Below are positions 1-64,000 of a stretch of 64,000 nt of DNA, one piece after another; within the stretch, counting starts at the first letter, position 1, and the number at the start of each line of letters is the position of its first letter. The notes beneath the pieces are model-generated. The model was given only the letters and a program-made list of their open reading frames with translations, was not told where the DNA came from and did not search any database. Location: the NCBI RefSeq assembly GCF_024055795.1, contig NZ_JAMXMY010000013.1, positions 1 through 64,000 of the forward strand. Direction: 5' to 3'. A program made the translations under genes and the position numbers. Source of the DNA: Actinoallomurus purpureus. GTDB lineage: Bacteria > Actinomycetota > Actinomycetes > Streptosporangiales > Streptosporangiaceae.

Positions 1-122
1 GCGTCGCTGCCGGGCCCCCCCCCCCCCTCGACTCGGCGCATATTCCCGTCTTACCTGACCGCCGCCTCACGGTTCGAGGATGAGCTTGCCGACCGTGCGG
101 TGGGGCCCGGAGAGGAGAGCCC

Positions 123-1007
123 ATGGCCGGCAACACCGGCGTGGAAGAAGGCGTCGGACGGACCGCCCTCATGGTCGCCGCGGCGCGGGCGATCGAGACC
201 CACCGCCACGACGCCCTGGCGCGGGACGTCTACGCCGAGCACTTCGTGCGCGCGGCACGGGCGTCCACGGCCTGGCCGGTGCGCCTCCAGCAGGTTCCAG
301 ACGGCGACGCCGATCCGTTTTGGGGCCGGTTCGCGCGCTACTTCGGCCTGCGGACAAGGGTCCTCGACGACTTCCTCCTACAGCAGGTGCGCGCGGGGAT
401 CCGGCAGGTCGTACTCCTCGGAGCCGGCCTGGACACGCGGGCGTACCGGCTCGACTGGCCGCCCGGCTGCACGATCTTTGAAATCGACCAGGAGGACGTC
501 CTCGCGTTCAAGGACCGCGTGCTCGACGGGCTGCCTGCCGTGCCGAAGGCCGAGCGCATCACGATCGGGGGCGATCTGCGCTTCGAATGGGCCAGCGAGC
601 TGACCCACGCGGGCTTCGACCCGGCCGCACCGACCGCCTGGCTCGCCGAGGGGCTGCTGCTCTACCTTCCCCATGCCGCCGAACGCGCCCTCATCGAGAC
701 GGTGAACGGGCTGAGCGCGGCGGGGAGCGCTCTGGCCTACGAGGTCAAGATCGGTACGGAGTCGGCGGCCGTCCGCGAAAGCCCGATCTACTCGGCGGCC
801 AGGCGACGGATCGGTGTCGACCTTCTCGCCCTGTTCGGCGGGGAGCCGAGGCCCGACTCCGCCGGGGACCTGGCCGCCAGGGGCTGGTCCACGTCGGTCC
901 ACACCGCGTTCGAATTCACCCGCCGCCACGGGCGCGGTCCCCACCCCGAGCCCGAGCGGCCCGACGCGCTGGCCGCCAACCGGTGGGTGTTCGCAAGCAG
1001 GCCCTGA
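123..1007 (+). CDS. Class I SAM-dependent methyltransferase, TIGR00027/PF04072-like
   Basis: A 294-residue protein resembling the leucine-carboxyl-methyltransferase-like SAM methyltransferases that are abundant in actinobacteria. The SAM-binding motif I is LLGAGLDTRAYRL at about residues 98-110, followed by the acidic ribose-binding strand FEID at 119-122. A conserved WLAEGLLLYLP stretch lies in the middle of the protein, and the length matches the family. A purine-rich GGAGAGGAG just upstream of ATG 123 supports this start. The methyl acceptor cannot be read from sequence; most members of this family are uncharacterised. It is not in an obvious operon. Confidence 0.85.
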   Translation: MAGNTGVEEGVGRTALMVAAARAIETHRHDALARDVYAEHFVRAARASTAWPVRLQQVPDGDADPFWGRFARYFGLRTRVLDDFLLQQVRAGIRQVVLLGAGLDTRAYRLDWPPGCTIFEIDQEDVLAFKDRVLDGLPAVPKAERITIGGDLRFEWASELTHAGFDPAAPTAWLAEGLLLYLPHAAERALIETVNGLSAAGSALAYEVKIGTESAAVRESPIYSAARRRIGVDLLALFGGEPRPDSAGDLAARGWSTSVHTAFEFTRRHGRGPHPEPERPDALAANRWVFASRP

Positions 1008-1181
1008 CCGTGACCCGGCCGCAGGACGGGCGCGGACATGACATTCCACCAGTGCCCCGCCCCCCGATGCCGACGGCTGGCAACGTCTTTTGACCGGGAC
1101 CAGCGAACAAGCCATACGCGAGCCCGATCCGCGTTACCGTCGCGACCTCACCAGTCCCACAAGATGCCCAGGGATCACACC

Positions 1182-1499
1182 ATGGACCTGCTGACCCACG
1201 GAGCCTCACTGGCCGATCTCCAGGACTACGTCGCGAAGATGGAAGTCGAGCGCGGCCTGGATCACCTCGCCGTCGACTCTCAATGCCTCAAGCTCGGTGA
1301 AGAGGTCGGCGAACTGTTCCGCGCGGTGCGCAAAGCCAACGGCGATCCCGCAGACCCGCACGGCCGCGTCGTGGACATCGGCGAGGAACGCGCCAATGTC
1401 CTGATCCTGGTGGCCTCCATCGCCAACCGGAAGGGAATCGACCTCGAAGCGGCGTTCCGCGCCAAAGAGGCCAAGAACAACTACCGCACCTGGATCTGA
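1182..1499 (+). CDS. MazG-like nucleotide pyrophosphohydrolase domain protein
   Basis: A 105-residue single-domain, all-alpha MazG-like protein. The EExxE helix is seen as E40-E41-x-x-E44. The second metal-binding helix, normally ExxD, reads E69-R-A-N72, so the usual Asp is Asn. The conserved tail pattern around residues 84-104 (ANRKGIDLEAAFRAK and NNYRTW) fits the family. Members hydrolyse NTPs or dNTPs to NMP plus PPi; with Asn at a metal ligand, activity here is uncertain. ATG 1182 was chosen because homology begins there; ATG 1164 and upstream in-frame starts add unrelated residues. Confidence 0.75.
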   Translation: MDLLTHGASLADLQDYVAKMEVERGLDHLAVDSQCLKLGEEVGELFRAVRKANGDPADPHGRVVDIGEERANVLILVASIANRKGIDLEAAFRAKEAKNNYRTWI

Positions 1500-1670
1500 C
1501 GCATCACTACCAGCGGCCCGATGTCCCAGGCCGGGCCACCCGGTGGGTCCTGCCGATGGTCCTGGGCTAGCGATTCGTAGATCAAGCGCCGAGGCCGAGG
1601 CGGCCTGCTTCGACTTCTGATCAGCAGATGTCGGCCGTCGGGGTCCTGTGGACGCGGCTAAGGTACGGAA

Positions 1671-1700
1671 AAGGGGCCACCGGCGAGCACCGGGGCCCTT
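1671..1700. terminator. Hairpin, probable terminator
   Basis: A GC-rich stem with AAGGG/CCCTT at its base, an internal CC/GG step with bulges, and a CCGG/CCGG top around loop CGAGCA. It lies in the 358-bp gap between the MazG-like gene and the convergent XRE gene and is followed by CTTCCTT rather than a clean T-run. Nothing else coding is visible in 1500-1857. Confidence 0.5.
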
Positions 1701-1857
1701 CTTCCTTGTTGGGGCTGCTACTCCTCGTTGGAGCGCACGGTCAGCTCAGCGACTTCAACGCAGGATGAGCCATTCTGGCTTCTGATGCTCTTTCGCCAGG
1801 CTGCATCGGACAGATCTTGGGGCGTTGGCATCGGTACGGTCTTCCTATCTCGTCACC

Positions 1858-2703
1858 TCACCGTTTGGTGAGTATGTCCAGCGTATTCGCCGGACTGGCG
1901 GCAGCGCCGACAAGATTCAGGAACGCGGCGTGGTACCGCTTCACCTCGGACGATTCCTCGATGAACATCTCGCCGGCGACCAGGTCGACGAAGACCGCGT
2001 CAAGGTCGCCGGGCTCGGGGAACTGCAGGATGTTGAACGATCCGGACATGCCCGCATGGGACCCGGCGCCGAACGGGACCACCTGAACGGTGACGCTCGG
2101 GAGTCCGGCAACCTGTCGCAGGTGCTCGAACTGGGCGCGCATCACCTCGGGGCCGCCGACCTCCCGATGCAGCACGGCCTCGTCGAGCACGGCGATGACC
2201 TCGAGTACCGGATCCTCGTACAGGGCCTGCTGTCGTCGCATCCGGACGTCGACGCGGGCCTGGACCTGCTCGTCGGACAGCTTTGTCGTGCCGCCGCCGA
2301 TGACGGCGCGGGCGTAGTCCTCGGTCTGCAGCAGGCCCGGGACGGTGAGCGGCTCGAAGACCAGCACGCTCGATGCCTCGGCTTCGAGACCGATGAAAGC
2401 GGTCGTCGCCTCGGGCAGCATCTTGTCGTACGGGTCCCACCATCCGCGCTTGCGGCCATCGCGGGCGAGCTGCACCAGGTAGCCGCGCTGGGCCTCGTCG
2501 ACGCCGTACACCTCGCACAGGTCCCGAATGTCGCGCGGGTCGGGTCGCTTGCCCTCGTTCCGCTCCATGCGGGTCAACTTGCTCGGCGCCCACTCCAGCC
2601 GGGCAGCGACCTCGGCGCTCTTCAGGCCGGCTTGTTCGCGCAGGCTGCGAAGCTGCTGCGCGAGACGACGGCGGCGCAGGGTCGGGCTTTCCCGCGTTGG
2701 CAT
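1858..2703 (-). CDS. XRE-family regulator with DUF5753 (WhiJ-like)
   Basis: A 281-residue protein with an N-terminal Cro/C1-type helix-turn-helix at about residues 14-70 (LRSLREQAGLKSAEVAARL) and a C-terminal DUF5753 sensor-like domain marked by VPGLLQTEDYARA. This architecture is characteristic of actinomycete regulators such as WhiJ, which usually sit beside an anti-sigma-type ATPase and a small acidic protein, as here. The start at 2703 is preceded by GGAG at SD distance; the longer reading to 2766 adds non-homologous residues. It is divergent from the ATPase gene at 2911. The ligand or partner is unknown. Confidence 0.9.
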   Translation of the reverse strand: MPTRESPTLRRRRLAQQLRSLREQAGLKSAEVAARLEWAPSKLTRMERNEGKRPDPRDIRDLCEVYGVDEAQRGYLVQLARDGRKRGWWDPYDKMLPEATTAFIGLEAEASSVLVFEPLTVPGLLQTEDYARAVIGGGTTKLSDEQVQARVDVRMRRQQALYEDPVLEVIAVLDEAVLHREVGGPEVMRAQFEHLRQVAGLPSVTVQVVPFGAGSHAGMSGSFNILQFPEPGDLDAVFVDLVAGEMFIEESSEVKRYHAAFLNLVGAAASPANTLDILTKR

Positions 2704-2803
2704 TGGCGTCTCCGTATCGGAGTGGCTCGGTGAGGTGATGGTAATGCACTCCGTAATCACGTTCATGGAAACCCGACATTCGTCACTATAGCCGCGCGAC
2801 CCA

Positions 2804-2825
2804 ATTTAGGTCTTGCGATTTAGGT
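2804..2825. promoter_or_regulatory. Direct repeat ATTTAGGT x2 in the divergent promoter region
   Basis: ATTTAGGT occurs at 2804-2811 and 2818-2825 (14-bp period) between the XRE regulator and the ATPase gene. The AT-rich pair stands out from its GC-rich surroundings and is a candidate operator for the adjacent XRE protein. That function is inferred from position only. Confidence 0.35.
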
Positions 2826-2910
2826 ATGCCGCGAGCATGATAAGCGCCGTACCTAGCCGCCAAGCTCGGCCGTGCCAGCCGGGCACCCCTACCTGGGGAG
2901 TTGATCCCCC

Positions 2911-3435
2911 GTGCCATCTGACCCAGAGGTCGCGGACTGCACCGCATCCCCCACCGTGGTCTGGCCTCTGCCTGCCACCGACCGCCGACCGTCCTTCATC
3001 GCGCTCCGTGCCATCCCTGAGTCCGTCGTCCGGGGCCGCCGATTCGCCAGCGACGTCGTCTCCGGGCACACCCTCGACGACGATCACGCCTACATGATCC
3101 GGCTCCTGGTCTCCGAGCTGCTGACGAACGCCCTGAACGCGGCCAGCGCCCTCCGTAAGTGGCCGTACGACGCATGGCCGCTGCGCCTGGACGTCGCTGC
3201 CTGCAACCGGTGGACGTACCTGGCGGTCACCGATCCCGACCACCGGCCGCTTCCCGCCTCTTTCGTCAGCGGTCTGGAGGCTGAGCATGGGCGAGGCCTA
3301 GCCATCGTCGACCAGGTCGCCGTCGTGCGCTGGATCACCTACGCCGGGCATAGCAAGACCGTGCACGTCGTCATCGCCGCGCCTGGCGTCACCATGACGG
3401 CCGCCGAGCTGAAGCAGATCGGGGCACCGGCTTGA
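2911..3435 (+). CDS. ATP-binding protein, anti-sigma/RsbW-like HATPase_c
   Basis: A 174-residue protein with a single GHKL-type ATPase domain. The N-box is visible as SELLTNALNAA at about residues 68-78 and a G-box-like GRGLAIVDQVA occurs near residue 126. Such small stand-alone ATPases are the usual partners of DUF5753 regulators in actinomycetes and resemble anti-sigma kinases, but a specific partner cannot be named. GTG 2911 is taken as start. The stop overlaps the TTG start of the next small gene (TTGA), suggesting translational coupling. Confidence 0.8.
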   Translation: MPSDPEVADCTASPTVVWPLPATDRRPSFIALRAIPESVVRGRRFASDVVSGHTLDDDHAYMIRLLVSELLTNALNAASALRKWPYDAWPLRLDVAACNRWTYLAVTDPDHRPLPASFVSGLEAEHGRGLAIVDQVAVVRWITYAGHSKTVHVVIAAPGVTMTAAELKQIGAPA

Positions 3436-3596
3436 GCATCGCGAGTGAGTGTCGGAAGCTGGTGGACGCGCTTACCGACCCAACGGTCGGCAGCCTCACT
3501 CCCGAGCAGGAGTTCGCTGAGCCGGCAAACCTGATCGCCCGCTACCCGCGCGAGGCGCGGCGGCTTCCCGACTGGCAGGAGCGCGCCAACCGATAG
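3432..3596 (+). CDS. Small acidic hypothetical protein, coupled to the ATPase gene
   Basis: A 54-residue open frame beginning with TTG 3432, which overlaps the ATPase stop codon in a TTGA arrangement. It reads SIASECRKLVDALTD at the N-terminus and contains TPEQEFAEPANLIARYP. Codon third positions are GC-rich as in its neighbours. I do not recognise a family. Small proteins often follow XRE-DUF5753/ATPase pairs, so it may be a third component; that is inference. Confidence 0.5.
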   Translation: MSIASECRKLVDALTDPTVGSLTPEQEFAEPANLIARYPREARRLPDWQERANR

Positions 3597-3714
3597 ACGT
3601 GGGAGCGTCCCGGTGTTTGGCCACGGAGAATCCGACTCGACCACCGGATCGACGGGGCGCTCCCACTCAGACGCCCCGGCAGCCATCGACCGCTGCGCAT
3701 GCCGGGAAACGAAC

Positions 3715-3759
3715 GGCCGCCGGGCGCGGGGCATCTGGAGGGATTCCCGCCCGGCGGCC
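3715..3759. terminator. 12-bp-stem hairpin between convergent genes
   Basis: Perfect inverted repeat GGCCGCCGGGCG (3715-3726) and CGCCCGGCGGCC (3748-3759) with a 21-nt loop. It sits between the small ORF ending at 3596 and the Nudix gene ending at 3863, so it could serve both strands. There is no T-run. Confidence 0.5.
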
Positions 3760-3862
3760 TCTGAACGCCACGGCCCCAGGCTGCAGACGCGGGTGCCCGG
3801 GGGCATCGCCCTACATCTCCAGCTCCGGGTCACGCCGCGGGCAGCCCGGGACCCGACATCTC

Positions 3863-4309
3863 CTACCTGGAGGCCACGCGTTGGCGCCGATACCAGTCCG
3901 CGATGGAGTGCTTGTAGCCGTCTGGCATGTTCAGCGTAGGCACCTCAGCGTCGGTGAACAGGCCGAGCTCCTTGTGCTCATGGCTCAGCACCGGCGGTCG
4001 GTCAGTGTCGAGTCGGCACCCGTAGGTCACGATCAGGACGTCCACGCCCTCGGTGATGTGGTACACCCACGAGTCCAGGATCGTCTGGACCGTCACCGGC
4101 CAGGACGCCTCCTCTTCGATCTCCCGCGCCACACACACGGCCGGGTCCTCACCCAGCTCGAGCTTGCCGCCGGGCAGCTCCCACTCGTTCCGCTCGTTCC
4201 GCAGCAGCAGCACCCGGTCCTTGCGATCGAGCACGACGCCCTTGACCGAGACCGGGAACCGGTACGCCGCGTTGTCCGTCGCGGCCGCCGCCGCCGCCAT
4301 CTCTCCCAT
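3863..4309 (-). CDS. Nudix hydrolase
   Basis: About 148 residues. The Nudix box is nearly complete: G-x5-E-x7-REUxEE is seen as GGKLELGE followed seven residues later by REIEEEASW; the usual Gly near the box end is Ser. Nudix enzymes hydrolyse nucleoside diphosphates linked to a further moiety, and the substrate here is unknown. ATG 4309 is chosen because the domain begins about 15 residues later; a run of Ala follows. An in-frame ATG at 4300 is also possible. An extension to 4618 has no homology and lower coding character. Confidence 0.8.
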   Translation of the reverse strand: MGEMAAAAAATDNAAYRFPVSVKGVVLDRKDRVLLLRNERNEWELPGGKLELGEDPAVCVAREIEEEASWPVTVQTILDSWVYHITEGVDVLIVTYGCRLDTDRPPVLSHEHKELGLFTDAEVPTLNMPDGYKHSIADWYRRQRVASR

Positions 4310-4643
4310 GCCTGCACCCCAACACGTCCCATCGGTGCACACCAGCCCCATCGGTAAACGCTGATCAACACGCGGAGGAATCCATGACGCCCATTGACGT
4401 ACGCGCCGAGACTGGCGCGACGCTCTGACCGAACAGCTAGCGACCCGCGGACTCGCCACGTTCACTGGGCGCTGCCGCTCGGGTTCATGACCGACAGCAC
4501 CGGTCCGCGGACAGCAAGAAGCCGCCCCGACTGCTGGCCGGCCGTAGGTGACGGTAGTGAGACGCAGAGGCGGCCGCACCGGAACTGTCGGATCCACCAG
4601 TAGCGAGATGTAACTCAAGGAAAGCTGCCTCCAGTCGCAAGCA
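4310..4643. other. Non-coding stretch upstream of the Nudix gene
   Basis: No reading frame with recognisable homology or coherent codon use is visible. It presumably carries the Nudix promoter, but no confident -10/-35 pair was found. Confidence 0.4.
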
Positions 4644-4815
4644 GGGCGATTTCAAAGTCGGCGTTGGCTCTCGTGGTTGTTGCGTTATGTGATCAGCAAG
4701 ATGGTTCGGAGGGGGTCGCCCCAAACACGCGACCTTGAAATCGCCCTGGGAGGGTGCGGTCTGATGGGGAAAATTTCAGACGATCATTCCGAAACACGCA
4801 CCCTCGAAATCGCCC
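4644..4815. repeat. Three copies of a GAAATCGCCC-containing repeat
   Basis: Two direct copies of a 24-bp element starting AAACACGC and ending GAAATCGCCC lie at 4723-4746 and 4792-4815, matching at 21 of 24 positions. A partial copy in inverted orientation (GGGCGATTTCAAAGTC) lies at 4644-4659. The interval between the direct copies includes GGGGAAAATTTCAGA. No gene is recognised here. The origin (mobile miniature element, operator cluster or structured RNA) is not known. Confidence 0.6.
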
Positions 4816-4837
4816 CGGGGGGATCCGTGTGTTTCCA

Positions 4838-4881
4838 CGCCGTCCACTGAGACGAGAAAATTTTCGTCTCAGTGGACGGCG
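4838..4881. repeat. 18-bp perfect inverted repeat
   Basis: The arms at 4838-4855 and 4864-4881 are perfectly complementary over 18 bp, with loop GAAAATTT. The sequence reads CGCCGTCCACTGAGACGA in the left arm. It lies directly after the repeat cluster and is not followed by a T-tract. The remaining 4882-5285 shows no convincing gene; the strong SD-like GAAAGGTG just before 5286 belongs to the next gene. Confidence 0.75.
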
Positions 4882-5285
4882 GCTGAGGCGGTTACGTGCC
4901 GCCGGTGCCCATTACATGGGCATTTATCACGCTAGGCCAGGGCGATAGCGGGCGGTGTCGGCGCGGGTGTGCGCAGCGTCGGCGGTGACCGGCACCCCCC
5001 GGCGGGCGTCCCCCACTCGGCGCGCCGAACCGCTGCCCGGCCGGATCTCGGCGGGCGCCCGGCAACCGCGACAGCTCCTGCGGCGGATCGGCTGCCTACC
5101 GGTCACGCAACGCAGTCGCACTCAATTCGCAAGCGCGGTGTTCCCGCAGGCAGTGGCCATGGCCCGGAACGGTAACCGGTGGCCGCTAGGCGCCGACACC
5201 ATTCGCGTGCAACGGCCTCCCCACCCCGGGCACCCGCCCGAGGGGGTATTTTGGCCCGACCAAAGAATCAACGAAAGGTGACCGA

Positions 5286-5522
5286 GTGAAAACACTTGCG
5301 CGCTCCGCTGCGACCCTGCTCGCCGCAGGCACCGCGGCCCTGACGATAGCGACCGCAGCGCACGCCGAGCAATGGGTCACGGTGGGCAGCGAATATGAAA
5401 CATTGTCTTCCTGCAACGCTGACGGACGTGCCTACGCCGCCAAGTACCACCCCTCGGCATGGAAGTGCAGGGCTGACACGACGCCCGGCAAGTACGGCTA
5501 CTTCCTGACCGTTTTCGAGTAA
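5286..5522 (+). CDS. Small secreted protein, one potential disulfide
   Basis: A 78-residue protein with a clear Sec signal: a Lys/Arg start, an Ala/Leu-rich core at residues 8-22 and an AHA cleavage site near residue 27. The mature part is about 51 residues, aromatic-rich, with exactly two cysteines (about C43 and C61) that could form a disulfide. The start is GTG 5286 with GAAAGGTG upstream. I recognise no family. A 10-bp-stem hairpin follows the stop, so it looks monocistronic. Confidence 0.65.
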   Translation: MKTLARSAATLLAAGTAALTIATAAHAEQWVTVGSEYETLSSCNADGRAYAAKYHPSAWKCRADTTPGKYGYFLTVFE

Positions 5523-5536
5523 GCCGCTCATCCGCT

Positions 5537-5576
5537 CCGGCAGGCTCGGACGCCATTCGCACAGGGCCTGCCGGAA
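5537..5576. terminator. 10-bp-stem hairpin after the secreted-protein gene
   Basis: TCCGGCAGGC (5537-5546) pairs perfectly with GCCTGCCGGA (5567-5576) across a 20-nt loop, 15 nt after the stop codon of the small secreted gene. No T-run follows. Confidence 0.55.
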
Positions 5577-5623
5577 CGTACCGCCACAGCTCGTTCCGCC
5601 GTGCGCCGCCGCACCAAGTAGCC

Positions 5624-5641
5624 GCACATCTACGGATGTGC
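5624..5641. other. Hairpin with a TACG tetraloop
   Basis: GCACATC/GATGTGC, a 7-bp stem closed by C(TACG)G, which in RNA is a very stable UNCG-class tetraloop. It lies between the secreted-protein gene and the end of the MocR-type gene. It may be a second terminator element or part of a transcript end. No other gene is visible in 5577-5881. Confidence 0.4.
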
Positions 5642-5881
5642 GCCGATGTCGAATCGGAGCGTGCGAGGCACCCCAGATGCCGTGCCAGCTCGGTGACCCT
5701 CGTTGTCGAAGCGGGCGTCGCGGCTGCGCACCCCCTCGTACCCGCTGTCATCGGTCATCACCACTCCACTGTGCTGCAGGCGACATGTCGTCTGCTACGC
5801 GGTAACCACCCCGGGACTTACTGTGTAAAGGCCATCGCTCGGTGAAAAACCAACTCGTGAACGAGGAAGGAAAGACTTTTG

Positions 5882-7228
5882 TCAGGGTCGCCTGGCGGCG
5901 AGGACGACCAGGTCGGCGAGTTGGCGGAGGGATTCGAGGTCGTCGGGGAGCTGGCCCGTGGCGATGCGGATGTGAGGGGCGGACGGTCGCACCTGGTAGC
6001 GGCTGCCGGGGGCGGCCGCCACTCCGTGCGCGGCCAGGGTGACGAGGGCGGCGGACTCGTCGGCGACCGGCACCCACAGCATCAGCCCGTCGCTGTTCCG
6101 CGTCACCACTCCCTGGGCCGCCAGCGCCTCGGCCATGCGTTCGCGGCGTTGCGTGTAGACCGTACGGGCGTGGTCGACGGCGGCGCGGGCGTCGGCGTCT
6201 TCGAGGAGATGGGCCAGGGCGTCCTGCAGGATGCGGCTGGTCCAGCCGGTGCCGTAGCTGCGGAGGACGCGGACCCGTTCGATGGTCTCCTCGGCGCCGC
6301 CGAGCACGGCGATGCGCAGGTCGGGTCCGTGGGACTTCGAGTATGAGCGGATCAGGACCGTTTGTCCGGGGAGGTGCTCTCCGATGCTGACGGCCGGCGT
6401 GGCCGACGCCTCGCCGAGTCCGTCGTCCTCGACCGTAAGGGTGCTGGTGGGTGCGAGCAGCGCGGCGAGCTCGGCGGCGCGTTCGCGGGTCAGGGAGTGC
6501 CCGCAGGGCGTGTGGGCGCGGGGCTGGTAGACGAACGCGGCCGGATTGGTCGCGAGGGCCTCGGCGAGGGCGGCGGGGATCGGGCCCCCCTCGTCGCAGG
6601 CGACCGGGATCACCTCGGCGCCGAGGGCCTCGAAGATGTCGAGCAGCCGTGCGCCGGTGGGGTCTTCGACGGCGATCCGGTCGCCGGGGAGGGCAGCGGT
6701 CTGGCAGGCGAGCTGGACGCCTTCGTAGCCGCCGCCGGCGACGAGCCATGCCTCCGCGGGGAACGGCCAGGTGGGTTCGACGGCGCGGCGCAGGCGCGGG
6801 GTGATGGTCTCGCGGGCGTAGTCGTTGAGGCGCTCGGCGTGCGCGGCGGCGGCGAGGGCCTTCTCCAGCGGGGGGAGCAGCGCCGGGTCGGGGGCGGCGA
6901 TCGCCAGGTCGACGGAGAGGTGGCCGCCGAAGTGGCCGATCCGTTCGTACCGGACGGGGTGGGGGACGCTGGGCGGTCCGACGACGATCGTGCCACGGCG
7001 GCGTTGGGCGCTGATGACGCGGTGCCGGCGGAGTGTCGACCACGCGTCGGCGACCGTGGCGGGGCTGACGCCGAGTTCGGTGGCGAGGCCGCGGACCGTG
7101 GGCAGGCGTGTCCCGGCGGGCACCTCTCCGCGGCGGATGAGGTCGGTCACGGCCGAGGCGATGCCCCGGGCGCTGCGGTCGCCGATGTAGTCGGCGAGCC
7201 ATCGGGCGTCCACCGAGGGCTCGGGCAT
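5882..7228 (-). CDS. MocR-type GntR regulator with aminotransferase domain
   Basis: A 448-residue fusion of an N-terminal GntR winged helix (about 15-80, with TRLPTVRGLATELGVSP) and a PLP-dependent fold-type I aminotransferase-like domain (about 100-445). The PLP-binding lysine is in SYSKSHGPDLR, and the acidic motif VEDDGLGE corresponds to the usual EDDY region. MocR proteins usually sense an amine, amino acid or PLP-linked metabolite. It is divergent from the operon starting at 7357, its likely target. The start at 7228 has GGCAGGTGG upstream; longer readings are unsupported. Confidence 0.9.
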   Translation of the reverse strand: MPEPSVDARWLADYIGDRSARGIASAVTDLIRRGEVPAGTRLPTVRGLATELGVSPATVADAWSTLRRHRVISAQRRRGTIVVGPPSVPHPVRYERIGHFGGHLSVDLAIAAPDPALLPPLEKALAAAAHAERLNDYARETITPRLRRAVEPTWPFPAEAWLVAGGGYEGVQLACQTAALPGDRIAVEDPTGARLLDIFEALGAEVIPVACDEGGPIPAALAEALATNPAAFVYQPRAHTPCGHSLTRERAAELAALLAPTSTLTVEDDGLGEASATPAVSIGEHLPGQTVLIRSYSKSHGPDLRIAVLGGAEETIERVRVLRSYGTGWTSRILQDALAHLLEDADARAAVDHARTVYTQRRERMAEALAAQGVVTRNSDGLMLWVPVADESAALVTLAAHGVAAAPGSRYQVRPSAPHIRIATGQLPDDLESLRQLADLVVLAARRP

Positions 7229-7356
7229 GGTCCACCTGCCGTTCTGTCGATTTCGCGGTGGTAAATCTTTGTGCAGTAACAAAATGAGTATTGTACTTGC
7301 TTCTTGCTGAACATATCGTCGGTCGCCATCGAGGGATGTCGATTGAATGGAGCGAT
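7229..7356. promoter_or_regulatory. Divergent promoter region of the MocR gene and nitrilase/ABC operon
   Basis: A short AT-rich stretch (AGTAACAAAATGAGTATTGTACTT around 7276) lies in otherwise GC-rich sequence. It contains GTAACAA and TTGTAC as imperfect inverted halves. This is where the MocR-type regulator would be expected to bind both promoters. Confidence 0.35.
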
Positions 7357-8301
7357 GTGTCGGTTCCACGGATTCGCCTGGCCCTGCGCGACTGGGATCA
7401 CCTGGTCCCGCTCGTGACCGGCCGGGTACGCCCACGGGACTTCGAGCTGGAGGTGGAGTCCCGGCCGGTGACGCCGGACGTGCTCGATGAGCCGGAGCTG
7501 GACGGCGGCGAGACCTCCTTCAGCCGCTATGCGCTGGGGCGTGGCCGCGGCGACGACCGGTTGGTCGGGCTTCCGGTGTTCGTCATGCGCGGGTTCCGGC
7601 AACGGTGCGTCCTCGTCCGGCGTGACAGCGACCTGGCGTCGCCGAAGGACCTGGCCGACGCGCGGATCGGGCTGACGGGCTGGCCGGACTCGGGCAACAC
7701 GTGGACCCGGGCGCTGTTGCGCGCGGCCGGGGTGGACCTGGACGGCATCGCCTGGACGGTCGGGCCGCTGGTGGCGGGGGAGACGGGTAAGGACAGGGTG
7801 GGGCCGCGGCCGCTGCCGTCCAATGTCACGGTGGCGGCGGAGGGCGAGTCCCTGGTTGAGGGACTGGCGGCCGGGCGGTTCGACGCGGTATTCACGCCGT
7901 TCATGCCGGATGAGCTGTTCACCGCGGACAGCCGGTTCCGCCACCTGTACGAGGACCATCGCGGCGCCGAGATGGACTACTTCCAGGCGACCGGGTTCGT
8001 GCCGGGGATCCACCTTCTCGCGGTCAAGCGCGCGGTGGTCGACCGGTACCCATGGCTGCCGGCGGCCTTGGAGGAGGTCTTCGAGGAGTCCAAACGCGTC
8101 TGGGTGGCGCGGCGGCGGCAGCTGGCCGACACCACGCCGTGGCTGCTGGCGGAGCTGGAGGCGAGCGCGGAGGTCTTCGGGCCGGACTGGATGCCGTACG
8201 GGACGGCCGCCAACGCCGCGATGACCGCGGCCTTCTGTGAGGAGCTTCACGTGCAGGGCATCGCCCCGCACCCGATCGACGCCGAGGAGATGTTCGCATG
8301 A
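7357..8301 (+). CDS. Periplasmic-binding-fold protein, 4,5-dihydroxyphthalate decarboxylase-like
   Basis: About 314 residues resembling the PBP-II-fold family that includes 4,5-dihydroxyphthalate decarboxylase and related ABC-binding-like proteins. Visible patterns include RLALRDWDHLVPLVTGRV at the N-terminus, a SFSRYALGR segment and RIGLTGWPDSGNTWTRALL. There is no signal peptide or lipobox, so it is probably cytosolic. GTG 7357 has GGAG four bases upstream; ATG 7336 is an alternative but its purine run abuts the codon. It is the first gene of an operon with a nitrilase and an ABC importer, suggesting a catabolic or sensing role for the imported compound. Confidence 0.7.
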   Translation: MSVPRIRLALRDWDHLVPLVTGRVRPRDFELEVESRPVTPDVLDEPELDGGETSFSRYALGRGRGDDRLVGLPVFVMRGFRQRCVLVRRDSDLASPKDLADARIGLTGWPDSGNTWTRALLRAAGVDLDGIAWTVGPLVAGETGKDRVGPRPLPSNVTVAAEGESLVEGLAAGRFDAVFTPFMPDELFTADSRFRHLYEDHRGAEMDYFQATGFVPGIHLLAVKRAVVDRYPWLPAALEEVFEESKRVWVARRRQLADTTPWLLAELEASAEVFGPDWMPYGTAANAAMTAAFCEELHVQGIAPHPIDAEEMFA

Positions 8302-9089
8302 AAATCGCTGTCGGGCAGTTCGCAGTCGCCGAGGACTGGGCGAGCAACCTGAAGTCCTGTCAGGCGCTGGTCGACGAGGCCGTGGCAGGGGGAGCGGACC
8401 TGCTGGTGCTGCCCGAGGACTCCATGGCCCTGTTCATCGATGAGCCGACGCGCATCGTCGAGGCGGCCCAGCCGCTGGCCGGTCCGTTCCTGAGCGGTCT
8501 GCTGGAGCGCACCGCCGGGTCGTCGACGACGGTCGTCGTCGGCATGCACGAGCCGGCGGGGGACGGGAAGGTCTTCAACACGCTCGCCGCGGTACGCGAC
8601 GGCGCGCTGGTGGCGACCTACCGGAAGGTTCACCTGTACGACGCCTTCGGCGCGCGTGAGTCGGACCGGGTGCGCCCGGGGAGCGGCGAGCCGGTGGTGT
8701 TCGAGTGCGCCGGATGGCAGGTCGGGTTGATGACCTGCTACGACGTAAGATTTCCGGAAATGGCCCGGCTGCTGGTCGACCGGGGCGCCGAGCTGCTGGT
8801 GCTGCCGGCGGCCTGGGTGCGCGGGCCGGCCAAGGAGTGGCACTGGGAGGTCATGGTGACCGCCCGGGCCTTGGAGAACACCTGCTACGTCGCGGCGTCC
8901 GGCGAGTGCGGCCGCCGCAACATCGGCGCGAGCATGGTCGTGGATCCGCTCGGGATCGTTCGCGGCCGGCTGGGTGACCGGCCGGGGCTGTTGTGGTCCT
9001 CCGCCGACCGTGAGGAGCTGGCCGCGGCCCGCCAGAAGCTGCCCGTGCTCGCCAACCGGCGATTCTTCGTCGACCCGTCAATGCGTTAA
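8298..9089 (+). CDS. Carbon-nitrogen hydrolase (nitrilase superfamily)
   Basis: A 263-residue protein of typical length. The catalytic triad is visible as E40 (LVLPED), K110 (YRKVHLYD) and C147 (TCYDVRFPE). Family members hydrolyse amides or nitriles, for example omega-amidase, carbamoylase or deaminated-glutathione amidase; the arrangement resembles the amidase branches, but the substrate is not defined. The start overlaps the previous stop (ATGA), so the two are translationally coupled. It is probably cytosolic, acting on what the downstream importer brings in. Confidence 0.9.
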   Translation: MKIAVGQFAVAEDWASNLKSCQALVDEAVAGGADLLVLPEDSMALFIDEPTRIVEAAQPLAGPFLSGLLERTAGSSTTVVVGMHEPAGDGKVFNTLAAVRDGALVATYRKVHLYDAFGARESDRVRPGSGEPVVFECAGWQVGLMTCYDVRFPEMARLLVDRGAELLVLPAAWVRGPAKEWHWEVMVTARALENTCYVAASGECGRRNIGASMVVDPLGIVRGRLGDRPGLLWSSADREELAAARQKLPVLANRRFFVDPSMR

Positions 9090-9101
9090 GGAGTGAATAT
9101 C

Positions 9102-10043
9102 GTGTCGAAACGGATCGTCGCCGCGCTCGCCGCGGCGGGTGTTCTCGCGGTGGCCGGCTGTGGTGCGAACCCGAGCGAGGTGGACGGCGGCAGTGGTGGC
9201 GCCAAGGCGCAGGGTGCGGGCTCGGTGGACCTGAAGCAGACCCTGAACAAGGAGCTGAACGCCAAGCTGCCGGCGAAGGTGAAGGCCGCGGGCAAGCTGA
9301 TCTCGGTGAACAACGGCTCGTTCCCGCCGTACGAGATCGCCGGTGCGGACGGGAAGTCGCTGACCGGGGCGTCGGCCGACGTGGCGACGGCGCTGTCCGC
9401 GATCCTGGGCGTGAAGATCGAGCACGTCACGGTGGACGGGCTGCCGAGCGAGCTGACCGGGATCAAGGCGGGGCGGTACGACTTCGCGATCGGGCCGATC
9501 GGTGACTTCCCCGAGCGGGAGACCGCGAACGACTTCGTGGACTGGGTGCGGGAGTTCGTCGTGTTCGCCGTGCCGCAGGGGAACCCGAAGCACATCAACT
9601 CGATCACGGACACGTGCGGGCTTCGCATCGCGGTGATGGCGGGTGGTTCGGCGGAAGACGTGATCAAGAAGCAGGCGCAGGCGTGCGTGCAGCAGAAGAA
9701 GCCGGCCGTGCAGGTGCAGTCGTACAAGGACCAGCCGACGTCGATCCTGGCGGTGCGGTCCGGGCGCGCGGACGCGTTCTTCTCCTCGCAGGCGCCGCTG
9801 ACCTACTTCGTCAAGCAGGCGGGTAAGTCGCTGGAGCTGGCGGGCACGGGCAAGGCCAACGGGTTCGACGACCTGTACCAGGGTGCCGTGGTCGCGAAGG
9901 GGTCGCCGCTGCGGGACGTGCTGCTGGAGGCGCTGCGCACGCTGATGGCGAACGGCACCTACAAGAAGATCATGGACAAGTGGGGTCTGCCGGCGAACAT
10001 GCTGGACAAGCCCGGCGCGAACCTGGCACCCAGGAAGGGGTGA
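9102..10043 (+). CDS. ABC substrate-binding lipoprotein, polar amino acid type
   Basis: A 313-residue extracytoplasmic binding protein of the SBP_bac_3 type. It has a lipoprotein signal with lipobox VAGC in the first 25 residues and a Gly/Ser-rich linker. The mature domain shows the GSFPPYEIAGADGK type of ligand-entry motif and DFAIGPIGDF. GTG 9102 is preferred over GTG 9093 because AAGGAG (9088-9093) lies eight bases upstream. It works with the following permease and ATPase, probably importing an amino acid or amine-containing compound. Confidence 0.85.
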   Translation: MSKRIVAALAAAGVLAVAGCGANPSEVDGGSGGAKAQGAGSVDLKQTLNKELNAKLPAKVKAAGKLISVNNGSFPPYEIAGADGKSLTGASADVATALSAILGVKIEHVTVDGLPSELTGIKAGRYDFAIGPIGDFPERETANDFVDWVREFVVFAVPQGNPKHINSITDTCGLRIAVMAGGSAEDVIKKQAQACVQQKKPAVQVQSYKDQPTSILAVRSGRADAFFSSQAPLTYFVKQAGKSLELAGTGKANGFDDLYQGAVVAKGSPLRDVLLEALRTLMANGTYKKIMDKWGLPANMLDKPGANLAPRKG

Positions 10044-10050
10044 CTCTTTC

Positions 10051-11001
10051 GTGGCAGTGACCGAGAAGACGTCCCGGGACGCGGTGCCCGAGGTGGACGT
10101 CGCCGGGGCGGCGCGAACGCGGCATCCGCTGCGCTGGGTGGCGTCGTTCATCCTGCTGGTGCTGGCGGCGCAGCTGGTCCACCTCCTGGTGACCAACGAC
10201 AACTTCGAGTGGGACGTCGTCGGGCGTTACTTCAACGCCCAGATCATCGGCCGGGGGATCGTCACGACGCTGGAGCTGACGGTGATCGCGATGGCCGTCG
10301 GTGTCGTGGGCGGGGTGCTGCTGGCGGTCGGGCGGCTGTCGGAGAACCGTCTGCTGCGTACGTCGTGCGGGGTGTACGTCTGGTTCTTCCGGGGCATCCC
10401 GGTGCTGGTGCAGCTGGTGTTCTGGTACAACCTGTCGGCGCTGCTGCCGCGGGTGTCCTTCGGGGTGCCGTTCGGGCCGGAGTTCGTCAGCGGGGGGACC
10501 AATCATCTGATCACTCCGCTGTTCGCGGCGATCCTGGGACTGGGGCTGAACGAGGCGGCGTACATGGCGGAGATCATCCGTGGTGGGCTGCTCGCGGTCG
10601 ACCCGGGCCAGACGGAGGCGGCGCAGGCGCTGGGCATGAGCGACGCGCGGACGTTCCGGCGGATCGTGATGCCGCAGGCGATGCGGTTCATCGTCCCGCC
10701 GACCGGCAGCCAGGTGATCAACATGCTGAAGGCGACGTCGCTGGTGAGTGTGATCGCGCTGGCGGACCTGCTGTACACCGTTCAGTCAATCTACAACCGG
10801 ACGTTCCAGACGATCCCGCTGCTGATCGTCGCCTGCCTGTGGTACCTGCTGATCACGTCGGTGCTGTACGTGGGGCAGTCGTTCATCGAGCGTCACTACG
10901 CGCGGGGGGCGACGCGGAACGCTCCGCAGGGTTTCTGGGACTTCCTGCTCATGCGCCGCCGTGCGCAGTTGCCGCCGACGACTCCGGAGGTGCCGTCGTG
11001 A
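10051..11001 (+). CDS. ABC permease, HisM/GlnP type
   Basis: A 316-residue inner-membrane permease with several hydrophobic segments and the EAA loop ([14 protein letters not shown]) that docks the ATPase. The GTG start is preceded by AAGGGG. The stop overlaps the ATPase start (GTGA), consistent with a stoichiometric complex. Only one permease is encoded, so it probably acts as a homodimer. The Arg-rich cytoplasmic C-terminus ends in a Pro-rich tail. Confidence 0.88.
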
Positions 11002-11783
11002 CCGCCGTTCCGCTGACCGACGCGCCGCCGATGGTGCGCGCCCGCAACGTCCGTAAGAGGTTCGGGCATCTGGAGGTGCTCAAGGGCATCGACCTGGACG
11101 TGGCGGTGGGCGAGGTGGTCGTCGTGCTGGGGCCGTCCGGGTCGGGCAAGTCGACGTTCCTGCGCTGTATCAACCATCTGGAGACCATCGACGGTGGTTC
11201 GATCCACGTCGACGGTGAGCTGATCGGGTTCCGCGCGCAGGAGGGCCGGGTCCGGCACCTGCGCAAGCGGGAGATCACCCGGCAGCGCCGGGAGATCGGG
11301 ATGGTGTTCCAGCAGTTCAACCTGTTCCCGCATCTGACGGTGCTGCAGAACGTCCTGGAGGCGCCGACGGGCGTACGCCGTGAGCCCCGCGGGCCGGCGC
11401 GTGAGCGTGCGCTGGAGCTGCTGGCGAAGGTCGGGCTGGAGGAGAAGTCCGCGAGTTATCCGCGGCAGCTGTCCGGTGGGCAGCAGCAGCGGGTCGCGAT
11501 CGCCCGTGCGCTGGCGATGCGGCCGAAGCTGATGCTGTTCGACGAGCCGACCAGCGCGCTGGATCCGGAGCTGGTCGGCGAGGTGCTGGCCACCATGAAG
11601 GGTCTGGCCGAGGAGGGCCTGACCATGGTGGTGGTGACACACGAGATCGGGTTCGCGCGTGAGGTCGCCGACCGGGTGGTCTTCATGGACGCCGGCGTGG
11701 TCGTGGAGTCCGGGTCGCCCGCGTCGGTGCTGGACGATCCGTCCAACCCGCGTACGCAGGCGTTCCTCAGCCGGGTGCTGTGA
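10998..11783 (+). CDS. ABC ATPase, polar amino acid type
   Basis: A 261-residue ATPase of the GlnQ/HisP class. Walker [10 protein letters not shown] at about 45-53, signature LSGGQQQR, Walker B LMLFDEP and the H-loop VVVTHE are all intact. GTG 10998 overlaps the permease stop. It is the last gene of the MocR-linked operon and converges on the amidohydrolase gene at 11813 with a 29-bp gap. Confidence 0.92.
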
Positions 11784-11812
11784 TCGGCGGGCGGGTGCGG
11801 CAGGAGGCGCGA

Positions 11813-12664
11813 TCAGAGGCGGTACGAACGGGTCGCGGTGCCGCCGAGCACCGCGGACGTCTCGTCATCGTTGAGACCGGAGGTGAGTTGCTCGGCGGTG
11901 GCCAGGATGTCGGCGTAGGTGGCGGCGAGCAGGCACACGGGCCAGTCGGAGCCGAACATGAGGCGATCGGGGCCGAAGGCGTCGAGCACGATGTCGGCGT
12001 AGGGCCGAAGATCGGCGATGGTCCAAGAAGCCCAGTCCGCCTCGGTGACCATGCCGGAGAGTTTGCATGTGACATTCGGGTGCGTCGCGAGCGTGCGAAT
12101 CGAGGTCGCCCAGGGTTCCGGCCGGCCGCCGGCGATCGGCGGTTTGCCGAGGTGGTCGAGGACCAGTGTGAGCTCTGGCAGGGCCTCGGCGACCCGGATG
12201 GCGGCCGGGAGCTGGTGCGGCAGGACCAGCAGGTCGTAGGTGAGTCCGGCGTCGGCGAGCGCGGAGAGCCCGCGTCGTACGTCGGGTCGGCAGAGCCAGT
12301 CCGGATCCGCTTCGCTCTGAACCGAGTGGCGGATCCCGACCAGGAACTCGCCCCCTGCGCCCTCGCGCAGCGCGGCGAGTGTGTCGGCGACCTCGGGCGC
12401 GGTGAGATCCACCCAGCCGACCACTCCGGCGACCAGGTCGTCACCGGCGGCCATGGCGAGCAACTCCGGTGTCTCATCCGCGACGGTCACGGTCTGCACG
12501 ACGACGGTCGCGCTCACGCCTGCCGGCTCTGCTTCGGCTCGCAGGTCGGCGAGTGTGAAGTCGCGGCGCAGCGGGGCGAGCGCGTCGCCCTTGATCCAGT
12601 CCTGGTCGCGGACGGCCAACTGCCAGACGTGGTGATGGGCGTCCACGATGCCGGTGGCGTTCAT
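11813..12664 (-). CDS. Amidohydrolase 2 family, L-fuconolactonase-like
   Basis: A 283-residue TIM-barrel lactonase of the amidohydrolase-2 group. Motifs seen are DAHHHVWQL at residues 8-16, LDHLGKP in the middle and FGSDWPV near the C-terminus. In non-phosphorylative L-fucose catabolism this family opens L-fucono-1,5-lactone to L-fuconate. Neighbouring reductase, SDR, dehydratase, fucosidase and mutarotase genes support that role. It belongs to the leftward-transcribed set 15349-11813. No signal peptide is present, so it is cytosolic. Confidence 0.85.
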   Translation of the reverse strand: MNATGIVDAHHHVWQLAVRDQDWIKGDALAPLRRDFTLADLRAEAEPAGVSATVVVQTVTVADETPELLAMAAGDDLVAGVVGWVDLTAPEVADTLAALREGAGGEFLVGIRHSVQSEADPDWLCRPDVRRGLSALADAGLTYDLLVLPHQLPAAIRVAEALPELTLVLDHLGKPPIAGGRPEPWATSIRTLATHPNVTCKLSGMVTEADWASWTIADLRPYADIVLDAFGPDRLMFGSDWPVCLLAATYADILATAEQLTSGLNDDETSAVLGGTATRSYRL

Positions 12665-12709
12665 GGGGAGCTCCCGAAGATAGGCGCTGGGTGTCGTCGG
12701 GTCGGTCTA

Positions 12710-12805
12710 TTACGCGTCTCGGGGGTCCGCGGCCTTCGTCTCCGGGCCCTCGGCCACCAGCGACAGGGCGTCGTCGATGCAGGTGACCGGCGGCACTATC
12801 CGCAT
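12710..12805 (-). CDS. Tiny ORF between the reductase and lactonase genes
   Basis: A 31-residue frame starting with ATG at 12805, which overlaps the 3' end of the aldo/keto reductase gene by 10 bp. The sequence begins MRIVPPVTCIDDALSLV. It could be a coupled small protein or the residue of a deleted gene. I do not recognise it. Confidence 0.3.
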   Translation of the reverse strand: MRIVPPVTCIDDALSLVAEGPETKAADPRDA

Positions 12806-13830
12806 GGCGACCCCGTGACCTGCGCGGTGTCGGGAACGGGAACGTCCTCGCCCAGCAGACCCTCGGTCTTCAGGTCCGACCAGAGTCCGCCGGGGATCGG
12901 CAGGGCGAACATCGCGGCGCTGTCACGGACTTCGGCCGCAGTCCTCGCGCCGACCAGGACGCTGGCCACTGCGGGATGCCCGAACGGGAACCGCGACGCG
13001 ACGGCGCGCAGCGGCACGTCGTACCGGTCGCACACCGCCTTGATGCGCAGTGCGCGCGCCAAGACCTCATCGGACACCGCCGAGTAGTCGTATCGCGCTC
13101 CCGCATGCGGATCGGCCAGGAGCCCGGAGTTGAACACCCCACCGGCCACCACCGACGTTCCGCGGCGTACTGCCTCGGGCAGCAGTTCGGCGAGCCCGCT
13201 CTGGTCCAGAAGCGTGTACCGGCCGGCCAGCAGCACCACATCCACGTCCGTGTCGCGGACGAACCGGGTCAGCATCGTCGCCTGGTTCATTCCGGCCCCG
13301 ATCGCGCCGACCACCCCCTCAGTGCGCAGCCGCTCAAGCTCCGGATAGCCGTCGGCGAACGCGGACTCACCATGGTCGTCGGGATCGTGCAGGTAGACGA
13401 TGTCGACGCGGTCCAGTCCCAGCCGGGACAGGCTCGCCTCGATGCTCCGGCGGATACCGTTCGCGCTGAAGTCCCACACTCGTCGATGCGTCGCGGGAAC
13501 CGCGAACCCGGCCGTATCCAGGCCGACGTGGCCGCCGGACCCGTTCACCGGCTCCAGAAGGCGTCCGACCTTCGTGGACACGACGAACTCCGACCGAGGC
13601 CGGTTCCGCAGAGCCTGGCCGATCCGCCGCTCCGACAGACCCAGGCCATAGTGCGGAGCCGTATCGAAGTACCGGATCCCCAGCGCCCACGCGGCCTCGA
13701 TGGCCTGTGCGGCATCGTCGTCCGAGAGCGCCGCGAAAAGGTTGCCCAGGCCGGCCGCCCCGAACGACACCCGGCTGACTTCGACTCCGCTGCGCCCGAG
13801 TCGCACCGCTGGATACATGTCCGTCTCCAT
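12796..13830 (-). CDS. Aldo/keto reductase, L-fucose (D-threo-aldose) 1-dehydrogenase-like
   Basis: A 344-residue AKR. The catalytic tetrad is visible as D56, Y61 (FDTAPHYG), K87 (STKVGR) and H148 (VYLHDPDD). It resembles D-threo-aldose/L-fucose dehydrogenases and pyridoxal 4-dehydrogenase, which oxidise C1 of L-fucose to the lactone with NAD(P). ATG 13830 has GGGAG upstream; ATG 13818 is the next in-frame choice. It lies between the lactonase and SDR genes in the same orientation. The fucose assignment rests mainly on context. Confidence 0.85.
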   Translation of the reverse strand: METDMYPAVRLGRSGVEVSRVSFGAAGLGNLFAALSDDDAAQAIEAAWALGIRYFDTAPHYGLGLSERRIGQALRNRPRSEFVVSTKVGRLLEPVNGSGGHVGLDTAGFAVPATHRRVWDFSANGIRRSIEASLSRLGLDRVDIVYLHDPDDHGESAFADGYPELERLRTEGVVGAIGAGMNQATMLTRFVRDTDVDVVLLAGRYTLLDQSGLAELLPEAVRRGTSVVAGGVFNSGLLADPHAGARYDYSAVSDEVLARALRIKAVCDRYDVPLRAVASRFPFGHPAVASVLVGARTAAEVRDSAAMFALPIPGGLWSDLKTEGLLGEDVPVPDTAQVTGSPCG

Positions 13831-13847
13831 CTTCGACTCCCGCCGGG

Positions 13848-14603
13848 TCAGCCGGTCACCGGCCGCAGCCGGACCCCGGCCATCCCACCGTCGACGGGCA
13901 GGGCCGTTCCCGTCGTCGACGCGGCGCCCGGGCCGGCCAGGTAGACGATCGCCGCCGCGACCTCGTCGGCCGAGACCAGGCGCCCGTTGGGCTGGCGCGC
14001 GCCGAGGGCGGCGCGTTCGGCCGCGGGATCCGCCGCGGCATCGAGGAGCCGAGCCACCCACGGAGTGTCGACGGTCCCGGGGTTCACGCAGTTCACCCTG
14101 ACGCCCTCGCGGACGTGGTCGGCCGCCATCGCCAACGTCAGCGACAGCACCGCACCCTTGGTGGCCGAATAGAGGGCCCGCTGCGGCAGACCCGCGCTCG
14201 CCGCGATGGAGCAGGTGTTCACGATCGACGCGTGCGGCGACGCGCGCAGGTACGGCAAGGCGGCGCGGGTGGTACGCACGATCCCGAGGACGTTGACGTC
14301 GAACACCTTGTGCCACTGCTCATCCGGGTTGTCCTCCACGGTGCCGACGGCGCCGATCCCGGCGTTGTTGACCAGGATGTCGATGCCGCCGAGTGCGCGT
14401 GCCGCCTCCTCGACCGCGGTGCGCACCGAGGCGTCGTCGGCCACATCGGTGGTGAGGCCCAGGAGCGGTGTGGGGATCCCGGCGGGGGCCAGGTCGAGGA
14501 CGGCGACGGCGGCACCCTGCGCGGCGAGAAGGCACGAGGCGGCCAGGCCGATCCCCGAAGCACCTCCCGTCACGACCGCGGTGAGTCCTTTGAGGTCGTT
14601 CAT
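13848..14603 (-). CDS. SDR oxidoreductase, 2-keto-3-deoxy-L-fuconate dehydrogenase-like
   Basis: A 251-residue classical SDR. The NAD(P) motif TGGASGIG is at 12-19, NNAG at 79-82, and the catalytic Ser132, Tyr145 and Lys149 (YSATK) are intact. In the oxidative fucose route an SDR oxidises 2-keto-3-deoxy-L-fuconate at C4. The position upstream of the AKR and lactonase supports this, but SDR specificity cannot be read from sequence alone. The gap to the AKR is 17 bp. Confidence 0.85.
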   Translation of the reverse strand: MNDLKGLTAVVTGGASGIGLAASCLLAAQGAAVAVLDLAPAGIPTPLLGLTTDVADDASVRTAVEEAARALGGIDILVNNAGIGAVGTVEDNPDEQWHKVFDVNVLGIVRTTRAALPYLRASPHASIVNTCSIAASAGLPQRALYSATKGAVLSLTLAMAADHVREGVRVNCVNPGTVDTPWVARLLDAAADPAAERAALGARQPNGRLVSADEVAAAIVYLAGPGAASTTGTALPVDGGMAGVRLRPVTG

Positions 14604-14659
14604 GCGCTCTTCTTCCTGCCATGGCCGCTGACGGGCCGATTGGAGCTCTCGAGGACGCG

Positions 14660-15349
14660 TCAGGCGGTGCCGGCGGCACCGTCGGTTCCGGCGCCGATCA
14701 CGGTGGGGAGCAGTCGTTCATGGGCACGGCGAAGGTGAGTGCGCATGGTGGCCGAGGCGGCGTCGGCATCCGCCTCGCGCAGGGCGTCCAGGATGCGCTC
14801 GTGCTCGCGGCAGGTCGCATCGGTGATGCCGTCGCGGAAGTAGAGCCGGTACAGGTGCGTGTGGGCGTGGAACCGTCGCAGTGTGTCGGCCATCAGGGTG
14901 TTCCCGCCGGAGCCGGCGATGATGTCGTGGAAGAGCGCGTCATGGTGGACGAACAGCCGCAGGGTCTCGCGGTCGGCGCCGCCCTGTACCTTGCGCATCT
15001 CGGTGAGGCTGCCGGCGAGCGCCAGCAGGCCGTCCTCGCCGATCCGGGCGGCGGCGCGTCCTGCGGCGGCGGGTTCGAGAAGCATCCGCATCTCGAACAG
15101 CTCGTCGAAGTCCTTGCCGGCCATGAGCGGTGCGGCGGCGTAGCCGGCGAGGGGACGCTTGACGACCAGCCCATCGGCCTCCAGGCGGGCCAGCGCTTCC
15201 CGCACCGGTGTCGGCGAGACGTCCAGCTCTTGAGCCAGTGTGGTGATGTTCAGTTTGGCGCCCGGCTCGATGTCGTGGTTGACGAGCCGTTGCTCGATCG
15301 CACCGTAGACCGTGTCGGCGAGCATCTGCCGGGGCTGCATCAGCGTCAT
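14660..15349 (-). CDS. GntR-family regulator, FCD subfamily (left arm)
   Basis: A 229-residue regulator with an N-terminal winged helix (LAQELDVSPTPVREALARLE at about 39-58) and an all-helical FCD ligand domain with metal-site-type His residues (HDALFHD and ERHxR-like CREHERIL). It heads the leftward gene set and faces the importer/dehydratase operon starting at 15718, with a 368-bp control region between. It is paralogous to the regulator at 23020 (both contain an RFRAHTH/RFHAHTH-type segment), consistent with a common ligand class. Confidence 0.88.
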   Translation of the reverse strand: MTLMQPRQMLADTVYGAIEQRLVNHDIEPGAKLNITTLAQELDVSPTPVREALARLEADGLVVKRPLAGYAAAPLMAGKDFDELFEMRMLLEPAAAGRAAARIGEDGLLALAGSLTEMRKVQGGADRETLRLFVHHDALFHDIIAGSGGNTLMADTLRRFHAHTHLYRLYFRDGITDATCREHERILDALREADADAASATMRTHLRRAHERLLPTVIGAGTDGAAGTA

Positions 15350-15469
15350 CGCCTCACCCTTCCATCCACCTCACCGTTCCCGTCGAGACGGCAGGCCGTG
15401 CGCTGTCCACGGGGGGCGCCCCGCAACGTTCGCAGGCGTTGCCAGATCGGCCCTTCTCTCAAGGATCAT

Positions 15470-15484
15470 ATACGATAAATATCG
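15470..15484. promoter_or_regulatory. Operator-like dyad with ATACGAT
   Basis: ATACGAT at 15470-15476 overlaps the dyad CGATA-AA-TATCG at 15473-15484. The same heptamer or its complement recurs next to both rightward promoters of the fucose island. It is a candidate FCD-regulator site near the regulator's own promoter. Confidence 0.45.
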
Positions 15485-15649
15485 GTACCCGCTAGGGAGT
15501 CCTGCGTGCGTCGCCGCTCGGGCCGTCGGTGGCCGCATCGAGTCACGCCCATCAAAATTCTCTCTGGCCAGCACGTTTGCTCGAACGTGGGCCGATCGCC
15601 CCTCGCCGGCGACGCGCCGGATCGGGAACGTCTCGATTCGGCCCATCTC

Positions 15650-15678
15650 TTGACTGGGCCGCGCTCCGGATCCATACT
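15650..15678 (+). promoter_or_regulatory. Promoter TTGACT-17-CATACT
   Basis: A -35-like TTGACT (15650-15655) and a -10-like CATACT (15673-15678) are separated by 17 bp, 40 bp upstream of the sugar-binding protein start. The ATACGAT motif at 15690-15696 falls just downstream of the expected start site, a position suited to repression. Confidence 0.5.
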
Positions 15679-15689
15679 CCTCGGAAAAT

Positions 15690-15696
15690 ATACGAT
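15690..15696. promoter_or_regulatory. ATACGAT operator-like half site
   Basis: This is the same heptamer as at 15470 and the complement of ATCGTAT at 23859. It lies between the predicted transcription start and the SD of the binding-protein gene. Confidence 0.4.
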
Positions 15697-15717
15697 CCAG
15701 GAGAGAGGCGCTGGCAG

Positions 15718-16779
15718 ATGAAGCGTTCATTCGCCGCACAGGTGCTGGTCGTCGCTGGTCTGTCGGCGGTGGCCCTCACGGGCTGCAGCACCAAGGGGGG
15801 GTCGAGCGCCACGGGCGGGACGGGCACGGCGGCCAAGGCTCCGCTGTCGAGCGTGAAGGTCGCCCTCGTTCCCGGTGGCGCACATCCGTACTTCCAGCCG
15901 TGGAAGACGGCCGGGCAGAAGGCCAAAGCCGACTTCGGGCTCGGCGCGATGACGTTCAGCGAGACCGCCGAATGGAACCAGTCCAAGCAGAACAGCCTGC
16001 TGGACTCACTGGCGGCTCAGGGTTACAACGCGTTCGGCATCTTCGGCGTCTCGCCGACCGACATCAACAGCACCTTCGCCGAGCTGAAGTCCAAGGGCTC
16101 CGCGGTGGCGTCGCTGGGGTCCTGCCCGGCCGGCGACGTCGACAAGGCCGACTTCTGTCTGGCCACCGATGTGGAGCAGGCCGCGTACAAGGCCGCGCAG
16201 GCCGGCATCAAGGCCATGGGCGGCCACGGAACCCTGGTCCACCTCACCGGCAACAACGTCGACTCCAATACCCAGCGCCGGATCGCCGGGGTGAAGAAAG
16301 CGGTGGCGGAGACCAACGGACAGGTCAAACTCCTCACGACGATCACCGACGTCGACACGGACCTGCAGACCGCACAGCGGGCCGTCTCCGATCTGCTCAC
16401 CGCCCATGGCACGCAGATCACCGGAATCGTGTCCACCGCCTACAACCCGGCCGTCGCCGCCGCGGCCGCGGTGAAGCGCGGCAACAGGCCCATCAAGGTC
16501 GTCGCCATCGACGACGACCCCAAGATCCTCGCCGGAATCTCCGACGGTTCCGTGGCCGCGACCGTCACCCAGAACCCGGTCGGCCAGGCCTATGTCGGCT
16601 CGTGGGCACTCGGTCAACTGCGGAGCGGGGCGTGCACGGTGCGTACCCCCGGCACGGCGGTCGACTCGGGCTCCTTCGTGGTCACCCACGACAACGTGAC
16701 CACGTACGACCAGGAGCGGCAGGCCAAGACACAGCAACTCCTCAAGACCTTCAAGGACACCGTCCTGTCCTGCGCCTGA
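15718..16779 (+). CDS. Sugar ABC substrate-binding lipoprotein, RbsB type
   Basis: A 353-residue type-1 periplasmic-binding-fold protein. It has a lipoprotein signal with lipobox LTGC near residue 22 and a short Gly/Ser/Thr linker. The N-lobe shows KVALVPGGAHPYFQPW and the fold includes GIFGVSPTDI. ATG 15718 is chosen because the signal begins there. It heads an operon with an enolase-superfamily dehydratase, two permeases and a dual ATPase, so it probably binds the free deoxysugar (L-fucose or a relative). Confidence 0.88.
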   Translation: MKRSFAAQVLVVAGLSAVALTGCSTKGGSSATGGTGTAAKAPLSSVKVALVPGGAHPYFQPWKTAGQKAKADFGLGAMTFSETAEWNQSKQNSLLDSLAAQGYNAFGIFGVSPTDINSTFAELKSKGSAVASLGSCPAGDVDKADFCLATDVEQAAYKAAQAGIKAMGGHGTLVHLTGNNVDSNTQRRIAGVKKAVAETNGQVKLLTTITDVDTDLQTAQRAVSDLLTAHGTQITGIVSTAYNPAVAAAAAVKRGNRPIKVVAIDDDPKILAGISDGSVAATVTQNPVGQAYVGSWALGQLRSGACTVRTPGTAVDSGSFVVTHDNVTTYDQERQAKTQQLLKTFKDTVLSCA

Positions 16780-16836
16780 GGCATGCCCGCGGCAGCCCAG
16801 GCGGAACGGCATGACCTACCAGTTGAGGAGACCGGC

Positions 16837-17925
16837 GTGACCAAGATCGTCGAGGCGACCGCCTTCCTGGTCGACGTGGAAGTGGAGACCGAGCGCACCG
16901 ACGCGGTGCAGGCGTTCCTCAAGCAGGAGACCGTCTTCGTCGAGTTGACCACCGATGACGGAAACACGGGGCTCGGCTACTCCTACACGATCGGTACCGG
17001 CGGCAGCGCCGTGCTGGCGCTGCTGCGGGACCATCTCCTGCCTCGCCTGCCAGGGCAGGATGCTCGAGAGATCGAGTACCTCTGGCATGACCTGTTCGCC
17101 TCCACCCGGGCCACCACGGTGGGTGCGATCACCTCGCTGGCCCTGGCGGCGGTGGACACCGCGTTGTGGGATCTGAGGTGTACGCGGGCCGGTGAGCCGC
17201 TGTGGCGTGTGGCCGGCGGGTTCCGCCCGCGGGTGCCGCTGTACGACACCGAGGGCGGCTGGCTGCATCTGTCCACCGACGACCTCGTCACCGGTGCGCT
17301 CGCCTCCCAGGCCGCCGGCTGGTCGGGGATCAAGGTCAAGGTGGGCAAGCCCCGGATCGAGCAGGATGTCGAACGGCTGGGCGCGGTGCGCGACGCCGTC
17401 GGCCTCGGTCTGGACATCATGGTCGACGCCAACCAGTCGATGACGCGCGCCGAGGCGCGACGCCGTGCCGCCGCGTTCGAGCCGATCGGCCTGGCCTGGT
17501 TCGAGGAGCCGCTTCCGGCCGACGACGTCGAGGGACACGTCGCGCTCGCCCGTACGACCCCCATCCCGATCGCCGTCGGCGAGTCCCTCTACTCGCCGGC
17601 CCATTTCCGCGACTACCTCGCTCGCGGCGCGGCCTCCATCATCCAGGTCGACGTGGCCCGCATCGGCGGGATCACACCCTGGCTGAAGGTCGCCCACCTC
17701 GCGGAGACGTTCAACGTCGACGTCTGCCCGCACTTCCTGATGGAACTGCACGTCAGCCTCGTCGCCGCGGTGCCCAACGGGCGCTACGTCGAACACATCC
17801 CGCAGCTGCGCGCCATCACCCACGGCGAACTGCGCATTGAGAACGGCCACGCCATCGCCCCTGACACGCCGGGACTGGGCATCGCCTGGGACCGTGACGC
17901 GATGGCCGACAGGAGAACGGCATGA
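16837..17925 (+). CDS. Enolase-superfamily dehydratase (MR/MLE family), probable fuconate dehydratase
   Basis: A 362-residue mandelate-racemase-group enzyme. The catalytic K-x-K is at K166/K168 (GIKVKVG). Metal ligands are D197 (MVDANQ), E223 (WFEEPL) and E249 (VGESLY), with a general-base His near H299 (CPHF). These residues fit acid-sugar dehydratases. It is shorter than the better-known L-fuconate dehydratases (about 440 residues), so the substrate is assigned by context only. GTG 16837 has GAGGAG six bases upstream. Its stop overlaps the permease start (ATGA). Confidence 0.82.
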   Translation: MTKIVEATAFLVDVEVETERTDAVQAFLKQETVFVELTTDDGNTGLGYSYTIGTGGSAVLALLRDHLLPRLPGQDAREIEYLWHDLFASTRATTVGAITSLALAAVDTALWDLRCTRAGEPLWRVAGGFRPRVPLYDTEGGWLHLSTDDLVTGALASQAAGWSGIKVKVGKPRIEQDVERLGAVRDAVGLGLDIMVDANQSMTRAEARRRAAAFEPIGLAWFEEPLPADDVEGHVALARTTPIPIAVGESLYSPAHFRDYLARGAASIIQVDVARIGGITPWLKVAHLAETFNVDVCPHFLMELHVSLVAAVPNGRYVEHIPQLRAITHGELRIENGHAIAPDTPGLGIAWDRDAMADRRTA

Positions 17926-19007
17926 GCACATCGTCGACCCACGAGACCGACCGCCCGGACCCTCCGCCACCGGAACCGACGAGGTCCGCCGGCGCCGGCC
18001 GGCTGCCGGCAGGGACGTCTCAGCGGATCGGACTCCTGGTGGCGATCGCGGCCCTCGTGGTCCTCTTCGGTTCCGTTCAGAACTCGTTCTACAACCAGCA
18101 GTTCAGCGTCTTTCCGTTGCTGCAGGACGTCGCCATCTTCACCGTGGTCGGACTGTCTCAGATGGCCGCGTTGTCCATCGGTCACATGAACCTGGCGGTC
18201 GGACGCATGGCCGCCTTCTCCGCGATGTTCATGGGTCTGGCCTACCAGCGATGGCATCTGCCGTTGTACGCGGGACTGGCGGTCGGCCTGCTCGCCGGTG
18301 CCGCCATCGGCGCCCTGACCGGCTGGATCATCAGCACCACCGGAGTGAACTCGTTCGTGGTCACCCTGGCGATGGACTTCGCACTGCTGGGCCTGGTCTC
18401 CCTGGTCTACTCCCAGTTCACCACCGCCGCGGCGTTCACGACGAAGCCCGCCGGCATGGACGGCCTGCGCAATTACTCGCTGGCAGACGTCTGCGTGGGC
18501 TCTGTCTGCGGATCGCCCGCAGTGCCGCAGATCCTGCTGTTCACCATCGTGGCGATGCTTCTGATCGGCTACCTGTACGCCAGGAGCCGGACCGGTCGCG
18601 AACTTCTCCTGGTCGGTTCGAACATCACCGCGGCCCGGCTGTCGGGCATCCCGGCCGGGCGCCGGGTCATCTTCGCGCACGCGCTGTCCGGGACGCTCGC
18701 CGCCCTCGCGGGCTTCATGCTCGCCGCCACGAGCGGCTCGTTCACCGCCGGTATCGGTGCGGAGTTCATGATCCCCTCCTTCATCGGCCCGGTCCTCGGC
18801 GGCACCCTGCTCACCGGCGGTGGCGTCTCCGTGATCGGGACTCTGCTGGGCACCTCTCTCGTCCAAGTGATCCGCCAAGGGCTCACGACACTGGGAATCG
18901 GCCTGGAGAGCCTGAACATCTACCTCGGCGTGATCCTGCTGCTCGCGCTGTCCACCGACCGCATCAGGTCGGCGGTCGTCACGCGAAGGGCGGCGACATC
19001 CCGATGA
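17922..19007 (+). CDS. Sugar ABC permease, RbsC type (first)
   Basis: A 361-residue multi-pass permease of the BPD_transp_2 family. After a Pro-rich cytoplasmic N-terminus of about 35 residues come about ten hydrophobic segments, with the conserved SIGHMNLAVGRMAAFSAMF pattern. It overlaps the dehydratase upstream and the second permease downstream, both by ATGA. It pairs with the next gene to form a heterodimeric channel. Confidence 0.9.
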   Translation: MSTSSTHETDRPDPPPPEPTRSAGAGRLPAGTSQRIGLLVAIAALVVLFGSVQNSFYNQQFSVFPLLQDVAIFTVVGLSQMAALSIGHMNLAVGRMAAFSAMFMGLAYQRWHLPLYAGLAVGLLAGAAIGALTGWIISTTGVNSFVVTLAMDFALLGLVSLVYSQFTTAAAFTTKPAGMDGLRNYSLADVCVGSVCGSPAVPQILLFTIVAMLLIGYLYARSRTGRELLLVGSNITAARLSGIPAGRRVIFAHALSGTLAALAGFMLAATSGSFTAGIGAEFMIPSFIGPVLGGTLLTGGGVSVIGTLLGTSLVQVIRQGLTTLGIGLESLNIYLGVILLLALSTDRIRSAVVTRRAATSR

Positions 19008-20080
19008 GCGCCTCCGGGCCGAGCCGGGCCGGCCGATCCGTGCCCCTCACACGATTCACCCGCTCCACCGAGATGACCCTGCTCGTCGTGGCCGTGCTGG
19101 GATCCGCGGGTCTGGTGGCCGGTTCCCACGGCAGTCTGCTGCACGGCGACGCCATCCGCGGCGTTCTGACCTATCTCACCGTCCCCATCCTCATCGGGCT
19201 GGCACAGCTCGTGGTGCTGGCCGTCGGCCAGATGAACCTCTCGGTCGGCGCACTCGGAGGCTTCCTGGCAGTCGTCATCGCCGTGCTCATGGCCGACCAT
19301 GGTGTGCCCGCCCCGATCGCGATCCTGCTCGCGCTCGCCGCCGGCACGCTGATCGGTGCGGCCAACGGACTGCTGGTCGTGGCGACCCGGATCAACGGAT
19401 TCATCGTCACACTGGCGACGATGACGATCCTGGGCGGCCTGCAGTACCGGTTCGCCGGCACCCGCACGATCGACCTCGGTTCGTCCGGCCTCACCCGGTT
19501 CGGCGACATGGCAGTGCTGAGCATCCCGGTGATCTTCCTGCTCGCGCTGGTCATCGCCGGGCTACTGGCCTTCTTCCTGCGCCGAGTGGCCACCGGACGC
19601 CGAATGCTGGCCAGCGGAGGCAATCCTCTGGCCGCACGGCTGTCCGGTATCTCCAACGACCGTAGCCTCATCGTGGCGCACGCGCTGTCCGGGCTGATCA
19701 CCGGCATCGCGGCGATCGTCACCGTCGCTTCGGCTCCCGGAGTCAACAAGAGCATCGGGGGAGACTGGCTCCTGCCCAGCTTCGCCGCCCCCATCATCGG
19801 CGGAGCCGCACTGGCCGGCGGCTCGGTCTCCGTGCTCGGCGCCGTGCTCGCCGCGTTCATCGTCCGCCTCGTCGACGTCGCGCGGGCCCAGTACTCACTC
19901 GACCCGAGCTGGGTCAACTTCACCGTGGGGGCCATCGTCCTCGGCACCGTCATCATCGGTCAGGTCCGGCAAGCCAGGCAGGCCAGGACCCCTTCCGGAC
20001 GAGCAGGCGGCCACGGGGCGAAAGACACCGGTGACGCCGAATCGGGCAAGTACGCACCAACGGCCAGGAGCACATCGTGA
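19004..20080 (+). CDS. Sugar ABC permease, RbsC type (second)
   Basis: A 358-residue paralogue of the preceding permease, with the analogous VGQMNLSVGALGGF segment and about ten membrane spans. ATG 19004 overlaps the previous stop and the GTG of the ATPase gene overlaps its own stop. It has a hydrophilic C-terminal tail of about 30 residues rich in Arg and Gln. Confidence 0.9.
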   Translation: MSASGPSRAGRSVPLTRFTRSTEMTLLVVAVLGSAGLVAGSHGSLLHGDAIRGVLTYLTVPILIGLAQLVVLAVGQMNLSVGALGGFLAVVIAVLMADHGVPAPIAILLALAAGTLIGAANGLLVVATRINGFIVTLATMTILGGLQYRFAGTRTIDLGSSGLTRFGDMAVLSIPVIFLLALVIAGLLAFFLRRVATGRRMLASGGNPLAARLSGISNDRSLIVAHALSGLITGIAAIVTVASAPGVNKSIGGDWLLPSFAAPIIGGAALAGGSVSVLGAVLAAFIVRLVDVARAQYSLDPSWVNFTVGAIVLGTVIIGQVRQARQARTPSGRAGGHGAKDTGDAESGKYAPTARSTS

Positions 20081-21630
20081 CCGACATCGCGGCGGCCACC
20101 GCCACCCCACCGGCCCTCCTCGCGGACCGGCTCGTCAAAGACTTCCCCGGCGTCCGGGCACTGGACGGTGCCACGCTGCGCATGGAGGCCGGTTCGGTGC
20201 ACGCCTTGCTCGGCGAGAACGGCGCCGGGAAGTCGACCCTCATCAAAGTCGTGACCGGGCTGTACCGGCCGGATGGCGGCAGCCTTGTCGTGCAGGGGCA
20301 GCCGACTGCCCTCTCGTCCCCGCACGACGCGGTCCAGGCCGGGATCTCCGTGGTCCACCAGGAACGCAACGTGATCCCGGAGTTCTCCGTCGCCGAGAAC
20401 ATCACCCTGCGGCAGATCCCGGTGCGAGGCCGCCTGGTGGACCGTGACGAGATGCGCCGGCAGGCCCGCCGATGCCTGGACCTCCTCGACGTGGACCTGG
20501 ACGTCGACGCCCCGGTGAAGACGCTCTCGACGGCGCAGATCCAGTTGGTCGAGATCGCCAAGGCGCTCTCGACCGACAGCAGGGTGCTGTTGCTGGACGA
20601 GCCGACCTCGGCGCTCACCCTCCAGGAAACGGAACGGCTCCTGGAAGTCATCGGTCGCCTGCGGGATCAGGGCACCGCGATCCTGCTCGTCAGCCACAAA
20701 CTGGAGGAGGTCTTCGCGGTCTGCGACACCGTCACGGTGCTGCGCGACGGAGCCTCCGTACTGGAAGCGGAGCCGGTCGCCGCGTACACCAAGGATGAGA
20801 TCGTCGGCCTCATGGTGGGCCGCAGCCACACCAAGGATGCCTTCGCCCCCCGCACGGTCGACCCCGACGGCCCGCCGGCACTGGAACTGGACGCGATATC
20901 CACCGCGGCCGGCCACCGGAACATCTCTCTCGACGTACGCCGCGGGGAGATCGTTGGCCTCTACGGGCTCGTCGGCGCGGGGCGCACCGAACTGGCCAAA
21001 GCGTTGCTGGGCCTGGAGCGGGTGGTCTCCGGAACGATGCGGGTGCACGGTGAGCCGGCTCGCATCCGCGACGTGGGCCAGGCGCTGGGCCGCCACCGCA
21101 TCGGCTATGTGCCGGAGAACCGCAAAGAGGAAGGGCTCTTCCTCGACCAGCCACTGACGAGGAACATCGCCGTCACCGTGTGGGCCCGGATCCGCAGAGC
21201 CTTCGGGTACGTCCCGCCACAGCGCGAGCGGGACCTCGTGCGGGAGTACACCGAACGCCTCGGCATCCGGTCCGCCGGACCCCGCCAGCTCGCCGGCCAA
21301 CTCTCCGGCGGCAACCAGCAGAAGGTCAGCCTCGCCAAGTGGCTCGCCGCGAAGACCGAGATCCTCATCATCGACGAGCCCACCGTCGGCATCGACATCC
21401 GCACCAAGGCCGCCTTCCACCGGCTCATCTGGCAACTGGCCGCCGACGGGCTCGCCATCCTGCTGATCACCAGCGACCTCTCGGAGATGGTCACTCTGGC
21501 CGACCGCATCACGGTGATGCGCGACTTCCAGATCGCCGGTGGCGTACCCAACACCCATGACTACGAGCCGATGAGCCAAGCCGTCATCCGGCTCATCCAC
21601 GGTGCCGCTCCCGACACCGCGGTGGCATAG
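20077..21630 (+). CDS. Sugar ABC ATPase with two ABC domains, RbsA type
   Basis: A 517-residue tandem ATPase. The first domain has Walker A GENGAGKST (about 47-55), an LSTAQ-type signature and Walker B LLLDEPT. The second has the degenerate P-loop GLVGAGRTEL typical of RbsA-type proteins, the signature LSGGNQQKV and Walker B IIDEPT. GTG 20077 overlaps the permease stop. It energises the two RbsC-type permeases and ends the left-arm operon. Confidence 0.93.
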   Translation: MTDIAAATATPPALLADRLVKDFPGVRALDGATLRMEAGSVHALLGENGAGKSTLIKVVTGLYRPDGGSLVVQGQPTALSSPHDAVQAGISVVHQERNVIPEFSVAENITLRQIPVRGRLVDRDEMRRQARRCLDLLDVDLDVDAPVKTLSTAQIQLVEIAKALSTDSRVLLLDEPTSALTLQETERLLEVIGRLRDQGTAILLVSHKLEEVFAVCDTVTVLRDGASVLEAEPVAAYTKDEIVGLMVGRSHTKDAFAPRTVDPDGPPALELDAISTAAGHRNISLDVRRGEIVGLYGLVGAGRTELAKALLGLERVVSGTMRVHGEPARIRDVGQALGRHRIGYVPENRKEEGLFLDQPLTRNIAVTVWARIRRAFGYVPPQRERDLVREYTERLGIRSAGPRQLAGQLSGGNQQKVSLAKWLAAKTEILIIDEPTVGIDIRTKAAFHRLIWQLAADGLAILLITSDLSEMVTLADRITVMRDFQIAGGVPNTHDYEPMSQAVIRLIHGAAPDTAVA

Positions 21631-21701
21631 CGGCACCCCGACGAGGGGCGGCGACGAGCGGCACTGCGGCAAGCTCTGGGCGGCAGGGGACACCGCCGGG
21701 A

Positions 21702-22898
21702 TCAGGCGCGCGGACCGCTCGTCGCGCGCCGGGCCGGCCTTGTCGGCGCCACGAGTTCCTGTGCGGCGACGGCTGCCCCGCCGCGTGCCCATTCCTCGAA
21801 GGGAAGCGGCCGCACGATCAGCTCGCACTGCGCGGCCGCGCCGAACGCCTGTGCGGTGAACGCCTGGCGGATCCGCTCCTCGAACAGGTCGTACGAGGCG
21901 ACGCCCTCGCCGGAGATGATGATGCGCTCCGGCCCGATCAGGTTGGCGACCGCGGCGATGGCCAGGCCGAGAGTGTGACCCGCGCGGGCGAACACGGAGG
22001 TGACCGCCGGATCTCCGCCGTGGGCGAGCCCGACGGCCTCCGCGATGGACAGTCGCAGGTCGCCGGTGACCTGTCGTGTCTGCTCGACGATCGCCTGCGT
22101 GGAGGCGACGGCCTCCACGCAGCCGACGTTGCCGCAGGTGCAGATCCGGTCCGAACCGCCGATCGGCAGATGGCCGATCTCTCCCGAGACACCGTGAGTG
22201 CCGGTGACGACGTGGCCGTCGATGGACAGCCCGCAACCGATGCCCGTGCCGATCGTGACGAGGGCGAACGACGGCACGCCGGCGCCCGCGCCGAACCACT
22301 GCTCGGCGACGGTGAGCGCTCGGACGTCATTCTCGACGATCGTCGGCGTGCCGGTCGCGTCCTCGACGAGCTGGGCCAGCGGCACTCCGTGCCAGTTGAG
22401 AAACGGGGAGTGGTGCACCGCTCCGGTCTGCCGGTCGACGTCTCCGGATATCGCGACTCCCAGGCCGTGGATCTCGCCCGCCGGTGGTCCGGCCGCGGCG
22501 GTGAGCCGCTTGACCAGCTGGGCGATGGCGCGTACGACGCTGCCGACGTCGCGGGAGTCCAGCGCGGTGCGCCGGGTCGCGATCGGCGTGGCGGTCAGGT
22601 CGGTGCGCACACCGATGAGCTCGTCGGCGGTCACCTTGACGCCGAGGAAGCCGGCTCGCTCGGCGCGGACGGCGACGAGCGTGGCCGGCCGGCCGGTCGA
22701 GCGGTCGCCGGCGGGTCGCCCCTGCTCGACGATCCAGTCGTCGTCGAGCAGCGGCGCGGTGGCCTTGGTGACCGCGCCCGAGGACAGGCCGGTGCGGCGG
22801 CCGATCTCCGCCCTGGTGAGCGGGCCGTGGGCCAGCAGTGTTCGGAACACCAGCGCGGCGGCCGGGGCCTGGTTCGGGAGCTCCACGAGACCGATCAT
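21702..22898 (-). CDS. ROK-family transcriptional repressor
   Basis: A 398-residue protein with an N-terminal winged helix (LTRAEIGRRTGLSSGAVTKA at about 27-46) and a C-terminal ROK sugar-kinase-like domain. The ROK zinc motif CTCGNVGCVE is intact, and IGTGIGCGLSIDG and GVSGEIGHLPIGG match the ATP/sugar-site regions. ROK repressors typically sense free sugars. It converges on the importer operon and probably regulates part of the fucose island. Confidence 0.9.
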   Translation of the reverse strand: MIGLVELPNQAPAAALVFRTLLAHGPLTRAEIGRRTGLSSGAVTKATAPLLDDDWIVEQGRPAGDRSTGRPATLVAVRAERAGFLGVKVTADELIGVRTDLTATPIATRRTALDSRDVGSVVRAIAQLVKRLTAAAGPPAGEIHGLGVAISGDVDRQTGAVHHSPFLNWHGVPLAQLVEDATGTPTIVENDVRALTVAEQWFGAGAGVPSFALVTIGTGIGCGLSIDGHVVTGTHGVSGEIGHLPIGGSDRICTCGNVGCVEAVASTQAIVEQTRQVTGDLRLSIAEAVGLAHGGDPAVTSVFARAGHTLGLAIAAVANLIGPERIIISGEGVASYDLFEERIRQAFTAQAFGAAAQCELIVRPLPFEEWARGGAAVAAQELVAPTRPARRATSGPRA

Positions 22899-22909
22899 AG
22901 CCTTCCGGT

Positions 22910-22998
22910 GGAAGCTAACTCATGGGGCCAGGAGGGGTAACGCGTTCGCTCCACTCTCGTCATCCGCTGGAAACAATATATTGAAGGCGGAAGCAAAC
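22910..22998. promoter_or_regulatory. Repeated GGAAgC-AAC boxes and a CAATATATTG palindrome
   Basis: Related boxes GGAAGCTAAC (22910), GGAAACAATA (22969) and GGAAGCAAAC (22989) precede the ROK gene; the last two are 20 bp apart. A perfect palindrome CAATATATTG lies at 22974-22983. These AT-rich elements are candidate ROK operators or promoter elements. Confidence 0.35.
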
Positions 22999-23019
22999 TA
23001 CTCGGCGCGCCGTGCAGTG

Positions 23020-23727
23020 TCATTCCCGGTAGGCGCTCTTCAGGCGGGACCGCGACGTCTCCAGGTGGTCGCGCATGGCGGCCGCGGCCGCCTCCGGATC
23101 CCCTCGCTCGATGGCGGCGAGCACCGCCCGATGCTCGTCGACGGCGTGACCGGCGATTCCATGGCGGAAGAAGAGGCGGTAGCCGTGGGTGTGCGCGCGG
23201 AACCTGCGCAACGTGTCGGCGATGAGAGGACTGCGACTGGCCTGCGCGATCGCGTTGTGGAACGCGGCGTCCAGCTCCGCGAAGCCGCGGTAGGCCTGGT
23301 AGGTGTCGCCGCGCAGCGCCGGCGTCATCTGGTCGAGGGTGTGACGCATCTCGGCCACCTCGGCCGGGGTGGCGTGGTCGGCGGCGCGGGCGGCGGCCGC
23401 CGGTTCGAGCAGCAGGCGGACGTCGTACAGGTCGTCCAGTCCGGCCTGGTCGAGCAGGGAGGCGACGAGGTATCCGGCGTTCGGCCGGCGCACGACGAGC
23501 CCCTCTGACTCGCAGCGCGCGAGCGCCTCACGAACGGGCGTCTGGGACACCTCGAGCTGACGTGCCAGCCCGTCGATGGACAGCCGTGCCCCGGGCTCCA
23601 GGTCATGGTCCATCAGCAACGCCTTCAGAGACTGGAAGACCGACTCGCGGACGCTGACCTTGGCCGGTCCGGCCGTGCCCGCGTCGGCTCTGAATTCAGC
23701 GCCCCCGGATGGCACCGGCTCGCTCAT
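23020..23727 (-). CDS. GntR-family regulator, FCD subfamily (right arm)
   Basis: A 235-residue regulator with a winged helix (LARQLEVSQTPVREALARCE) followed by an FCD domain containing ELDAAFHNAIAQ and RFRAHTHGYRLFFRHG. ATG 23727 has GGGAGG upstream; an in-frame GTG at 23739 is weaker. It is divergent from the alpha-fucosidase operon and paralogous to the left-arm FCD regulator. The ATCGTAT-rich site at 23859 lies in the shared control region. Confidence 0.88.
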   Translation of the reverse strand: MSEPVPSGGAEFRADAGTAGPAKVSVRESVFQSLKALLMDHDLEPGARLSIDGLARQLEVSQTPVREALARCESEGLVVRRPNAGYLVASLLDQAGLDDLYDVRLLLEPAAAARAADHATPAEVAEMRHTLDQMTPALRGDTYQAYRGFAELDAAFHNAIAQASRSPLIADTLRRFRAHTHGYRLFFRHGIAGHAVDEHRAVLAAIERGDPEAAAAAMRDHLETSRSRLKSAYRE

Positions 23728-23820
23728 CGCACCTCCCACCTCGACGGTTTCGAGATCGGTGTAGGGCAGCGATTCGTCGGTGTGCCGGAGTTACCGCTGC
23801 GAAAAGTTTGTAACCAGGTG

Positions 23821-23850
23821 TTGACATGTGGCGGAACGGACCTGCATCCT
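23821..23850 (+). promoter_or_regulatory. Promoter TTGACA-18-CATCCT
   Basis: A consensus -35 TTGACA (23821-23826) is followed after 18 bp by the weak -10-like CATCCT (23845-23850), upstream of the fucosidase gene. The layout, with an ATCGTAT site just downstream, parallels the promoter at 15650. Confidence 0.45.
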
Positions 23851-23858
23851 CGGTTCAA

Positions 23859-23875
23859 ATCGTATCGTATCCGAT
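23859..23875. promoter_or_regulatory. Operator-like 17-bp pseudo-palindrome with overlapping ATCGTAT
   Basis: ATCGTATCGTATCCGAT has two overlapping ATCGTAT copies (23859 and 23864) and near-dyad symmetry ATCGnAT/ATnCGAT around a three-base centre. It is the probable repression site for a GntR/FCD protein. Confidence 0.5.
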
Positions 23876-23910
23876 TCGGGCTGCCCCCGCAGGACGCAGA
23901 GGATGACCTC

Positions 23911-25203
23911 GTGACTCTTCCGGACTGGTTCAGCAAAGCGGGCTTCGGGCTGTTCGTCCACTGGGACCACGCGAGCAGGCAGGGCCTCGAGATCGGGTGG
24001 CCCCTGGTCGGCAAGTCGATCCTGCCCGGACGAACGGAGCCGGAGGCCGACGTCACGGTCGCGCAGTACCAGTCGAGCGCGGCGGAGTTCGACCCCCGGC
24101 GCTGGGATCCGCACGCCGTCGCCCGGCTGGCCCGTGACGCGGGCGCCCGTTACGTCGTCTTCACGGTCCGCCATCACGCCGGCTACTCGATGTACCGCAC
24201 ACGGCACTCGGCGTTCTCCGTCGCGGCGTCACCGTACGGGCGTGACATCACCCGCGAGTTCTTCGACGCGTTGCGGGCCGAGGGCCTCCGCGTCGGCGTC
24301 TACTACTCCCTGCTCGACTGGAACCATCCGGACTATCCGGCGTTCACCGACGCCGACCGCCCCTATCCGTACGAGCGGTACCACCGGCCGTCGCCGGAGC
24401 AGTGGGCGCGGTACATCGACTACGTCAAGGGACAGCTGACCGAGCTGCTCACCGAATACGGGCCGATCGACCTGCTGTGGTTCGACGGCGAGTGGGAACG
24501 CACCGCCGAGGAGTGGCACGCCGCGGAACTCCGCGAGCTGATCAAGTCGCTACAGCCGAACGTGATCATCAACGACCGGCTGCCGGGCCAGGGCGACTAC
24601 GCCACCCCCGAGCAGGGCATGCCGCGCCGGCCGCCGGCCGGCCCGTGGGAGCTGTGCCTCACCATGAGCGAGAGCTGGGCGTACCGGCCCGACGACCTGG
24701 ACTACAAGAGCCCGCGGCTGCTCGCCGGTTACCTGAGCGAGGTCGTCTCCCGCGGCGGCAACCTCCTGCTCAACATCGGACCGCGAGGCGACGGGTCGCT
24801 CGTGCCCACCGAGGTCGCCACGCTCAAGGCCCTCGGCGCCTGGCTGGCCGGCCACGGCGAGAGCATCATCGGCGCCGGGCCGGCGCCCGAGCGCCTCGAC
24901 TTCCACGGTCCGGCCACCCAGCGGGGTGACCAGATCTACCTGCACCTGCTGCTCCGTCCACAGGACGACGTCCTCATCGTCCGCAACGTCCCCATCGGTT
25001 CGGTCACCGGCGTGCGCATGCTCGGCACCGAACAGCCGCTGCCGTACAGCGTGAACGAGGAGGTGCACAAGGCGAACGGCGCCGACGACGAACCGCTCGG
25101 CGAGCTGTTCATCACCGTGCCACCGCCGACCGGCGCGCTCATCGACGTCATCGCGATCGAACTGTCCACCTCTCCCAAGGACGAGTCACGTGCGAATCAC
25201 TAG
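23911..25203 (+). CDS. Alpha-L-fucosidase, GH29
   Basis: A 430-residue GH29 catalytic domain. The N-terminal FVHWDH (15-20) and RHHAGYSMY (87-95) motifs match the family, and the nucleophile is D192 in LLWFDGEWE. It has no signal peptide, so it probably acts in the cytoplasm on imported fucosylated oligosaccharides. GTG 23911 follows AGAGGATG at SD distance; the longer frame to 23605 crosses the promoter and operator. The last 14 bp overlap the start of the binding-protein gene, so the MalE-type importer is co-expressed. Confidence 0.9.
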   Translation: MTLPDWFSKAGFGLFVHWDHASRQGLEIGWPLVGKSILPGRTEPEADVTVAQYQSSAAEFDPRRWDPHAVARLARDAGARYVVFTVRHHAGYSMYRTRHSAFSVAASPYGRDITREFFDALRAEGLRVGVYYSLLDWNHPDYPAFTDADRPYPYERYHRPSPEQWARYIDYVKGQLTELLTEYGPIDLLWFDGEWERTAEEWHAAELRELIKSLQPNVIINDRLPGQGDYATPEQGMPRRPPAGPWELCLTMSESWAYRPDDLDYKSPRLLAGYLSEVVSRGGNLLLNIGPRGDGSLVPTEVATLKALGAWLAGHGESIIGAGPAPERLDFHGPATQRGDQIYLHLLLRPQDDVLIVRNVPIGSVTGVRMLGTEQPLPYSVNEEVHKANGADDEPLGELFITVPPPTGALIDVIAIELSTSPKDESRANH

Positions 25204-26551
25204 AACCCCCAGGGCGACCCGATACACCGCCGTCGCCGGTGTCCTGCTCGCGGCCGCCGCCCTGCTCCCGGCATGCGGCACCGGTCCCGGTGCCTCGTCC
25301 GGCGACGGGAAGTCGCTCCGGGTGCAGATCCCGACCGGTCCGATGGCCTCTGCCATGCAGCAGGTCGGCAAGGACTTCGAGAAGGCCAACCCCGGTACCA
25401 AGGTCACGTTCGAAGGCGTCGATTCCAACAGCTCGCGCGGCCCGAACGCGGCACTGCTCAGCTCGACCGCAACCCCGGACATCGGCTACCTCCAGCGCAG
25501 CACCGGCGTCTGGTCCACGTTGCTGAAGAACCGCCAGCTGACCCAGATCGACGACGTCTGGACGGCCGCCGGCCTGGCGAACAAGTACTCCAAGAGCCAG
25601 ACCGCCTACTACACCACCGACGGGCACCACTACGGCGTCCTCTACGAGGAACTGCTGATCGCCCCGATCTACTACAACAAGGCGGCATTCGCGAAGGCGG
25701 GCATCCCCGAGCCGGCCGAGCACCAGATCGCGTCCGCCGCCGACTTCGAGGCCATGGTGGGCAAGCTGAAAACCGCCGGCTATCAGGGCTTCGGCGTCGG
25801 CGGTTCGAGCCCGTTCGACCTGGGCCACACCCTCGACGCGCTCCTGCCCACGGCGGTGACGGCCGAGCAGTACGCCGCCATGCTCACGAACTTCAAGCCG
25901 GGCTCGCCCACGGACGTCAAGTACACCGACCCGGGCTTCGTGAAGGTCCTGCAGACCATCCAGGACTGGCAGCGCAAGGGCATCTACCAGAAGGGGATGC
26001 TCGGCATGGACACCACGCAGGCCCAGGCGCTGTTCACCAGCGGCAAGCTCGCGATGCTGCAGGGCGGCAACTACTCCTACGCGGACCTGAAGGCGGCCAA
26101 GCCGTCGTTCGACATCGGCTGGTTCCTGCTGCCCTCGCTCACCCCGGGCCGCAAGACGCCGTTCGACGCCTTCAACGGCGACACCCTGGTGATCCCGGCG
26201 AAGGCCGCGAACCCGGCCCTGGCCAAGAAGTTCCTCCAGTTCTTCATGACCGACAAGTACCAGGTCAGCGTCGTCGCCGGCGGCGGCTCACTGCCCGTGT
26301 TCAGCTCGATCCGGCCGTCGAGCCTGTCGAACCTCGGTGACCTGGTCCAGCAGCAGTTCGAGCTGTCGCAGTCCGTGGGACTGGTCAACATCTGGGACTC
26401 CACCGTGCCGTCCACGCTCGGGCAGGCGTTCGCGGTGCCGGTGTTGCAGAAGCTCGTGGCCGGCAAACTGAGCCCGCAGCAGGCGGCGCAGCAGTTCCAG
26501 ACGGCGCTGGAGAACCTGCGGTCCGGCAAGGTGTCGGGAGCCTCGGACTGA
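25190..26551 (+). CDS. Extracellular sugar-binding lipoprotein, MalE/SBP_bac_1 type
   Basis: A 453-residue binding protein with a lipoprotein signal (lipobox LPAC, about residue 29) and a type-1 extracellular solute-binding fold. GTG 25190 overlaps the end of the fucosidase gene and is preceded by AAGGACGAG. Because a cytosolic fucosidase is co-transcribed, the ligand is probably a fucosylated oligosaccharide. No cognate ATPase is encoded nearby; a shared MsiK-like ATPase elsewhere in the genome is the usual actinomycete solution. Confidence 0.88.
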   Translation: MRITRTPRATRYTAVAGVLLAAAALLPACGTGPGASSGDGKSLRVQIPTGPMASAMQQVGKDFEKANPGTKVTFEGVDSNSSRGPNAALLSSTATPDIGYLQRSTGVWSTLLKNRQLTQIDDVWTAAGLANKYSKSQTAYYTTDGHHYGVLYEELLIAPIYYNKAAFAKAGIPEPAEHQIASAADFEAMVGKLKTAGYQGFGVGGSSPFDLGHTLDALLPTAVTAEQYAAMLTNFKPGSPTDVKYTDPGFVKVLQTIQDWQRKGIYQKGMLGMDTTQAQALFTSGKLAMLQGGNYSYADLKAAKPSFDIGWFLLPSLTPGRKTPFDAFNGDTLVIPAKAANPALAKKFLQFFMTDKYQVSVVAGGGSLPVFSSIRPSSLSNLGDLVQQQFELSQSVGLVNIWDSTVPSTLGQAFAVPVLQKLVAGKLSPQQAAQQFQTALENLRSGKVSGASD

Positions 26552-27465
26552 TGGCCGCGCACGGCGTGACCCCGGCCACCCTCCAGCGCCCGCGCCGGAG
26601 GCCACGGACCTTCCCGCTCGTCATGATCGCTCCGGCCATGCTGCTGCTGGCCCTGTTCATCGCCTACCCGATCGCCGAGTCCGTGCACATCAGCCTCGGG
26701 TCCTGGGACGGCATCGGCTCGGTCGCCTACCGCGGCCTGGCCAACTACCGGCGCCTCGTCCACGATTCGCTGGTCCGGCAGTCCGTCGTGACCAGCCTGA
26801 CCTTCTTCCTCGGGACCGTGGTGTTCACGGTGGCGATCGGATGCCTGCTGGCGAACGCGATCAGCCGGGAGATCCCCGGTGCGCGGATCTTCAAAGTCGT
26901 CTGGTTCCTGCCTGTGATCATCCCGGTCAGCGTCGCGGGCATCTTCTGGTCGAACGCCTTTCAGCCGACGACCGGCGTGGTGAACTCCGTGCTCGGTTCC
27001 GTGGGGCTCGGCGACGGGCACGCCTGGCTCGCCTCGTCGTCGACCGCGCCGTACGCGACGATCTTCGTCGCGGTGTGGACGCAGACCGGGTACGCGATGC
27101 TGATCCTGCTGGGCGCGATGGACACCATCCCGCCGGAGGTCCACGAGGCGGCCACCCTCGACGGAGTCGGAGCGGCCGGCCGGCTGTTCCGCATCACCCT
27201 GCCGAACATCCTGCCGATGCTGGGCACCATCACCACGCTGATGTCGGTGTTCTCTTTCAACGCCTTCGGCGTCATCTACGCGATGACCCGGGGCGGGCCC
27301 GGGAACTCCACCAGCATCCTGCCCGTGCTCGTCTACAAGCAGTCCTTCCTCGACCAGGACTACGGCTACGGCTCGGCCACCGCGGTCGTGACGACGCTGA
27401 TCGTGGGGGCCATCGGCATCCTGGTGCTGCAGGTGTTCCGCCAGCGCTCCCTGGACGCGCGATGA
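26551..27465 (+). CDS. Sugar ABC permease, MalF/UgpA type
   Basis: A 304-residue permease with six hydrophobic segments and the EAA loop EAATLDGVGAAGRLF. It begins in a TGATG overlap with the binding-protein gene and ends in an ATGA overlap with the next permease. A short Arg/Pro-rich cytoplasmic N-terminus precedes the first membrane segment. Confidence 0.9.
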   Translation: MAAHGVTPATLQRPRRRPRTFPLVMIAPAMLLLALFIAYPIAESVHISLGSWDGIGSVAYRGLANYRRLVHDSLVRQSVVTSLTFFLGTVVFTVAIGCLLANAISREIPGARIFKVVWFLPVIIPVSVAGIFWSNAFQPTTGVVNSVLGSVGLGDGHAWLASSSTAPYATIFVAVWTQTGYAMLILLGAMDTIPPEVHEAATLDGVGAAGRLFRITLPNILPMLGTITTLMSVFSFNAFGVIYAMTRGGPGNSTSILPVLVYKQSFLDQDYGYGSATAVVTTLIVGAIGILVLQVFRQRSLDAR

Positions 27466-28377
27466 CGGCCTCGATGACACGGACGCGGCCCGCCGACCCG
27501 GCCGTGCGAACGGTGACGAGGCGGCGCGGGCGACGGTCGGCCTGGCGGCACGGCCCCCTCTGGTACCTGGGGTACCCTGCTCCTGCTGGCCTGGACGGCG
27601 ATCACCGTCATCCCGTTCCTCTCGATGCTGCTGCTCTCGCTGCACCCGACGAACGACATCTACGCCCATCCGCTCGGGCTGGACGGCCGGTGGCAGCTGT
27701 CGAACTACACCGCCGCCTGGCGGGGCGTGGTCGGCGGTGCTCCGCTGTCGACGTACATCGTCAACAGCCTGCTCGTGGCGCTGTGCAGCCTCGCGATCGG
27801 AGTGACCTGCGGCAGCCTCGCCGGCTACGGGCTGGCCCGCGCGACCAGGGGCCTGTCGAACGTGGTGAGCCGGATCATGGTGCTCGCGCTGAGCGTCCCC
27901 CTGGTGGTCGCGCTGATCCCCACGTTCGAGCTGCTGGGGCGGTACCGATTGCTCAACAGCGTGCTGGGGGTCTCGCTGGTCTACGCGGCGTTCATGACGC
28001 CGACGATCGCGCTGATCATGCGATCCGTGTTCGCCGCGGTCCCACGGGAACTGCTCGAGGCCGCCAAGATCGATGGGTACGGCGAGTTCGCCGCGCTCCT
28101 GCGCGTCGTCCTGCCGATCAGCAAGGGCGGCTTCATCTCGGTGTCGCTGCTCGGGCTCATCTTCGTCTGGAGCGAGGTGCAGTTCGCGGTCGTGCTGCTG
28201 ACCCGCCCGCAGAACCGAACGCTCTCGGTCGGTCTGCTCTCCTTCCAGGGACAGTTCGTCAGCGACCAGGGAGCCTTCTTCGCCGGTCTCGTCATCGCCA
28301 CGTTCCCGATCGTCCTCCTCTTCCTCTTCTTCCAGCGCTACGTCACGAGCGGCATCACGCTGGGCGCGATCAAGTGA
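27462..28377 (+). pseudogene. Sugar ABC permease, MalG type, with a one-base frameshift
   Basis: The start is an ATGA overlap with the first permease. Reading from ATG 27462 gives a normal basic N-terminus to WRHGPLWYLG. After the GGGG run at 27569-27572 the permease reading continues in another frame (TLLLLAWTAITVIPFLSM) to the stop at 28377. Removing one G restores a complete permease of about 304 residues. The downstream part has the EAA loop EAAKIDGYGEFAALL. It may be a sequencing error, a genuine lesion or slippage; an internal ATG at 27625 could make only a truncated protein. Confidence 0.8.
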
Positions 28378-28416
28378 GACGCGCGGCGACCCGGCCCGAC
28401 GCAGAGAGGACAGGAC

Positions 28417-28476
28417 ATGACGCGTATTGATGGACGAATCGGCGTCCACCTGATGGAGCCGGAGCCGGCGACATGA
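28417..28476 (+). CDS. 19-residue ORF coupled to the mutarotase
   Basis: ATG 28417 has an SD-like GAGAGGACAGG upstream. The frame ends in a TGA overlapping the ATG of the mutarotase gene (ATGA). The peptide begins MTRIDGRIGVHL. It may be a translational-coupling leader or the joined ends of a deleted gene. Confidence 0.35.
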   Translation: MTRIDGRIGVHLMEPEPAT

Positions 28477-28814
28477 GGCGAGTGGCCACCGTCATCCGGC
28501 TCCGGCCGGAGAAGGAAGAGGAGTACCGGGCGCTGCACGCGGCCGTGTGGCCGGACGTGCTGGCCGCGCTGCACCGCGCGCACATCGGCAACTACTCGAT
28601 CTTCCTGCGCGACGGACTGCTGTTCAGTTACTACGAGTACGACGGTGACGATCTGACCGCCGACCTCGCGCGGCTCGCCGAGGACGAGGTGACACGGCGG
28701 TGGTGGGGGCTGACCGATCCGTGCCAGCAGCCGGTCGCGTCGGCGGCCGAAGGGGAGTGGTGGGCGCCGATGGAGGAGGTCTTCCACGACGACGGGCCGC
28801 TCGGGCACGACTAA
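28473..28814 (+). CDS. L-rhamnose/L-fucose mutarotase (RhaM family)
   Basis: A 113-residue dimeric ferredoxin-like-fold mutarotase. Y18 and H22 occupy the positions conserved in RhaM (EEYRALHAAVWPD), with NYSIFL and a Trp pair at 77-78. A C-terminal EVFH motif is also present. It interconverts sugar anomers, feeding the dehydrogenase step. As the last gene of the right-arm operon it follows the frameshifted permease. Confidence 0.88.
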   Translation: MRRVATVIRLRPEKEEEYRALHAAVWPDVLAALHRAHIGNYSIFLRDGLLFSYYEYDGDDLTADLARLAEDEVTRRWWGLTDPCQQPVASAAEGEWWAPMEEVFHDDGPLGHD

Positions 28815-28850
28815 GAGCCCGCGCGGAATGGACTGCCGGGCTCGGGCTCT
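28814..28850. terminator. 8-bp hairpin after the mutarotase gene
   Basis: AGAGCCCG (28814-28821) pairs with CGGGCTCT (28843-28850). It overlaps the mutarotase stop codon and lies before the convergent molybdenum-hydroxylase gene. There is no T-run. Confidence 0.45.
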
Positions 28851-28864
28851 AAGCCGTGACGTCG

Positions 28865-30964
28865 TCAGCGGGGCAGCGTGGCTCGTACGCGGTCGAGAGT
28901 GATCGGTAGATGGCGTTGCCGGGAGCCGGTGGCGTGGTGGACGGCGTTGGCGATGGCCGCGGCGGTGCCGACGATGCCTATCTCGCCGATGCCTTTGGTG
29001 CCGACCGGGTTGAGCTCGTCGTCGTGCTCGTCGATCCAGTGGGCCTCGATCCGGCGGACGTCGGAATTCGAGGCGATGTGGTACCCGGCGAGGTCGTGGT
29101 TGGCGAAGTCGCCGGACTGCGGATCCATCTCGAGGTTCTCGTACAGTGCCGTGGACAGCCCCATGATCATTCCGCCGAGAAGCTGTGAGCGTGCCGTCCG
29201 GGCGTTGACGATGCGGCCGGCGGCGAAGACGCCGAGCAGCCGGTCGACGCGGACCTGGCCGCTGTCGGCGTCGACCCGGACCTCCGCGAACTGCGCGCCG
29301 AAGGCGTGCCGGGAGAGCTGTTTCCGGTTCTGGAGGTCCTCGGTCGTGTCGGCTTGCGTTTCAAGGCCGTCGGACGGGATCGCGCCGGAGCGTTCGGCCA
29401 GCTCCTTGACCAGTGCCCGGCATGCCTTGCTCACCGCCCAGCCCCATGAGCTCGTCCCCATGGATCCGCCGGCGAACGGCGCGGAACCCAGGCCGCTGCG
29501 GCCCACCTCAATGCCGACCCGCTCCAGGGGGACGCGGAGTTCGTCCGCCGCGATCTGCGCCAGCGCGGTGCGAGCGCCGGTACCGATGTCGGCCGCGGCG
29601 ACGCGCACCGTGAAACCGCCGCCGGGTTCGGCGCGCGCGACGGCGGTGGACGCCATGGTGTAGACGGGGTAGGTCGAGGCCGCGACGCCACTCCCGATGA
29701 GCCAGCGCCCGTCACGGCGGACGCCGGGCGTCGGGTCGCGTTCCGCCCAGCCGAAACGCGCCGCGCCCTCACGCAGGCAGGCGACCAGGTTCCGGCTGCT
29801 GAACGGCAGACCCGACTCCGGGTCGGCGGACGGCTCGTTGACGACCCTCACCTCGATCGGATCCATCCTCAGTGCGTACGCAAGCTCGTCCATCGCGGAC
29901 TCGAGCGCGAACATTCCCGGCATCTCACCCGGCGCGCGCATCCAGCCGGGAGTCGGCACGTCAAGCTGCGCCAACCGGTGCGTCGTCCGGCGATTCGGCG
30001 CGGCGTACATGATGCGGGTGGGGGTGACGGTCTGCTCACAGAATTCGACGAGGGTCGAGCTCTGTTGCAGGGAGTCGTGCGAAATCGCGGCCAGTCGGCC
30101 GTCCCGCCCGGCGCCGAGCCGTACCCGTTGGATCGTCGGCGTCCGGTACGTGACCAGCGAGAACATCTGCTGCCGCGTCAGCGCCACCTTGACCGGCCGG
30201 CCGACCGCGCGGGCGGCCAGCGCCGCGAGCACGGTGGGCGGACGCGGCAACGCCTTGGACCCGAAGCCACCGCCCACATGGTCCGCGATGACGCTCACCG
30301 CGCCGCCCGGGAGCCCGAACAACGCCGCGAGGGCCATCGAGGTCATCCAGGGCCCCTGATCGCCGTTGTAAACGGTCAGTGCGTCACCGTCCCAGATCGC
30401 GATCGTGGCATGCGGCTCCATCGGGCTCGTGTGCTCGGCCGGGGTGGAATATGTCGCGTCGATGGCGACCGGCGCCGCGGCCAGGGCCCGCTCGACGTCA
30501 CCGACGTCGAGCACCCCGGGGAAACCCGCGTTCACCGTCTCCGGCGCGAAGATCTGCGGATCATCGGTCCGCAGCATGACGTCGTGCGCGTCTTCGTCGT
30601 AGTCGACACGGACCGCCGCGGCCGCCTCGCGAGCCGCCTCCAGCGTGCCGGCGACCACAGCCGCGACGATCTGCCCGCGGTACGCCACGTCGCCCGACTG
30701 GAGTACGGCCATCTCCGCGTCGTCGGTGGGCTGCAGGCGAGGGGCGTTGCCGCTGTCCAGCACGGCGATGACATCCGGCTGGGACAGTGCGGCGTCACCG
30801 TCGATGACACGCACCCGGCCGCGCGCGATCGTCGACTGCACCGGCCAGGCGTAGACCACGTCCGGCACGGGGTACTCGTAGGCGTAGCGGGCCGCGCCGG
30901 TGACCTTGTCGCGTCCCTCGATCCGCGCCACCGCCGCGCCCACGGCTCTTTCGAGCATGGTCAT
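28865..30964 (-). CDS. Molybdenum hydroxylase large subunit (XDH/aldehyde oxidase, PaoC/YagR-like)
   Basis: A 699-residue molybdopterin-cytosine-dinucleotide-binding subunit. Motifs include HVGGGFGSK in the Mo domain, a GWMRAPGEMPGM segment and the C-terminal active-site region VGTKGIGEIGIVG with the catalytic Glu. The start at 30964 overlaps the FAD-subunit stop (ATGA). Readings extending to 31492 only shadow that gene. With the next two genes it forms a three-subunit aldehyde/purine/N-heterocycle oxidoreductase; the substrate is not predictable. Confidence 0.92.
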   Translation of the reverse strand: MTMLERAVGAAVARIEGRDKVTGAARYAYEYPVPDVVYAWPVQSTIARGRVRVIDGDAALSQPDVIAVLDSGNAPRLQPTDDAEMAVLQSGDVAYRGQIVAAVVAGTLEAAREAAAAVRVDYDEDAHDVMLRTDDPQIFAPETVNAGFPGVLDVGDVERALAAAPVAIDATYSTPAEHTSPMEPHATIAIWDGDALTVYNGDQGPWMTSMALAALFGLPGGAVSVIADHVGGGFGSKALPRPPTVLAALAARAVGRPVKVALTRQQMFSLVTYRTPTIQRVRLGAGRDGRLAAISHDSLQQSSTLVEFCEQTVTPTRIMYAAPNRRTTHRLAQLDVPTPGWMRAPGEMPGMFALESAMDELAYALRMDPIEVRVVNEPSADPESGLPFSSRNLVACLREGAARFGWAERDPTPGVRRDGRWLIGSGVAASTYPVYTMASTAVARAEPGGGFTVRVAAADIGTGARTALAQIAADELRVPLERVGIEVGRSGLGSAPFAGGSMGTSSWGWAVSKACRALVKELAERSGAIPSDGLETQADTTEDLQNRKQLSRHAFGAQFAEVRVDADSGQVRVDRLLGVFAAGRIVNARTARSQLLGGMIMGLSTALYENLEMDPQSGDFANHDLAGYHIASNSDVRRIEAHWIDEHDDELNPVGTKGIGEIGIVGTAAAIANAVHHATGSRQRHLPITLDRVRATLPR

Positions 30965-31959
30965 GCCTGCCGCCCTCCCGCGAGGTGACGCACGGTCGTC
31001 GTGATCATGTCCGTGGCGAGGTCGATCTTGAACGCGTTCTGGGGAAGCGGGCGCGCTGCCGCGAACTCCGCCTGGGCCGCTGCCCGAAGCAGCTCCGGCG
31101 TCGGATGCCGGCCGGTCAGCACCTGCTCCGCCTGCCGGGCACGCCAGGGCACGGGGGCCACCCCGCCGAGCGCCAACCGGACCTCCCGAAGCGTCCCATC
31201 GGCCGTGGTCGCGACCACGGCCGCGACCGAGACCACCGCGAAGGCGTAGGACCAGCGGTCGCGGACCTTCCAGTACCGCATGACCGCGCCGGCCGGGGGA
31301 GCCGGCAGTTCGACGCGGGTGACCAGATCGCCGGAGGCCAGTACGGTCTCGCGATGCGGAGTGTCGCCGGGCAGCAGGTAGAACTCGGACAACGGCACCG
31401 TACGGTCGGCGCCGTCGGCGAGCCTCACATGCACGATCGCGTCCAGCACGGCCATCGCCACCGCCATGTCGGACGGATGGGTGGCCACACACGCGTCGGA
31501 GGTGCCGATCACACCGAGATCACGGTGGAGTCCGCCGATCGCCGAGCAGCCCGTTCCGGGCGTGCGTTTGTTGCACGGCTTGGTGACGTCCTGAAAGTAC
31601 GGACAACGCGTGCGCTGCAGCAGGTTCCCGCCCGTCGTCGCGATCGCGCGAAGCTGGCCGGACGCACCCGACAGCAGCGCCTCGGCCAGTGCCGGAAACC
31701 GCTCGCGGACACCAGGGTCGCCCGAAAGCTCGCTGTTGCGCACCAGGGCGCCGATGAGCACGCTGCCGTCAGCCCGGTGTTCGATGCGGTCGTACGGCAG
31801 CCGAGTGATGTCGACGAGCGTCGCCGGCCGGGCCACGCCGAGCTTCATCAGATCGACGAGATTGGTTCCACCGGCCAGGAACATCGCCTCGGGGTGGTCT
31901 TTGACGGCCGTCGCAGCGGCACCGGAATCGGTGGCGCGTTCATAGGAGAAGGGCCTCAT
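30961..31959 (-). CDS. Molybdenum hydroxylase FAD subunit with Cys insert (PaoB/YagS-like)
   Basis: A 332-residue FAD-binding subunit of the CO-dehydrogenase-flavoprotein type. FLAGGTNLVDLMKLG (27-41) is the FAD motif, and IATTGGNLLQR precedes a Cys-rich insert with C119, C129 and C138. This insert is a hallmark of the PaoB/YagS type, which carries a [4Fe-4S] cluster. It overlaps both neighbours by ATGA. Confidence 0.9.
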   Translation of the reverse strand: MRPFSYERATDSGAAATAVKDHPEAMFLAGGTNLVDLMKLGVARPATLVDITRLPYDRIEHRADGSVLIGALVRNSELSGDPGVRERFPALAEALLSGASGQLRAIATTGGNLLQRTRCPYFQDVTKPCNKRTPGTGCSAIGGLHRDLGVIGTSDACVATHPSDMAVAMAVLDAIVHVRLADGADRTVPLSEFYLLPGDTPHRETVLASGDLVTRVELPAPPAGAVMRYWKVRDRWSYAFAVVSVAAVVATTADGTLREVRLALGGVAPVPWRARQAEQVLTGRHPTPELLRAAAQAEFAAARPLPQNAFKIDLATDMITTTVRHLAGGRQA

Positions 31960-32546
31960 CGCATACCTTCCGGGCCGCCCGGCGACGTTACCGTGAGGGC
32001 CTCAGATCCGGCTGCCCTGAGAATGGCATCGACGATTCCGAGATAGGCTCCGCAACGACAAAGATTCCCACTCATCCGTTCGCGGACCTCATCGGCGTCC
32101 AGCGCACTTGACGAGGGGACGCCGGCCGCGATGTCCTCCGTCACATGACTCGGCCAACCGCGTTCCGCTTCAGCGAGGGCGCCGATCGCCGAGCAGATCT
32201 GACCGGGCGTGCAATAACCGCATTGGAGACCATCGGCGTCTATGAAGGCCTGCTGGATCGGATGTAGGTCATCCGGCGGCCCCACCAGATCGGCGACCCC
32301 TTCAATGGTGACGACCTCGTGTCCCGCAGCCGCCACCGCGAATATCAGGCAACTGTTCACGCGATTGCCATCCAACAGCACCGTGCACGCACCGCACTGC
32401 CCGTGATCGCATCCTTTCTTGGTTCCGGTCAGACCAAGATGTTCGCGCAATGCGTCGAGGAGGGTGACTCGATTATCGAAAGTCGCATTATAATTAGTGC
32501 CGTTTATATGGAGAAGTAGGTCGCTGGCCTGAGAATGGACTGCCAT
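31956..32546 (-). CDS. Molybdenum hydroxylase 2Fe-2S subunit
   Basis: A 196-residue small subunit. The plant-type cluster ligands are C46, C51, C54 and C66 (CDHGQCGAC). The second cluster uses C109, C112, C163 and C165 (CGYC and CRCG). There is no Tat signal, unlike E. coli PaoA, so the complex is probably cytosolic. It is the first gene of the operon. No dedicated Mo-cofactor chaperone is visible next to it. Confidence 0.93.
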   Translation of the reverse strand: MAVHSQASDLLLHINGTNYNATFDNRVTLLDALREHLGLTGTKKGCDHGQCGACTVLLDGNRVNSCLIFAVAAAGHEVVTIEGVADLVGPPDDLHPIQQAFIDADGLQCGYCTPGQICSAIGALAEAERGWPSHVTEDIAAGVPSSSALDADEVRERMSGNLCRCGAYLGIVDAILRAAGSEALTVTSPGGPEGMR

Positions 32547-32713
32547 ATTCAGTACTATGCCGCTTTCGGCGGAAAGGTTATCCTAATGGGTGGCAAAAGA
32601 TCGCCATAATAGGGCGACCTCGGATCGGGTGTACACGACCGGCGGCCGCGGACGCTAGGGAATCCCGATCGTGCCGCGCTGCGGTCCTGGGTCATCGCGG
32701 GGGCCGGGCGGGG

Positions 32714-32902
32714 CCCGTCGGTGCCGGGCATGCGGATGTCCATCACCACGACGTCAGGGTGGTGCGTCCGGGCGAGTTCAGCGGCTTCCCTGCCGTCGGC
32801 GGCCTCACCGACGACGTCCATGTCGGGGGTTGCGCTGAGGAGGATGCGGAAGGTCTGGCGCAGCAAGGCCTGGTCATCGGCGAGCAGGACCCGGATGGTC
32901 AT
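32714..32902 (-). pseudogene. Truncated response regulator receiver domain
   Basis: From ATG 32902, 63 residues of a NarL-type receiver are clear: [14 protein letters not shown] with the acidic pair, then [13 protein letters not shown] with the phospho-Asp. Homology stops there; the frame runs on to 32555 in unrelated residues. The second half of the receiver and the DNA-binding domain are missing, and no kinase is adjacent. Confidence 0.8.
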
Positions 32903-32989
32903 GGATTCGGGGCCTCGACACCCTCCAGCGACCGCCACGTAACATCACGGATCGCTAAGGAAACCCGTGAGCCTAGGAGGAAGAGCGCC

Positions 32990-33328
32990 ATGCCGTACGT
33001 CATCGCCGCGGCGTGCATCGACGTGATGGACCGGTCCTGCATGGAGGAGTGCCCCGTCGACTGCATCTACGAGGGGGAGCGCAAGCTGTACATCAACCCC
33101 GCCGAGTGCATCGACCGCGGCGCCTGCGAGCCGGCCTGCCCGGTCTCGGCGATCAGCCAGGACAGGCGGGTGCCCGGCGACCAGCGCGACTTCGTCGCCG
33201 ACAGCGCCCGCTTCTTCACCGAGCCGCTGCCCGGCCGGGACGAGCCGTTGGGCATGGCCGGCGGCGCGTCCGCCCTCGGCCCGATCGGCGTCGACAGCGA
33301 ACTGGTCGCCGCGTTCGAGGCGGTCTGA
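32990..33328 (+). CDS. FdxA-type ferredoxin with an altered [4Fe-4S] ligand
   Basis: A 112-residue ferredoxin of the 7Fe actinobacterial type with a strong SD (AGGAGG, 32976-32981). Cysteines C9, C17, C21, C25, C40, C46 and C50 are present. The position that is Cys in the family consensus CxxCGACEP is Arg43 (CIDRGACEPACP), encoded by CGC, one base from TGC. Loss of this ligand should alter or abolish one cluster. The C-terminal half is typical. It overlaps the next gene by TGATG. Confidence 0.88.
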   Translation: MPYVIAAACIDVMDRSCMEECPVDCIYEGERKLYINPAECIDRGACEPACPVSAISQDRRVPGDQRDFVADSARFFTEPLPGRDEPLGMAGGASALGPIGVDSELVAAFEAV

Positions 33329-34188
33329 TGCTGGACGGCATGCCACTGGTCGACGTGCATGTGCACGCAGCCCGGCTGCCCACCCTCAAGCCGGCGTGGA
33401 AGCAGTGGGCGCACGACTTCGGTGACGGCGAGGTCCTCGGCCGGGTGTACGACGCCTCCGGTACCGTCGATCCCGTCCGGTTCGACGCCTACCTGGCCGA
33501 CGAGGGGGTGGACATCGCGCTGCTGCTGGCGGAGTACAGCCCGAAGGCCACCGGGATCCAGCCGGTCGAGGACATGCTGCCGCTGACCAGGCATGCCCCG
33601 GATCGGATCAAGCTGATCGCCAACATCAACCCGCACCTGCACTACCCGATCGAGGAGGAGCTGCAGCGGCAGCTCGACCTCGGCGCGGTCGCCTGCAAGC
33701 TGCACCCCGTGCACGCGGGCGTCGCGGCCGACGACCGTGCCCTGTATCCCGCGTACGAGCTGTGCCAGGCGGCCGGGATCCCGCTGGTCGTGCACTGCGG
33801 CACCAGTACGTTCCCCGGCTCGACCAACCGCTTCGCCGACCCGGTCCTGCTGGACGAGGTGCTCCGGGACTTTCGCAGGCTGAACGTCGCGCTCGCGCAC
33901 GGCGGACGGGGATGGTGGTACGACGCGGCCGCCTTCATGGCCCTGTCGAACGAACGGGTGTGGATCGAGCTGTCCGGGCTGCCCCCGTCCCGGCTGCGCG
34001 AGTACTACGCCCGGTACGACTGGAACCGCCTCACCAGACGCATGATCTTCGGTACGGACTGGCCGGGAGTCCCTGGCATCGCCAAGAACGCCCGGGCGAT
34101 CGCCGCGCTCTGCCCCGACGAGGAGACCGCCGCCCTGGTGCTCGCGGGCAATGCGGCCCGTGTCTACAAACTCGAGCCGGCGATCTGA
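33328..34188 (+). CDS. Amidohydrolase 2 family protein
   Basis: A 286-residue TIM-barrel hydrolase or decarboxylase. Metal-site motifs DVHVHAA (9-15), VVHCGTSTFPG in the middle and FGTDWPGVP near the C-terminus are intact. Related proteins include 2-amino-3-carboxymuconate-semialdehyde-decarboxylase-like enzymes. It is coupled by TGATG to the ferredoxin gene upstream and to the broken paaY-like gene downstream, so it seems to be part of the same operon. The substrate is unknown. Confidence 0.82.
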   Translation: MLDGMPLVDVHVHAARLPTLKPAWKQWAHDFGDGEVLGRVYDASGTVDPVRFDAYLADEGVDIALLLAEYSPKATGIQPVEDMLPLTRHAPDRIKLIANINPHLHYPIEEELQRQLDLGAVACKLHPVHAGVAADDRALYPAYELCQAAGIPLVVHCGTSTFPGSTNRFADPVLLDEVLRDFRRLNVALAHGGRGWWYDAAAFMALSNERVWIELSGLPPSRLREYYARYDWNRLTRRMIFGTDWPGVPGIAKNARAIAALCPDEETAALVLAGNAARVYKLEPAI

Positions 34189-34442
34189 TGGCGATCTACG
34201 CCCTCGGCGAGCTGACCCCCGACATCCACCCGGACGCGTACGTGCATCCCGACGCGACCGTGATCGGCGCGGTCACGATCGGGGCCCGCGCCTCCATCTG
34301 GCCGGCCGCCGTGCACATCGCCCTCGGCGTGCCGGCCAGGTCGAGGCCCGCCCCGGACCTGGCCAAATGGGTGGACGAGGCCGTCGGTCTATATCAGGAC
34401 ATGGCAGCGCGCTACAACACCGGACTGCGCCGCATCGGCTGA
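34188..34442 (+). pseudogene. paaY: paaY-like gamma-class hexapeptide protein with in-frame internal deletion
   Basis: Only 84 residues against about 190-200 for PaaY and gamma-carbonic-anhydrase-like proteins. The N-terminus (HPDAYVHPDATVIGAVTIG then SIWPAAV) and the C-terminus (HIALGVPARSRP to the end, with LAKWVDEAVGLYQ) are both recognisable. The middle left-handed beta-helix coils with the metal ligands are missing, and the reading frame is kept. It cannot form the normal trimeric active site. Confidence 0.8.
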
Positions 34443-34451
34443 GAGGACACC

Positions 34452-35933
34452 ATGCACGACATCGTCGCCGTCGTCGGCGCGGGCACCATGGGCACCGGCA
34501 TCGCCCAGGTCGCCGCCCAGGCAGGGCACCCGGTCCTGCTGCTGGATGCCGCCCCCGGAGCCGCCGACCGTGCGGTGTCCGGCATCCGCGAACGGGTCAA
34601 GACCCTGGTGGCCCGCGGCAAGATCGACGCCGACCCCGACGCGCTGGACCTGACCGCCGTCGACACCGCCGACGCGCTCGCGCCCGCGCGATTGGTCATC
34701 GAGGCGATCGCGGAGGACCTTGAGGTCAAGCGGCGGCTGTTCGCCGACCTGGAACGGGTCGTGACGGTCGACTGTGTGCTGGCCAGCAACACCTCCTCCC
34801 TACCGCCCACCGCACTCGCGGCCGGGATGGAGCACCCCGAGCGGGTCATCGGGCTGCACTTCTTCAACCCGGTGCCCCGCATGCGCCTGGTCGAGTTGGT
34901 CGCCGGAGCCGACACCTCGGCCCAGGTCGCCGACCGTACGGCCGACCTGGTCACGCGGTGGGGCAAGACAGTGGTCCGCGCCGCCGCGACGCCCGGGTTC
35001 ATCGTCAACCGGATCGCGCGGCCGTACTACGCCGAGGCATGGCGGCTCCATGAGGAGCGGGCCGCCGCCCCGGAGACCATCGACGCGGTCCTGACCGGGG
35101 CCGGCGGCTTCCCGATGGGACCGTTCGCGCTGATGGACCTGATCGGCCACGACGTCAACGAGGCCGTCACCCGCTCGGTGTGGACGGCCTTCGGCCACGA
35201 TCCGCGCTTCGCCCCGTCCCCGGCCCAGCGAGCCCTCGTCCAGGCTGGCCGGCTCGGCCGCAAGAGCGAGCAGGGCATCTACCGCTACGGTTCCGACTCG
35301 CGGCCGCCGGTGGCGACCGCGGCGCCGCGACATCCGGCACCGCTCGAGGTCGTCGACCACGGTGCCGCCGACCTGCGCACCCTCCTGACCCGCTCCCGCG
35401 TCGCCGTCCCTGGCGTCGAGCGCGACGACGGCACGATCGCCCTGCCCGGCGGCGCACTGCTGATCCGCAGCACCGGCACCACGGCCACCGAACTGGCCGC
35501 CCGACACGGCACCCCGGTGATCGTCGCCGATCGGACCCTCGACGACGCCACCGCCACCGCGATCGCCGTCGCGGCCTGTGAGTCCTGCCCCGATGACGCC
35601 TTGGCCGAGGCGATCGGCCTGCTGCAGGCCGCAGACCTGGCCGTCCACGTCATCGACGACACGCCCGGCCTCATCGTCACCCGTACCGTCGCGATGCTGG
35701 TCAACCTGGCCGCCGACGCCCTCCAGCAGGGAGTCGCCGACGCCCCCGACATCGACACGGCCATGCGGTTGGGCGCCGGCCACCCGCTCGGCCCGCTCGC
35801 CTGGGGCGACCGGTGGGGCGCCGCGACCGTGCACACCGCCCTGGCCGCCCTCCAGGACGCCTACGGCGACCCCCGATACCGTCCGAGCCCGCTGCTGCGC
35901 CGCCGCGCGCTGTCCGGAAAGGCCCTGACATGA
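34452..35933 (+). CDS. paaH: 3-hydroxyacyl-CoA dehydrogenase, PaaH type
   Basis: A 493-residue two-lobed enzyme. The Rossmann motif GAGTMGTGIAQVAAQAG is at 9-25, FFNPVPRMRLVE marks the catalytic region, and two 3HCDH C-terminal domains follow. The length fits PaaH, which oxidises 3-hydroxyadipyl-CoA in phenylacetate degradation. It is intact although most neighbours are broken. The stop overlaps the ATG of the thiolase remnant. Confidence 0.88.
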   Translation: MHDIVAVVGAGTMGTGIAQVAAQAGHPVLLLDAAPGAADRAVSGIRERVKTLVARGKIDADPDALDLTAVDTADALAPARLVIEAIAEDLEVKRRLFADLERVVTVDCVLASNTSSLPPTALAAGMEHPERVIGLHFFNPVPRMRLVELVAGADTSAQVADRTADLVTRWGKTVVRAAATPGFIVNRIARPYYAEAWRLHEERAAAPETIDAVLTGAGGFPMGPFALMDLIGHDVNEAVTRSVWTAFGHDPRFAPSPAQRALVQAGRLGRKSEQGIYRYGSDSRPPVATAAPRHPAPLEVVDHGAADLRTLLTRSRVAVPGVERDDGTIALPGGALLIRSTGTTATELAARHGTPVIVADRTLDDATATAIAVAACESCPDDALAEAIGLLQAADLAVHVIDDTPGLIVTRTVAMLVNLAADALQQGVADAPDIDTAMRLGAGHPLGPLAWGDRWGAATVHTALAALQDAYGDPRYRPSPLLRRRALSGKALT

Positions 35934-36091
35934 CCCGTGGGTTCGTCATCGACGGCCTGCGCACCCCGATCGGCCGTCTGGTGCTCACCGCCGCCCGGGA
36001 GCTGCAACACGCCGACGCCCACCGAGCCGTCGTCACCAGGTGCGTCGGCGTCGGCCAAGGCGTCTCCCTCCTGCTGGAGCGAGTCTCATGA
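35930..36091 (+). pseudogene. paaJ: paaJ-like thiolase remnant, both ends joined in frame
   Basis: A 53-residue frame starting in an ATGA overlap. It begins with a thiolase N-terminus (FVIDGLRTPIGR) and continues directly with a thiolase C-terminus (LVLTAARELQ, CVGVGQGVSLLLER). About 340 central residues, including the nucleophilic Cys, are gone. It ends in an ATGA overlap with the next gene, so operon spacing is preserved. Confidence 0.82.
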
Positions 36092-36828
36092 CGCTGGTCC
36101 AGGTCCGCCGTGAGGACCACCTGTGGTGGGTCGGCCTCGATCGCCCGGCCAAGCACAATGCGCTCGACCAGGCGATGGTCACCGATCTGGACGCGGTGCT
36201 GGCCGAGGCCCGCCGCAGTCCCTGCGTCCTGATCGTGCACTCCACCACTCCTGGCATGTTCGCAGCCGGCGCCGACATCGCCGAGTTGCGCGACCGTGAC
36301 GCCGACGCCGCGCTGCTGGCCATCAACGCCGGCCTGTTCGAACGGCTGGAGGCCCACCGCTGGCCGACCATCGCACTGATCGACGGTCCCGCCTTCGGCG
36401 GCGGCTGCGAACTGGCGCTGGCCTGCGACTTCCGGATCGCCTCGGTCAACGCGAGGTTCGCCCAGCCCGAACTGTCGCTGGGCATCATCGCCGGCGCCGG
36501 AGCGAACTGGCGGCTGCCGCAACTGGTCGGCCTGGCCACCGCCCGACGCATGCTGTACGCCGGAGCACGGCTCGACGCCCACCAGGCCCTCACCGCCGGC
36601 CTGGTCGACGAAGTCGTCGACAGCGGAGAGGAACTCCCCGACCGCGGCCGGGCGCTGGCCGACACCGTCGCCGAACGCTCCTGGCGGGCCCTCGAACTGA
36701 CCAAGCTGGCCCTGCGCAGCAGACGGCCCGCGACCACGACGTTCGACCTCGCCGCGCAGGCCCTGCTGTTCGACAGCGACGACAAACACGCCCGGATGTC
36801 TGCCTTCCTGAAGCGGAGAAAACGATGA
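36088..36828 (+). CDS. Enoyl-CoA hydratase/isomerase, PaaF/PaaG type
   Basis: A 246-residue crotonase-fold enzyme. The first oxyanion-hole segment is AAGADIAEL and the second GPAFGGGCELALACD, with Glu in the PELSLGIIAGAG region. Length and motifs are complete. It lies between the remnants of a thiolase and PaaZ, so it belonged to a phenylacetate operon. Whether it matches PaaF or PaaG cannot be settled by eye. Confidence 0.88.
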   Translation: MTLVQVRREDHLWWVGLDRPAKHNALDQAMVTDLDAVLAEARRSPCVLIVHSTTPGMFAAGADIAELRDRDADAALLAINAGLFERLEAHRWPTIALIDGPAFGGGCELALACDFRIASVNARFAQPELSLGIIAGAGANWRLPQLVGLATARRMLYAGARLDAHQALTAGLVDEVVDSGEELPDRGRALADTVAERSWRALELTKLALRSRRPATTTFDLAAQALLFDSDDKHARMSAFLKRRKR

Positions 36829-37015
36829 CGCGCGTACTGCGGAGCTACGCCAACGACACCTGGCAGGACGGCGGCGGACCCACCAAGCCCTCCTGGACGC
36901 CGCCACCGGCGAGGTCGTGGCTCTGCTGGCCGCCACCGGCCCCGACCCCGCCGCGATGCTCGACCACTCCCGCCGGGTCGGCGGGCCCGCCCTGAGGGCG
37001 CTCACCTTCGGCACG
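36825..37015 (+). pseudogene. paaZ: paaZ N-terminal remnant, frameshifted and truncated
   Basis: ATG 36825 overlaps the previous stop. The frame reads a PaaZ-like start (LRSYANDTWQDGG). After AAGCC near 36886 one base is missing and homology continues in another frame (LLDAATGEVVALLAATG, then RRVGGPALRALTF). It ends about 37015, leaving some 65 of about 680 residues. The ring-opening hydratase and aldehyde dehydrogenase domains are gone. Confidence 0.78.
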
Positions 37016-37028
37016 GCCGGCTGCTCTC

Positions 37029-37597
37029 TCAGTTCTCGGCGGACAGCGCCGCCCAGCGCCGCTGGGCGGCGTCGTGCCACGCCTGATGCAGGTCCTTGAA
37101 GACGTTGGCGGCACGCACCCCGATCCGCGAGGCGTGCGGGCTGATCCACACGCCCGCCATCGGGCTGCCCAGGCCCGCCCACGTCAGCCTCGTACGCAGC
37201 TGATGGCGCAGGTCACGCCTTGCTTCCGGAACGCTGACCAGCAGCACCAGCCAGCGCCCGTCCCAGGAGTCGCGCTCCCGGCCGAACGAATAGATCCGCT
37301 CCGCGCCCTCGCTCAACAGCGCACGGCCGTGCTCGGTCAGCGCCCAGCGCACGCGTCGCCCCACCCGATCGGCGACGATCCAGCCCTCGGCCGCCAGACG
37401 GTTCAACGCCTGTCGCGTCGACTTCTCCTCGATCTCCAGGCCGCCCAGCACGTACAGCAGCGTCGAGGTCCACACCGGCTGCCCCTGCGGCAGCACGTAC
37501 TCGCCGAACATGGTCAGCAGCAACGACCGGATGCTGCCCGCACCGGTCTGCTGGCGGCGTGTGTAGGCGGCACGATCGTGCTCTCGTCACGGGACAT
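37029..37597 (-). pseudogene. paaX: paaX-like repressor, frameshifted near the N-terminus and internally shortened
   Basis: The longest frame (37523-37029) carries LLLTMFGEYVLP and WTSTLLYVLGGLEIEEKS of the PaaX winged helix, then the dimerisation region to ISPHAS. It ends in a segment resembling the PaaX C-terminus (VFKDLHQAWHDAAQRRW). Part of the C-terminal domain between these is missing. Upstream, RRQQTGAGSIRS is readable but lies after an in-frame stop, and a start MSRDESTIV at 37597 is in another frame. Confidence 0.72.
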
Positions 37598-37763
37598 GGT
37601 GACGGAACACTCCTCGACTGGGAAGATCGCAGAACTACTGAAACAGCGATCCTACAAGCAGCCGACGGATCACCTCAGCAGCCTGCTTCCAGCCCTGCCC
37701 ACAGGCCCGGGACGCGCCGTACGCGGCGGATGTTCCCGCTAACGGGAACGTGTACCCGAGACT

Positions 37764-37898
37764 TTACGCGGCCTTCTTGGTGAGGAGCATCGCCGTGACG
37801 GCTTGGCTCGTGATCAGCGCCCGCCAGGTGTTGGCGGCCAGGAACGTATCCGGCACGGCGGCGACGAACTCGGTGCCCCGGTCACGGATCAAGAACCG
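37764..37898 (-). mobile_element. Transposase fragment, rve/integrase-core type
   Basis: About 45 residues read FLIRDRGTEFVAAVPDTFLAA, matching the second conserved Asp region of IS481/IS3-like DDE transposases (FLIRDRDxKF). The rest of the transposase and the insertion-sequence ends are not found. The interval 37598-38137 holds nothing else I can support. Confidence 0.55.
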
Positions 37899-38137
37899 CG
37901 GCGAGTCCATTCGCGGACCGGGCTCGATGGCCAGGGGCGCGGCCGCACGCCACACACCCAGACTCACCAAGCAGCATCTGCTGCTCAGCGATCTCACATC
38001 GGAGAAGATCGCAAATGTAGGGTGCGGGACGCCAATTACGTCATAACGATTTCACATCAGATATACGCGCAAGCCAAGTCCGCAGCTAGAATACGTTCCG
38101 GGCTCGAAGATATGCGAGCACCAGATGGGGTGAGGTA

Positions 38138-38479
38138 ATGTCCGTGCATTGCCCTTGCGGAAATCGGTGCCGCGGGTACTATCCGGGACGCTCGTCGGAC
38201 TGCGAGCTTGTCGAAGAGTCGGCGGAAATCCCTCAGCGCTTCGCAGATAGGCTGGGGAGGCATGTCGGTGAAACGGTCAATATGAATGAGGGCTTCTTAG
38301 CGAAGCTGCTTGGCGGGATTTTCGCTGGCGGCACTGCTGCGTACATTGTGAATAAGGGGGACTCCTACGAGGTCTTCCAATGTTCAGACTGCCTCTGCGA
38401 AGTCTGCTACGTCGTCATGTCGGACGAAGGTGGCAAGCGGAGGATGCAGATTGGCGATATTGCCAACTGTGCGAGCTGA
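38138..38479 (+). CDS. Cys-rich hypothetical protein with lower-GC codon use
   Basis: A 113-residue protein with CPCGNRC at residues 5-11 and CSDCLCEVC near residue 82, suggesting two zinc-binding knuckles. A Gly-rich segment (LLGGIFAGGTAAYI) sits between them. GAGG precedes ATG 38138. Codons such as TTA, GAA, AAT and AGG are more frequent than in neighbouring genes, which indicates recent transfer. It lies just before a tRNA 3'-half scar. No family recognised. Confidence 0.6.
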   Translation: MSVHCPCGNRCRGYYPGRSSDCELVEESAEIPQRFADRLGRHVGETVNMNEGFLAKLLGGIFAGGTAAYIVNKGDSYEVFQCSDCLCEVCYVVMSDEGGKRRMQIGDIANCAS

Positions 38480-38545
38480 AGACCGTTCGGCATCTGGGGA
38501 TCTCGCAGTCCGTGCACTCCTCGAAGTCCTAGCTGCAGCTGTAAA

Positions 38546-38587
38546 CTTTTAATCCATAGGTTCCGGGTTCGAGTCCCGGCCTACCAC
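38546..38587 (+). other. tRNA-Lys(TTT)-like 3' half, probable attachment-site scar
   Basis: The 42 bases correspond to tRNA positions 32-73. They comprise an anticodon loop CTTTTAA, a 5-nt variable region, a perfect T-arm (CCGGG, TTCGAGT, CCCGG) and a 7-nt acceptor 3' strand. The sequence 5' of the anticodon loop does not pair, so this is not a functional tRNA. Partial 3' tRNA copies are classic integrase attachment remnants. Confidence 0.7.
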
Positions 38588-38963
38588 TCAACAGGCCGCT
38601 GACCTGCGGTTTCTTGCCATCAGTGGATCTTGTGCAGCATGACTCTCGGGGGCATGCATCCTGATGCATAGCCGCGCCCATCTCATCCACGCTACGTCGC
38701 CTACAGCCCCGCGATCTCGCTGGCGTCCTGTACGGCGTCGGCGTCGGTGCGCAGGTCCGCAGCGCGTGGGGCGGGCAGGCTGCCCTCTCACGCCCCAGAA
38801 CCGAGCCCGTGCCGGGCGCGGCGTCCGGGTGGGGCCGGGGCGGCGTGATCATCGCTGTCGTTCGGCGTCGGAATCACCGCGGGAAATCGCGAACGGTTTG
38901 CACCCGCATGACCTGCGTAATTATCGAGATGCTGCAGCCGGATTCCTCCACGATCCTGTGGCT
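38588..38963. other. Gap with no recognisable gene
   Basis: No supported coding region on either strand. The antisense reading through the tRNA half gives a spurious protein end. The promoter of the CDF gene should lie near its right edge. Confidence 0.4.
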
Positions 38964-40004
38964 ATGACCAATCGCCAGTCATCCGCGGACCACGATCACG
39001 ATCACGGGCATGGGCATGCTGAGCCGTCCGGGTGGTGGGGGAAGATCACCCATCTGGTGCGGCCGCACTCGCATGAGGCGGCCGAGAAGGTGGACGCGGC
39101 GATGGAGTCTTCGGCCGAGGGGATGCGGGCGTTGTGGGTCTCGCTGGCCGGGCTGGGCCTGACCACGGTGATCCAGGCGGTGGTGGTCGCGGTGTCCGGA
39201 TCGATCGCGCTGCTGGGCGACACCTTGCACAACGCCGCCGACGCGCTGACCGCGGTGCCGCTGGGGGTGGCGTTCTGGCTGGGCCGCCGTCCGCCGACCC
39301 GCCGCTACACCTACGGGTACGGCAGGGCCGAGGACCTGGCCGGGATCGCGATCGTGGCGGCTATCGCCGCATCCAGCATCGCCGCTGCCTACGCCGCCAT
39401 CCAGCGGCTGGCCGACCCCCAGCCGGTGTCGCACCTGTGGGCGGTCGCAGCCGCGGCGCTGGTCGGGTTCGCCGGCAACGAACTGGTCGCCCGCTACCGG
39501 ATCCGCACCGGCCGCAGAATCGGCTCCGCCGCCCTGGTCGCCGACGGATTGCACGCCCGCACCGACGGGTTCACCTCCCTGGCCGTTCTGCTCGGCGCGG
39601 CCGGGATCGCCCTCGGCTGGCACCAGGCCGACCCGATCGTCGGCCTGCTGATCACCCTGGCGATCCTGTCGGTGCTGCGCCAGGCCGCCCGCGAGGTCTA
39701 CCGGCGGCTGATGGACGCCGTCGACCCGGCCTTGATCGACCAGGCCGAGAACGCCTTGCGCGCCACCTCCGGCGTGCTGGGCCTGGGCCAGGTACGGATG
39801 CGCTGGATCGGCCACCGGCTGCGCGCCGAATGCGACGTCATCGTCGACGCGAGAGCGACCGCCGTCCAGGCGCACACGATCGCGGTCGATGCCGAGCACG
39901 CTCTCATCCACGCCATCCCCCGCCTGAGGGCCGCCACCGTCCACGCCGACCCTGACTCCGGTGACGGCACCGACCACCACGCACCCCTGACCGCCCACCG
40001 TTGA
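38964..40004 (+). CDS. Cation diffusion facilitator (CDF) metal transporter
   Basis: A 346-residue exporter. A His/Asp-rich N-terminal tail (HDHDHGHGHAE) binds metal. Six membrane segments follow, with LLGDTLHNAADALTAVP in TM2 and LVADGLHARTDGFTSLA in TM5 carrying the H/D transport-site residues. A cytoplasmic C-terminal domain is present. Such proteins export Zn, Co, Ni or Fe against protons. ATG 38964 is the start directly before the His-rich tail. Confidence 0.9.
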   Translation: MTNRQSSADHDHDHGHGHAEPSGWWGKITHLVRPHSHEAAEKVDAAMESSAEGMRALWVSLAGLGLTTVIQAVVVAVSGSIALLGDTLHNAADALTAVPLGVAFWLGRRPPTRRYTYGYGRAEDLAGIAIVAAIAASSIAAAYAAIQRLADPQPVSHLWAVAAAALVGFAGNELVARYRIRTGRRIGSAALVADGLHARTDGFTSLAVLLGAAGIALGWHQADPIVGLLITLAILSVLRQAAREVYRRLMDAVDPALIDQAENALRATSGVLGLGQVRMRWIGHRLRAECDVIVDARATAVQAHTIAVDAEHALIHAIPRLRAATVHADPDSGDGTDHHAPLTAHR

Positions 40005-40065
40005 ATGTCCATCCTCAGCACCGTGCGGCCGGCTGCCTGTATCGATCGGTCGTCCCTCCTGGCGG

Positions 40066-40398
40066 TCACATCTTCTTGAGCAGGTTCTGCATCGTGGTGA
40101 TCTCGGCGGTCTGCGACGTGATGATGGAGCCGGCCAAGGTCTTGGCGTCAGGGTTGGCGCCTTGAGCCTGTTCGGTCTTGGCCATGGACACGGCGCCCTG
40201 GTGATGTTTGATCATCATCTGCGCGAACATCACGTCTTGGGCGTTGTGGCCAGCGGTCGCCGGAGCCGAATCCATGCTCATGGACGGGCCCATGGAGTGA
40301 CCATTCATCAGTTGATCAGAGCCCGTCGTGCCGTCTGCGCCGCACGCGAGGGTGAGGGCGGCGAGGGGGACGACGATCAGGCAGAATACGCGTTTCAG
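40066..40398 (-). CDS. DUF305 lipoprotein
   Basis: A lipoprotein of about 110 residues with signal LKRVFCLIVVPLAALTLAC and a Cys lipobox. It then has a Met/His-rich stretch (MNGHSMGPSMSMDS) and the DUF305 core MFAQMMIKHHQGAVSMAK. The Met/His content suggests copper or other metal binding. No ATG, GTG or TTG lies at the signal start; CTG 40398 follows a strong GGAGGAG, so a CTG start is suggested. ATG 40503 in frame is an alternative with a long odd N-terminus. Confidence 0.75.
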   Translation of the reverse strand: MKRVFCLIVVPLAALTLACGADGTTGSDQLMNGHSMGPSMSMDSAPATAGHNAQDVMFAQMMIKHHQGAVSMAKTEQAQGANPDAKTLAGSIITSQTAEITTMQNLLKKM

Positions 40399-40828
40399 CA
40401 GTCTCCTCCGGTTGTTCGGCCAGGGCCGCGGCCGTGGCGGGCAGTGTGATCCACACGTCGGCTCCGTCGTCGTGGTTGGCGCACTGGCCCTCCGGCCCGG
40501 CATATCTGCCCGCAGGACGCGCCCGGCGACGCGGACGCCACGCGATCGACGGCGCTGAGCGCACGCGGGCGGCGCACTCGCACCGGCAACCCCTGGGCCG
40601 TTCGACGGCGTCGCGGCTCCCCGCCGGTTCGGCGGACCGCGTACGACCGCGTCACCCGGCACTCCCGTGGCGTCTCGCGGGTTCGTTTTGCGAACCCATA
40701 TGTCTCCTACCCGCCACACACGTGATCCGCGTCATTCGTGCGAAGATCATCTGGCGTTCGATCGGCTGGAGGAGTATCCGGCATCGATGCCGCGCGGACG
40801 TGCCGTTCGCCCGACCGACGAGGACACC
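40399..40828. promoter_or_regulatory. Divergent upstream region of the DUF305 and PHP-hydrolase genes
   Basis: A 430-bp GC-rich region without a supported gene. A leftward frame (40655-40316) overlaps the DUF305 start but shows no family I recognise. No convincing -10/-35 pair was seen. Confidence 0.3.
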
Positions 40829-42448
40829 ATGTGCCGTGACGGACACTGTGAACACAGCACCGGCGTGGACGACGGCGTGCAGCCGAGCGCGGAGACCGTC
40901 GACCGGCGGCGTCTGCTGATGGCGGCCGCGACGGGCGTCGCGCTCACCCTCGCGCCGATCTCCTTCACCCCCGCCCGGGCCGACGACGCCACGAAGGGCG
41001 CCGTCCCGGCCGATGGCGAGGTGACCCGCCTGGTCACGGGGCATCTCGCGACGGGCGCGGCGGACTTCGTGTACCTCCCGGTGGAGGTGCCGAAGGGCGT
41101 GCAGAAGATCGCCGTGCAGTACTCCTACGACAAGCCGGCCGTCCCCGCCGGCACCCCGGGGAACTCCTGCGACATCGGCGTCTTCGACGAGCGGGGGCTC
41201 AAACTTGGCGGCAAAGGCTTCCGCGGCTGGTCCGGTGGCTTCCGCACCTCGTTCGAGATCAGCAACAGCGAGGCCACCCCCGGCTACCTGCCCGGTCCGG
41301 TCAACCCCGGCACCTGGCACGTCGTCCTCGGGCCGTACCAGGTGGCGCCGCAGGGCATGAACTACCAGGTCCAGATCACGCTGACGTACGGCGAGCCAGG
41401 CCCGGCCTTCGCCCCGAGCTACCCGCCGAAGCGCGCCAAGGGCCGCGGTCGCGCCTGGTACCGCGGCGACGGCCATCTGCACACGGTGTACTCCGACGGC
41501 AGGAGGCTGCCCGCCGAGGTCGCGGCCGGAGCCCGGGCGGCCGGACTCGACTTCATGGTCTCCACCGACCACAACACTTCCGCGTCGCATGCCGTCTGGG
41601 GGCAGTACGCCGGCGATGACCTGCTCATCGTCACCGGCGAGGAGGTCACCACCCGGAACGGTCACTGGCTGGCCCTGGGCCTGCCCGCCGGGGAGTGGAT
41701 CGACTGGCGCTATCGTTCGCGTGACGACGCGTTCGGCCGCTTCGCACGGCAGGTGCACAGCGTCGGCGGTCTCGTGGTGCCCGCCCATCCGTACTGCCCG
41801 TACGTCGCCTGCCAGTGGAAGTTCGGGTACGACGACGCCGACGCCGTCGAGGTGTGGAACGGCCCGTGGACCTACGACGACGAGTCCGCCGTCGACGCCT
41901 GGGACGCCATGCTCGGCGAGGCCGTGCGCACGGGCCGGCGCTGGATCCCGGCGATGGGCGACAGCGACGCCCACAGCGAACCTCAGGTCATCGGCCTGCC
42001 GCACAACGTCGTGTACGCCGACGACCTCGCCACCGACGCCATTCTCGGTGGCCTGCGGGCGGGCCGTACCTGGATCGCCGAGTCGCACACGGTGCAGTTG
42101 ACGTTCGCCGTCACCGGCGGCGGGCGGAAGGCCGGCATCGGCGAGACGCTGACCGCATCCACCGACGCTCCGATCGACGTACTGCTGGACGTCGAGGGTG
42201 TGCCGAGCGGCACGGTCCGGTTCATTACGGATGAGGGTCAGATGCACCAGGAGTCGCTGCCCGCCTCTGGTTCGGGCAGCGTCGTTTGGCGGACGACCAC
42301 CTCGCTCGCCGCCTATGTTCGCGCGGAGGTCCGCCATCCGATGGCCGACGGCACGCCCGGCAAAGGCAACACGATGGGCCCGAACCTCATGTGGGGCCCG
42401 ATGGCCGCCCTGACCAACCCGATCTTCCTGCGACGCTCCGGCGACTGA
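40829..42448 (+). CDS. Tat-exported PHP-domain metallohydrolase, CehA/McbA-like
   Basis: A 539-residue secreted protein. A Tat-type signal (DRRRLLMAAATG, residues 25-36) ends at an ARA site near 51. After a beta-rich domain of about 170 residues comes a PHP-type metal centre: DGHLHTVYSDG, STDHNT, PAHPYCPY and GDSDAHS. CehA/McbA-family members hydrolyse phosphoesters or carbamates. ATG 40829 has GAGG five bases upstream; ATG 40787 is a possible alternative start. The substrate is unknown. Confidence 0.85.
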   Translation: MCRDGHCEHSTGVDDGVQPSAETVDRRRLLMAAATGVALTLAPISFTPARADDATKGAVPADGEVTRLVTGHLATGAADFVYLPVEVPKGVQKIAVQYSYDKPAVPAGTPGNSCDIGVFDERGLKLGGKGFRGWSGGFRTSFEISNSEATPGYLPGPVNPGTWHVVLGPYQVAPQGMNYQVQITLTYGEPGPAFAPSYPPKRAKGRGRAWYRGDGHLHTVYSDGRRLPAEVAAGARAAGLDFMVSTDHNTSASHAVWGQYAGDDLLIVTGEEVTTRNGHWLALGLPAGEWIDWRYRSRDDAFGRFARQVHSVGGLVVPAHPYCPYVACQWKFGYDDADAVEVWNGPWTYDDESAVDAWDAMLGEAVRTGRRWIPAMGDSDAHSEPQVIGLPHNVVYADDLATDAILGGLRAGRTWIAESHTVQLTFAVTGGGRKAGIGETLTASTDAPIDVLLDVEGVPSGTVRFITDEGQMHQESLPASGSGSVVWRTTTSLAAYVRAEVRHPMADGTPGKGNTMGPNLMWGPMAALTNPIFLRRSGD

Positions 42449-42609
42449 CGGATCCGCCGTACCCGATCAGAGACAAGCGATCAGACGTCGGTGTCCTTCA
42501 GATGTCGTGGCGAAGCGAATTTCGCCCGGGCTGTCACAGGTGGTGGGGTTGTCTTGTCTTAGCTGGTGACCGGGTGGCAGCACGGCTCCCGGTGGACAGG
42601 AGGCATGGC

Positions 42610-43365
42610 ATGAAGTTCGTGGTCGTCGGTGGTACCGGTCTGATCGGGTCCAAGGTCGTGGGGGGTCTGCGGGAGCGTGGTCATGAGGCGGTGGCGGCGG
42701 CGCCGAGTACTGGTGTGAACACTCTCACTGGTGAGGGGCTGGCGGAGGTTTTGGCCGGTGCGTCGGTGGTGGTCGATGTGTCGAATTCTCCGTCGTTCGA
42801 GGATGGTCCGGTGCTGGAGTTCTTTGTGACTTCCACGCGTAACCTGCTGGCGGCCGAGGCGGCCGCCGGTGTCGGGCATCATGTGGCGTTGTCGGTGGTG
42901 GGGACGGAGCGGTTGCCTGAGAGCGGCTATATGCGGGCGAAGGTCGCGCAGGAGACGTTGATCGAGGGTTCGTCGATTCCGTTCTCGATCGTGCATGCGA
43001 CGCAGTTCTTCGAGTTCGTTCGTGGTATCGCGGACGGCGGCACCGACGGCGGCACGGTCCGGATGGCTCCGGTGTCGTTCCAGCCCATGGCGAGTGATGA
43101 CGTGGCCCGGGTGGTCGGTGAGGTCGCGGTGGGGGCACCGGTGAACGGCCGGGTGGAGACCGGTGGGCCGGAGCGGTTCCGGATGGACACCTTCTTCCGG
43201 GACGCCTTGGCCGCCTGGGGTGATCCGCGTGAGGTGGTCACCGACCCGCACGCGCGTTACTTCGGCACCGAGCTGAGCGAACGGTCTTTGGTGCCGGGCG
43301 ATGACGCGATTCTCGGCGAGATCCGGTATGGCGACTGGCCCGGCCGGATCCCCGCCGGCAAGTAG
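42610..43365 (+). CDS. NAD(P)-binding protein, atypical SDR/NmrA-like
   Basis: A 251-residue protein with VVGGTGLIGSKVVGGL at residues 4-19 as the dinucleotide motif and LSVVGTERLPESGYMRAKVAQE carrying the Tyr/Lys-like region. It resembles NmrA-like and NAD(P)H-azoreductase-type reductases. AGGAGG lies six bases before ATG 42610. No operon partner is evident; a 19-residue secreted-protein start follows. Confidence 0.85.
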   Translation: MKFVVVGGTGLIGSKVVGGLRERGHEAVAAAPSTGVNTLTGEGLAEVLAGASVVVDVSNSPSFEDGPVLEFFVTSTRNLLAAEAAAGVGHHVALSVVGTERLPESGYMRAKVAQETLIEGSSIPFSIVHATQFFEFVRGIADGGTDGGTVRMAPVSFQPMASDDVARVVGEVAVGAPVNGRVETGGPERFRMDTFFRDALAAWGDPREVVTDPHARYFGTELSERSLVPGDDAILGEIRYGDWPGRIPAGK

Positions 43366-43383
43366 CGATACCAGGAGTTCCAC

Positions 43384-43443
43384 ATGATGAAGAAGACGAT
43401 CGCTTCGGTCGGCGTCGTGGCAGCCGCGACCACGGGATCGTGA
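43384..43443 (+). pseudogene. Signal-peptide-like 19-residue fragment
   Basis: ATG 43384 begins MMKKTIASVGVVAAATTGS and stops. A second in-phase-shifted tail (GIVISNNTNVAVDD, stop) follows at once, suggesting a small secreted protein reduced to its signal and last residues. Confidence 0.35.
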
Positions 43444-43603
43444 TCAGCAACAACACCAACGTCGCGGTCGATGACTGAGATCGCCGGCGGTAGAGAGGCC
43501 ATGGCGGCCGGCTCCCGGCGATCCGCCGGGTACCGGCCGGGCCGCCGCCGAACGATCGCACACCCGCCGCGATCACGACGAGGACCAACCAGGAGGGGCC
43601 GCC

Positions 43604-44235
43604 GAGCACCAACTCGTCATCTGCCACGGCAACGGCCCGCAGGTGGGGATCCTGGCCCTCAAGAGCGAGACGGACAAGTCGCTGTGGCTGCCGTACCCGC
43701 TCGACGTCATCGGCGCGCAGACCCAGGGGATGATCGGTTACTGGCTGGTCCAGGAGCTCCGGAACGCCGGGATGCGACGGCCCACCGTCGCGCTCGTCGC
43801 CCAGACCGTCGTGGACGGCGCCGACCCGGCCTTCGCCCAGCCCACCAAGTTCATCGGCTCGGTCTATGACCGCCGGCGCGCGCGGGCGCTCGCCGACCGG
43901 TACGGCTGGAATATCGCCGCGACGGCCCCCGTTGGAGGCGCGTCGTGCCGGCACCGGAGCCGATCTCCCTGGTGGAGGGTGACACGATCCGGGCGCTGCT
44001 CGAACAAACACGGGCATGTCGTCGTCTGCGGCGGTGGAGGGGAGGCGTCCCGGTCGTCCAGACCGGTACGGGTGAGCTGCGGGGCGTCGACGGGGTCGTC
44101 GACAATGACCTCATCGCTGCCCGTCTCGCCCTGAGGCTCGGCGCCGAGCGCCTGCTCATCCTCACCGACGTCCCCGCCGTGATGCGGGGCTGGGGCACCA
44201 CCGTCACCGCACGTGCCGTCGCGGCGTCCAGTTGA
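43604..44235 (+). pseudogene. arcC: Carbamate kinase remnant with multiple frameshifts
   Basis: Successive frames read a carbamate kinase: VICHGNGPQVGILAL, YPLDVIGAQTQGMIGYWL, PTKFIGSVYD, then after a shift near 43930 VVPAPEPISLVEGD. A further shifted patch reads HGHVVVCGGGG, followed by VDNDLIAARLALRLGAE and LILTDVPAVM. The N-terminal P-loop-like part and the C-terminal third are missing. No other arginine-deiminase gene is adjacent. Confidence 0.82.
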
Positions 44236-44290
44236 TCGCTGGAACAGGCCGGCACCTTGCCCCTAGTGACGACATACATGGAGAGGACGA

Positions 44291-45229
44291 ATGGACACCA
44301 TGATGGCTCTGCGGGCGCACACCCGAGGCGGCCCAGAGCAACTCGTGTACGAACAGGCGCCGGTACCCGTGCCCGCTCGGGGTGAGGTGCTCATCGCCGT
44401 GCACGCCGCGGCGATCACCCTCGCCGAACTCGGCTGGGACCTGTCGTGGACCGCCCGGGACGGCTCCGACCGCACCCCGGTGATCCCTTCACACGAGGTG
44501 TCCGGGACGGTCGCCGCGCTGGGCGAGGACGTCCCGGGCTTCTCGGTCGGGGACGACGTCTACGGTCTGATCGACTTCGACCGGGACGGCGCCGCAGCGG
44601 AATTCGTGACCGCACCGGCCGACACCCTCGCGCACAAGCCGCGCAGCATTACTCACGTACATGCCGCCGCGCTGCCTCTGGCCGCGCTCACCGCTTGGCA
44701 GGCGCTCGTCGACCACGCCGGCCTCGCCCCCGGCGAGCAGGTGCTCATCCACGGTGGCGCGGGAGGAATCGGCGTGTACGCCGTGCAGATCGCCGCGAGT
44801 CTCGGCGCGCGGGTCATCGCCACCGACGCCCCGGCGCACGCCGAACTCGTACGCCGGCTCGGCGCGGAGCGCTTCATCGACTTCACCAGCGAGGCCTTCG
44901 ACGACGTGGTTTCCGGGCTCGACGTCGTCCTGGACACCGTGGGCGGCAGGACCCTCGAGCGTTCCTACGGTGTGCTGCGCCCCGGCGGGCGGCTGGTGAC
45001 CCTCGGTGCCACGCCGTCACCGGAACGAGCCGAGGAGCATCAGGTCAAGGCCATGTTCTTCGTGGTGCGGCCGGACGCGGGGGAACTGGCCCACCTGGCG
45101 CGGATGGTGGACGACGGCAGGTTGCGGCCGGTGGTGAGCCAGGTTTTCCCGCTGGACGCCGGCCGCCGCGCCTTCGAGAGCAGAGGGCGGGAACGCAGGC
45201 CTGGCAAGACGATCCTCACCGTCCGCTGA
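44291..45229 (+). CDS. NADP-dependent oxidoreductase, quinone-reductase-like MDR
   Basis: A 312-residue zinc-independent medium-chain reductase. The GroES-like N-terminus has PSHEVSGTVAALG, and the NADP motif is HGGAGGIGVYAVQIAASLGA. DTVGG and LRPGGRLVTLG follow. Members reduce quinones or enones with NADPH. GGAG precedes ATG 44291; an internal ATG at 44300 is possible. It stands alone. Confidence 0.9.
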   Translation: MDTMMALRAHTRGGPEQLVYEQAPVPVPARGEVLIAVHAAAITLAELGWDLSWTARDGSDRTPVIPSHEVSGTVAALGEDVPGFSVGDDVYGLIDFDRDGAAAEFVTAPADTLAHKPRSITHVHAAALPLAALTAWQALVDHAGLAPGEQVLIHGGAGGIGVYAVQIAASLGARVIATDAPAHAELVRRLGAERFIDFTSEAFDDVVSGLDVVLDTVGGRTLERSYGVLRPGGRLVTLGATPSPERAEEHQVKAMFFVVRPDAGELAHLARMVDDGRLRPVVSQVFPLDAGRRAFESRGRERRPGKTILTVR

Positions 45230-45503
45230 CACCACCGCCACGCCGAGTTATGTGTCTCGGCCGGCTTCCGCAGGCCCATGCGTATTCGGCGGGTTACTGA
45301 GTGCCGTCGCCCTCCGCGGCACGCGTCGGCCCACGGCACCGTCGAAGCGCCTGCACTGCGCCATTGACGCACCACCGCCGTCGGCACTGCCCGACCGATC
45401 CGCTGTACCTCACTCACGTTCCTGAATCCTTCATGCAGGAGCGCGAGATGTTCAGGCCGAGGAGTCGCCTGGTCGACGGCACGGCGAATGCTCAGGAGCG
45501 CGG

Positions 45504-45959
45504 ATGAGAAGACCACCGACCAAGCCCGATCACAAGAAGCGGCATCCGGCCAACACCACGCACTTTGACCGGGCGCCGTTGGGCGCCCGAATCGCGAACG
45601 CAGTCGCGCGGCAAGTGGGCTCATGGCGGTTCATCGCCATACAGACCGCTTTGATCGCGGCGTGGGTGGCCTACAACGCCGCGTACGGACACCCCTTCGA
45701 CCCGTGGCCGTTCATCGCGCTGAACCTGGCGCTGAGCATGGAAGCGGCGTATACCGGCCCCATTCTCCAGCTGTCGCAGAACCGTCTGACCGCGCATGCG
45801 GAGGCGCGAGCCGATGGGGACTACCAAGACGGGTGGGAGACGCACGCGATGCTGCTCGCCTTGATCAAGACGATCGAACAGGCGAAGAGCATTCAGGAGA
45901 TCGACCAGATCGACTGGCGAAGGCTGCTCAACCGGGAGGACCTCGGCTCGACCGATTGA
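45504..45959 (+). CDS. DUF1003 membrane protein
   Basis: A 151-residue protein with a basic N-terminus, a transmembrane segment (FIAIQTALIAAWVAYNAA), the family signature FDPWPFIALNLALSMEAAYT and SQNR. A C-terminal acidic helix ends in DQIDWRRLL. DUF1003 proteins are of unknown function. GGAG is eight bases upstream of ATG 45504. Confidence 0.85.
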   Translation: MRRPPTKPDHKKRHPANTTHFDRAPLGARIANAVARQVGSWRFIAIQTALIAAWVAYNAAYGHPFDPWPFIALNLALSMEAAYTGPILQLSQNRLTAHAEARADGDYQDGWETHAMLLALIKTIEQAKSIQEIDQIDWRRLLNREDLGSTD

Positions 45960-46184
45960 GTTCGGGTCATCTTCGAGTAGGGGCAGAGCGTGGTCGCCGT
46001 CGTGAGCAGTTGGGTGGCCGTTTCACGTTCGATTCCTGGCCAGCTCACGACGAGGCCGGCGGCGAAGAGCTGTTCGGGATTCGGGCGGGTGGCGTCGCCG
46101 CCCAGTTCCTCGGGTGTCCGCAGATCCAGGTCGAGGGCGCCGTCGGCGGCCACAAGGAGCCTGTAGTGGGGGTGTGCTGGTCAT
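45960..46184 (-). pseudogene. Ohr/OsmC-like peroxide-resistance remnant with internal deletion
   Basis: It is coupled by ATGA to the upstream sigma-like gene (ATG 46184), but after MTSTP the frame shifts. The readable part is LLVAADGALDLDLRTPEELGG then NPEQLFAAG, the N-terminal Ohr half. It jumps directly to ETATQLLTTATTLCPYSKMTR, the C-terminal half with the resolving Cys. The reactive Cys of the AACF motif is deleted. Confidence 0.75.
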
Positions 46185-46945
46185 GGGCGATGCCAGCGCT
46201 GCAGCTTGTCGGGGTTCAGCACGATCCATACAGCGGTGACCTCGGTACCGGAGATGCTCACGCTGACCACCGCCACCGCCTGGCCTGCCCGGCGCAGTGC
46301 CAGCCCTGTGCGACCGTTTACGGACTCGATGGTCACAATCGTGCGGGGCCGGCCGGTCAGCAGGGCCGTGACGAAGTGGGCGACTGCGTCCGCGCCGCGG
46401 GTCGGGTGTACTGCGGCGCGTATCTTGCCGCCGCCGTCGCTGACCACCATTGCGTCGGCGGCCAGGACTGCTTTCAGTGCGGTCGTGTCTCCTGTGCCGC
46501 ATGCTGCCGCGAATCGGCGTGCGACGTGATCATGCCTGTTGAGCATGGCCTGGTCGGAGCTGTTCTGGCGGGGGTCGTGCTGTGCCCAGCCGGTGACAGC
46601 GCCGGGCGTGTGGTGGGGCCTTGGATGACGCGCCGGGCCGCCGGTAGAAGGCGGTGTGGCCGGGTCGCCGGGTTCCGGTGTGCCGTTGAGGGGCTGGACT
46701 GCGGCGGTGGAGGCGAGCAGCTCCAGGCAGATGCCTCGTGCGACTCGCGTGAGCCAGGCTTTGGGTATCGCGATGCCGGCGCGTTCGTCGTCGTCGAGGG
46801 CGTACCAGCGGCGGTAGGTCTCGTGGACGATCTGGTCGGCCGTCGTGGCTGAGCCGAACATCAACAAGGCGATTTCCAGCAGGTGTTGCCGTTCGTCGAG
46901 CATCTCTGCCAGCGAGGCCGCGGCCCCGGCCCCCGTGTCGGTCAT
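46181..46945 (-). CDS. Sigma-factor-like protein with region 2 and a SnoaL-like tail but no region 4
   Basis: A 254-residue protein. Residues about 10-75 look like sigma region 2 (LLEIALLMFGSATTADQIVHETYRRW). A Pro-rich linker then replaces the sigma-4 helix-turn-helix. The C-terminal part is the SnoaL-like domain found in ECF41/SigJ proteins (DGGGKIRA, WIVLNPDKLQ). It may be a variant sigma factor or a non-promoter-binding relative. It is followed in an ATGA overlap by a broken Ohr gene. Confidence 0.7.
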   Translation of the reverse strand: MTDTGAGAAASLAEMLDERQHLLEIALLMFGSATTADQIVHETYRRWYALDDDERAGIAIPKAWLTRVARGICLELLASTAAVQPLNGTPEPGDPATPPSTGGPARHPRPHHTPGAVTGWAQHDPRQNSSDQAMLNRHDHVARRFAAACGTGDTTALKAVLAADAMVVSDGGGKIRAAVHPTRGADAVAHFVTALLTGRPRTIVTIESVNGRTGLALRRAGQAVAVVSVSISGTEVTAVWIVLNPDKLQRWHRP

Positions 46946-47495
46946 GGCCGACCGTCCTCGCGGGCCTCGCGGCGAGGCGAGGGCGCCTGGGAACGGGGAG
47001 CCTGCTTCTCCTGTTTCCAGGCTGTGCAGTGGCCCGCGTGTCCGCCGACTATCGGGATCGTCCGCACGTTGTCCTCCCTGAGGATCTCTCGCCACCTAAG
47101 ACCGGACAGCCCGTCCTGTTGTGACTTCTCTGGCGTACTTCAGGGAGGCAACGGGTCAGGCTGCGGTGGACACTGCGGCGATCTTGGCAGGGTCCATCAT
47201 CCAATCAGGAGGCCGACCCAGCGTCCGCATGGCCTGGCCGCCTGCGGCCTCGATGCCGGGGCGCAGCATCGCCTCGCCCCGTCGCGAGCTGAGCCGCGCC
47301 GATCCGCCCGAGTTCACTGCCTGCGGCGATCAGGAACCGGTGTGCCCGCACACCGAATGGCTGCCCTGCTGCGTCCTCAGACAAGACAACCCCACGACCT
47401 GTGACAGCCCCTACGAAAATCCGCTCGTCACACACCAGGACGCCGTCCTGTCTTTGTCCACGAAGAGGGGCATTCCACGCGACAGGAGTCAGATC
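46946..47495. other. Upstream region of the sigma-like and LtrA genes
   Basis: Divergent upstream region. An open frame reaches from 47121 into the LtrA gene, but the part before 47496 has no recognisable homology. No other feature seen. Confidence 0.35.
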
Positions 47496-48689
47496 ATGCC
47501 ATCGGCGACCAACGGGATCCGGGTTCGGATGCGTGCGCGGCCGATCGACGAGCCGCACCGCGTCTCCAGCCCACTGGAGCTGCTGTTCGACCTGACCTTC
47601 GTGGTCGCGGTCGCGGCCGTCACCAACCAGCTCGCGCACAGCATCACCGACGGCCACGGCCTGGCCGGGCTCGTCCCGTTCTTCCAGGTCTTCTTCGCGG
47701 TGTGGTGGGCCTGGATGAACTTCACCTGGTTCGCCTCGTCCTACGACACCGATGACGTCGCCTACCGCTTGCTGACCATGGTGCAGATGGCCGGTGTGCT
47801 GGTCCTGGCCGCCGGTGTACCCGCCGCGGCCGACCACTCCGACTACCGGGCCGTCACACTCGGCTACTTCATCATGAGGATCGGGCTCGTGTCCCAATGG
47901 CTGCGGGCCGCCATCGAAGACCCGGCCGGTCGCCGCACCGCGCTGCGGTACGCCACCGGTATCACCATCGTGCAGGCGGGCTGGGTACTCCGCCTCATCC
48001 TCTCAGCGACCGGCACCCTGCCATCATCCGCCCAGCTGCCGTTCTTCATCGGCCTGGACGTCCTGGAGCTCATGGTGCCACGCTGGGCGGAACGGGCCAC
48101 GGCCACCAACTGGCACCCGCACCACATCGCCGAACGCTACGGCCTGTTCACGATCATCCTGCTCGGCGAGAGCATTCTCCCCGTGAGCAGCGGAGTCGCA
48201 GGAGCGCTCGAAACAGCCGAGATCAACAGCCGTCTCGTCGTCATCGCCGTCTCCGGTCTCGTTCTGCTGTTCGCCCTCTGGTGGCTCTACTTCCTCGTGC
48301 CGGCCGGGGCGGGTCTGGGCAACCGCCGCGATCGGTCCTACCGGTGGGGATACGGCCACTATGGCATCTTCGCCGCCCTCGCCGCCCTCGGCGCCGGCCT
48401 CGAGGCCACGGTCGAACAGACCGGACATGACCTCAATGCCTCACCCCTCGCCATCTGCTACGCCGTCGCGATCCCGGCCGCGGTATTCCTCATGTCGCTC
48501 TGGCTCGTCCACGCGCCCATCGTGGCCGAGCCCGTCGTCAAGCCCGCTGCCGTTCTCGGCGGCACCGGCATCATCCTCGCCGTGCCGCTCGCGGCACCGC
48601 AGATCGGAGTGGCCACCGTCGTCGCGGCGATCGCAGCCGTCAACGTCCTGATCACCGCCATCACCATCGCCACCAGCCGGAAGCGCTGA
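47496..48689 (+). CDS. Low temperature requirement protein A (LtrA) family
   Basis: A 397-residue membrane protein with about ten to twelve hydrophobic segments. LELLFDLTFVVAVAAV near residue 30 and RYGLFTIILLGESILPVS in the middle are LtrA signatures. The cytoplasmic start is Arg-rich. AGGAG is about seven bases before ATG 47496. The family is widespread in actinomycetes, with no firm biochemical role. Confidence 0.88.
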   Translation: MPSATNGIRVRMRARPIDEPHRVSSPLELLFDLTFVVAVAAVTNQLAHSITDGHGLAGLVPFFQVFFAVWWAWMNFTWFASSYDTDDVAYRLLTMVQMAGVLVLAAGVPAAADHSDYRAVTLGYFIMRIGLVSQWLRAAIEDPAGRRTALRYATGITIVQAGWVLRLILSATGTLPSSAQLPFFIGLDVLELMVPRWAERATATNWHPHHIAERYGLFTIILLGESILPVSSGVAGALETAEINSRLVVIAVSGLVLLFALWWLYFLVPAGAGLGNRRDRSYRWGYGHYGIFAALAALGAGLEATVEQTGHDLNASPLAICYAVAIPAAVFLMSLWLVHAPIVAEPVVKPAAVLGGTGIILAVPLAAPQIGVATVVAAIAAVNVLITAITIATSRKR

Positions 48690-48966
48690 GCCCGAGTCCC
48701 CTCAGCCAACGAACTTGAGCGAGAAACAGTCGGTGTCGGGTCATACCCCGGCTCGCGCGGCAAGCCCACCACGGTCATCTGCTCCGAGCCGGCTTTCATG
48801 TCCTCAAGGATCCAGACCCAGGCCCGATCCGAGTTCAAACCCGGCGGACCGGTGCTGTCACAAACGCGGTCACCGCCTAGTCCTACCTGATATCGGTCCC
48901 GGCGCCGACCATCCGCCGCGCAGAGAAGAGACGGATCCTGACGGATCAAGACCATGGGGGTTGCTA

Positions 48967-49242
48967 ATGCAGGTCGCACTGATCGGGTATAGCGGGCTGG
49001 TCGGCTCAAACGTAGCGAGCGCGCTTCCCATGTACGTAGTCGGCGACCCGTACGCGCGCTGCTTCGCGGCGAAGCTCGGCGAGTGGACCCCGACCCCGGA
49101 TGATCGACGCGAGTGTCCCGGTGCGCGGACCGGCCAGCCGCGAACACCCAGAACGGACCGAACCCACCAGCCGGCTCGAAGCCAGGCGTGCGCCCATGGT
49201 GCGCGCCACCCTGGGCAGGTCGCGGCGAAGCCCCGGCCGTGA
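48967..49242 (+). CDS. Hypothetical ORF with a Rossmann-like start, possibly a remnant
   Basis: ATG 48967 follows GGGGG. The N-terminus VALIGYSGLVGSNVASAL looks like a dinucleotide-binding beta-alpha start, but the fold does not continue. The remaining residues are Arg/Pro-rich. It may be the stub of a deleted NAD(P)-binding gene. The region 48690-48966 before it shows nothing. Confidence 0.3.
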   Translation: MQVALIGYSGLVGSNVASALPMYVVGDPYARCFAAKLGEWTPTPDDRRECPGARTGQPRTPRTDRTHQPARSQACAHGARHPGQVAAKPRP

Positions 49243-49333
49243 CCTGCCAGGCGCGCACGCCAAACCGTCCCTCCGTGCGTGCCACCCCCGGCAGGCCGCG
49301 GCACCGATCCCCAGGCCCCCGCCGCGGCCTGCC
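49199..49333. repeat. Two successive large hairpins of related sequence
   Basis: Unit 1 has nested perfect arms 49199-49207/49250-49258 (GTGCGCGCC) and 49214-49221/49241-49248 (GGCAGGTC). Unit 2 has 12-bp arms 49290-49301/49322-49333 (GGCAGGCCGCGG). Both units begin with similar GTGCG-GCCACC sequence about 75-80 bp apart. No gene is recognised in 49243-49562. Confidence 0.6.
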
Positions 49334-49562
49334 TCAAACTCGACCTGGTGGCGTGACCTTTGTCGCACGACGACGCCTCTGTGATGGGACCGTCGAGACC
49401 ATGTGATCGCTCAGCGCACCGCCGAAGGGCACGTCGAGCACGGCCCGAGAAAGCTGGGCTTCACCTCTCGATCCCGCATCGCCGCCACGTGGGCGGCCGA
49501 GCAGCAAGCCGGGGCATGCACACGGCGGCTCCATATGTCACATGTGAGCCCTCTGCCCGGTC

Positions 49563-50345
49563 ATGAATGACGTGTGCAATGACGAAGCAGAGGCTGGCAC
49601 GCCCCCTCGGGACGGACGGGACCAATATGCGGTGAGCGCCGAGTTCTACGACATCCTCCAGGCCGAGCGGGACCGCGATCGGGTCCACCGGCTGTACAGC
49701 GCCGACGTGCGGACCGCCCGGGCAGGCGTCCTGGACATCGGCGCCGGCACCGGGACCGTGACCGCGATGAGTCTGGTCGAATCCGGTGCTGCGGTGCACG
49801 CCGTCGAGCCGACCCGAGCCATGCGGACCGCACTCATGACGCGTCTGGCCGACATGCCCGCCGACCTGCGCATGCGGGTCACCGTTCACGCCCGGGCACT
49901 GCATGACAGCGGTCTGAGGGCCGTGGCGGACGTGGCGATCTGCCACAACGTGATCGGCTGTCTTCAGCCCACACGACGACGCACGTTGTGGCCTGCGGTG
50001 GCGAAGGCTCTTCTTCCCGGCGGAGTGCTCGTCCTCCAACTGCCACCGGCCTCTCTGCCCACCACTGCCGTCAGCACGGACCTGCCGATCGTGCGCGTCG
50101 GGGAACACGAGTACGGCGGCCGGATGGTCACCTCAGCGGACGGGGAGCGCATTCGTGCTCACTTCGACTATTGGGTGCGGGGCCGGGCGGGCCGGTTGCG
50201 GGAGCGCGCCGAGACATTCTGGATGTGGCCCCTCTCCCGCGCAGAACTGGTCGAGGAGATGTCGGAGCACGGCTTCGCCGCATTGCCAGACCGCGGCGAC
50301 GATGTGACCCTGGCCGCACGGCACCCCGGCCTTCTCGACGGCTGA
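49563..50345 (+). CDS. Class I SAM-dependent methyltransferase
   Basis: A 260-residue protein with SAM motif [15 protein letters not shown] at about 55-68, the acidic strand VEPTRAM, and the post-motif [14 protein letters not shown]. The C-terminal part is rich in Arg and Trp, as in methyltransferase-25/11 family small-molecule enzymes. Its end lies 4 bp from the convergent SigJ gene. The acceptor is unknown, and no clear SD precedes ATG 49563. Confidence 0.82.
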
Positions 50346-50349
50346 TCGA

Positions 50350-51303
50350 TCAGTCACGCTCGGGGCCGGGCCCGACGCCCGGCGGCTCTGGCCGCGCGTG
50401 GGAGATCCCGGAGACTTTGTCCGGGTTCATCACCCACATGATCTGATCGATGCCCTGAGCCGAAGCACTGACCGTCAGCAGGGCGACGAGGGTCTCACCG
50501 CGCGAGATCAGCACACCTGGTCGTCCGTTCGCTTCGACCCACGCGATCGTCGTACCAGGCCAGAACCTCGATGCGAGTGCCCCGATGAACTTCGCAACGC
50601 GGGCTCGGCCGACCACGGGCTTCCGCGCGGCACCGCGTGCTCCACCGCCATCGGAGTAGCTGACCACATCGGCGGCGAACAGCTCTTCCAAAGTGGTGAG
50701 GTCACCCGTCTGGGATGCGGCGAGGAATGCCTCCAGCAGGCACCGGTGCTCGGCCGAGCTCACCGGCGTGCGGCGATCGGCGGCGAGGCGCTTGCGCGCG
50801 CGGCTCACCAACTGGCGGGTGTTGGCCTCGCTCAGCTGAAGAATCCTCGCGATCTCACCGTACGGATAGTCGAACGACTCTCGCAGAACATACGCCGCCC
50901 GTTCCGTAGGCGAGAGCCTCTCCAGCAAGAACAGGACCGCCAGTTCCAGCGCCTCGCCTCGCTCGGCTCCGACCTGCGGATCGGCGCTGGTGTCCACGGG
51001 CTCGGGAAGCCACGGCCCGACATACGTCTCCCGCCGCTTCCGCGCGGATTGCCCGACGTTGATCGCAAGCCGCGTCGTAATCGTCGCAAGGAACGCTTCC
51101 GGGTCTATGACGGCCGTGTGGTCGGTGGCCTGCCACCGCACCCAGGTATCCTGCACGACGTCCTCGGCCTCGGCCGAACTGCCGAGCACGCGATAGGCGA
51201 TGCCGAAGAGACGCGGCCGCAAACCGACGAAGACCGAAGCGGCCTCATCGAGCGCACCGGCCTCCGAGTCCTCTGGCTGTATGACCACGATCGCCTCCCC
51301 CAA
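50350..51303 (-). CDS. sigJ: ECF sigma factor, SigJ/ECF41 type with SnoaL-like domain
   Basis: A 317-residue factor. Region 2 is seen in FGIAYRVLGSSAEAEDVVQD and region 4 in RLSPTERAAYVLRESFDYPY with YGEIARILQLSEANTRQL. A SnoaL-like C-terminal domain follows, containing the ECF41 motifs SDGGG and NPDK. In ECF41 this domain controls activity without a separate anti-sigma factor. Typical targets are adjacent oxidoreductase or decarboxylase genes; the neighbours here are a methyltransferase and, beyond a gap, cytochrome b. Confidence 0.92.
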   Translation of the reverse strand: MGEAIVVIQPEDSEAGALDEAASVFVGLRPRLFGIAYRVLGSSAEAEDVVQDTWVRWQATDHTAVIDPEAFLATITTRLAINVGQSARKRRETYVGPWLPEPVDTSADPQVGAERGEALELAVLFLLERLSPTERAAYVLRESFDYPYGEIARILQLSEANTRQLVSRARKRLAADRRTPVSSAEHRCLLEAFLAASQTGDLTTLEELFAADVVSYSDGGGARGAARKPVVGRARVAKFIGALASRFWPGTTIAWVEANGRPGVLISRGETLVALLTVSASAQGIDQIMWVMNPDKVSGISHARPEPPGVGPGPERD

Positions 51304-51617
51304 GGCATCACCGTTCGGTCAGCCTACAAAAGCCGCTGGTCGCACGGCCTCGGCACCCCGTCAGTGCGGATCCTTCGTCTGGCTTCCTGCGCCGACGCAG
51401 GTCGCGGCCCGGGCTCGCCCACGCTGCGGAAGAGGGACACGGCGCCATAGCGGCCGGGTGGATCGTCAGCAGGCTGTGGGTCGTGTCCCAGCCAGCCGAT
51501 CGGTAAGAGGCAGGACGACGGGCCGCCACACCGCCCGACCGCCCTGCTCCATGGTGCCGCCGTCGTGATCCGTTCTGCCCGGCCCGTCGGGCGCACCGCT
51601 GCCAGGGTGGATCCGAG
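51304..51617. other. Gap between SigJ and cytochrome b genes
   Basis: A 314-bp stretch with no supported gene; frames present are short and Arg/Pro-rich in the manner of antisense readings. It should contain the SigJ promoter. Confidence 0.35.
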
Positions 51618-52994
51618 TCATCTCGTCGGGTGGAGGGGGGACGACGTGCCGCCGTGAGCGGGGCCGGTCGATGGCCTGTTCGGGGAGCGGGTGAGTTCTT
51701 CGAAGCCGCCGTTGGCGAGTTGCCGGATCAGTCCGGTCTCAACGCCATGCTCCGCTTCGTCGCGTTCCCGTTGCTGCAGTCCGAGGCAGAGTCGCCGGGT
51801 GGCGGTGAAGGCCAGAGGCGGCCCCGCGATCACGGCGACGCGGAAGAAGACGGTGAGGGCGGTCAGAGACAGATCGAAGTGTGTGGCGATCTGGTCGTTT
51901 GAGGCCGCCGCCCACAGGAGCCCGTAAAACGTCACTCCGGAGGCACCGAGCGCCGTACGGGTCGCCATATCGCGTGGGCGATCGAGCAGGTCGTGCGCGC
52001 GCAGGTCACCGGTGATCCGGCGCTCGATCATCGGATAGGCGGCCAGGAGCGTGAAGAAGGTCCCAGGGACGATGAGCGCGGGTACGAACACCGCGAGGCT
52101 GAGAGGGTGCCCGAACACGGTGGGTTCCCAGTTCGGCATGATTCGCAGGCCGCCGTCGAGGAAGCCCATGTACCAGCCGGGTACGGCGCCTGCGGTGATG
52201 GAGCCGGGCTCGAAGGGACCGTACAGCCAGATCGGGTTGACCTGTGCGACCGACCCGAGCAGTACGAGAACCCCGCAGGTGGCGGAGAAAAGCGCTCCAA
52301 GCGCGACCAGGCGGGAGCGGCGGCTGATGGGTCCCGGCCGCCGCCGGTTCGGAAAACGGGTGTGCCCATGCCGCCGTACGAGCCGGTAGCGCAGTGTCAG
52401 CAGCGCGAGAATGAGTACGCCGACGATGAGATGTGCCCCGTACAGACGGGGGATGATCTTTTCGCCGGGAAAGTCGCCGCCGAACAGCCAGAGCATCAGG
52501 TAGGTGCCGATCAACGGAATCGACTGAATGACCCCCTGGATGAGGCTGAGGCTGCCGCCGGAAAGCTGGTCGTCGGGCAGTACCGTCCCGGTGACCCCGG
52601 CGGCCATGCCCAACACCAGCAGCCCTACCCAGGTCAGCCAATTGAGCAGGCGGGGATTACGGAAGGCGCCGGTGAAGAACAGGCGCAGCAACTGCAGCGT
52701 CACCGCGGCGACGAAGACGAGAGCGGCCCAGTGGTGGATCTGCCGCACCAGGAGGCCACCGCGAACGTCGAAGCTGAGATCCAGGGTCGAGGCGTACGCC
52801 TCGCTCATCCGGACGCCCCGCAGCGTCGGATATGCACCGCCGTAGACGGTCGGCTTCATGCTGGGTTCGTAGAACCACATGAGGAAACAGCCGGTAAGCA
52901 CCAACACGATGAACGCGTACGCGGCAATCTCGCCGAACATGAAGGACCAGTGACTCTGGCCGGTGACCCGCGTGTACCGTGACCGACGAGTCAT
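51618..52994 (-). CDS. qcrB: Orphan cytochrome b (QcrB-like)
   Basis: A 458-residue membrane protein resembling actinobacterial QcrB from SHWSFMFGEIAAYAF onward. Haem-ligand regions are RQIHHWAALVFVAAV and RLYGAHLIVG, and the Qo-site-like PEWY motif is replaced by VPGWYMGFLDG. It is shorter at the N-terminus than housekeeping QcrB and ends in a Pro/Ser-rich tail. GGAGGG precedes the ATG. No Rieske (QcrA) or cytochrome c (QcrC) gene is adjacent, so it is a stand-alone paralogue. Confidence 0.85.
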   Translation of the reverse strand: MTRRSRYTRVTGQSHWSFMFGEIAAYAFIVLVLTGCFLMWFYEPSMKPTVYGGAYPTLRGVRMSEAYASTLDLSFDVRGGLLVRQIHHWAALVFVAAVTLQLLRLFFTGAFRNPRLLNWLTWVGLLVLGMAAGVTGTVLPDDQLSGGSLSLIQGVIQSIPLIGTYLMLWLFGGDFPGEKIIPRLYGAHLIVGVLILALLTLRYRLVRRHGHTRFPNRRRPGPISRRSRLVALGALFSATCGVLVLLGSVAQVNPIWLYGPFEPGSITAGAVPGWYMGFLDGGLRIMPNWEPTVFGHPLSLAVFVPALIVPGTFFTLLAAYPMIERRITGDLRAHDLLDRPRDMATRTALGASGVTFYGLLWAAASNDQIATHFDLSLTALTVFFRVAVIAGPPLAFTATRRLCLGLQQRERDEAEHGVETGLIRQLANGGFEELTRSPNRPSTGPAHGGTSSPLHPTR

Positions 52995-53106
52995 CGGCCC
53001 TCCAAATGTCAGCGTCTAACGGAACGTCACACATGAAGACCGATCCACGCCCACGTCTGTGACATCGCTGGCCCTGATGTGTCGCAGGTCATGCCGCCTG
53101 CCGGTC

Positions 53107-53226
53107 ACCCGCACCAAAGAACGCCTGGCCGTCGCACGCGCCATGTACGGCATGCGCTTCTCCGGCGAAGATGTCTCGGCCATGACCATGCAGCAACGCC
53201 GCAGCCGCGAATGAGCCCGCGTCCGT
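53107..53226 (+). pseudogene. cas1: cas1 (type I-E) remnant
   Basis: The frame reads ERLAVARAMYGMRFSGEDVS then MTMQQ, matching the Cas1e segment with RxVARRMYxMRFPGEDVSxxTMQQLRGREG. The expected Gly codon after RE is TGA (53212-53214), a nonsense change from GGA, after which ARVR continues the match. Nothing before or after this segment of the roughly 300-residue protein is recognisable. Confidence 0.75.
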
Positions 53227-53227
53227 A

Positions 53228-53382
53228 AGTGTCAACGCCGGCGTCTTCGTGGGCAACCCAGCCGTTTCCGAGACCGTCTCTGGAGGCTCCTCGCCGACCG
53301 GATCGCGGACGGCCAAGCCGTCCTCGTCGAACCCGCTGACAACGAACAAGGTTGGGCCATCCGCACCGCAGGCCGAGACCGC
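53228..53382 (+). pseudogene. cas2: cas2 (type I-E) remnant, frameshifted
   Basis: It follows directly on the cas1 fragment. The first frame gives NAGVFVGNPAVSETV. After a shift near 53279 the match continues as WRLLADRIADGQAVLV, then NEQGWAIRTAGRDR, the central part of Cas2e with its NEQG motif. The N-terminus with the conserved Asp and the C-terminal strand are missing. Confidence 0.6.
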
Positions 53383-53447
53383 TGTCGCAGCCGCGTCGCC
53401 GGCGGAGCCGGTCTCCGGCTCCGCCTCCCCGTATCGAACTCGCGGGG

Positions 53448-53888
53448 TCAGCCTGCGGAGGGACGCGGGGCGCGCAGGTGGGCCCGCTTCGCCAGCTCCT
53501 CCTCTTCGACCATCGTGAGCATCGGCTGGCCCGGCGCGCACAGCATGGTCACGACGAACTTGGACGGCGCGTCCGACAGGGCGTTGCCGTTCTGGTAGTG
53601 GATCACGTCACCGCCCGGCTCGTACAACGTCTCACCGGCCTTGATCACGCGCTCCGGCTCACCCTCGAGTTCGAACCGGATCGCGCCCTCGATCACGTAG
53701 CCGAAACACGGCCCCGAGTGGCGGTGCGGAGGAGTCCCGGGGTCACCGGGAGACCACTCGACGAGGACGGTCATTCCCGAAGCACCCTCGGGAATGAAGG
53801 GCGGCTTGATGTCCTGCAGCATCTTTGGTCCGAACGTCGTCGGGCTCTCCTGCTCGGTGGTCCCGCCTGCTGAGTTCTTTTCCGACAC
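53448..53888 (-). CDS. Cupin-domain protein
   Basis: A 146-residue single-cupin protein. Metal-site-type residues are in PGTPPHRHSGPCFGYVIEG (H-x-H with the downstream Glu region), and the second motif is PGGDVIHYQNGN. Small cupins of this kind are often regulators or dioxygenase-like enzymes; the ligand is unknown. GTG 53888 is preceded by GGAGG. It lies between the cas remnants and the CRISPR-like repeats on the opposite strand. Confidence 0.85.
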   Translation of the reverse strand: MSEKNSAGGTTEQESPTTFGPKMLQDIKPPFIPEGASGMTVLVEWSPGDPGTPPHRHSGPCFGYVIEGAIRFELEGEPERVIKAGETLYEPGGDVIHYQNGNALSDAPSKFVVTMLCAPGQPMLTMVEEEELAKRAHLRAPRPSAG

Positions 53889-54210
53889 TGAACTACACCT
53901 CCGTAGGCCTGCCCGGAACGGACGATCTCGCGTCGGCCACCGCTTTCTGGGCCGGTGTACCGAAATCTCGTTCGGCGGTGACCGTGATCGTCAATTTCGG
54001 GCTCACACAACTTGCGTCGCAGTGAAGACAAAGTACGGCCCGCATCTGTGACAGGCCGTGCGCCTTCTGCCTCGCACAGAGAATCCCGAGACCACCCTGC
54101 TTCCTGTCGGCGGCCTCCACAATCCGGGAGCCCGCGGCATCGAGAACGCATCGCACCGTGGCAATCCCGGCGTTGAACGCTGTCACAACAGCGCCATCCA
54201 GGCGATGCTC

Positions 54211-54295
54211 CCGTTCACCCGCCCGCGGGGATGGCTCGAGGATCGTGGCGTCCTGGACGCCCCCATCGTTGTCCCCGCGTCGGCGGGGGCTCTCC
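54211..54295. CRISPR. Two degenerate type I-E CRISPR-like repeats
   Basis: GTTGTCCCCGCG plus TCGGCGGGGGCTCTCC (54268-54295) has the length and dyad of actinobacterial I-E repeats. A second, more divergent copy at 54211-54238 ends GCGGGGATGGCTCG. The 29-bp interval between them and the 57-bp period are slightly short of the usual 61. No further copies are seen, so this is at most a decayed array end near the cas remnants. Confidence 0.45.
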
Positions 54296-54377
54296 ACTGA
54301 ATCAGTATCGAGCCCGATCGGATGGATGCCGGGGCGTGCCATGCGATGGCGGTCTAAGCGTCTCTGATTGGCTAAGT

Positions 54378-54400
54378 GATCCTGAGGAATCCTCAGGATC
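54378..54400. repeat. 23-bp perfect palindrome
   Basis: GATCCTGAGGA, central A, TCCTCAGGATC: 11-bp arms around a single base. It is not part of a coding region I can support. It could be an operator or the trace of a mobile element end. Confidence 0.6.
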
Positions 54401-54961
54401 GTGCCCGCCTGGAGGCCGGGTAGGTGCCAATCGTCTTCGTGCCCTGGTGCCGTTGGACAAAGCCGTCGGCCCGCGTGGCACGTCCCTCCGGACGCTATCG
54501 GTCCAGCTTGCACGGCTATAGGACCGAGGAGGGTGCCCCGCGTCGCCTGGGCACGGGGCGTGCTGATGGCAGAACGATATCAGAGGATCACGAAGGGTGA
54601 CTAAGGAAAGAAGCGGGCCTCCGACGCCAGGCGGCGCCGGCGCGCTCCCAGTCGTTCCGGCCCTGGTGGCGCTGACGGCAGGCAGGGATCAGTCAGGGCG
54701 TCCGGCGCCGACGATGGGTGTGCCGACGTCTGGGGCTGGCCCGGGTTCGATGCGGGCCTAGATGTTGCCGAAGCCGTTCCGGTGGATGACGCCGGCCTAG
54801 GGTCGCCTGTCCGGTGGAGCCGGTCGGACGACAACCCGCCTGGGCGACGTTTTACCTGGTCAAGGCGCCGTCGCATACCGAGTTGGCGGATAGTATCGGT
54901 TTCCTGTCGTTATATGTACATTGCACCGATCTTGGGGCGATGTGCTTGGACGGAGGTATCG
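54401..54961. other. Upstream region of the membrane-anchored sigma-like gene
   Basis: No gene supported. The right end, around 54885-54930, is AT-richer (GATAGTATCGG, GTTATATGTACATT) and probably holds the promoter of the following gene. Confidence 0.35.
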
Positions 54962-56785
54962 GTGTCCCTGACCGAGGCCCTACGGGCGGGAGCTCCGCAG
55001 GCGTTCGGCGCGCTCTACGACGAGTACGCCGAACCGCTCTACGCCTATTGCTACGTCATGGTCGGCGTGGAGGCGGACGATGCGCTGTGCGACGCCTTCA
55101 GCGCGGTCGCCCGCCATCCGGACGCCGTCCCGGGCGACGACACGGAGTTGCCGGTATGGCTTCACTCCCTCGCCCGGGCCGAGTGCCTACGACGCGGCGC
55201 CCTCGCGCGGGCCGTCGAGACGACCACGTCGACCGACCCACTGCGACGCGCGCTGGCCCTCTTGAGTCCCGAACACCGTGAGATCCTGGCGCTGGCGAAT
55301 GCTCTCGATCCAGAGCAGACCGCCCAGGTTCTCGGGGTGACGCGGGAGACCGCCGAGACATTCGCCCGGGAGGCGCAACGGCGCCTGGAGGAGGCCGCCG
55401 CCTCCGTGAGCAGCCGGGAGACACGGGATTCGGTCATGCTCTCCCCGCTGAGCGGGGAGGCGCTGCACCGGCTGGTGACGCTGGGGTACGAGCCTCCGGC
55501 GGGACAACGAGAACGGGTGCTGTCCTCGTGCGCGACGATCGCGCGCGCGCCCGGCGAAGCAGCGGCGGCCGCCGCCGATGGCACACGCACACTCGACGGG
55601 CCCTCCGCACAGGCCGCGCCTGTCGGCGTGGGATCGGCCGGCTGGGAGTCCATCGACGCGGCGTGGGCCGAGGATTCGAACGCACGTGACGGCGAGCAGC
55701 CGCTGCCCGTCCGCGGCAAGCACGCCACGCAGATGAAGTCATCGGTCAGGAGCCGATTCCTCCCGGTCGTGGCCCTGGTGTCCTGCGTCGCCGCGGTCGC
55801 GGGAGCGGCCTACGCGTTGTCCAGTTCCGACCGCGCTCACGAAACCGGCGCGGGCCAGAGCGCGCGGCCGAGCCGTCCAGCCCAGCCCACACGGTCGGGC
55901 GACCAGACGTCCCCCTCATCCAAAGCGGCCACCTCGGACCCGAGCGCGTCGCCGATGCCGACCCGTAGCGCCGCCACGCCTACGACCGCGACACCTCGAC
56001 GCAGCACCGCCGCTGCCGCCGACTCGAGTTCGGCGACCCGGACTCCACCCGCCAAGCCGACCCGATCCGTGAAGGCGACCCCGACGAGCGAACAGAGCTC
56101 ACCGACTGAACCGTCCCCGACGCCCAAGCCGACTCCGTCCGCCGAACCGACTCCGTCCGCCGAACCGACTTCGCCTGCTGAACACACGCCGGGTTTGCCG
56201 ACCAAGCGGCCGGGCCGGTGGACGCACAGGCCGAGGCCGCATCACACTGCCACGGCATCCTCGGGGCGGCCGGGCCGGTGGACGGCCAGGCCGAAGCCGC
56301 ATCACCCGCATCACACTGCCACGGCATCCGCGGGGCGGCCGGGCCGGTGGGCGACTGGGCCGAAGCCGCATCACACTTCCGCATCGGGTGACGGATCTGC
56401 GGAGGGGCCGGGCCGGTGGGCGACTGGGCCGAAGCCGCATCACACTTCCGCATCGGGTGACGGATCTGCGGAGGGGCCGGGCCGGTGGGCGACTGGGCCG
56501 AGGCCGCATCACACTTCCGCATCGGGTGACGGACCTGCGGAGTCGGGTGACGGATCCGCGGAATCGGGTGACGGACCTGCGGAGTCGGGTGACGGATCTG
56601 CGGAGTCGGGTGACGGACCTGCGGAGGGGCCGGGCCGGTGGGCGACTGGGCCGAGGCCGCATCACCCTGGCGGATCGGGTGACGGACCTGCCGGATCGGG
56701 TGACGGACCTGCGGAGGGGCAGCGGAGCATGGGTGGTCGAGGCCCTGGTGGGACGGAACCGCGCCCGTGGCGCCCCCAGTGGTGA
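54962..56785 (+). CDS. Membrane-anchored sigma-factor-like protein with a repeat-rich extracytoplasmic region
   Basis: A 607-residue protein from GTG 54962 with GGAGG upstream. Residues 1-145 resemble an ECF sigma factor: region-2-like FGALYDEYAEPLYAYCY and region-4-like LLSPEHREILAL with EQTAQVLGVTRETAETFARE. After a linker, one membrane span (about 266-286, FLPVVALVSCVAAVAGAAYAL) leads to a long Pro/Thr/Ser region (about 290-420). Next come repeats with PGRWATGPKPHHTSASGDG and a 7-residue SGDGxAE series. The predicted topology is N-in with the repeats outside. It may be a tethered sigma factor or a surface protein with a degenerate sigma domain. The N-terminal domain alone could be released by proteolysis; that is inference. 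Confidence 0.78.
   Translation: MSLTEALRAGAPQAFGALYDEYAEPLYAYCYVMVGVEADDALCDAFSAVARHPDAVPGDDTELPVWLHSLARAECLRRGALARAVETTTSTDPLRRALALLSPEHREILALANALDPEQTAQVLGVTRETAETFAREAQRRLEEAAASVSSRETRDSVMLSPLSGEALHRLVTLGYEPPAGQRERVLSSCATIARAPGEAAAAAADGTRTLDGPSAQAAPVGVGSAGWESIDAAWAEDSNARDGEQPLPVRGKHATQMKSSVRSRFLPVVALVSCVAAVAGAAYALSSSDRAHETGAGQSARPSRPAQPTRSGDQTSPSSKAATSDPSASPMPTRSAATPTTATPRRSTAAAADSSSATRTPPAKPTRSVKATPTSEQSSPTEPSPTPKPTPSAEPTPSAEPTSPAEHTPGLPTKRPGRWTHRPRPHHTATASSGRPGRWTARPKPHHPHHTATASAGRPGRWATGPKPHHTSASGDGSAEGPGRWATGPKPHHTSASGDGSAEGPGRWATGPRPHHTSASGDGPAESGDGSAESGDGPAESGDGSAESGDGPAEGPGRWATGPRPHHPGGSGDGPAGSGDGPAEGQRSMGGRGPGGTEPRPWRPQW
56341..56626 (+). repeat. 69-bp and 21-bp in-frame tandem repeats
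   Basis: Three nearly identical 69-bp units (56341, 56410, 56479; 23 codons each) are followed by five 21-bp units (56522-56626; 7 codons, SGDGPAE/SGDGSAE). Both periods are multiples of three, so copy-number change keeps the frame of the surrounding gene. Confidence 0.9.
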
Positions 56786-57201
56786 ACCTCAGCGGTGCTC
56801 GGCGGCAGCCACGGCACGGTGATCCGCAGTGGGTGCCGGGCCCCGAGCCAAAGTGAACGACGCGGCGTATGCCCGCGTTGCTGCTGCCGTCCCCGACTGA
56901 CGGCCCGCATGGCCGCCAGAGGTAACGGTGCCGCGCCGCGCCGCTGCGCTGGTCGGGCGGGTCGGCTGGCGAGTGCGGCGGCGGGGATGCCGTTGGGGTC
57001 CATGACGCTGACCAGCTGGATGAGCGGCGTTGGTAATGGCAGCGGCGGGCTCGGGTCTGGCTGGCACGTCGGTAGCGTGACCAGTGCAGGCGGTGCTCGT
57101 GCTGGGGCAGTGGGGTGTGACGATGACGTGCCGTCAACCAGCGGATCTCCGGAACGCTGAGATCGGGGGCTCAGGTCGGCTGGGTCCGAGCCGCATTTAA
57201 T
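56786..57201. other. Gap before the MarR gene
   Basis: No supported gene on either strand; the leftward frames are antisense or continue the repeat region of the sigma-like gene. No terminator was recognised. Confidence 0.35.
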
Positions 57202-57226
57202 TTCAAATGATACTGTATCGAATGAA
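57202..57226. promoter_or_regulatory. 25-bp near-palindrome upstream of the MarR gene
   Basis: TTC-AAAT-GATAC-T-GTATC-GAAT-GAA is symmetrical about 57214, with only the inner tetramers unpaired. It lies 23 bp before the MarR start, a typical autorepression site, and shares AAATGATACTGT with a site before the nitroreductase gene. Confidence 0.6.
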
Positions 57227-57249
57227 CGGATCGCCGATAATGTGCTCTC

Positions 57250-57735
57250 ATGACCGCCGACGTTCCTCCTAGGACCACCGCCTCGCGTGCGACCGGCCGC
57301 CCCGGGGATGCCTCGCCTTTCGCTCTCGGCTTGCTGCTGCGCCGGGCGCACTGGCATGCGGCTGCGGTGATGGCAGAGGCGCTTCGGCCGCTCGGCATCG
57401 AGTTGCGGCATTTTGCCGTGTTGATCGTGCTGGTCGACCGCGGGTCAACAGTGCAGCGGGATTTGGCGGAGGCGACGGGGTCGGACAAGGCGGGAATCAT
57501 GCGGGTCGTGGACGACCTGGAGCGTAGGGGGCTGGCCGTACGCAAGACCGTTCCGGGGGACCGGCGGGTGCGGGCGGTGGAGATCACGCCTCAGGGCATC
57601 GAGCTTTTCGATGCGGCCCATGTGGCGGCGGAGCCGCTGGCTGAGCGTCTGGTTGCCCAAATGGGGCCCGGCGAGCCCGAGCAGCTGGCGCATCTGCTGA
57701 CCCGGTTTGCCTATCCCGCAGGCGGTGAGGCGTAA
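57250..57735 (+). CDS. MarR-family transcriptional regulator
   Basis: A 161-residue winged-helix protein. LRHFAVLIVLVDRGSTVQRD leads into the recognition region LAEATGSDKAGIMRVVDDLE and the wing LAVRKTVPGDRRVRAVEIT. Length and pattern are typical of the family, whose members respond to phenolics, quinones or oxidants. The neighbouring nitroreductase and flavodoxin-like remnant suggest a quinone or nitro-compound response. Confidence 0.9.
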   Translation: MTADVPPRTTASRATGRPGDASPFALGLLLRRAHWHAAAVMAEALRPLGIELRHFAVLIVLVDRGSTVQRDLAEATGSDKAGIMRVVDDLERRGLAVRKTVPGDRRVRAVEITPQGIELFDAAHVAAEPLAERLVAQMGPGEPEQLAHLLTRFAYPAGGEA

Positions 57736-57779
57736 GCGCGCCCGCGCGCCGGTTGCCTACCGCGTGGGCGCGCTTCGTC

Positions 57780-58220
57780 TCATGCGGCTTTCGCGATGCC
57801 GCCGAAGCGGTGAACGGAGTTGTACAGCGCCAGCAGGGTCGATCCTGTCCGCCGTGGCGTGAGGCGGTCGAGGTGAAGTCGCCGTAGACCTTGCCGGCGG
57901 CAGGTTCTGGTGCCAGAGGCCGAACAGGGTGTCCATGAACGCCTTGGGCCGGGCCGCGACATTGCCGAACCGGGCGGCTGTGCCCAAGATGACGCGTCCG
58001 CTCGCAGCAGGTCCTCATGCGTCACCACGGGAATGTGCCCGGTGACCTGGACGTGCTCTGCCCAGGCGTTGTTACGGGTGACCGCTTGTACGGCCGCGCT
58101 CTCCTGGACGCGCCGCAGGCGGACCTCGGCCCCGGCGCCGGCGGCGCCTGCGCGTACCTCGTCGGCCGGCGTGAAGATTGTTCCTGTAGCGGAGTAGTAG
58201 GCGACGGCGACGTTCGTGGT
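57780..58220 (-). pseudogene. WrbA/flavodoxin-like NAD(P)H reductase remnant with frameshifts
   Basis: Pieces in different frames read NVAVAYYSATGT (FMN-binding P-loop region), VTGHIPVVTHEDLLRAD, then TAARFGNVAARPKAFMDTLF and GLWHQNL. The last piece is LLALYNSVHRFGGIAKAA. At least two frame changes and a missing start and C-terminus make it non-functional. Confidence 0.72.
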
Positions 58221-58277
58221 CGGCGCCTGTACGAGTCACCTTCCTCACGATGTTCGGGGCTCACATACCCTGCGGAT

Positions 58278-58295
58278 GGTATTAAGTGATACCGT
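58278..58295. promoter_or_regulatory. Operator-like site before the nitroreductase gene
   Basis: GGTAT-TAAGTG-ATACC is an inverted repeat (58278-58293). Within it, AAGTGATACCGT (58284-58295) matches 10 of 12 bases of the MarR-promoter site. It is a probable MarR target shared by the nitroreductase and the remnant flavodoxin gene. Confidence 0.5.
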
Positions 58296-58351
58296 CGCGA
58301 ACGTAACGGAGATACACAAGACGGATTGGGCTGATGGGTAGGTAAGCGATC

Positions 58352-59017
58352 TTGGACGTCTATGAGGCGGTCACGAGCCGGCGGGCGGTGCGCGGATTCA
58401 CCGACCGGTATGTCCCGAGGGAGGTGCTTGAGCGCGTGCTGTCCGCCGCGGCTTGGGCGCCGTCCGGATCGAATCTCCAGCCGTGGCACGCCTACGTGCT
58501 GACCGGTGGGCCGCTGGCCGAGCTCAAGAAGCGGGCCGGCGAGCGCGTGGCCGCAGGTGATCCCTGGGACGAGCGGGAGTACGAGATGTACCCGCCCGCG
58601 CTGAAGTCCCCGTACTGCGAGCGCCGATCCGCCTTCGGCAAGGAGCGCTACAGCGCACTCGGTATTTCGCGCGAGGACTGGGAGGCACGCCAGCGGGCCG
58701 CTTCCGCGAACTGGGGCTGTTTCGGCGCTCCCGCCGCCCTGTTCTGCTACATCGACCGCGACATGGGCCCGGCCCAATGGTCCGACGTCGGCATGTATCT
58801 GCAGACCGTCATGTTGCTGCTCCGCGCCGAAGGGCTGCACAGTTGCCCACAGATGGCGTGGTCGGTGTATCGCAGGACCGTCGCGGAGGTCCTGTCACCC
58901 CCGGACGGGCTCATCCTCTTCTGTGGCATGTCGATCGGGTTCGAGGACGTCACGGTGGATTACGCCCGTACGGGCCGGGCGCCGCTCGACGAGACGGTCA
59001 CGTTCGTCGATGGCTAG
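58352..59017 (+). CDS. Nitroreductase-family oxidoreductase
   Basis: A 221-residue FMN-dependent reductase. TSRRAVRGFTDRYVPREVLE (8-27) and AAWAPSGSNLQPWH (34-47) are the FMN-binding motifs, and GLILFCGMSIGFED is the C-terminal motif. TTG 58352 begins the conserved N-terminus, with a GGTAGG-like SD. Members reduce nitroaromatics, quinones or flavins. It is preceded by a MarR-type site. Confidence 0.88.
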   Translation: MDVYEAVTSRRAVRGFTDRYVPREVLERVLSAAAWAPSGSNLQPWHAYVLTGGPLAELKKRAGERVAAGDPWDEREYEMYPPALKSPYCERRSAFGKERYSALGISREDWEARQRAASANWGCFGAPAALFCYIDRDMGPAQWSDVGMYLQTVMLLLRAEGLHSCPQMAWSVYRRTVAEVLSPPDGLILFCGMSIGFEDVTVDYARTGRAPLDETVTFVDG

Positions 59018-59028
59018 TACTGCAATCG

Positions 59029-59282
59029 CAGAAGCTGATCTACCGCACGTTGCTGCGGTCGATCTGCGCGCACAAGGAGATCGCGGACAAGCGCATCCGC
59101 TCCAACGGGCTGGACCGGACAGTGGTCTACCCGACCAAGCTGACCCATGGCCCGCCAAGGGCACATACAGCGCGGGTGAGCGGCTGCCGATGAAAGGCAA
59201 CCCGACGGACGTCGCCGCCTTCATGCACCGGGCGGCACACGGCAGCGAGTGGGTCCAACGCAGTGCCGTGATCACCAACTGA
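59029..59282 (+). pseudogene. NAD(P)-binding reductase remnant (C-terminal part)
   Basis: The first frame reads RSICAHKEIADKRIRSNGLD then YPTKLTHGP. After a one-base shift near 59150 it continues as KGTYSAGERLPMKGNPTDVA with AAFMHRAA and ends at a normal stop. This is the last third of an NmrA-like SDR; the dinucleotide-binding half is missing. Confidence 0.7.
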
Positions 59283-59423
59283 CGACGCTCGGCACACATT
59301 GACTTCCACCGGCTCCTGAGGAAGTGGATCCCCGGCTCGTGCCACGGGGAGTCCTGCTTCGGCGCCGACCGAAGAAACGATTCCGTTTTCCCGCAGGCAC
59401 CACATCACATCACGAGGAGAGAC

Positions 59424-60272
59424 ATGACCAACCAGTTCCGCCTCGGCGGCGACCTTACGATCGACCGGCTCGGCTTCGGCGCCATGCGCCTGCCCCAGGG
59501 CGGCCCGGGCGGACCCGCCCGCGACCCTGAGTCCGGCCGCGCCGTCTTGCGCTGCGCCGTTGAGCTCGGCGTCAACCACATCGACACCGCCGACTTCTAT
59601 CGCAGCGAGAACGGCTCGGTGCGCGCCAACGCCCTGATCCGCGAGGCCCTGTCCCCGTACCCGGACTCCCTGGTCATCGCCACCAAGGTCGGCCCGGTCT
59701 TCGGCCCCGACGGTCCCGGCCAGGGCACCGCCGCCGATCTTCGGCCCCAGGTCGAAGCCAACCTCGAAAGCCTGGGCCTGAATCGCCTTGATCTGGTCTA
59801 CCTGCGCATCGGCATGATGGAACCTCCGCACGGCGAGTCGCTCGCGGAACGCTTCGAGGTGCTCGCCGCGCTGCGCGAGGAGGGCCTGATCCGCCACCTG
59901 GGCATCAGTAACGTCGATGCCGGCCATCTCGCCGAGGCCCGTACGATCGCTCCTGTCGCGGCCGTCCAGAACAACTTCCACATCGCCAATCGTGACGAGA
60001 CGGCCGTCCTGGACGCCTGCACGCAGGCCGGCATCGCCTTCGTCCCCTTCTTCCCCCTCGGCGGCGGCAGGGCCGACATCAACGAGCCCGGCCTGGTCAA
60101 GGTCGCCGAACGGCACGGCGCCACCGCCCATCAGATCGCCCTGGCCTGGCTGCTGGCCCTGTCCCCGGTCGCCCTGGCCATCCCGGGTACCGGTTCCGTG
60201 GCTCACCTGGAGGAGAACCTGACCGCCCGGTCGATCACTCTCACCGAGGAGGACCTTGCCGACCTCGCCTGA
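59424..60272 (+). CDS. Aldo/keto reductase
   Basis: A 282-residue AKR with the catalytic Asp/Tyr in NHIDTADFYRSEN and Lys in VIATKVGPVF. The usual catalytic His position reads YLRIGMM, so His is not present there. The C-terminal IPGTGSVAHLEEN matches NADP-binding AKRs related to Tas/YdbC-like oxidoreductases. GAGGAG precedes ATG 59424. No operon partner. Confidence 0.87.
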   Translation: MTNQFRLGGDLTIDRLGFGAMRLPQGGPGGPARDPESGRAVLRCAVELGVNHIDTADFYRSENGSVRANALIREALSPYPDSLVIATKVGPVFGPDGPGQGTAADLRPQVEANLESLGLNRLDLVYLRIGMMEPPHGESLAERFEVLAALREEGLIRHLGISNVDAGHLAEARTIAPVAAVQNNFHIANRDETAVLDACTQAGIAFVPFFPLGGGRADINEPGLVKVAERHGATAHQIALAWLLALSPVALAIPGTGSVAHLEENLTARSITLTEEDLADLA

Positions 60273-60308
60273 TCGCAAAAAGGGGTGAACCGGGCGATTA
60301 GCACGGTT

Positions 60309-60483
60309 CTAGGCGATCACCCTCAGGCTCGTCGCATCGCACACCGCCCGCACGTGAGCGCGCAGCCCGGCCTCGGTGAGGTACGGCGCCCTCTGACCCC
60401 AGCACCACTCCGGCCGGGTTGCCCGTGAACGGTGTGCGCGTGAAGGAATCGACCTGAGGGGGAACTCTCACCGAACGCGCCAT
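60309..60483 (-). pseudogene. PhzF-like isomerase N-terminus joined to an unrelated-frame tail
   Basis: From the GTG at 60471 or ATG at 60483 the start matches the PhzF family (VDSFTRTPFTGNPAGVVL). Immediately after, another frame reads APYLTEAGLRAHVRAVCDA and stops at 60309. Almost all of the roughly 260-residue enzyme is missing. The rest of 60273-60604 shows nothing else. Confidence 0.65.
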
Positions 60484-60604
60484 CCCACGGCGTCAGCGGG
60501 GCCGGCCGGGCGCGTACTGCGTTCTCAGTAGTCCAAAGTGTCGGCAGGCGCACGACGACGGGACGGGGACCGCGCTGACAGCCTCATGAGGTAACCGAGA
60601 CAAG

Positions 60605-62833
60605 ATGCGGAGACCTCATCACGTGGCTGCTTTTCTCTATCGACTGGGCCGGTCGGCCTTCCGGCGGCGCTGGTACGTCGCCGTCATGTGGGTGGCGGTG
60701 CTGGGCGTCGTCGGTTTCGGCGCCGCCACGGCCGCCGCCGCGCCCGACGACGGGTTCTCCATGCCGGGCACCGAGTCGCAGAAGGCGTTCGACCTGATCC
60801 AGCAGCGCTTCCCCGGCGCCGGCAAGGCCGACGGAGCGTCCGCCCGGCTGGTCTTCGTCGCTCCGGACGGGAAGAAGGTCACCGCGACCGGGAACCGGAA
60901 GGTCATCGAGAGCGCCGTGCGCGAGGTGGCCGCCGGACCACAGGTCGCCAGTGCCGTGAGCCCCTTCCAGGCGCACGCGGTGAGTGAGGACGCGTCGACG
61001 GCGTACGCGACCGTCACCTACAAGGTGAAGAGCAAGGACCTCACGGACGCCGACAAGAAGACGCTGGAGGACGCCGGCCAGCGCGGCCGGGCGGCGGGCC
61101 TGACCGTCGAGGTCGGCGGCGATGTGCTGGCGAGTCAGCCCTCGGCGGGCGGACCGGGCGAGATCATCGGTGTCGCCATCGCCGCCATCGTGCTGCTGAT
61201 CACCTTCGGCTCGCTGGCCGCCGCGGGGCTGCCGCTGATCACCGCCATGATGGGTGTCGGAGTCGGCGTCACCTCGATCGTCGCCCTGGGCAGCACGCTC
61301 GGCCTGTCCATGACGACCACCACGCTGGCCTCGATGCTCGGCCTCGCGGTCGGCATCGACTACGCCATGTTCATCGTCTCCCGCTACCGAGAGGAGCGGG
61401 CCCGGGGGCATGCTCCGGAGGAGGCGGCGGGTCTGGCCGCGGGCACGGCCGGGTCCGCGGTGGTGTTCGCCGGACTCACCGTCGTCATCGCGCTCGCCGG
61501 GCTGTCGGTGGTCGGCGTTCCGATGTTGACCAAGATGGGCCTGGCCGCCGCGGGGACGGTCGTGGTCGCCGTACTCGTCGCGCTGACCCTGGTACCGGCC
61601 CTGCTCGGCTTCTTCCAGCGCGCCGTGCTGCCGCGCGCCGCGCGCCGGGGCGCGGGGAGCATGGACCGCGTCAAGGCGAACGGGGGCACCCGCTGGGCCC
61701 GGTTCGTCCTGCGCCGGCCCCTTCCCGTTCTTCTCCTCGGGGTCGTGGGGCTGGGGGTGCTCGCCGTACCGGTGATGGACCTGCAACTGGGCATGGCCGG
61801 CGATGAGGCCAAGTCGACCTCCACCACCGAGCGCCGCGCCTACGACGACCTGGCCAAGGGCTTCGGCTCCGGCTTCAATGGCCCGCTGACCGTCGTCGTC
61901 GATGCCAAGAACGCCACGGACCCGAAGGCCGCCGTGGCCACGATCACCCAGAAGATCGGCGCCACCCACGGTGTCGTCTCGGTCTCGCGGGCCCGGTTCA
62001 ACGCCACGGGCGACACCGCGGTGTTCTCCGCGGTCCCGGCCACCGGCCCCAGCGACCAGAAGACCAAGGACATCGTCCACGCCATCCGCGCGGAACGCTC
62101 CGCGAGCGAGTCCGCCACCGGCGCGACCTTCGAGGTCAGCGGTGCCACGGCGGTGAACATCGACACCGCCCAGAAAGTCCAGGACGCGCTCATCCCCTAC
62201 CTCGCGGTCGTCGTGGGCCTCGCCTTCCTGCTTCTGTCGGTGGTCTTCCGGTCGGTGCTCGTGCCCCTCAAGGCGGCCCTGGGCTTCCTCCTGTCGGTGC
62301 TGGCGGCCCTCGGCTCGGTCGTCGCGATCTTCCAGTGGGGCTGGCTGGCCGGTCTCCTCGGCATCGAGCCCGGTCCGATCATGAGCCTGATGCCCATCTT
62401 CATGGTGGGCATCGTCTTCGGCCTCGCCATGGACTACGAGGTCTTCCTGGTCGCGCGGATGCGGGAGGCGTACGTTCACGGGGACGGGCCTTGCCAGGCG
62501 GTGGTCTCGGGGTTCCGCAACAGCGCCCGTGTGGTGGTGGCCGCCGCGCTGATCATGATGGCGGTCTTCTCCGGTTTCATCGGTTCCGGCGAATCCATGA
62601 TCAAGATGATCGGCTTCGGCCTGGCCACGGCCGTCCTGCTCGACGCCTTCGTCGTCCGCATGGCGATCGTGCCCGCGGTCCTCGCCCTGCTCGGCGAACG
62701 GGCATGGTGGATGCCACACTGGCTGCAGAAGGTGCTGCCCCGCGTGGACGTGGAAGGCGAAGCACTGGGCGACCGGTCCTCGGCCCTCCTGGCCGCGAAC
62801 CAGGCGGCCGGGCGCGAGTCCGCGCACGTCTGA
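60605..62833 (+). CDS. MmpL/RND-family transporter
   Basis: A 742-residue transporter with a membrane segment at 22-45, a large extracytoplasmic loop, five membrane spans, and a second loop/span set. AVGIDYAMFIVSRYREE and AMDYEVFLVARMREAY are the paired MmpL proton-relay motifs with Asp-Tyr. Such proteins export lipids, siderophores or drugs. No lipid-synthesis gene is adjacent. The SD is weak; ATG 60605 begins the basic N-terminus. Confidence 0.92.
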   Translation: MRRPHHVAAFLYRLGRSAFRRRWYVAVMWVAVLGVVGFGAATAAAAPDDGFSMPGTESQKAFDLIQQRFPGAGKADGASARLVFVAPDGKKVTATGNRKVIESAVREVAAGPQVASAVSPFQAHAVSEDASTAYATVTYKVKSKDLTDADKKTLEDAGQRGRAAGLTVEVGGDVLASQPSAGGPGEIIGVAIAAIVLLITFGSLAAAGLPLITAMMGVGVGVTSIVALGSTLGLSMTTTTLASMLGLAVGIDYAMFIVSRYREERARGHAPEEAAGLAAGTAGSAVVFAGLTVVIALAGLSVVGVPMLTKMGLAAAGTVVVAVLVALTLVPALLGFFQRAVLPRAARRGAGSMDRVKANGGTRWARFVLRRPLPVLLLGVVGLGVLAVPVMDLQLGMAGDEAKSTSTTERRAYDDLAKGFGSGFNGPLTVVVDAKNATDPKAAVATITQKIGATHGVVSVSRARFNATGDTAVFSAVPATGPSDQKTKDIVHAIRAERSASESATGATFEVSGATAVNIDTAQKVQDALIPYLAVVVGLAFLLLSVVFRSVLVPLKAALGFLLSVLAALGSVVAIFQWGWLAGLLGIEPGPIMSLMPIFMVGIVFGLAMDYEVFLVARMREAYVHGDGPCQAVVSGFRNSARVVVAAALIMMAVFSGFIGSGESMIKMIGFGLATAVLLDAFVVRMAIVPAVLALLGERAWWMPHWLQKVLPRVDVEGEALGDRSSALLAANQAAGRESAHV

Positions 62834-62844
62834 CGGCCCGAAAC

Positions 62845-62884
62845 GCCGACGGCCGCCCGTGAAAGGCACGGGTGGCCCGTCGGC
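62845..62884. terminator. Strong hairpin after the MmpL gene
   Basis: The left arm 62845-62861 and right arm 62867-62884 pair over GCCGACG/CGTCGGC and CCCGTG/CACGGG around the loop AAAGG, 12 nt after the stop. The actinomycete-style hairpin lacks a T-run. Confidence 0.65.
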
Positions 62885-62931
62885 CGTTCAGGACCGTCCA
62901 CAATGGTCACAGCACCTGACAGGAAAGCTCG

Positions 62932-64000
62932 ATGATCACCAGCTGGCAGCGATACGTGCGGGGCCACCCCCATGTCTTCACCGTGGCGGTTGCCCTGCTG
63001 CTCTTCGCAGCCTCCTTCCCCGGCAGCATGCTCAGCCGGCCTCACCCCAGCGGTCGGGTGCAGTGGCCCGCCGTGCTGCTCTCGGGCATCGCCTGCACCG
63101 CCCTGCTGTGGCACCACAGCCGCCCTCGCACAACCGTCACGCTGACCGCCGCCGGCGTCGTGGCCATGGCCGCACTCGGCTACCTGCTCACCCCCCTGCT
63201 GATGGCACCGGTCATGGCCGCGCTCTACTCCCTGGCCATCCGTACCGACCGGAGCACCACCCGCGCCTACGCCATCGCCACCGCCACCTTGCTGGTGGGC
63301 ACGTCACTGATCGCCGACCCAACCTCCCACTCGCTGTACCTCAAGACCGCCAACCCCTTCGCCTGGGTGGTGCTGCCGGCCGTCGTCGGCAGCTCGGTCC
63401 GGTTGCGGCGCGCCTACCTGGAGGCCCTGAGAGCCCGCGCCGAGCACGCCGAGCGCACCCGAGAGGAGGAGGCGCGGCACCGGGTCACCGAGGAGCGCAT
63501 GCGAATCGCCCGCGAGCTGCACGACGTCGTCGCCCATCACCTCGCCCTGGCCAACGCCCAGGCCGGCACCGCCGCGCACCTCGCGCGGACCCGTTCCGAT
63601 CAGGCCCAGAAGATCCTTGCCGACCTCACCGGCACCACCTCCTCGGCGCTGCGCGAACTCAAGGCCACCGTCGGCCTCCTGCGCCAGGCGGGCGACCCGG
63701 ACGCACCTGTGGAACCGGCCCCCGGACTGGCGCAGCTCCCCGGCCTGATCGCCTCGCTGCAGTCCGGCGGACTCACGGTCACCGTCACCACCGAGGGCGA
63801 ACCGCAACGTCTCTCACCGGGACTGGACCTCACGGCGTTCCGGATCGTGCAGGAGGCACTCACCAACGTCACCAAGCACGCCCCCACGAGGACGGCGCGC
63901 GTACGGCTCTCCTACTCTCACGACCGGCTGACCATCACGGTCACCGACGACGGAGGCGCGGCGGTCCCCTCCGCTCCCGCGTCGGGCGGCGGCTTCGGCC
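62932..64000 (+). CDS. Sensor histidine kinase, NarL/DesK type, 3' end cut by the window
   Basis: 356 residues are visible and the gene continues past 64000. Four to five N-terminal membrane segments end near residue 155. A short coiled coil (EHAERTREEEARHRVTEE) and the HisKA_3 box RIARELHDVVAHHLALANAQ with the phospho-His follow. Then come the HATPase N-box FRIVQEALTNVTKHAP and VTDDGG. AGGAAAG precedes ATG 62932. A LuxR-type response regulator is expected just downstream. Confidence 0.9.
   Translation, partial: MITSWQRYVRGHPHVFTVAVALLLFAASFPGSMLSRPHPSGRVQWPAVLLSGIACTALLWHHSRPRTTVTLTAAGVVAMAALGYLLTPLLMAPVMAALYSLAIRTDRSTTRAYAIATATLLVGTSLIADPTSHSLYLKTANPFAWVVLPAVVGSSVRLRRAYLEALRARAEHAERTREEEARHRVTEERMRIARELHDVVAHHLALANAQAGTAAHLARTRSDQAQKILADLTGTTSSALRELKATVGLLRQAGDPDAPVEPAPGLAQLPGLIASLQSGGLTVTVTTEGEPQRLSPGLDLTAFRIVQEALTNVTKHAPTRTARVRLSYSHDRLTITVTDDGGAAVPSAPASGGGFG

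Follow-up and report, generated by a model that had tools for sequence, protein, structure and literature searches.

The window, a 64,000-nucleotide stretch of the Actinoallomurus purpureus genome, contains an intact open reading frame at 54962-56785 on the forward strand that begins with GTG, encodes 607 amino acids and ends with the stop codon at 56783-56785. Six orthologues, which together with the window protein are termed window-type, start at the same codon in the alignment, two of the six using ATG. A longer version starting at GTG 54782 (667 amino acids) was rejected, as both the ribosome-binding site and the starts of the orthologues favor 54962. The first-pass annotation had described this reading frame as encoding a sigma-like domain, a single membrane span and Trp/His repeats; the frame, its coordinates and these parts are all borne out by the sequence. 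The features are collected in Table 1.

Table 1. Features of the gene and of the region immediately 5′ to it, in window coordinates.
Feature	Position	Strand	Basis
Conserved upstream block: TTTRCCTGNTCA box, then palindrome-like GGATANTATCC box (54888-54898), then A+T-rich stretch	54851..54919	+	Seven upstream regions aligned
GGAGG ribosome-binding site	54952..54956	+	Sequence
Sigma2-like subdomain, residues 1-84	54962..55213	+	Profile and sequence matches, residue tables, AF2
Sigma4-like subdomain, residues 88-150	55223..55411	+	Residue tables, AF2, structure comparison
Cytoplasmic linker, residues 151-265	55412..55756	+	Occupies the place where relatives have the fused zinc-motif segment; alignments, AF2
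Single predicted transmembrane span, residues 266-286	55757..55819	+	Hydropathy and flank charge
Pro/Ser/Thr-rich outer stalk, residues 287-415	55820..56206	+	Composition and alignment
Tandem-repeat tail, residues 416-598, with six PGRW and nine SGDG units	56207..56755	+	TRF, unit comparison, absence from seven congeners
C-terminal EPRPWRPQW end	56756..56782	+	Resembles the ends of several orthologues

The span carries a net charge of +5 on its N-terminal flank and −1 on its C-terminal flank, so the N-terminus is predicted to be cytoplasmic and the tail to lie outside. The maximum span score of the window protein is 2.14, and AlphaFold confidence is low over this stretch. An ECF-like fold fused to one predicted membrane span with a tail predicted outside, as initially proposed, is upheld by sequence matches, hydropathy and flank charge.

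Residues 1-150 match the Pfam models Sigma70_r2, r4 and r4_2 only below their gathering scores (E 0.006-0.011). Residues 1-142 match BldN in PDB 6dxo with E 1.5e-9 using phmmer. NCBIfam ECF models gave matches with E down to 4.8e-9, at scores far below the cut-offs of the models. In the AF2 model the pLDDT is 95-98 over the block of residues 1-80, and the model together with structure comparison contains both the sigma2 and sigma4 folds, which are predicted to adopt the closed shape of sigma factors bound to an anti-sigma factor. Simple Nei-Gojobori counts against the six orthologues gave dN/dS values of 0.23-0.62 over residues 1-150, lower than those of the linker, span region and tail in all six pairs. 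These values indicate that the sigma-like domain is under constraint and that the gene is not junk.

We note that C30 and C75 are invariant in all 83 aligned family members, while only two of 13 ordinary ECFs have both. The ordinary ECFs have small hydrophobic residues at these positions, so that packing is as likely a role for the pair as redox chemistry.

Matches at E 1e-5 or better were found in 38 of 60 genomes (its own and 59 relatives), including all eight of the genus, and a scan of the named genomes gave 79 loci. The protein's own genome has copies at C2:193555 (54% identity over residues 1-214) and at C44:47834 (48%); further, more distant copies lie on C52 (three of them), C22 (C22:15823) and C16. 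The protein is thus one member of a Streptosporangiales family that occurs in several copies per genome in at least its own genome. In a tree of 77 of 96 rows, with 19 egt-type rows (see below) dropped and a warning of long branches meeting at the root, the family forms two clades apart from the ordinary ECFs. One is marked by a zinc motif and comes mostly from Nonomuraea and other Streptosporangiales; the other, to which the window protein belongs, is that of the Thermomonosporaceae. The three copies on C52 are clustered zinc-motif copies.

The motif C-x24-H-x3-C-x2-C, which we take to be the hallmark of zinc anti-sigma domains, is invariant in the alignment of all 18 zinc-motif loci, 11 of which give weak matches to the zf-HC2 profile. 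The fused segment is therefore described as anti-sigma-like, mainly on the strength of this motif. By contrast, HxxxCxxC is absent from the window's clade (0 of 56 loci), and zf-HC2 is unmatched at E 1 in all 47 aligned proteins of that clade (the window protein and 46 of the 56 loci). The span is nevertheless present at 55 of the 56 loci, with L054 below the threshold used. In place of the zinc segment the linker has a helix around the motif YEPPAGQRERVLSSC at residues 176-190, seen in AF2 and the alignments. A P..LRxxVL-like motif is found in the linkers of 7/7 window-type and 48/50 egt-type proteins, and in 14/16 and 5/9 members of the two zinc-motif groups. Window-type and egt-type linkers match each other with an hhalign probability of 97. 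The egt-type linker gave probabilities of 1 and 41 against the two zinc-motif groups and 0.1 against ordinary anti-sigma proteins, so that a plain remnant of the zinc segment is a weakly supported explanation; the two zinc-motif linkers themselves reached only 23 and 44 against ordinary anti-sigma proteins.

Residue tables were drawn up for 83 family members aligned with 13 ordinary ECFs from the window's own genome; these 13 are the ones present in one set of loci from that genome and in the window itself, rather than its full complement. The tables cover 72 of the 79 scan loci (all except L054, L070, L101 and L117-L120); from L001-L041 they include 15 (L001-L006, L008-L013, L029, L037 and L041), leaving aside the remaining relatives in that range and L007, a distant copy from the own genome. 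The roles of individual positions in promoter or core contact are those that we take from ECF structures. In the recognition helix, positions 132, 134 and 137 are basic in 10/13, 9/13 and 9/13 ordinary ECFs respectively, and in 0/7 window-type proteins at each position, where 132 is E, 134 is F or L and 137 is E or D. In region 2.4, N/R73, D/N77 and R/K80 are each found in 0/7 window-type proteins. The sigma2-like subdomain retains W66, A71-R72, D40, D44 and F46, and lacks the N73, D77 and R80 of ordinary ECFs. Judged from the alignment, several of the −10 and −35 contact positions are replaced in the window-type clade. Position 139 is basic in 8/13 ordinary ECFs, 2/7 window-type and 47/50 egt-type proteins, and one zinc-motif group retains N73 and R137 in 5/9 proteins each; the loss of contacts is thus graded across the family.

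Loss of core-binding residues, which the first-pass annotation had named as evidence against its proposal, is found in part. The picture in region 2.2 of the window-type proteins is mixed: position 39 (E39) is acidic in 1/7 and position 43 (Q43) is Q, S or N in 0/7, but D40 and an aspartate at position 44 are kept in 7/7. The charge of the recognition helix would not alone carry an argument for a pseudo-sigma, because that of the ECF52 proteins of the SCO4117 type (+1) falls within the window-type range (−1 to +2); positions 132 and 137 carry it.

In the window's clade, 50 of 56 loci have at least one ergothioneine-type gene in the stretch examined, these gene clusters being named from Pfam matches of representatives at L046 and L049 (GCS2, FGE-sulfatase/DinB, GATase and Methyltransf_33). 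EgtA was called at 47 of the 56, always on the opposite strand, beside the family gene and divergent from it. Of the six loci with no ergothioneine-type gene, five hold window-type copies; at the sixth, L047, the contig extends only 931 bases upstream. Copies at an egt locus are L046, L048, L049, most of L051-L095, L102, L105 and, in the window's own genome, the C2 copy (L134). Ergothioneine clusters were absent from all 18 zinc-motif loci, where the neighbors include NlpC/P60 (11 loci), DacB (11), Zincin_2 (10) and pyrophosphatase (9). Among the papers listed in a literature search for an ergothioneine link, none concerned this family.

Within the Actinoallomurus section of the egt-type clade, all seven window-type copies, that of the window included, form one group with support of 100/99. 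This nesting makes the window gene a genus-specific duplicate that has left the egt locus. No neighbor common to all window-type copies was found, and no partner was seen in the neighborhood of the window gene. An ECF41-like sigma gene with a C-terminal extension lies about 3.7 kb away at 50350-51303 on the minus strand.

Several other genes adjoin members of the family. An ordinary ECF sigma gene (L134:9876-10568) lies directly 3′ of the own-genome egt-locus copy, and its product is a possible partner of that copy. Within the window's clade a Rhomboid_2-type gene was called at 20 of 56 loci, and its alignment shows conserved GPS and GH motifs; the product might cleave family proteins as a membrane protease. 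Four copies, at L135 (C44), L142 (C52), L116 and L140, adjoin a gene for a protein that has both SBP_bac_11 and VWA domains, identified by Pfam at L135 and L142 and by similarity only at L116 and L140.

About 70 bp 5′ of the gene is conserved in the seven window-type copies, and sequence farther upstream is not. The pattern CCTGNTCA-N18-32-GATANTATC occurs once per genome in six of the eight Actinoallomurus genomes, always directly 5′ of the window-type gene; the reversed control pattern gave no matches. The block is probably a promoter or operator. With a single match per genome, beside the gene, there is no sign of a wider regulon.

The repeat tail contains six PGRW, six P(K/R)PHH and nine SGDG units, encoded by a 69-bp and a 21-bp array identified by TRF. 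Two consecutive 69-bp units differ at 0/69 positions, and the last four of the six PGRW units differ from one another at 0, 4, 7 or 11 of the 69. The PGRW/PHH repeats are present in one of the eight genomes of the genus and absent from the other seven. Values of dN/dS for the repeat region (0-0.58) were disregarded, because synonymous changes there are close to saturated and the region aligns unreliably. The seven window-type tails are 108-332 residues long, that of the window protein about 320, and average 20.5% Pro; they can be aligned only in scraps, of which an RPKPxH-like stretch and a PW-containing C-terminal end are held in common. Mean His and Trp contents are 4.7% and 1.9%, compared with 1.0% and 0.66% in 45 egt-type tails. 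Tail statistics cover 45/50 egt-type proteins and 13/16 and 8/9 of the zinc-motif groups, the others mainly running off contigs. Four of the seven window-type tails (L013, L044, L045 and L050) have a cysteine pair that is predicted to be extracellular, and the window copy has none. A conserved repeat domain was rejected on the near-identity of the DNA units and their occurrence in a single genome of the genus. We read the array as a recent slippage or local expansion within a disordered stalk. The repeats look like ordinary products of slippage, and are a poor guide for experiments.

The reading we prefer, tentatively and with a probability of about 0.4, is that of a membrane-held, degenerate ECF sigma domain that no longer directs transcription and would act by binding other proteins. 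Residues 1-150 would have lost the transcription-directing role. PhyR of alphaproteobacteria is a precedent for a sigma fold working as a mimic that captures an anti-sigma factor, and the domain at the membrane would most likely do the same; alternatively, what it holds might be core RNA polymerase or an authentic ECF regulator. The Pro/Ser/Thr-rich outer stalk may couple the state of the wall or of redox to this grip, the repeats doing no more than lengthening the stalk. A fuller version is rather doubtful. It would have a membrane-tethered pseudo-sigma family titrate an anti-sigma factor in the anti-sigma-bound shape, perhaps coupling thiol/redox or wall state to the availability of sigma, with the window gene as a genus-specific spare copy whose tail evolves freely. 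A coupling to thiols or redox may hold given the C30/C75 pair of all 83 proteins together with the ergothioneine linkage at 50 of 56 loci.

It is also possible, if short of probable, that the protein is a working sigma factor of the ECF52/53 type, silenced by the fused membrane segment until an outside signal leads to proteolysis and frees the sigma domain for a regulon of its own. Release of the sigma domain was among the original proposals for this gene; in a straightforward form it is not supported. The order of parts is that of ECF48, ECF52 and ECF53, for which the excerpted text of PMC8999054 expects release by proteolysis. In Streptomyces coelicolor, according to PMC5826349, truncating SCO4117 so that its zinc, membrane and carbohydrate parts are lost has a milder effect than knocking the gene out completely. 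The fold is retained and constrained and D40 and D44 are kept, the SCO4117-type proteins deviate at 43, 77 and 134 as well as having a helix charge of +1, and the conserved upstream block could be an autoregulated promoter. However, E39, Q43 and several −10 and −35 contact positions are replaced; 132 and 137 are basic in no window-type protein, while the SCO4117-type proteins keep 132, 137 and 139 in 6/6. The zinc motif is missing from all 56 loci of the window's clade, and the upstream pattern marks one place per genome in six of eight genomes, and no wider regulon. In sum the pattern of residues favors a binding device, and the shared architecture with the partial likeness to ECF52 favors a releasable sigma factor.

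Two further readings concern the tail and the duplicate. That the outer repeats form a functional sensor, binding metal ions through PHH or wall polymers through PGRW and signaling to the sigma-like domain, is unlikely. The His/Trp enrichment of window-type tails, the His/Pro stretches in the tails of other species and the cysteine pair in four of seven tails point that way, but a repeat confined to one genome of eight, with units explained by recent slippage, in tails of such variable length that align only in scraps, does not bear out the sensory role given to it in the first-pass annotation. It is likewise unlikely that the gene is a functionless duplicate, a second, genus-only copy of the egt-locus gene that is drifting and decaying as its repeat expands. 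Its grouping inside the Actinoallomurus copies, the lack of a neighborhood common to the window-type copies and the unstable tail would fit such a fate. They are opposed by the dN/dS of 0.23-0.62 over residues 1-150, by the intact frame in all seven window-type copies and by the upstream block that the same seven conserve.

The degenerate, protein-binding sigma domain would have wider consequences. Fused membrane ECF proteins are currently assumed to be sigma factors awaiting release. If promoter reading has been lost while the fold remains under selection, some of the 'sigma factors' annotated in these genomes would be binding devices, and ECF regulators would be overcounted. Linkage with ergothioneine clusters in the Thermomonosporaceae is a testable entry point to the signal of the family.

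As described in the excerpted texts of PMC5826349 and PMC8999054, proteins of groups ECF48, ECF52 and ECF53 consist of an ECF domain joined to an anti-sigma segment and to membrane helices, with ECF52 adding a Pro-rich tail. The architecture is thus not novel, as it had seemed initially, since these groups already fuse an ECF domain to membrane helices. Among the papers listed in our search of the literature on degenerate or membrane-held sigma proteins, none concerned this family; what did not show up among the listed papers is a lineage of fused membrane ECF-like proteins that lacks the zinc motif, has lost contacts and is tied to the ergothioneine locus.

The closest parallel in the order of parts is ECF52, represented by SCO4117, where the excerpted PMC5826349 describes an N-terminal ECF domain, a cytoplasmic segment, a membrane helix and a long Pro-rich outer tail, likewise in Actinobacteria. 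The same text gives SCO4117 a developmental role, and reports that the protein could not be overproduced for binding tests. SCO4117-like proteins were recognized here by a sigma domain, the zinc motif and NPCBM; eight regions comprised seven such proteins and one kinase, and six of the seven were used. The window protein differs from them in having no zinc-finger segment between the sigma domain and the membrane, no Pfam carbohydrate-binding match at E 10 in its 607 residues, and none of R132, R137 and R139, which are kept in all six. These proteins also deviate from ordinary ECFs, with A43, L134, and D77 in only one of six. Closeness to ECF52 was judged by identity only: the sigma-like domain of the window protein is 16.7-20.1% identical to the six SCO4117-type proteins, 18.4-30.4% to the 13 ordinary ECFs of its own genome and 31.9-41.3% to 25 zinc-motif relatives.

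In the ECF48 and ECF53 groups, again from Actinobacteria, the sigma domain is described as fused at its C-terminal side to a zinc-finger segment and either one or two membrane helices (PMC8999054, as excerpted). The zinc-motif relatives found here fit that description, but the window's clade lacks the motif; the groups were compared by description only. The likeness to PhyR extends to its structures, which are among the matches of both the predicted model and the profile, and to the PhyR_sigma-like profile, which 32 of the 47 aligned clade proteins match weakly; the window protein does not match it, and 2/10 control sigmas do. The window protein differs from PhyR in having no response-regulator receiver domain (no Pfam match), in being membrane-anchored and in coming from a different phylum. 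With BldN and the free actinobacterial ECFs it shares the fold and overall sequence (6dxo), but these are soluble and have mostly kept the promoter-contact residues.
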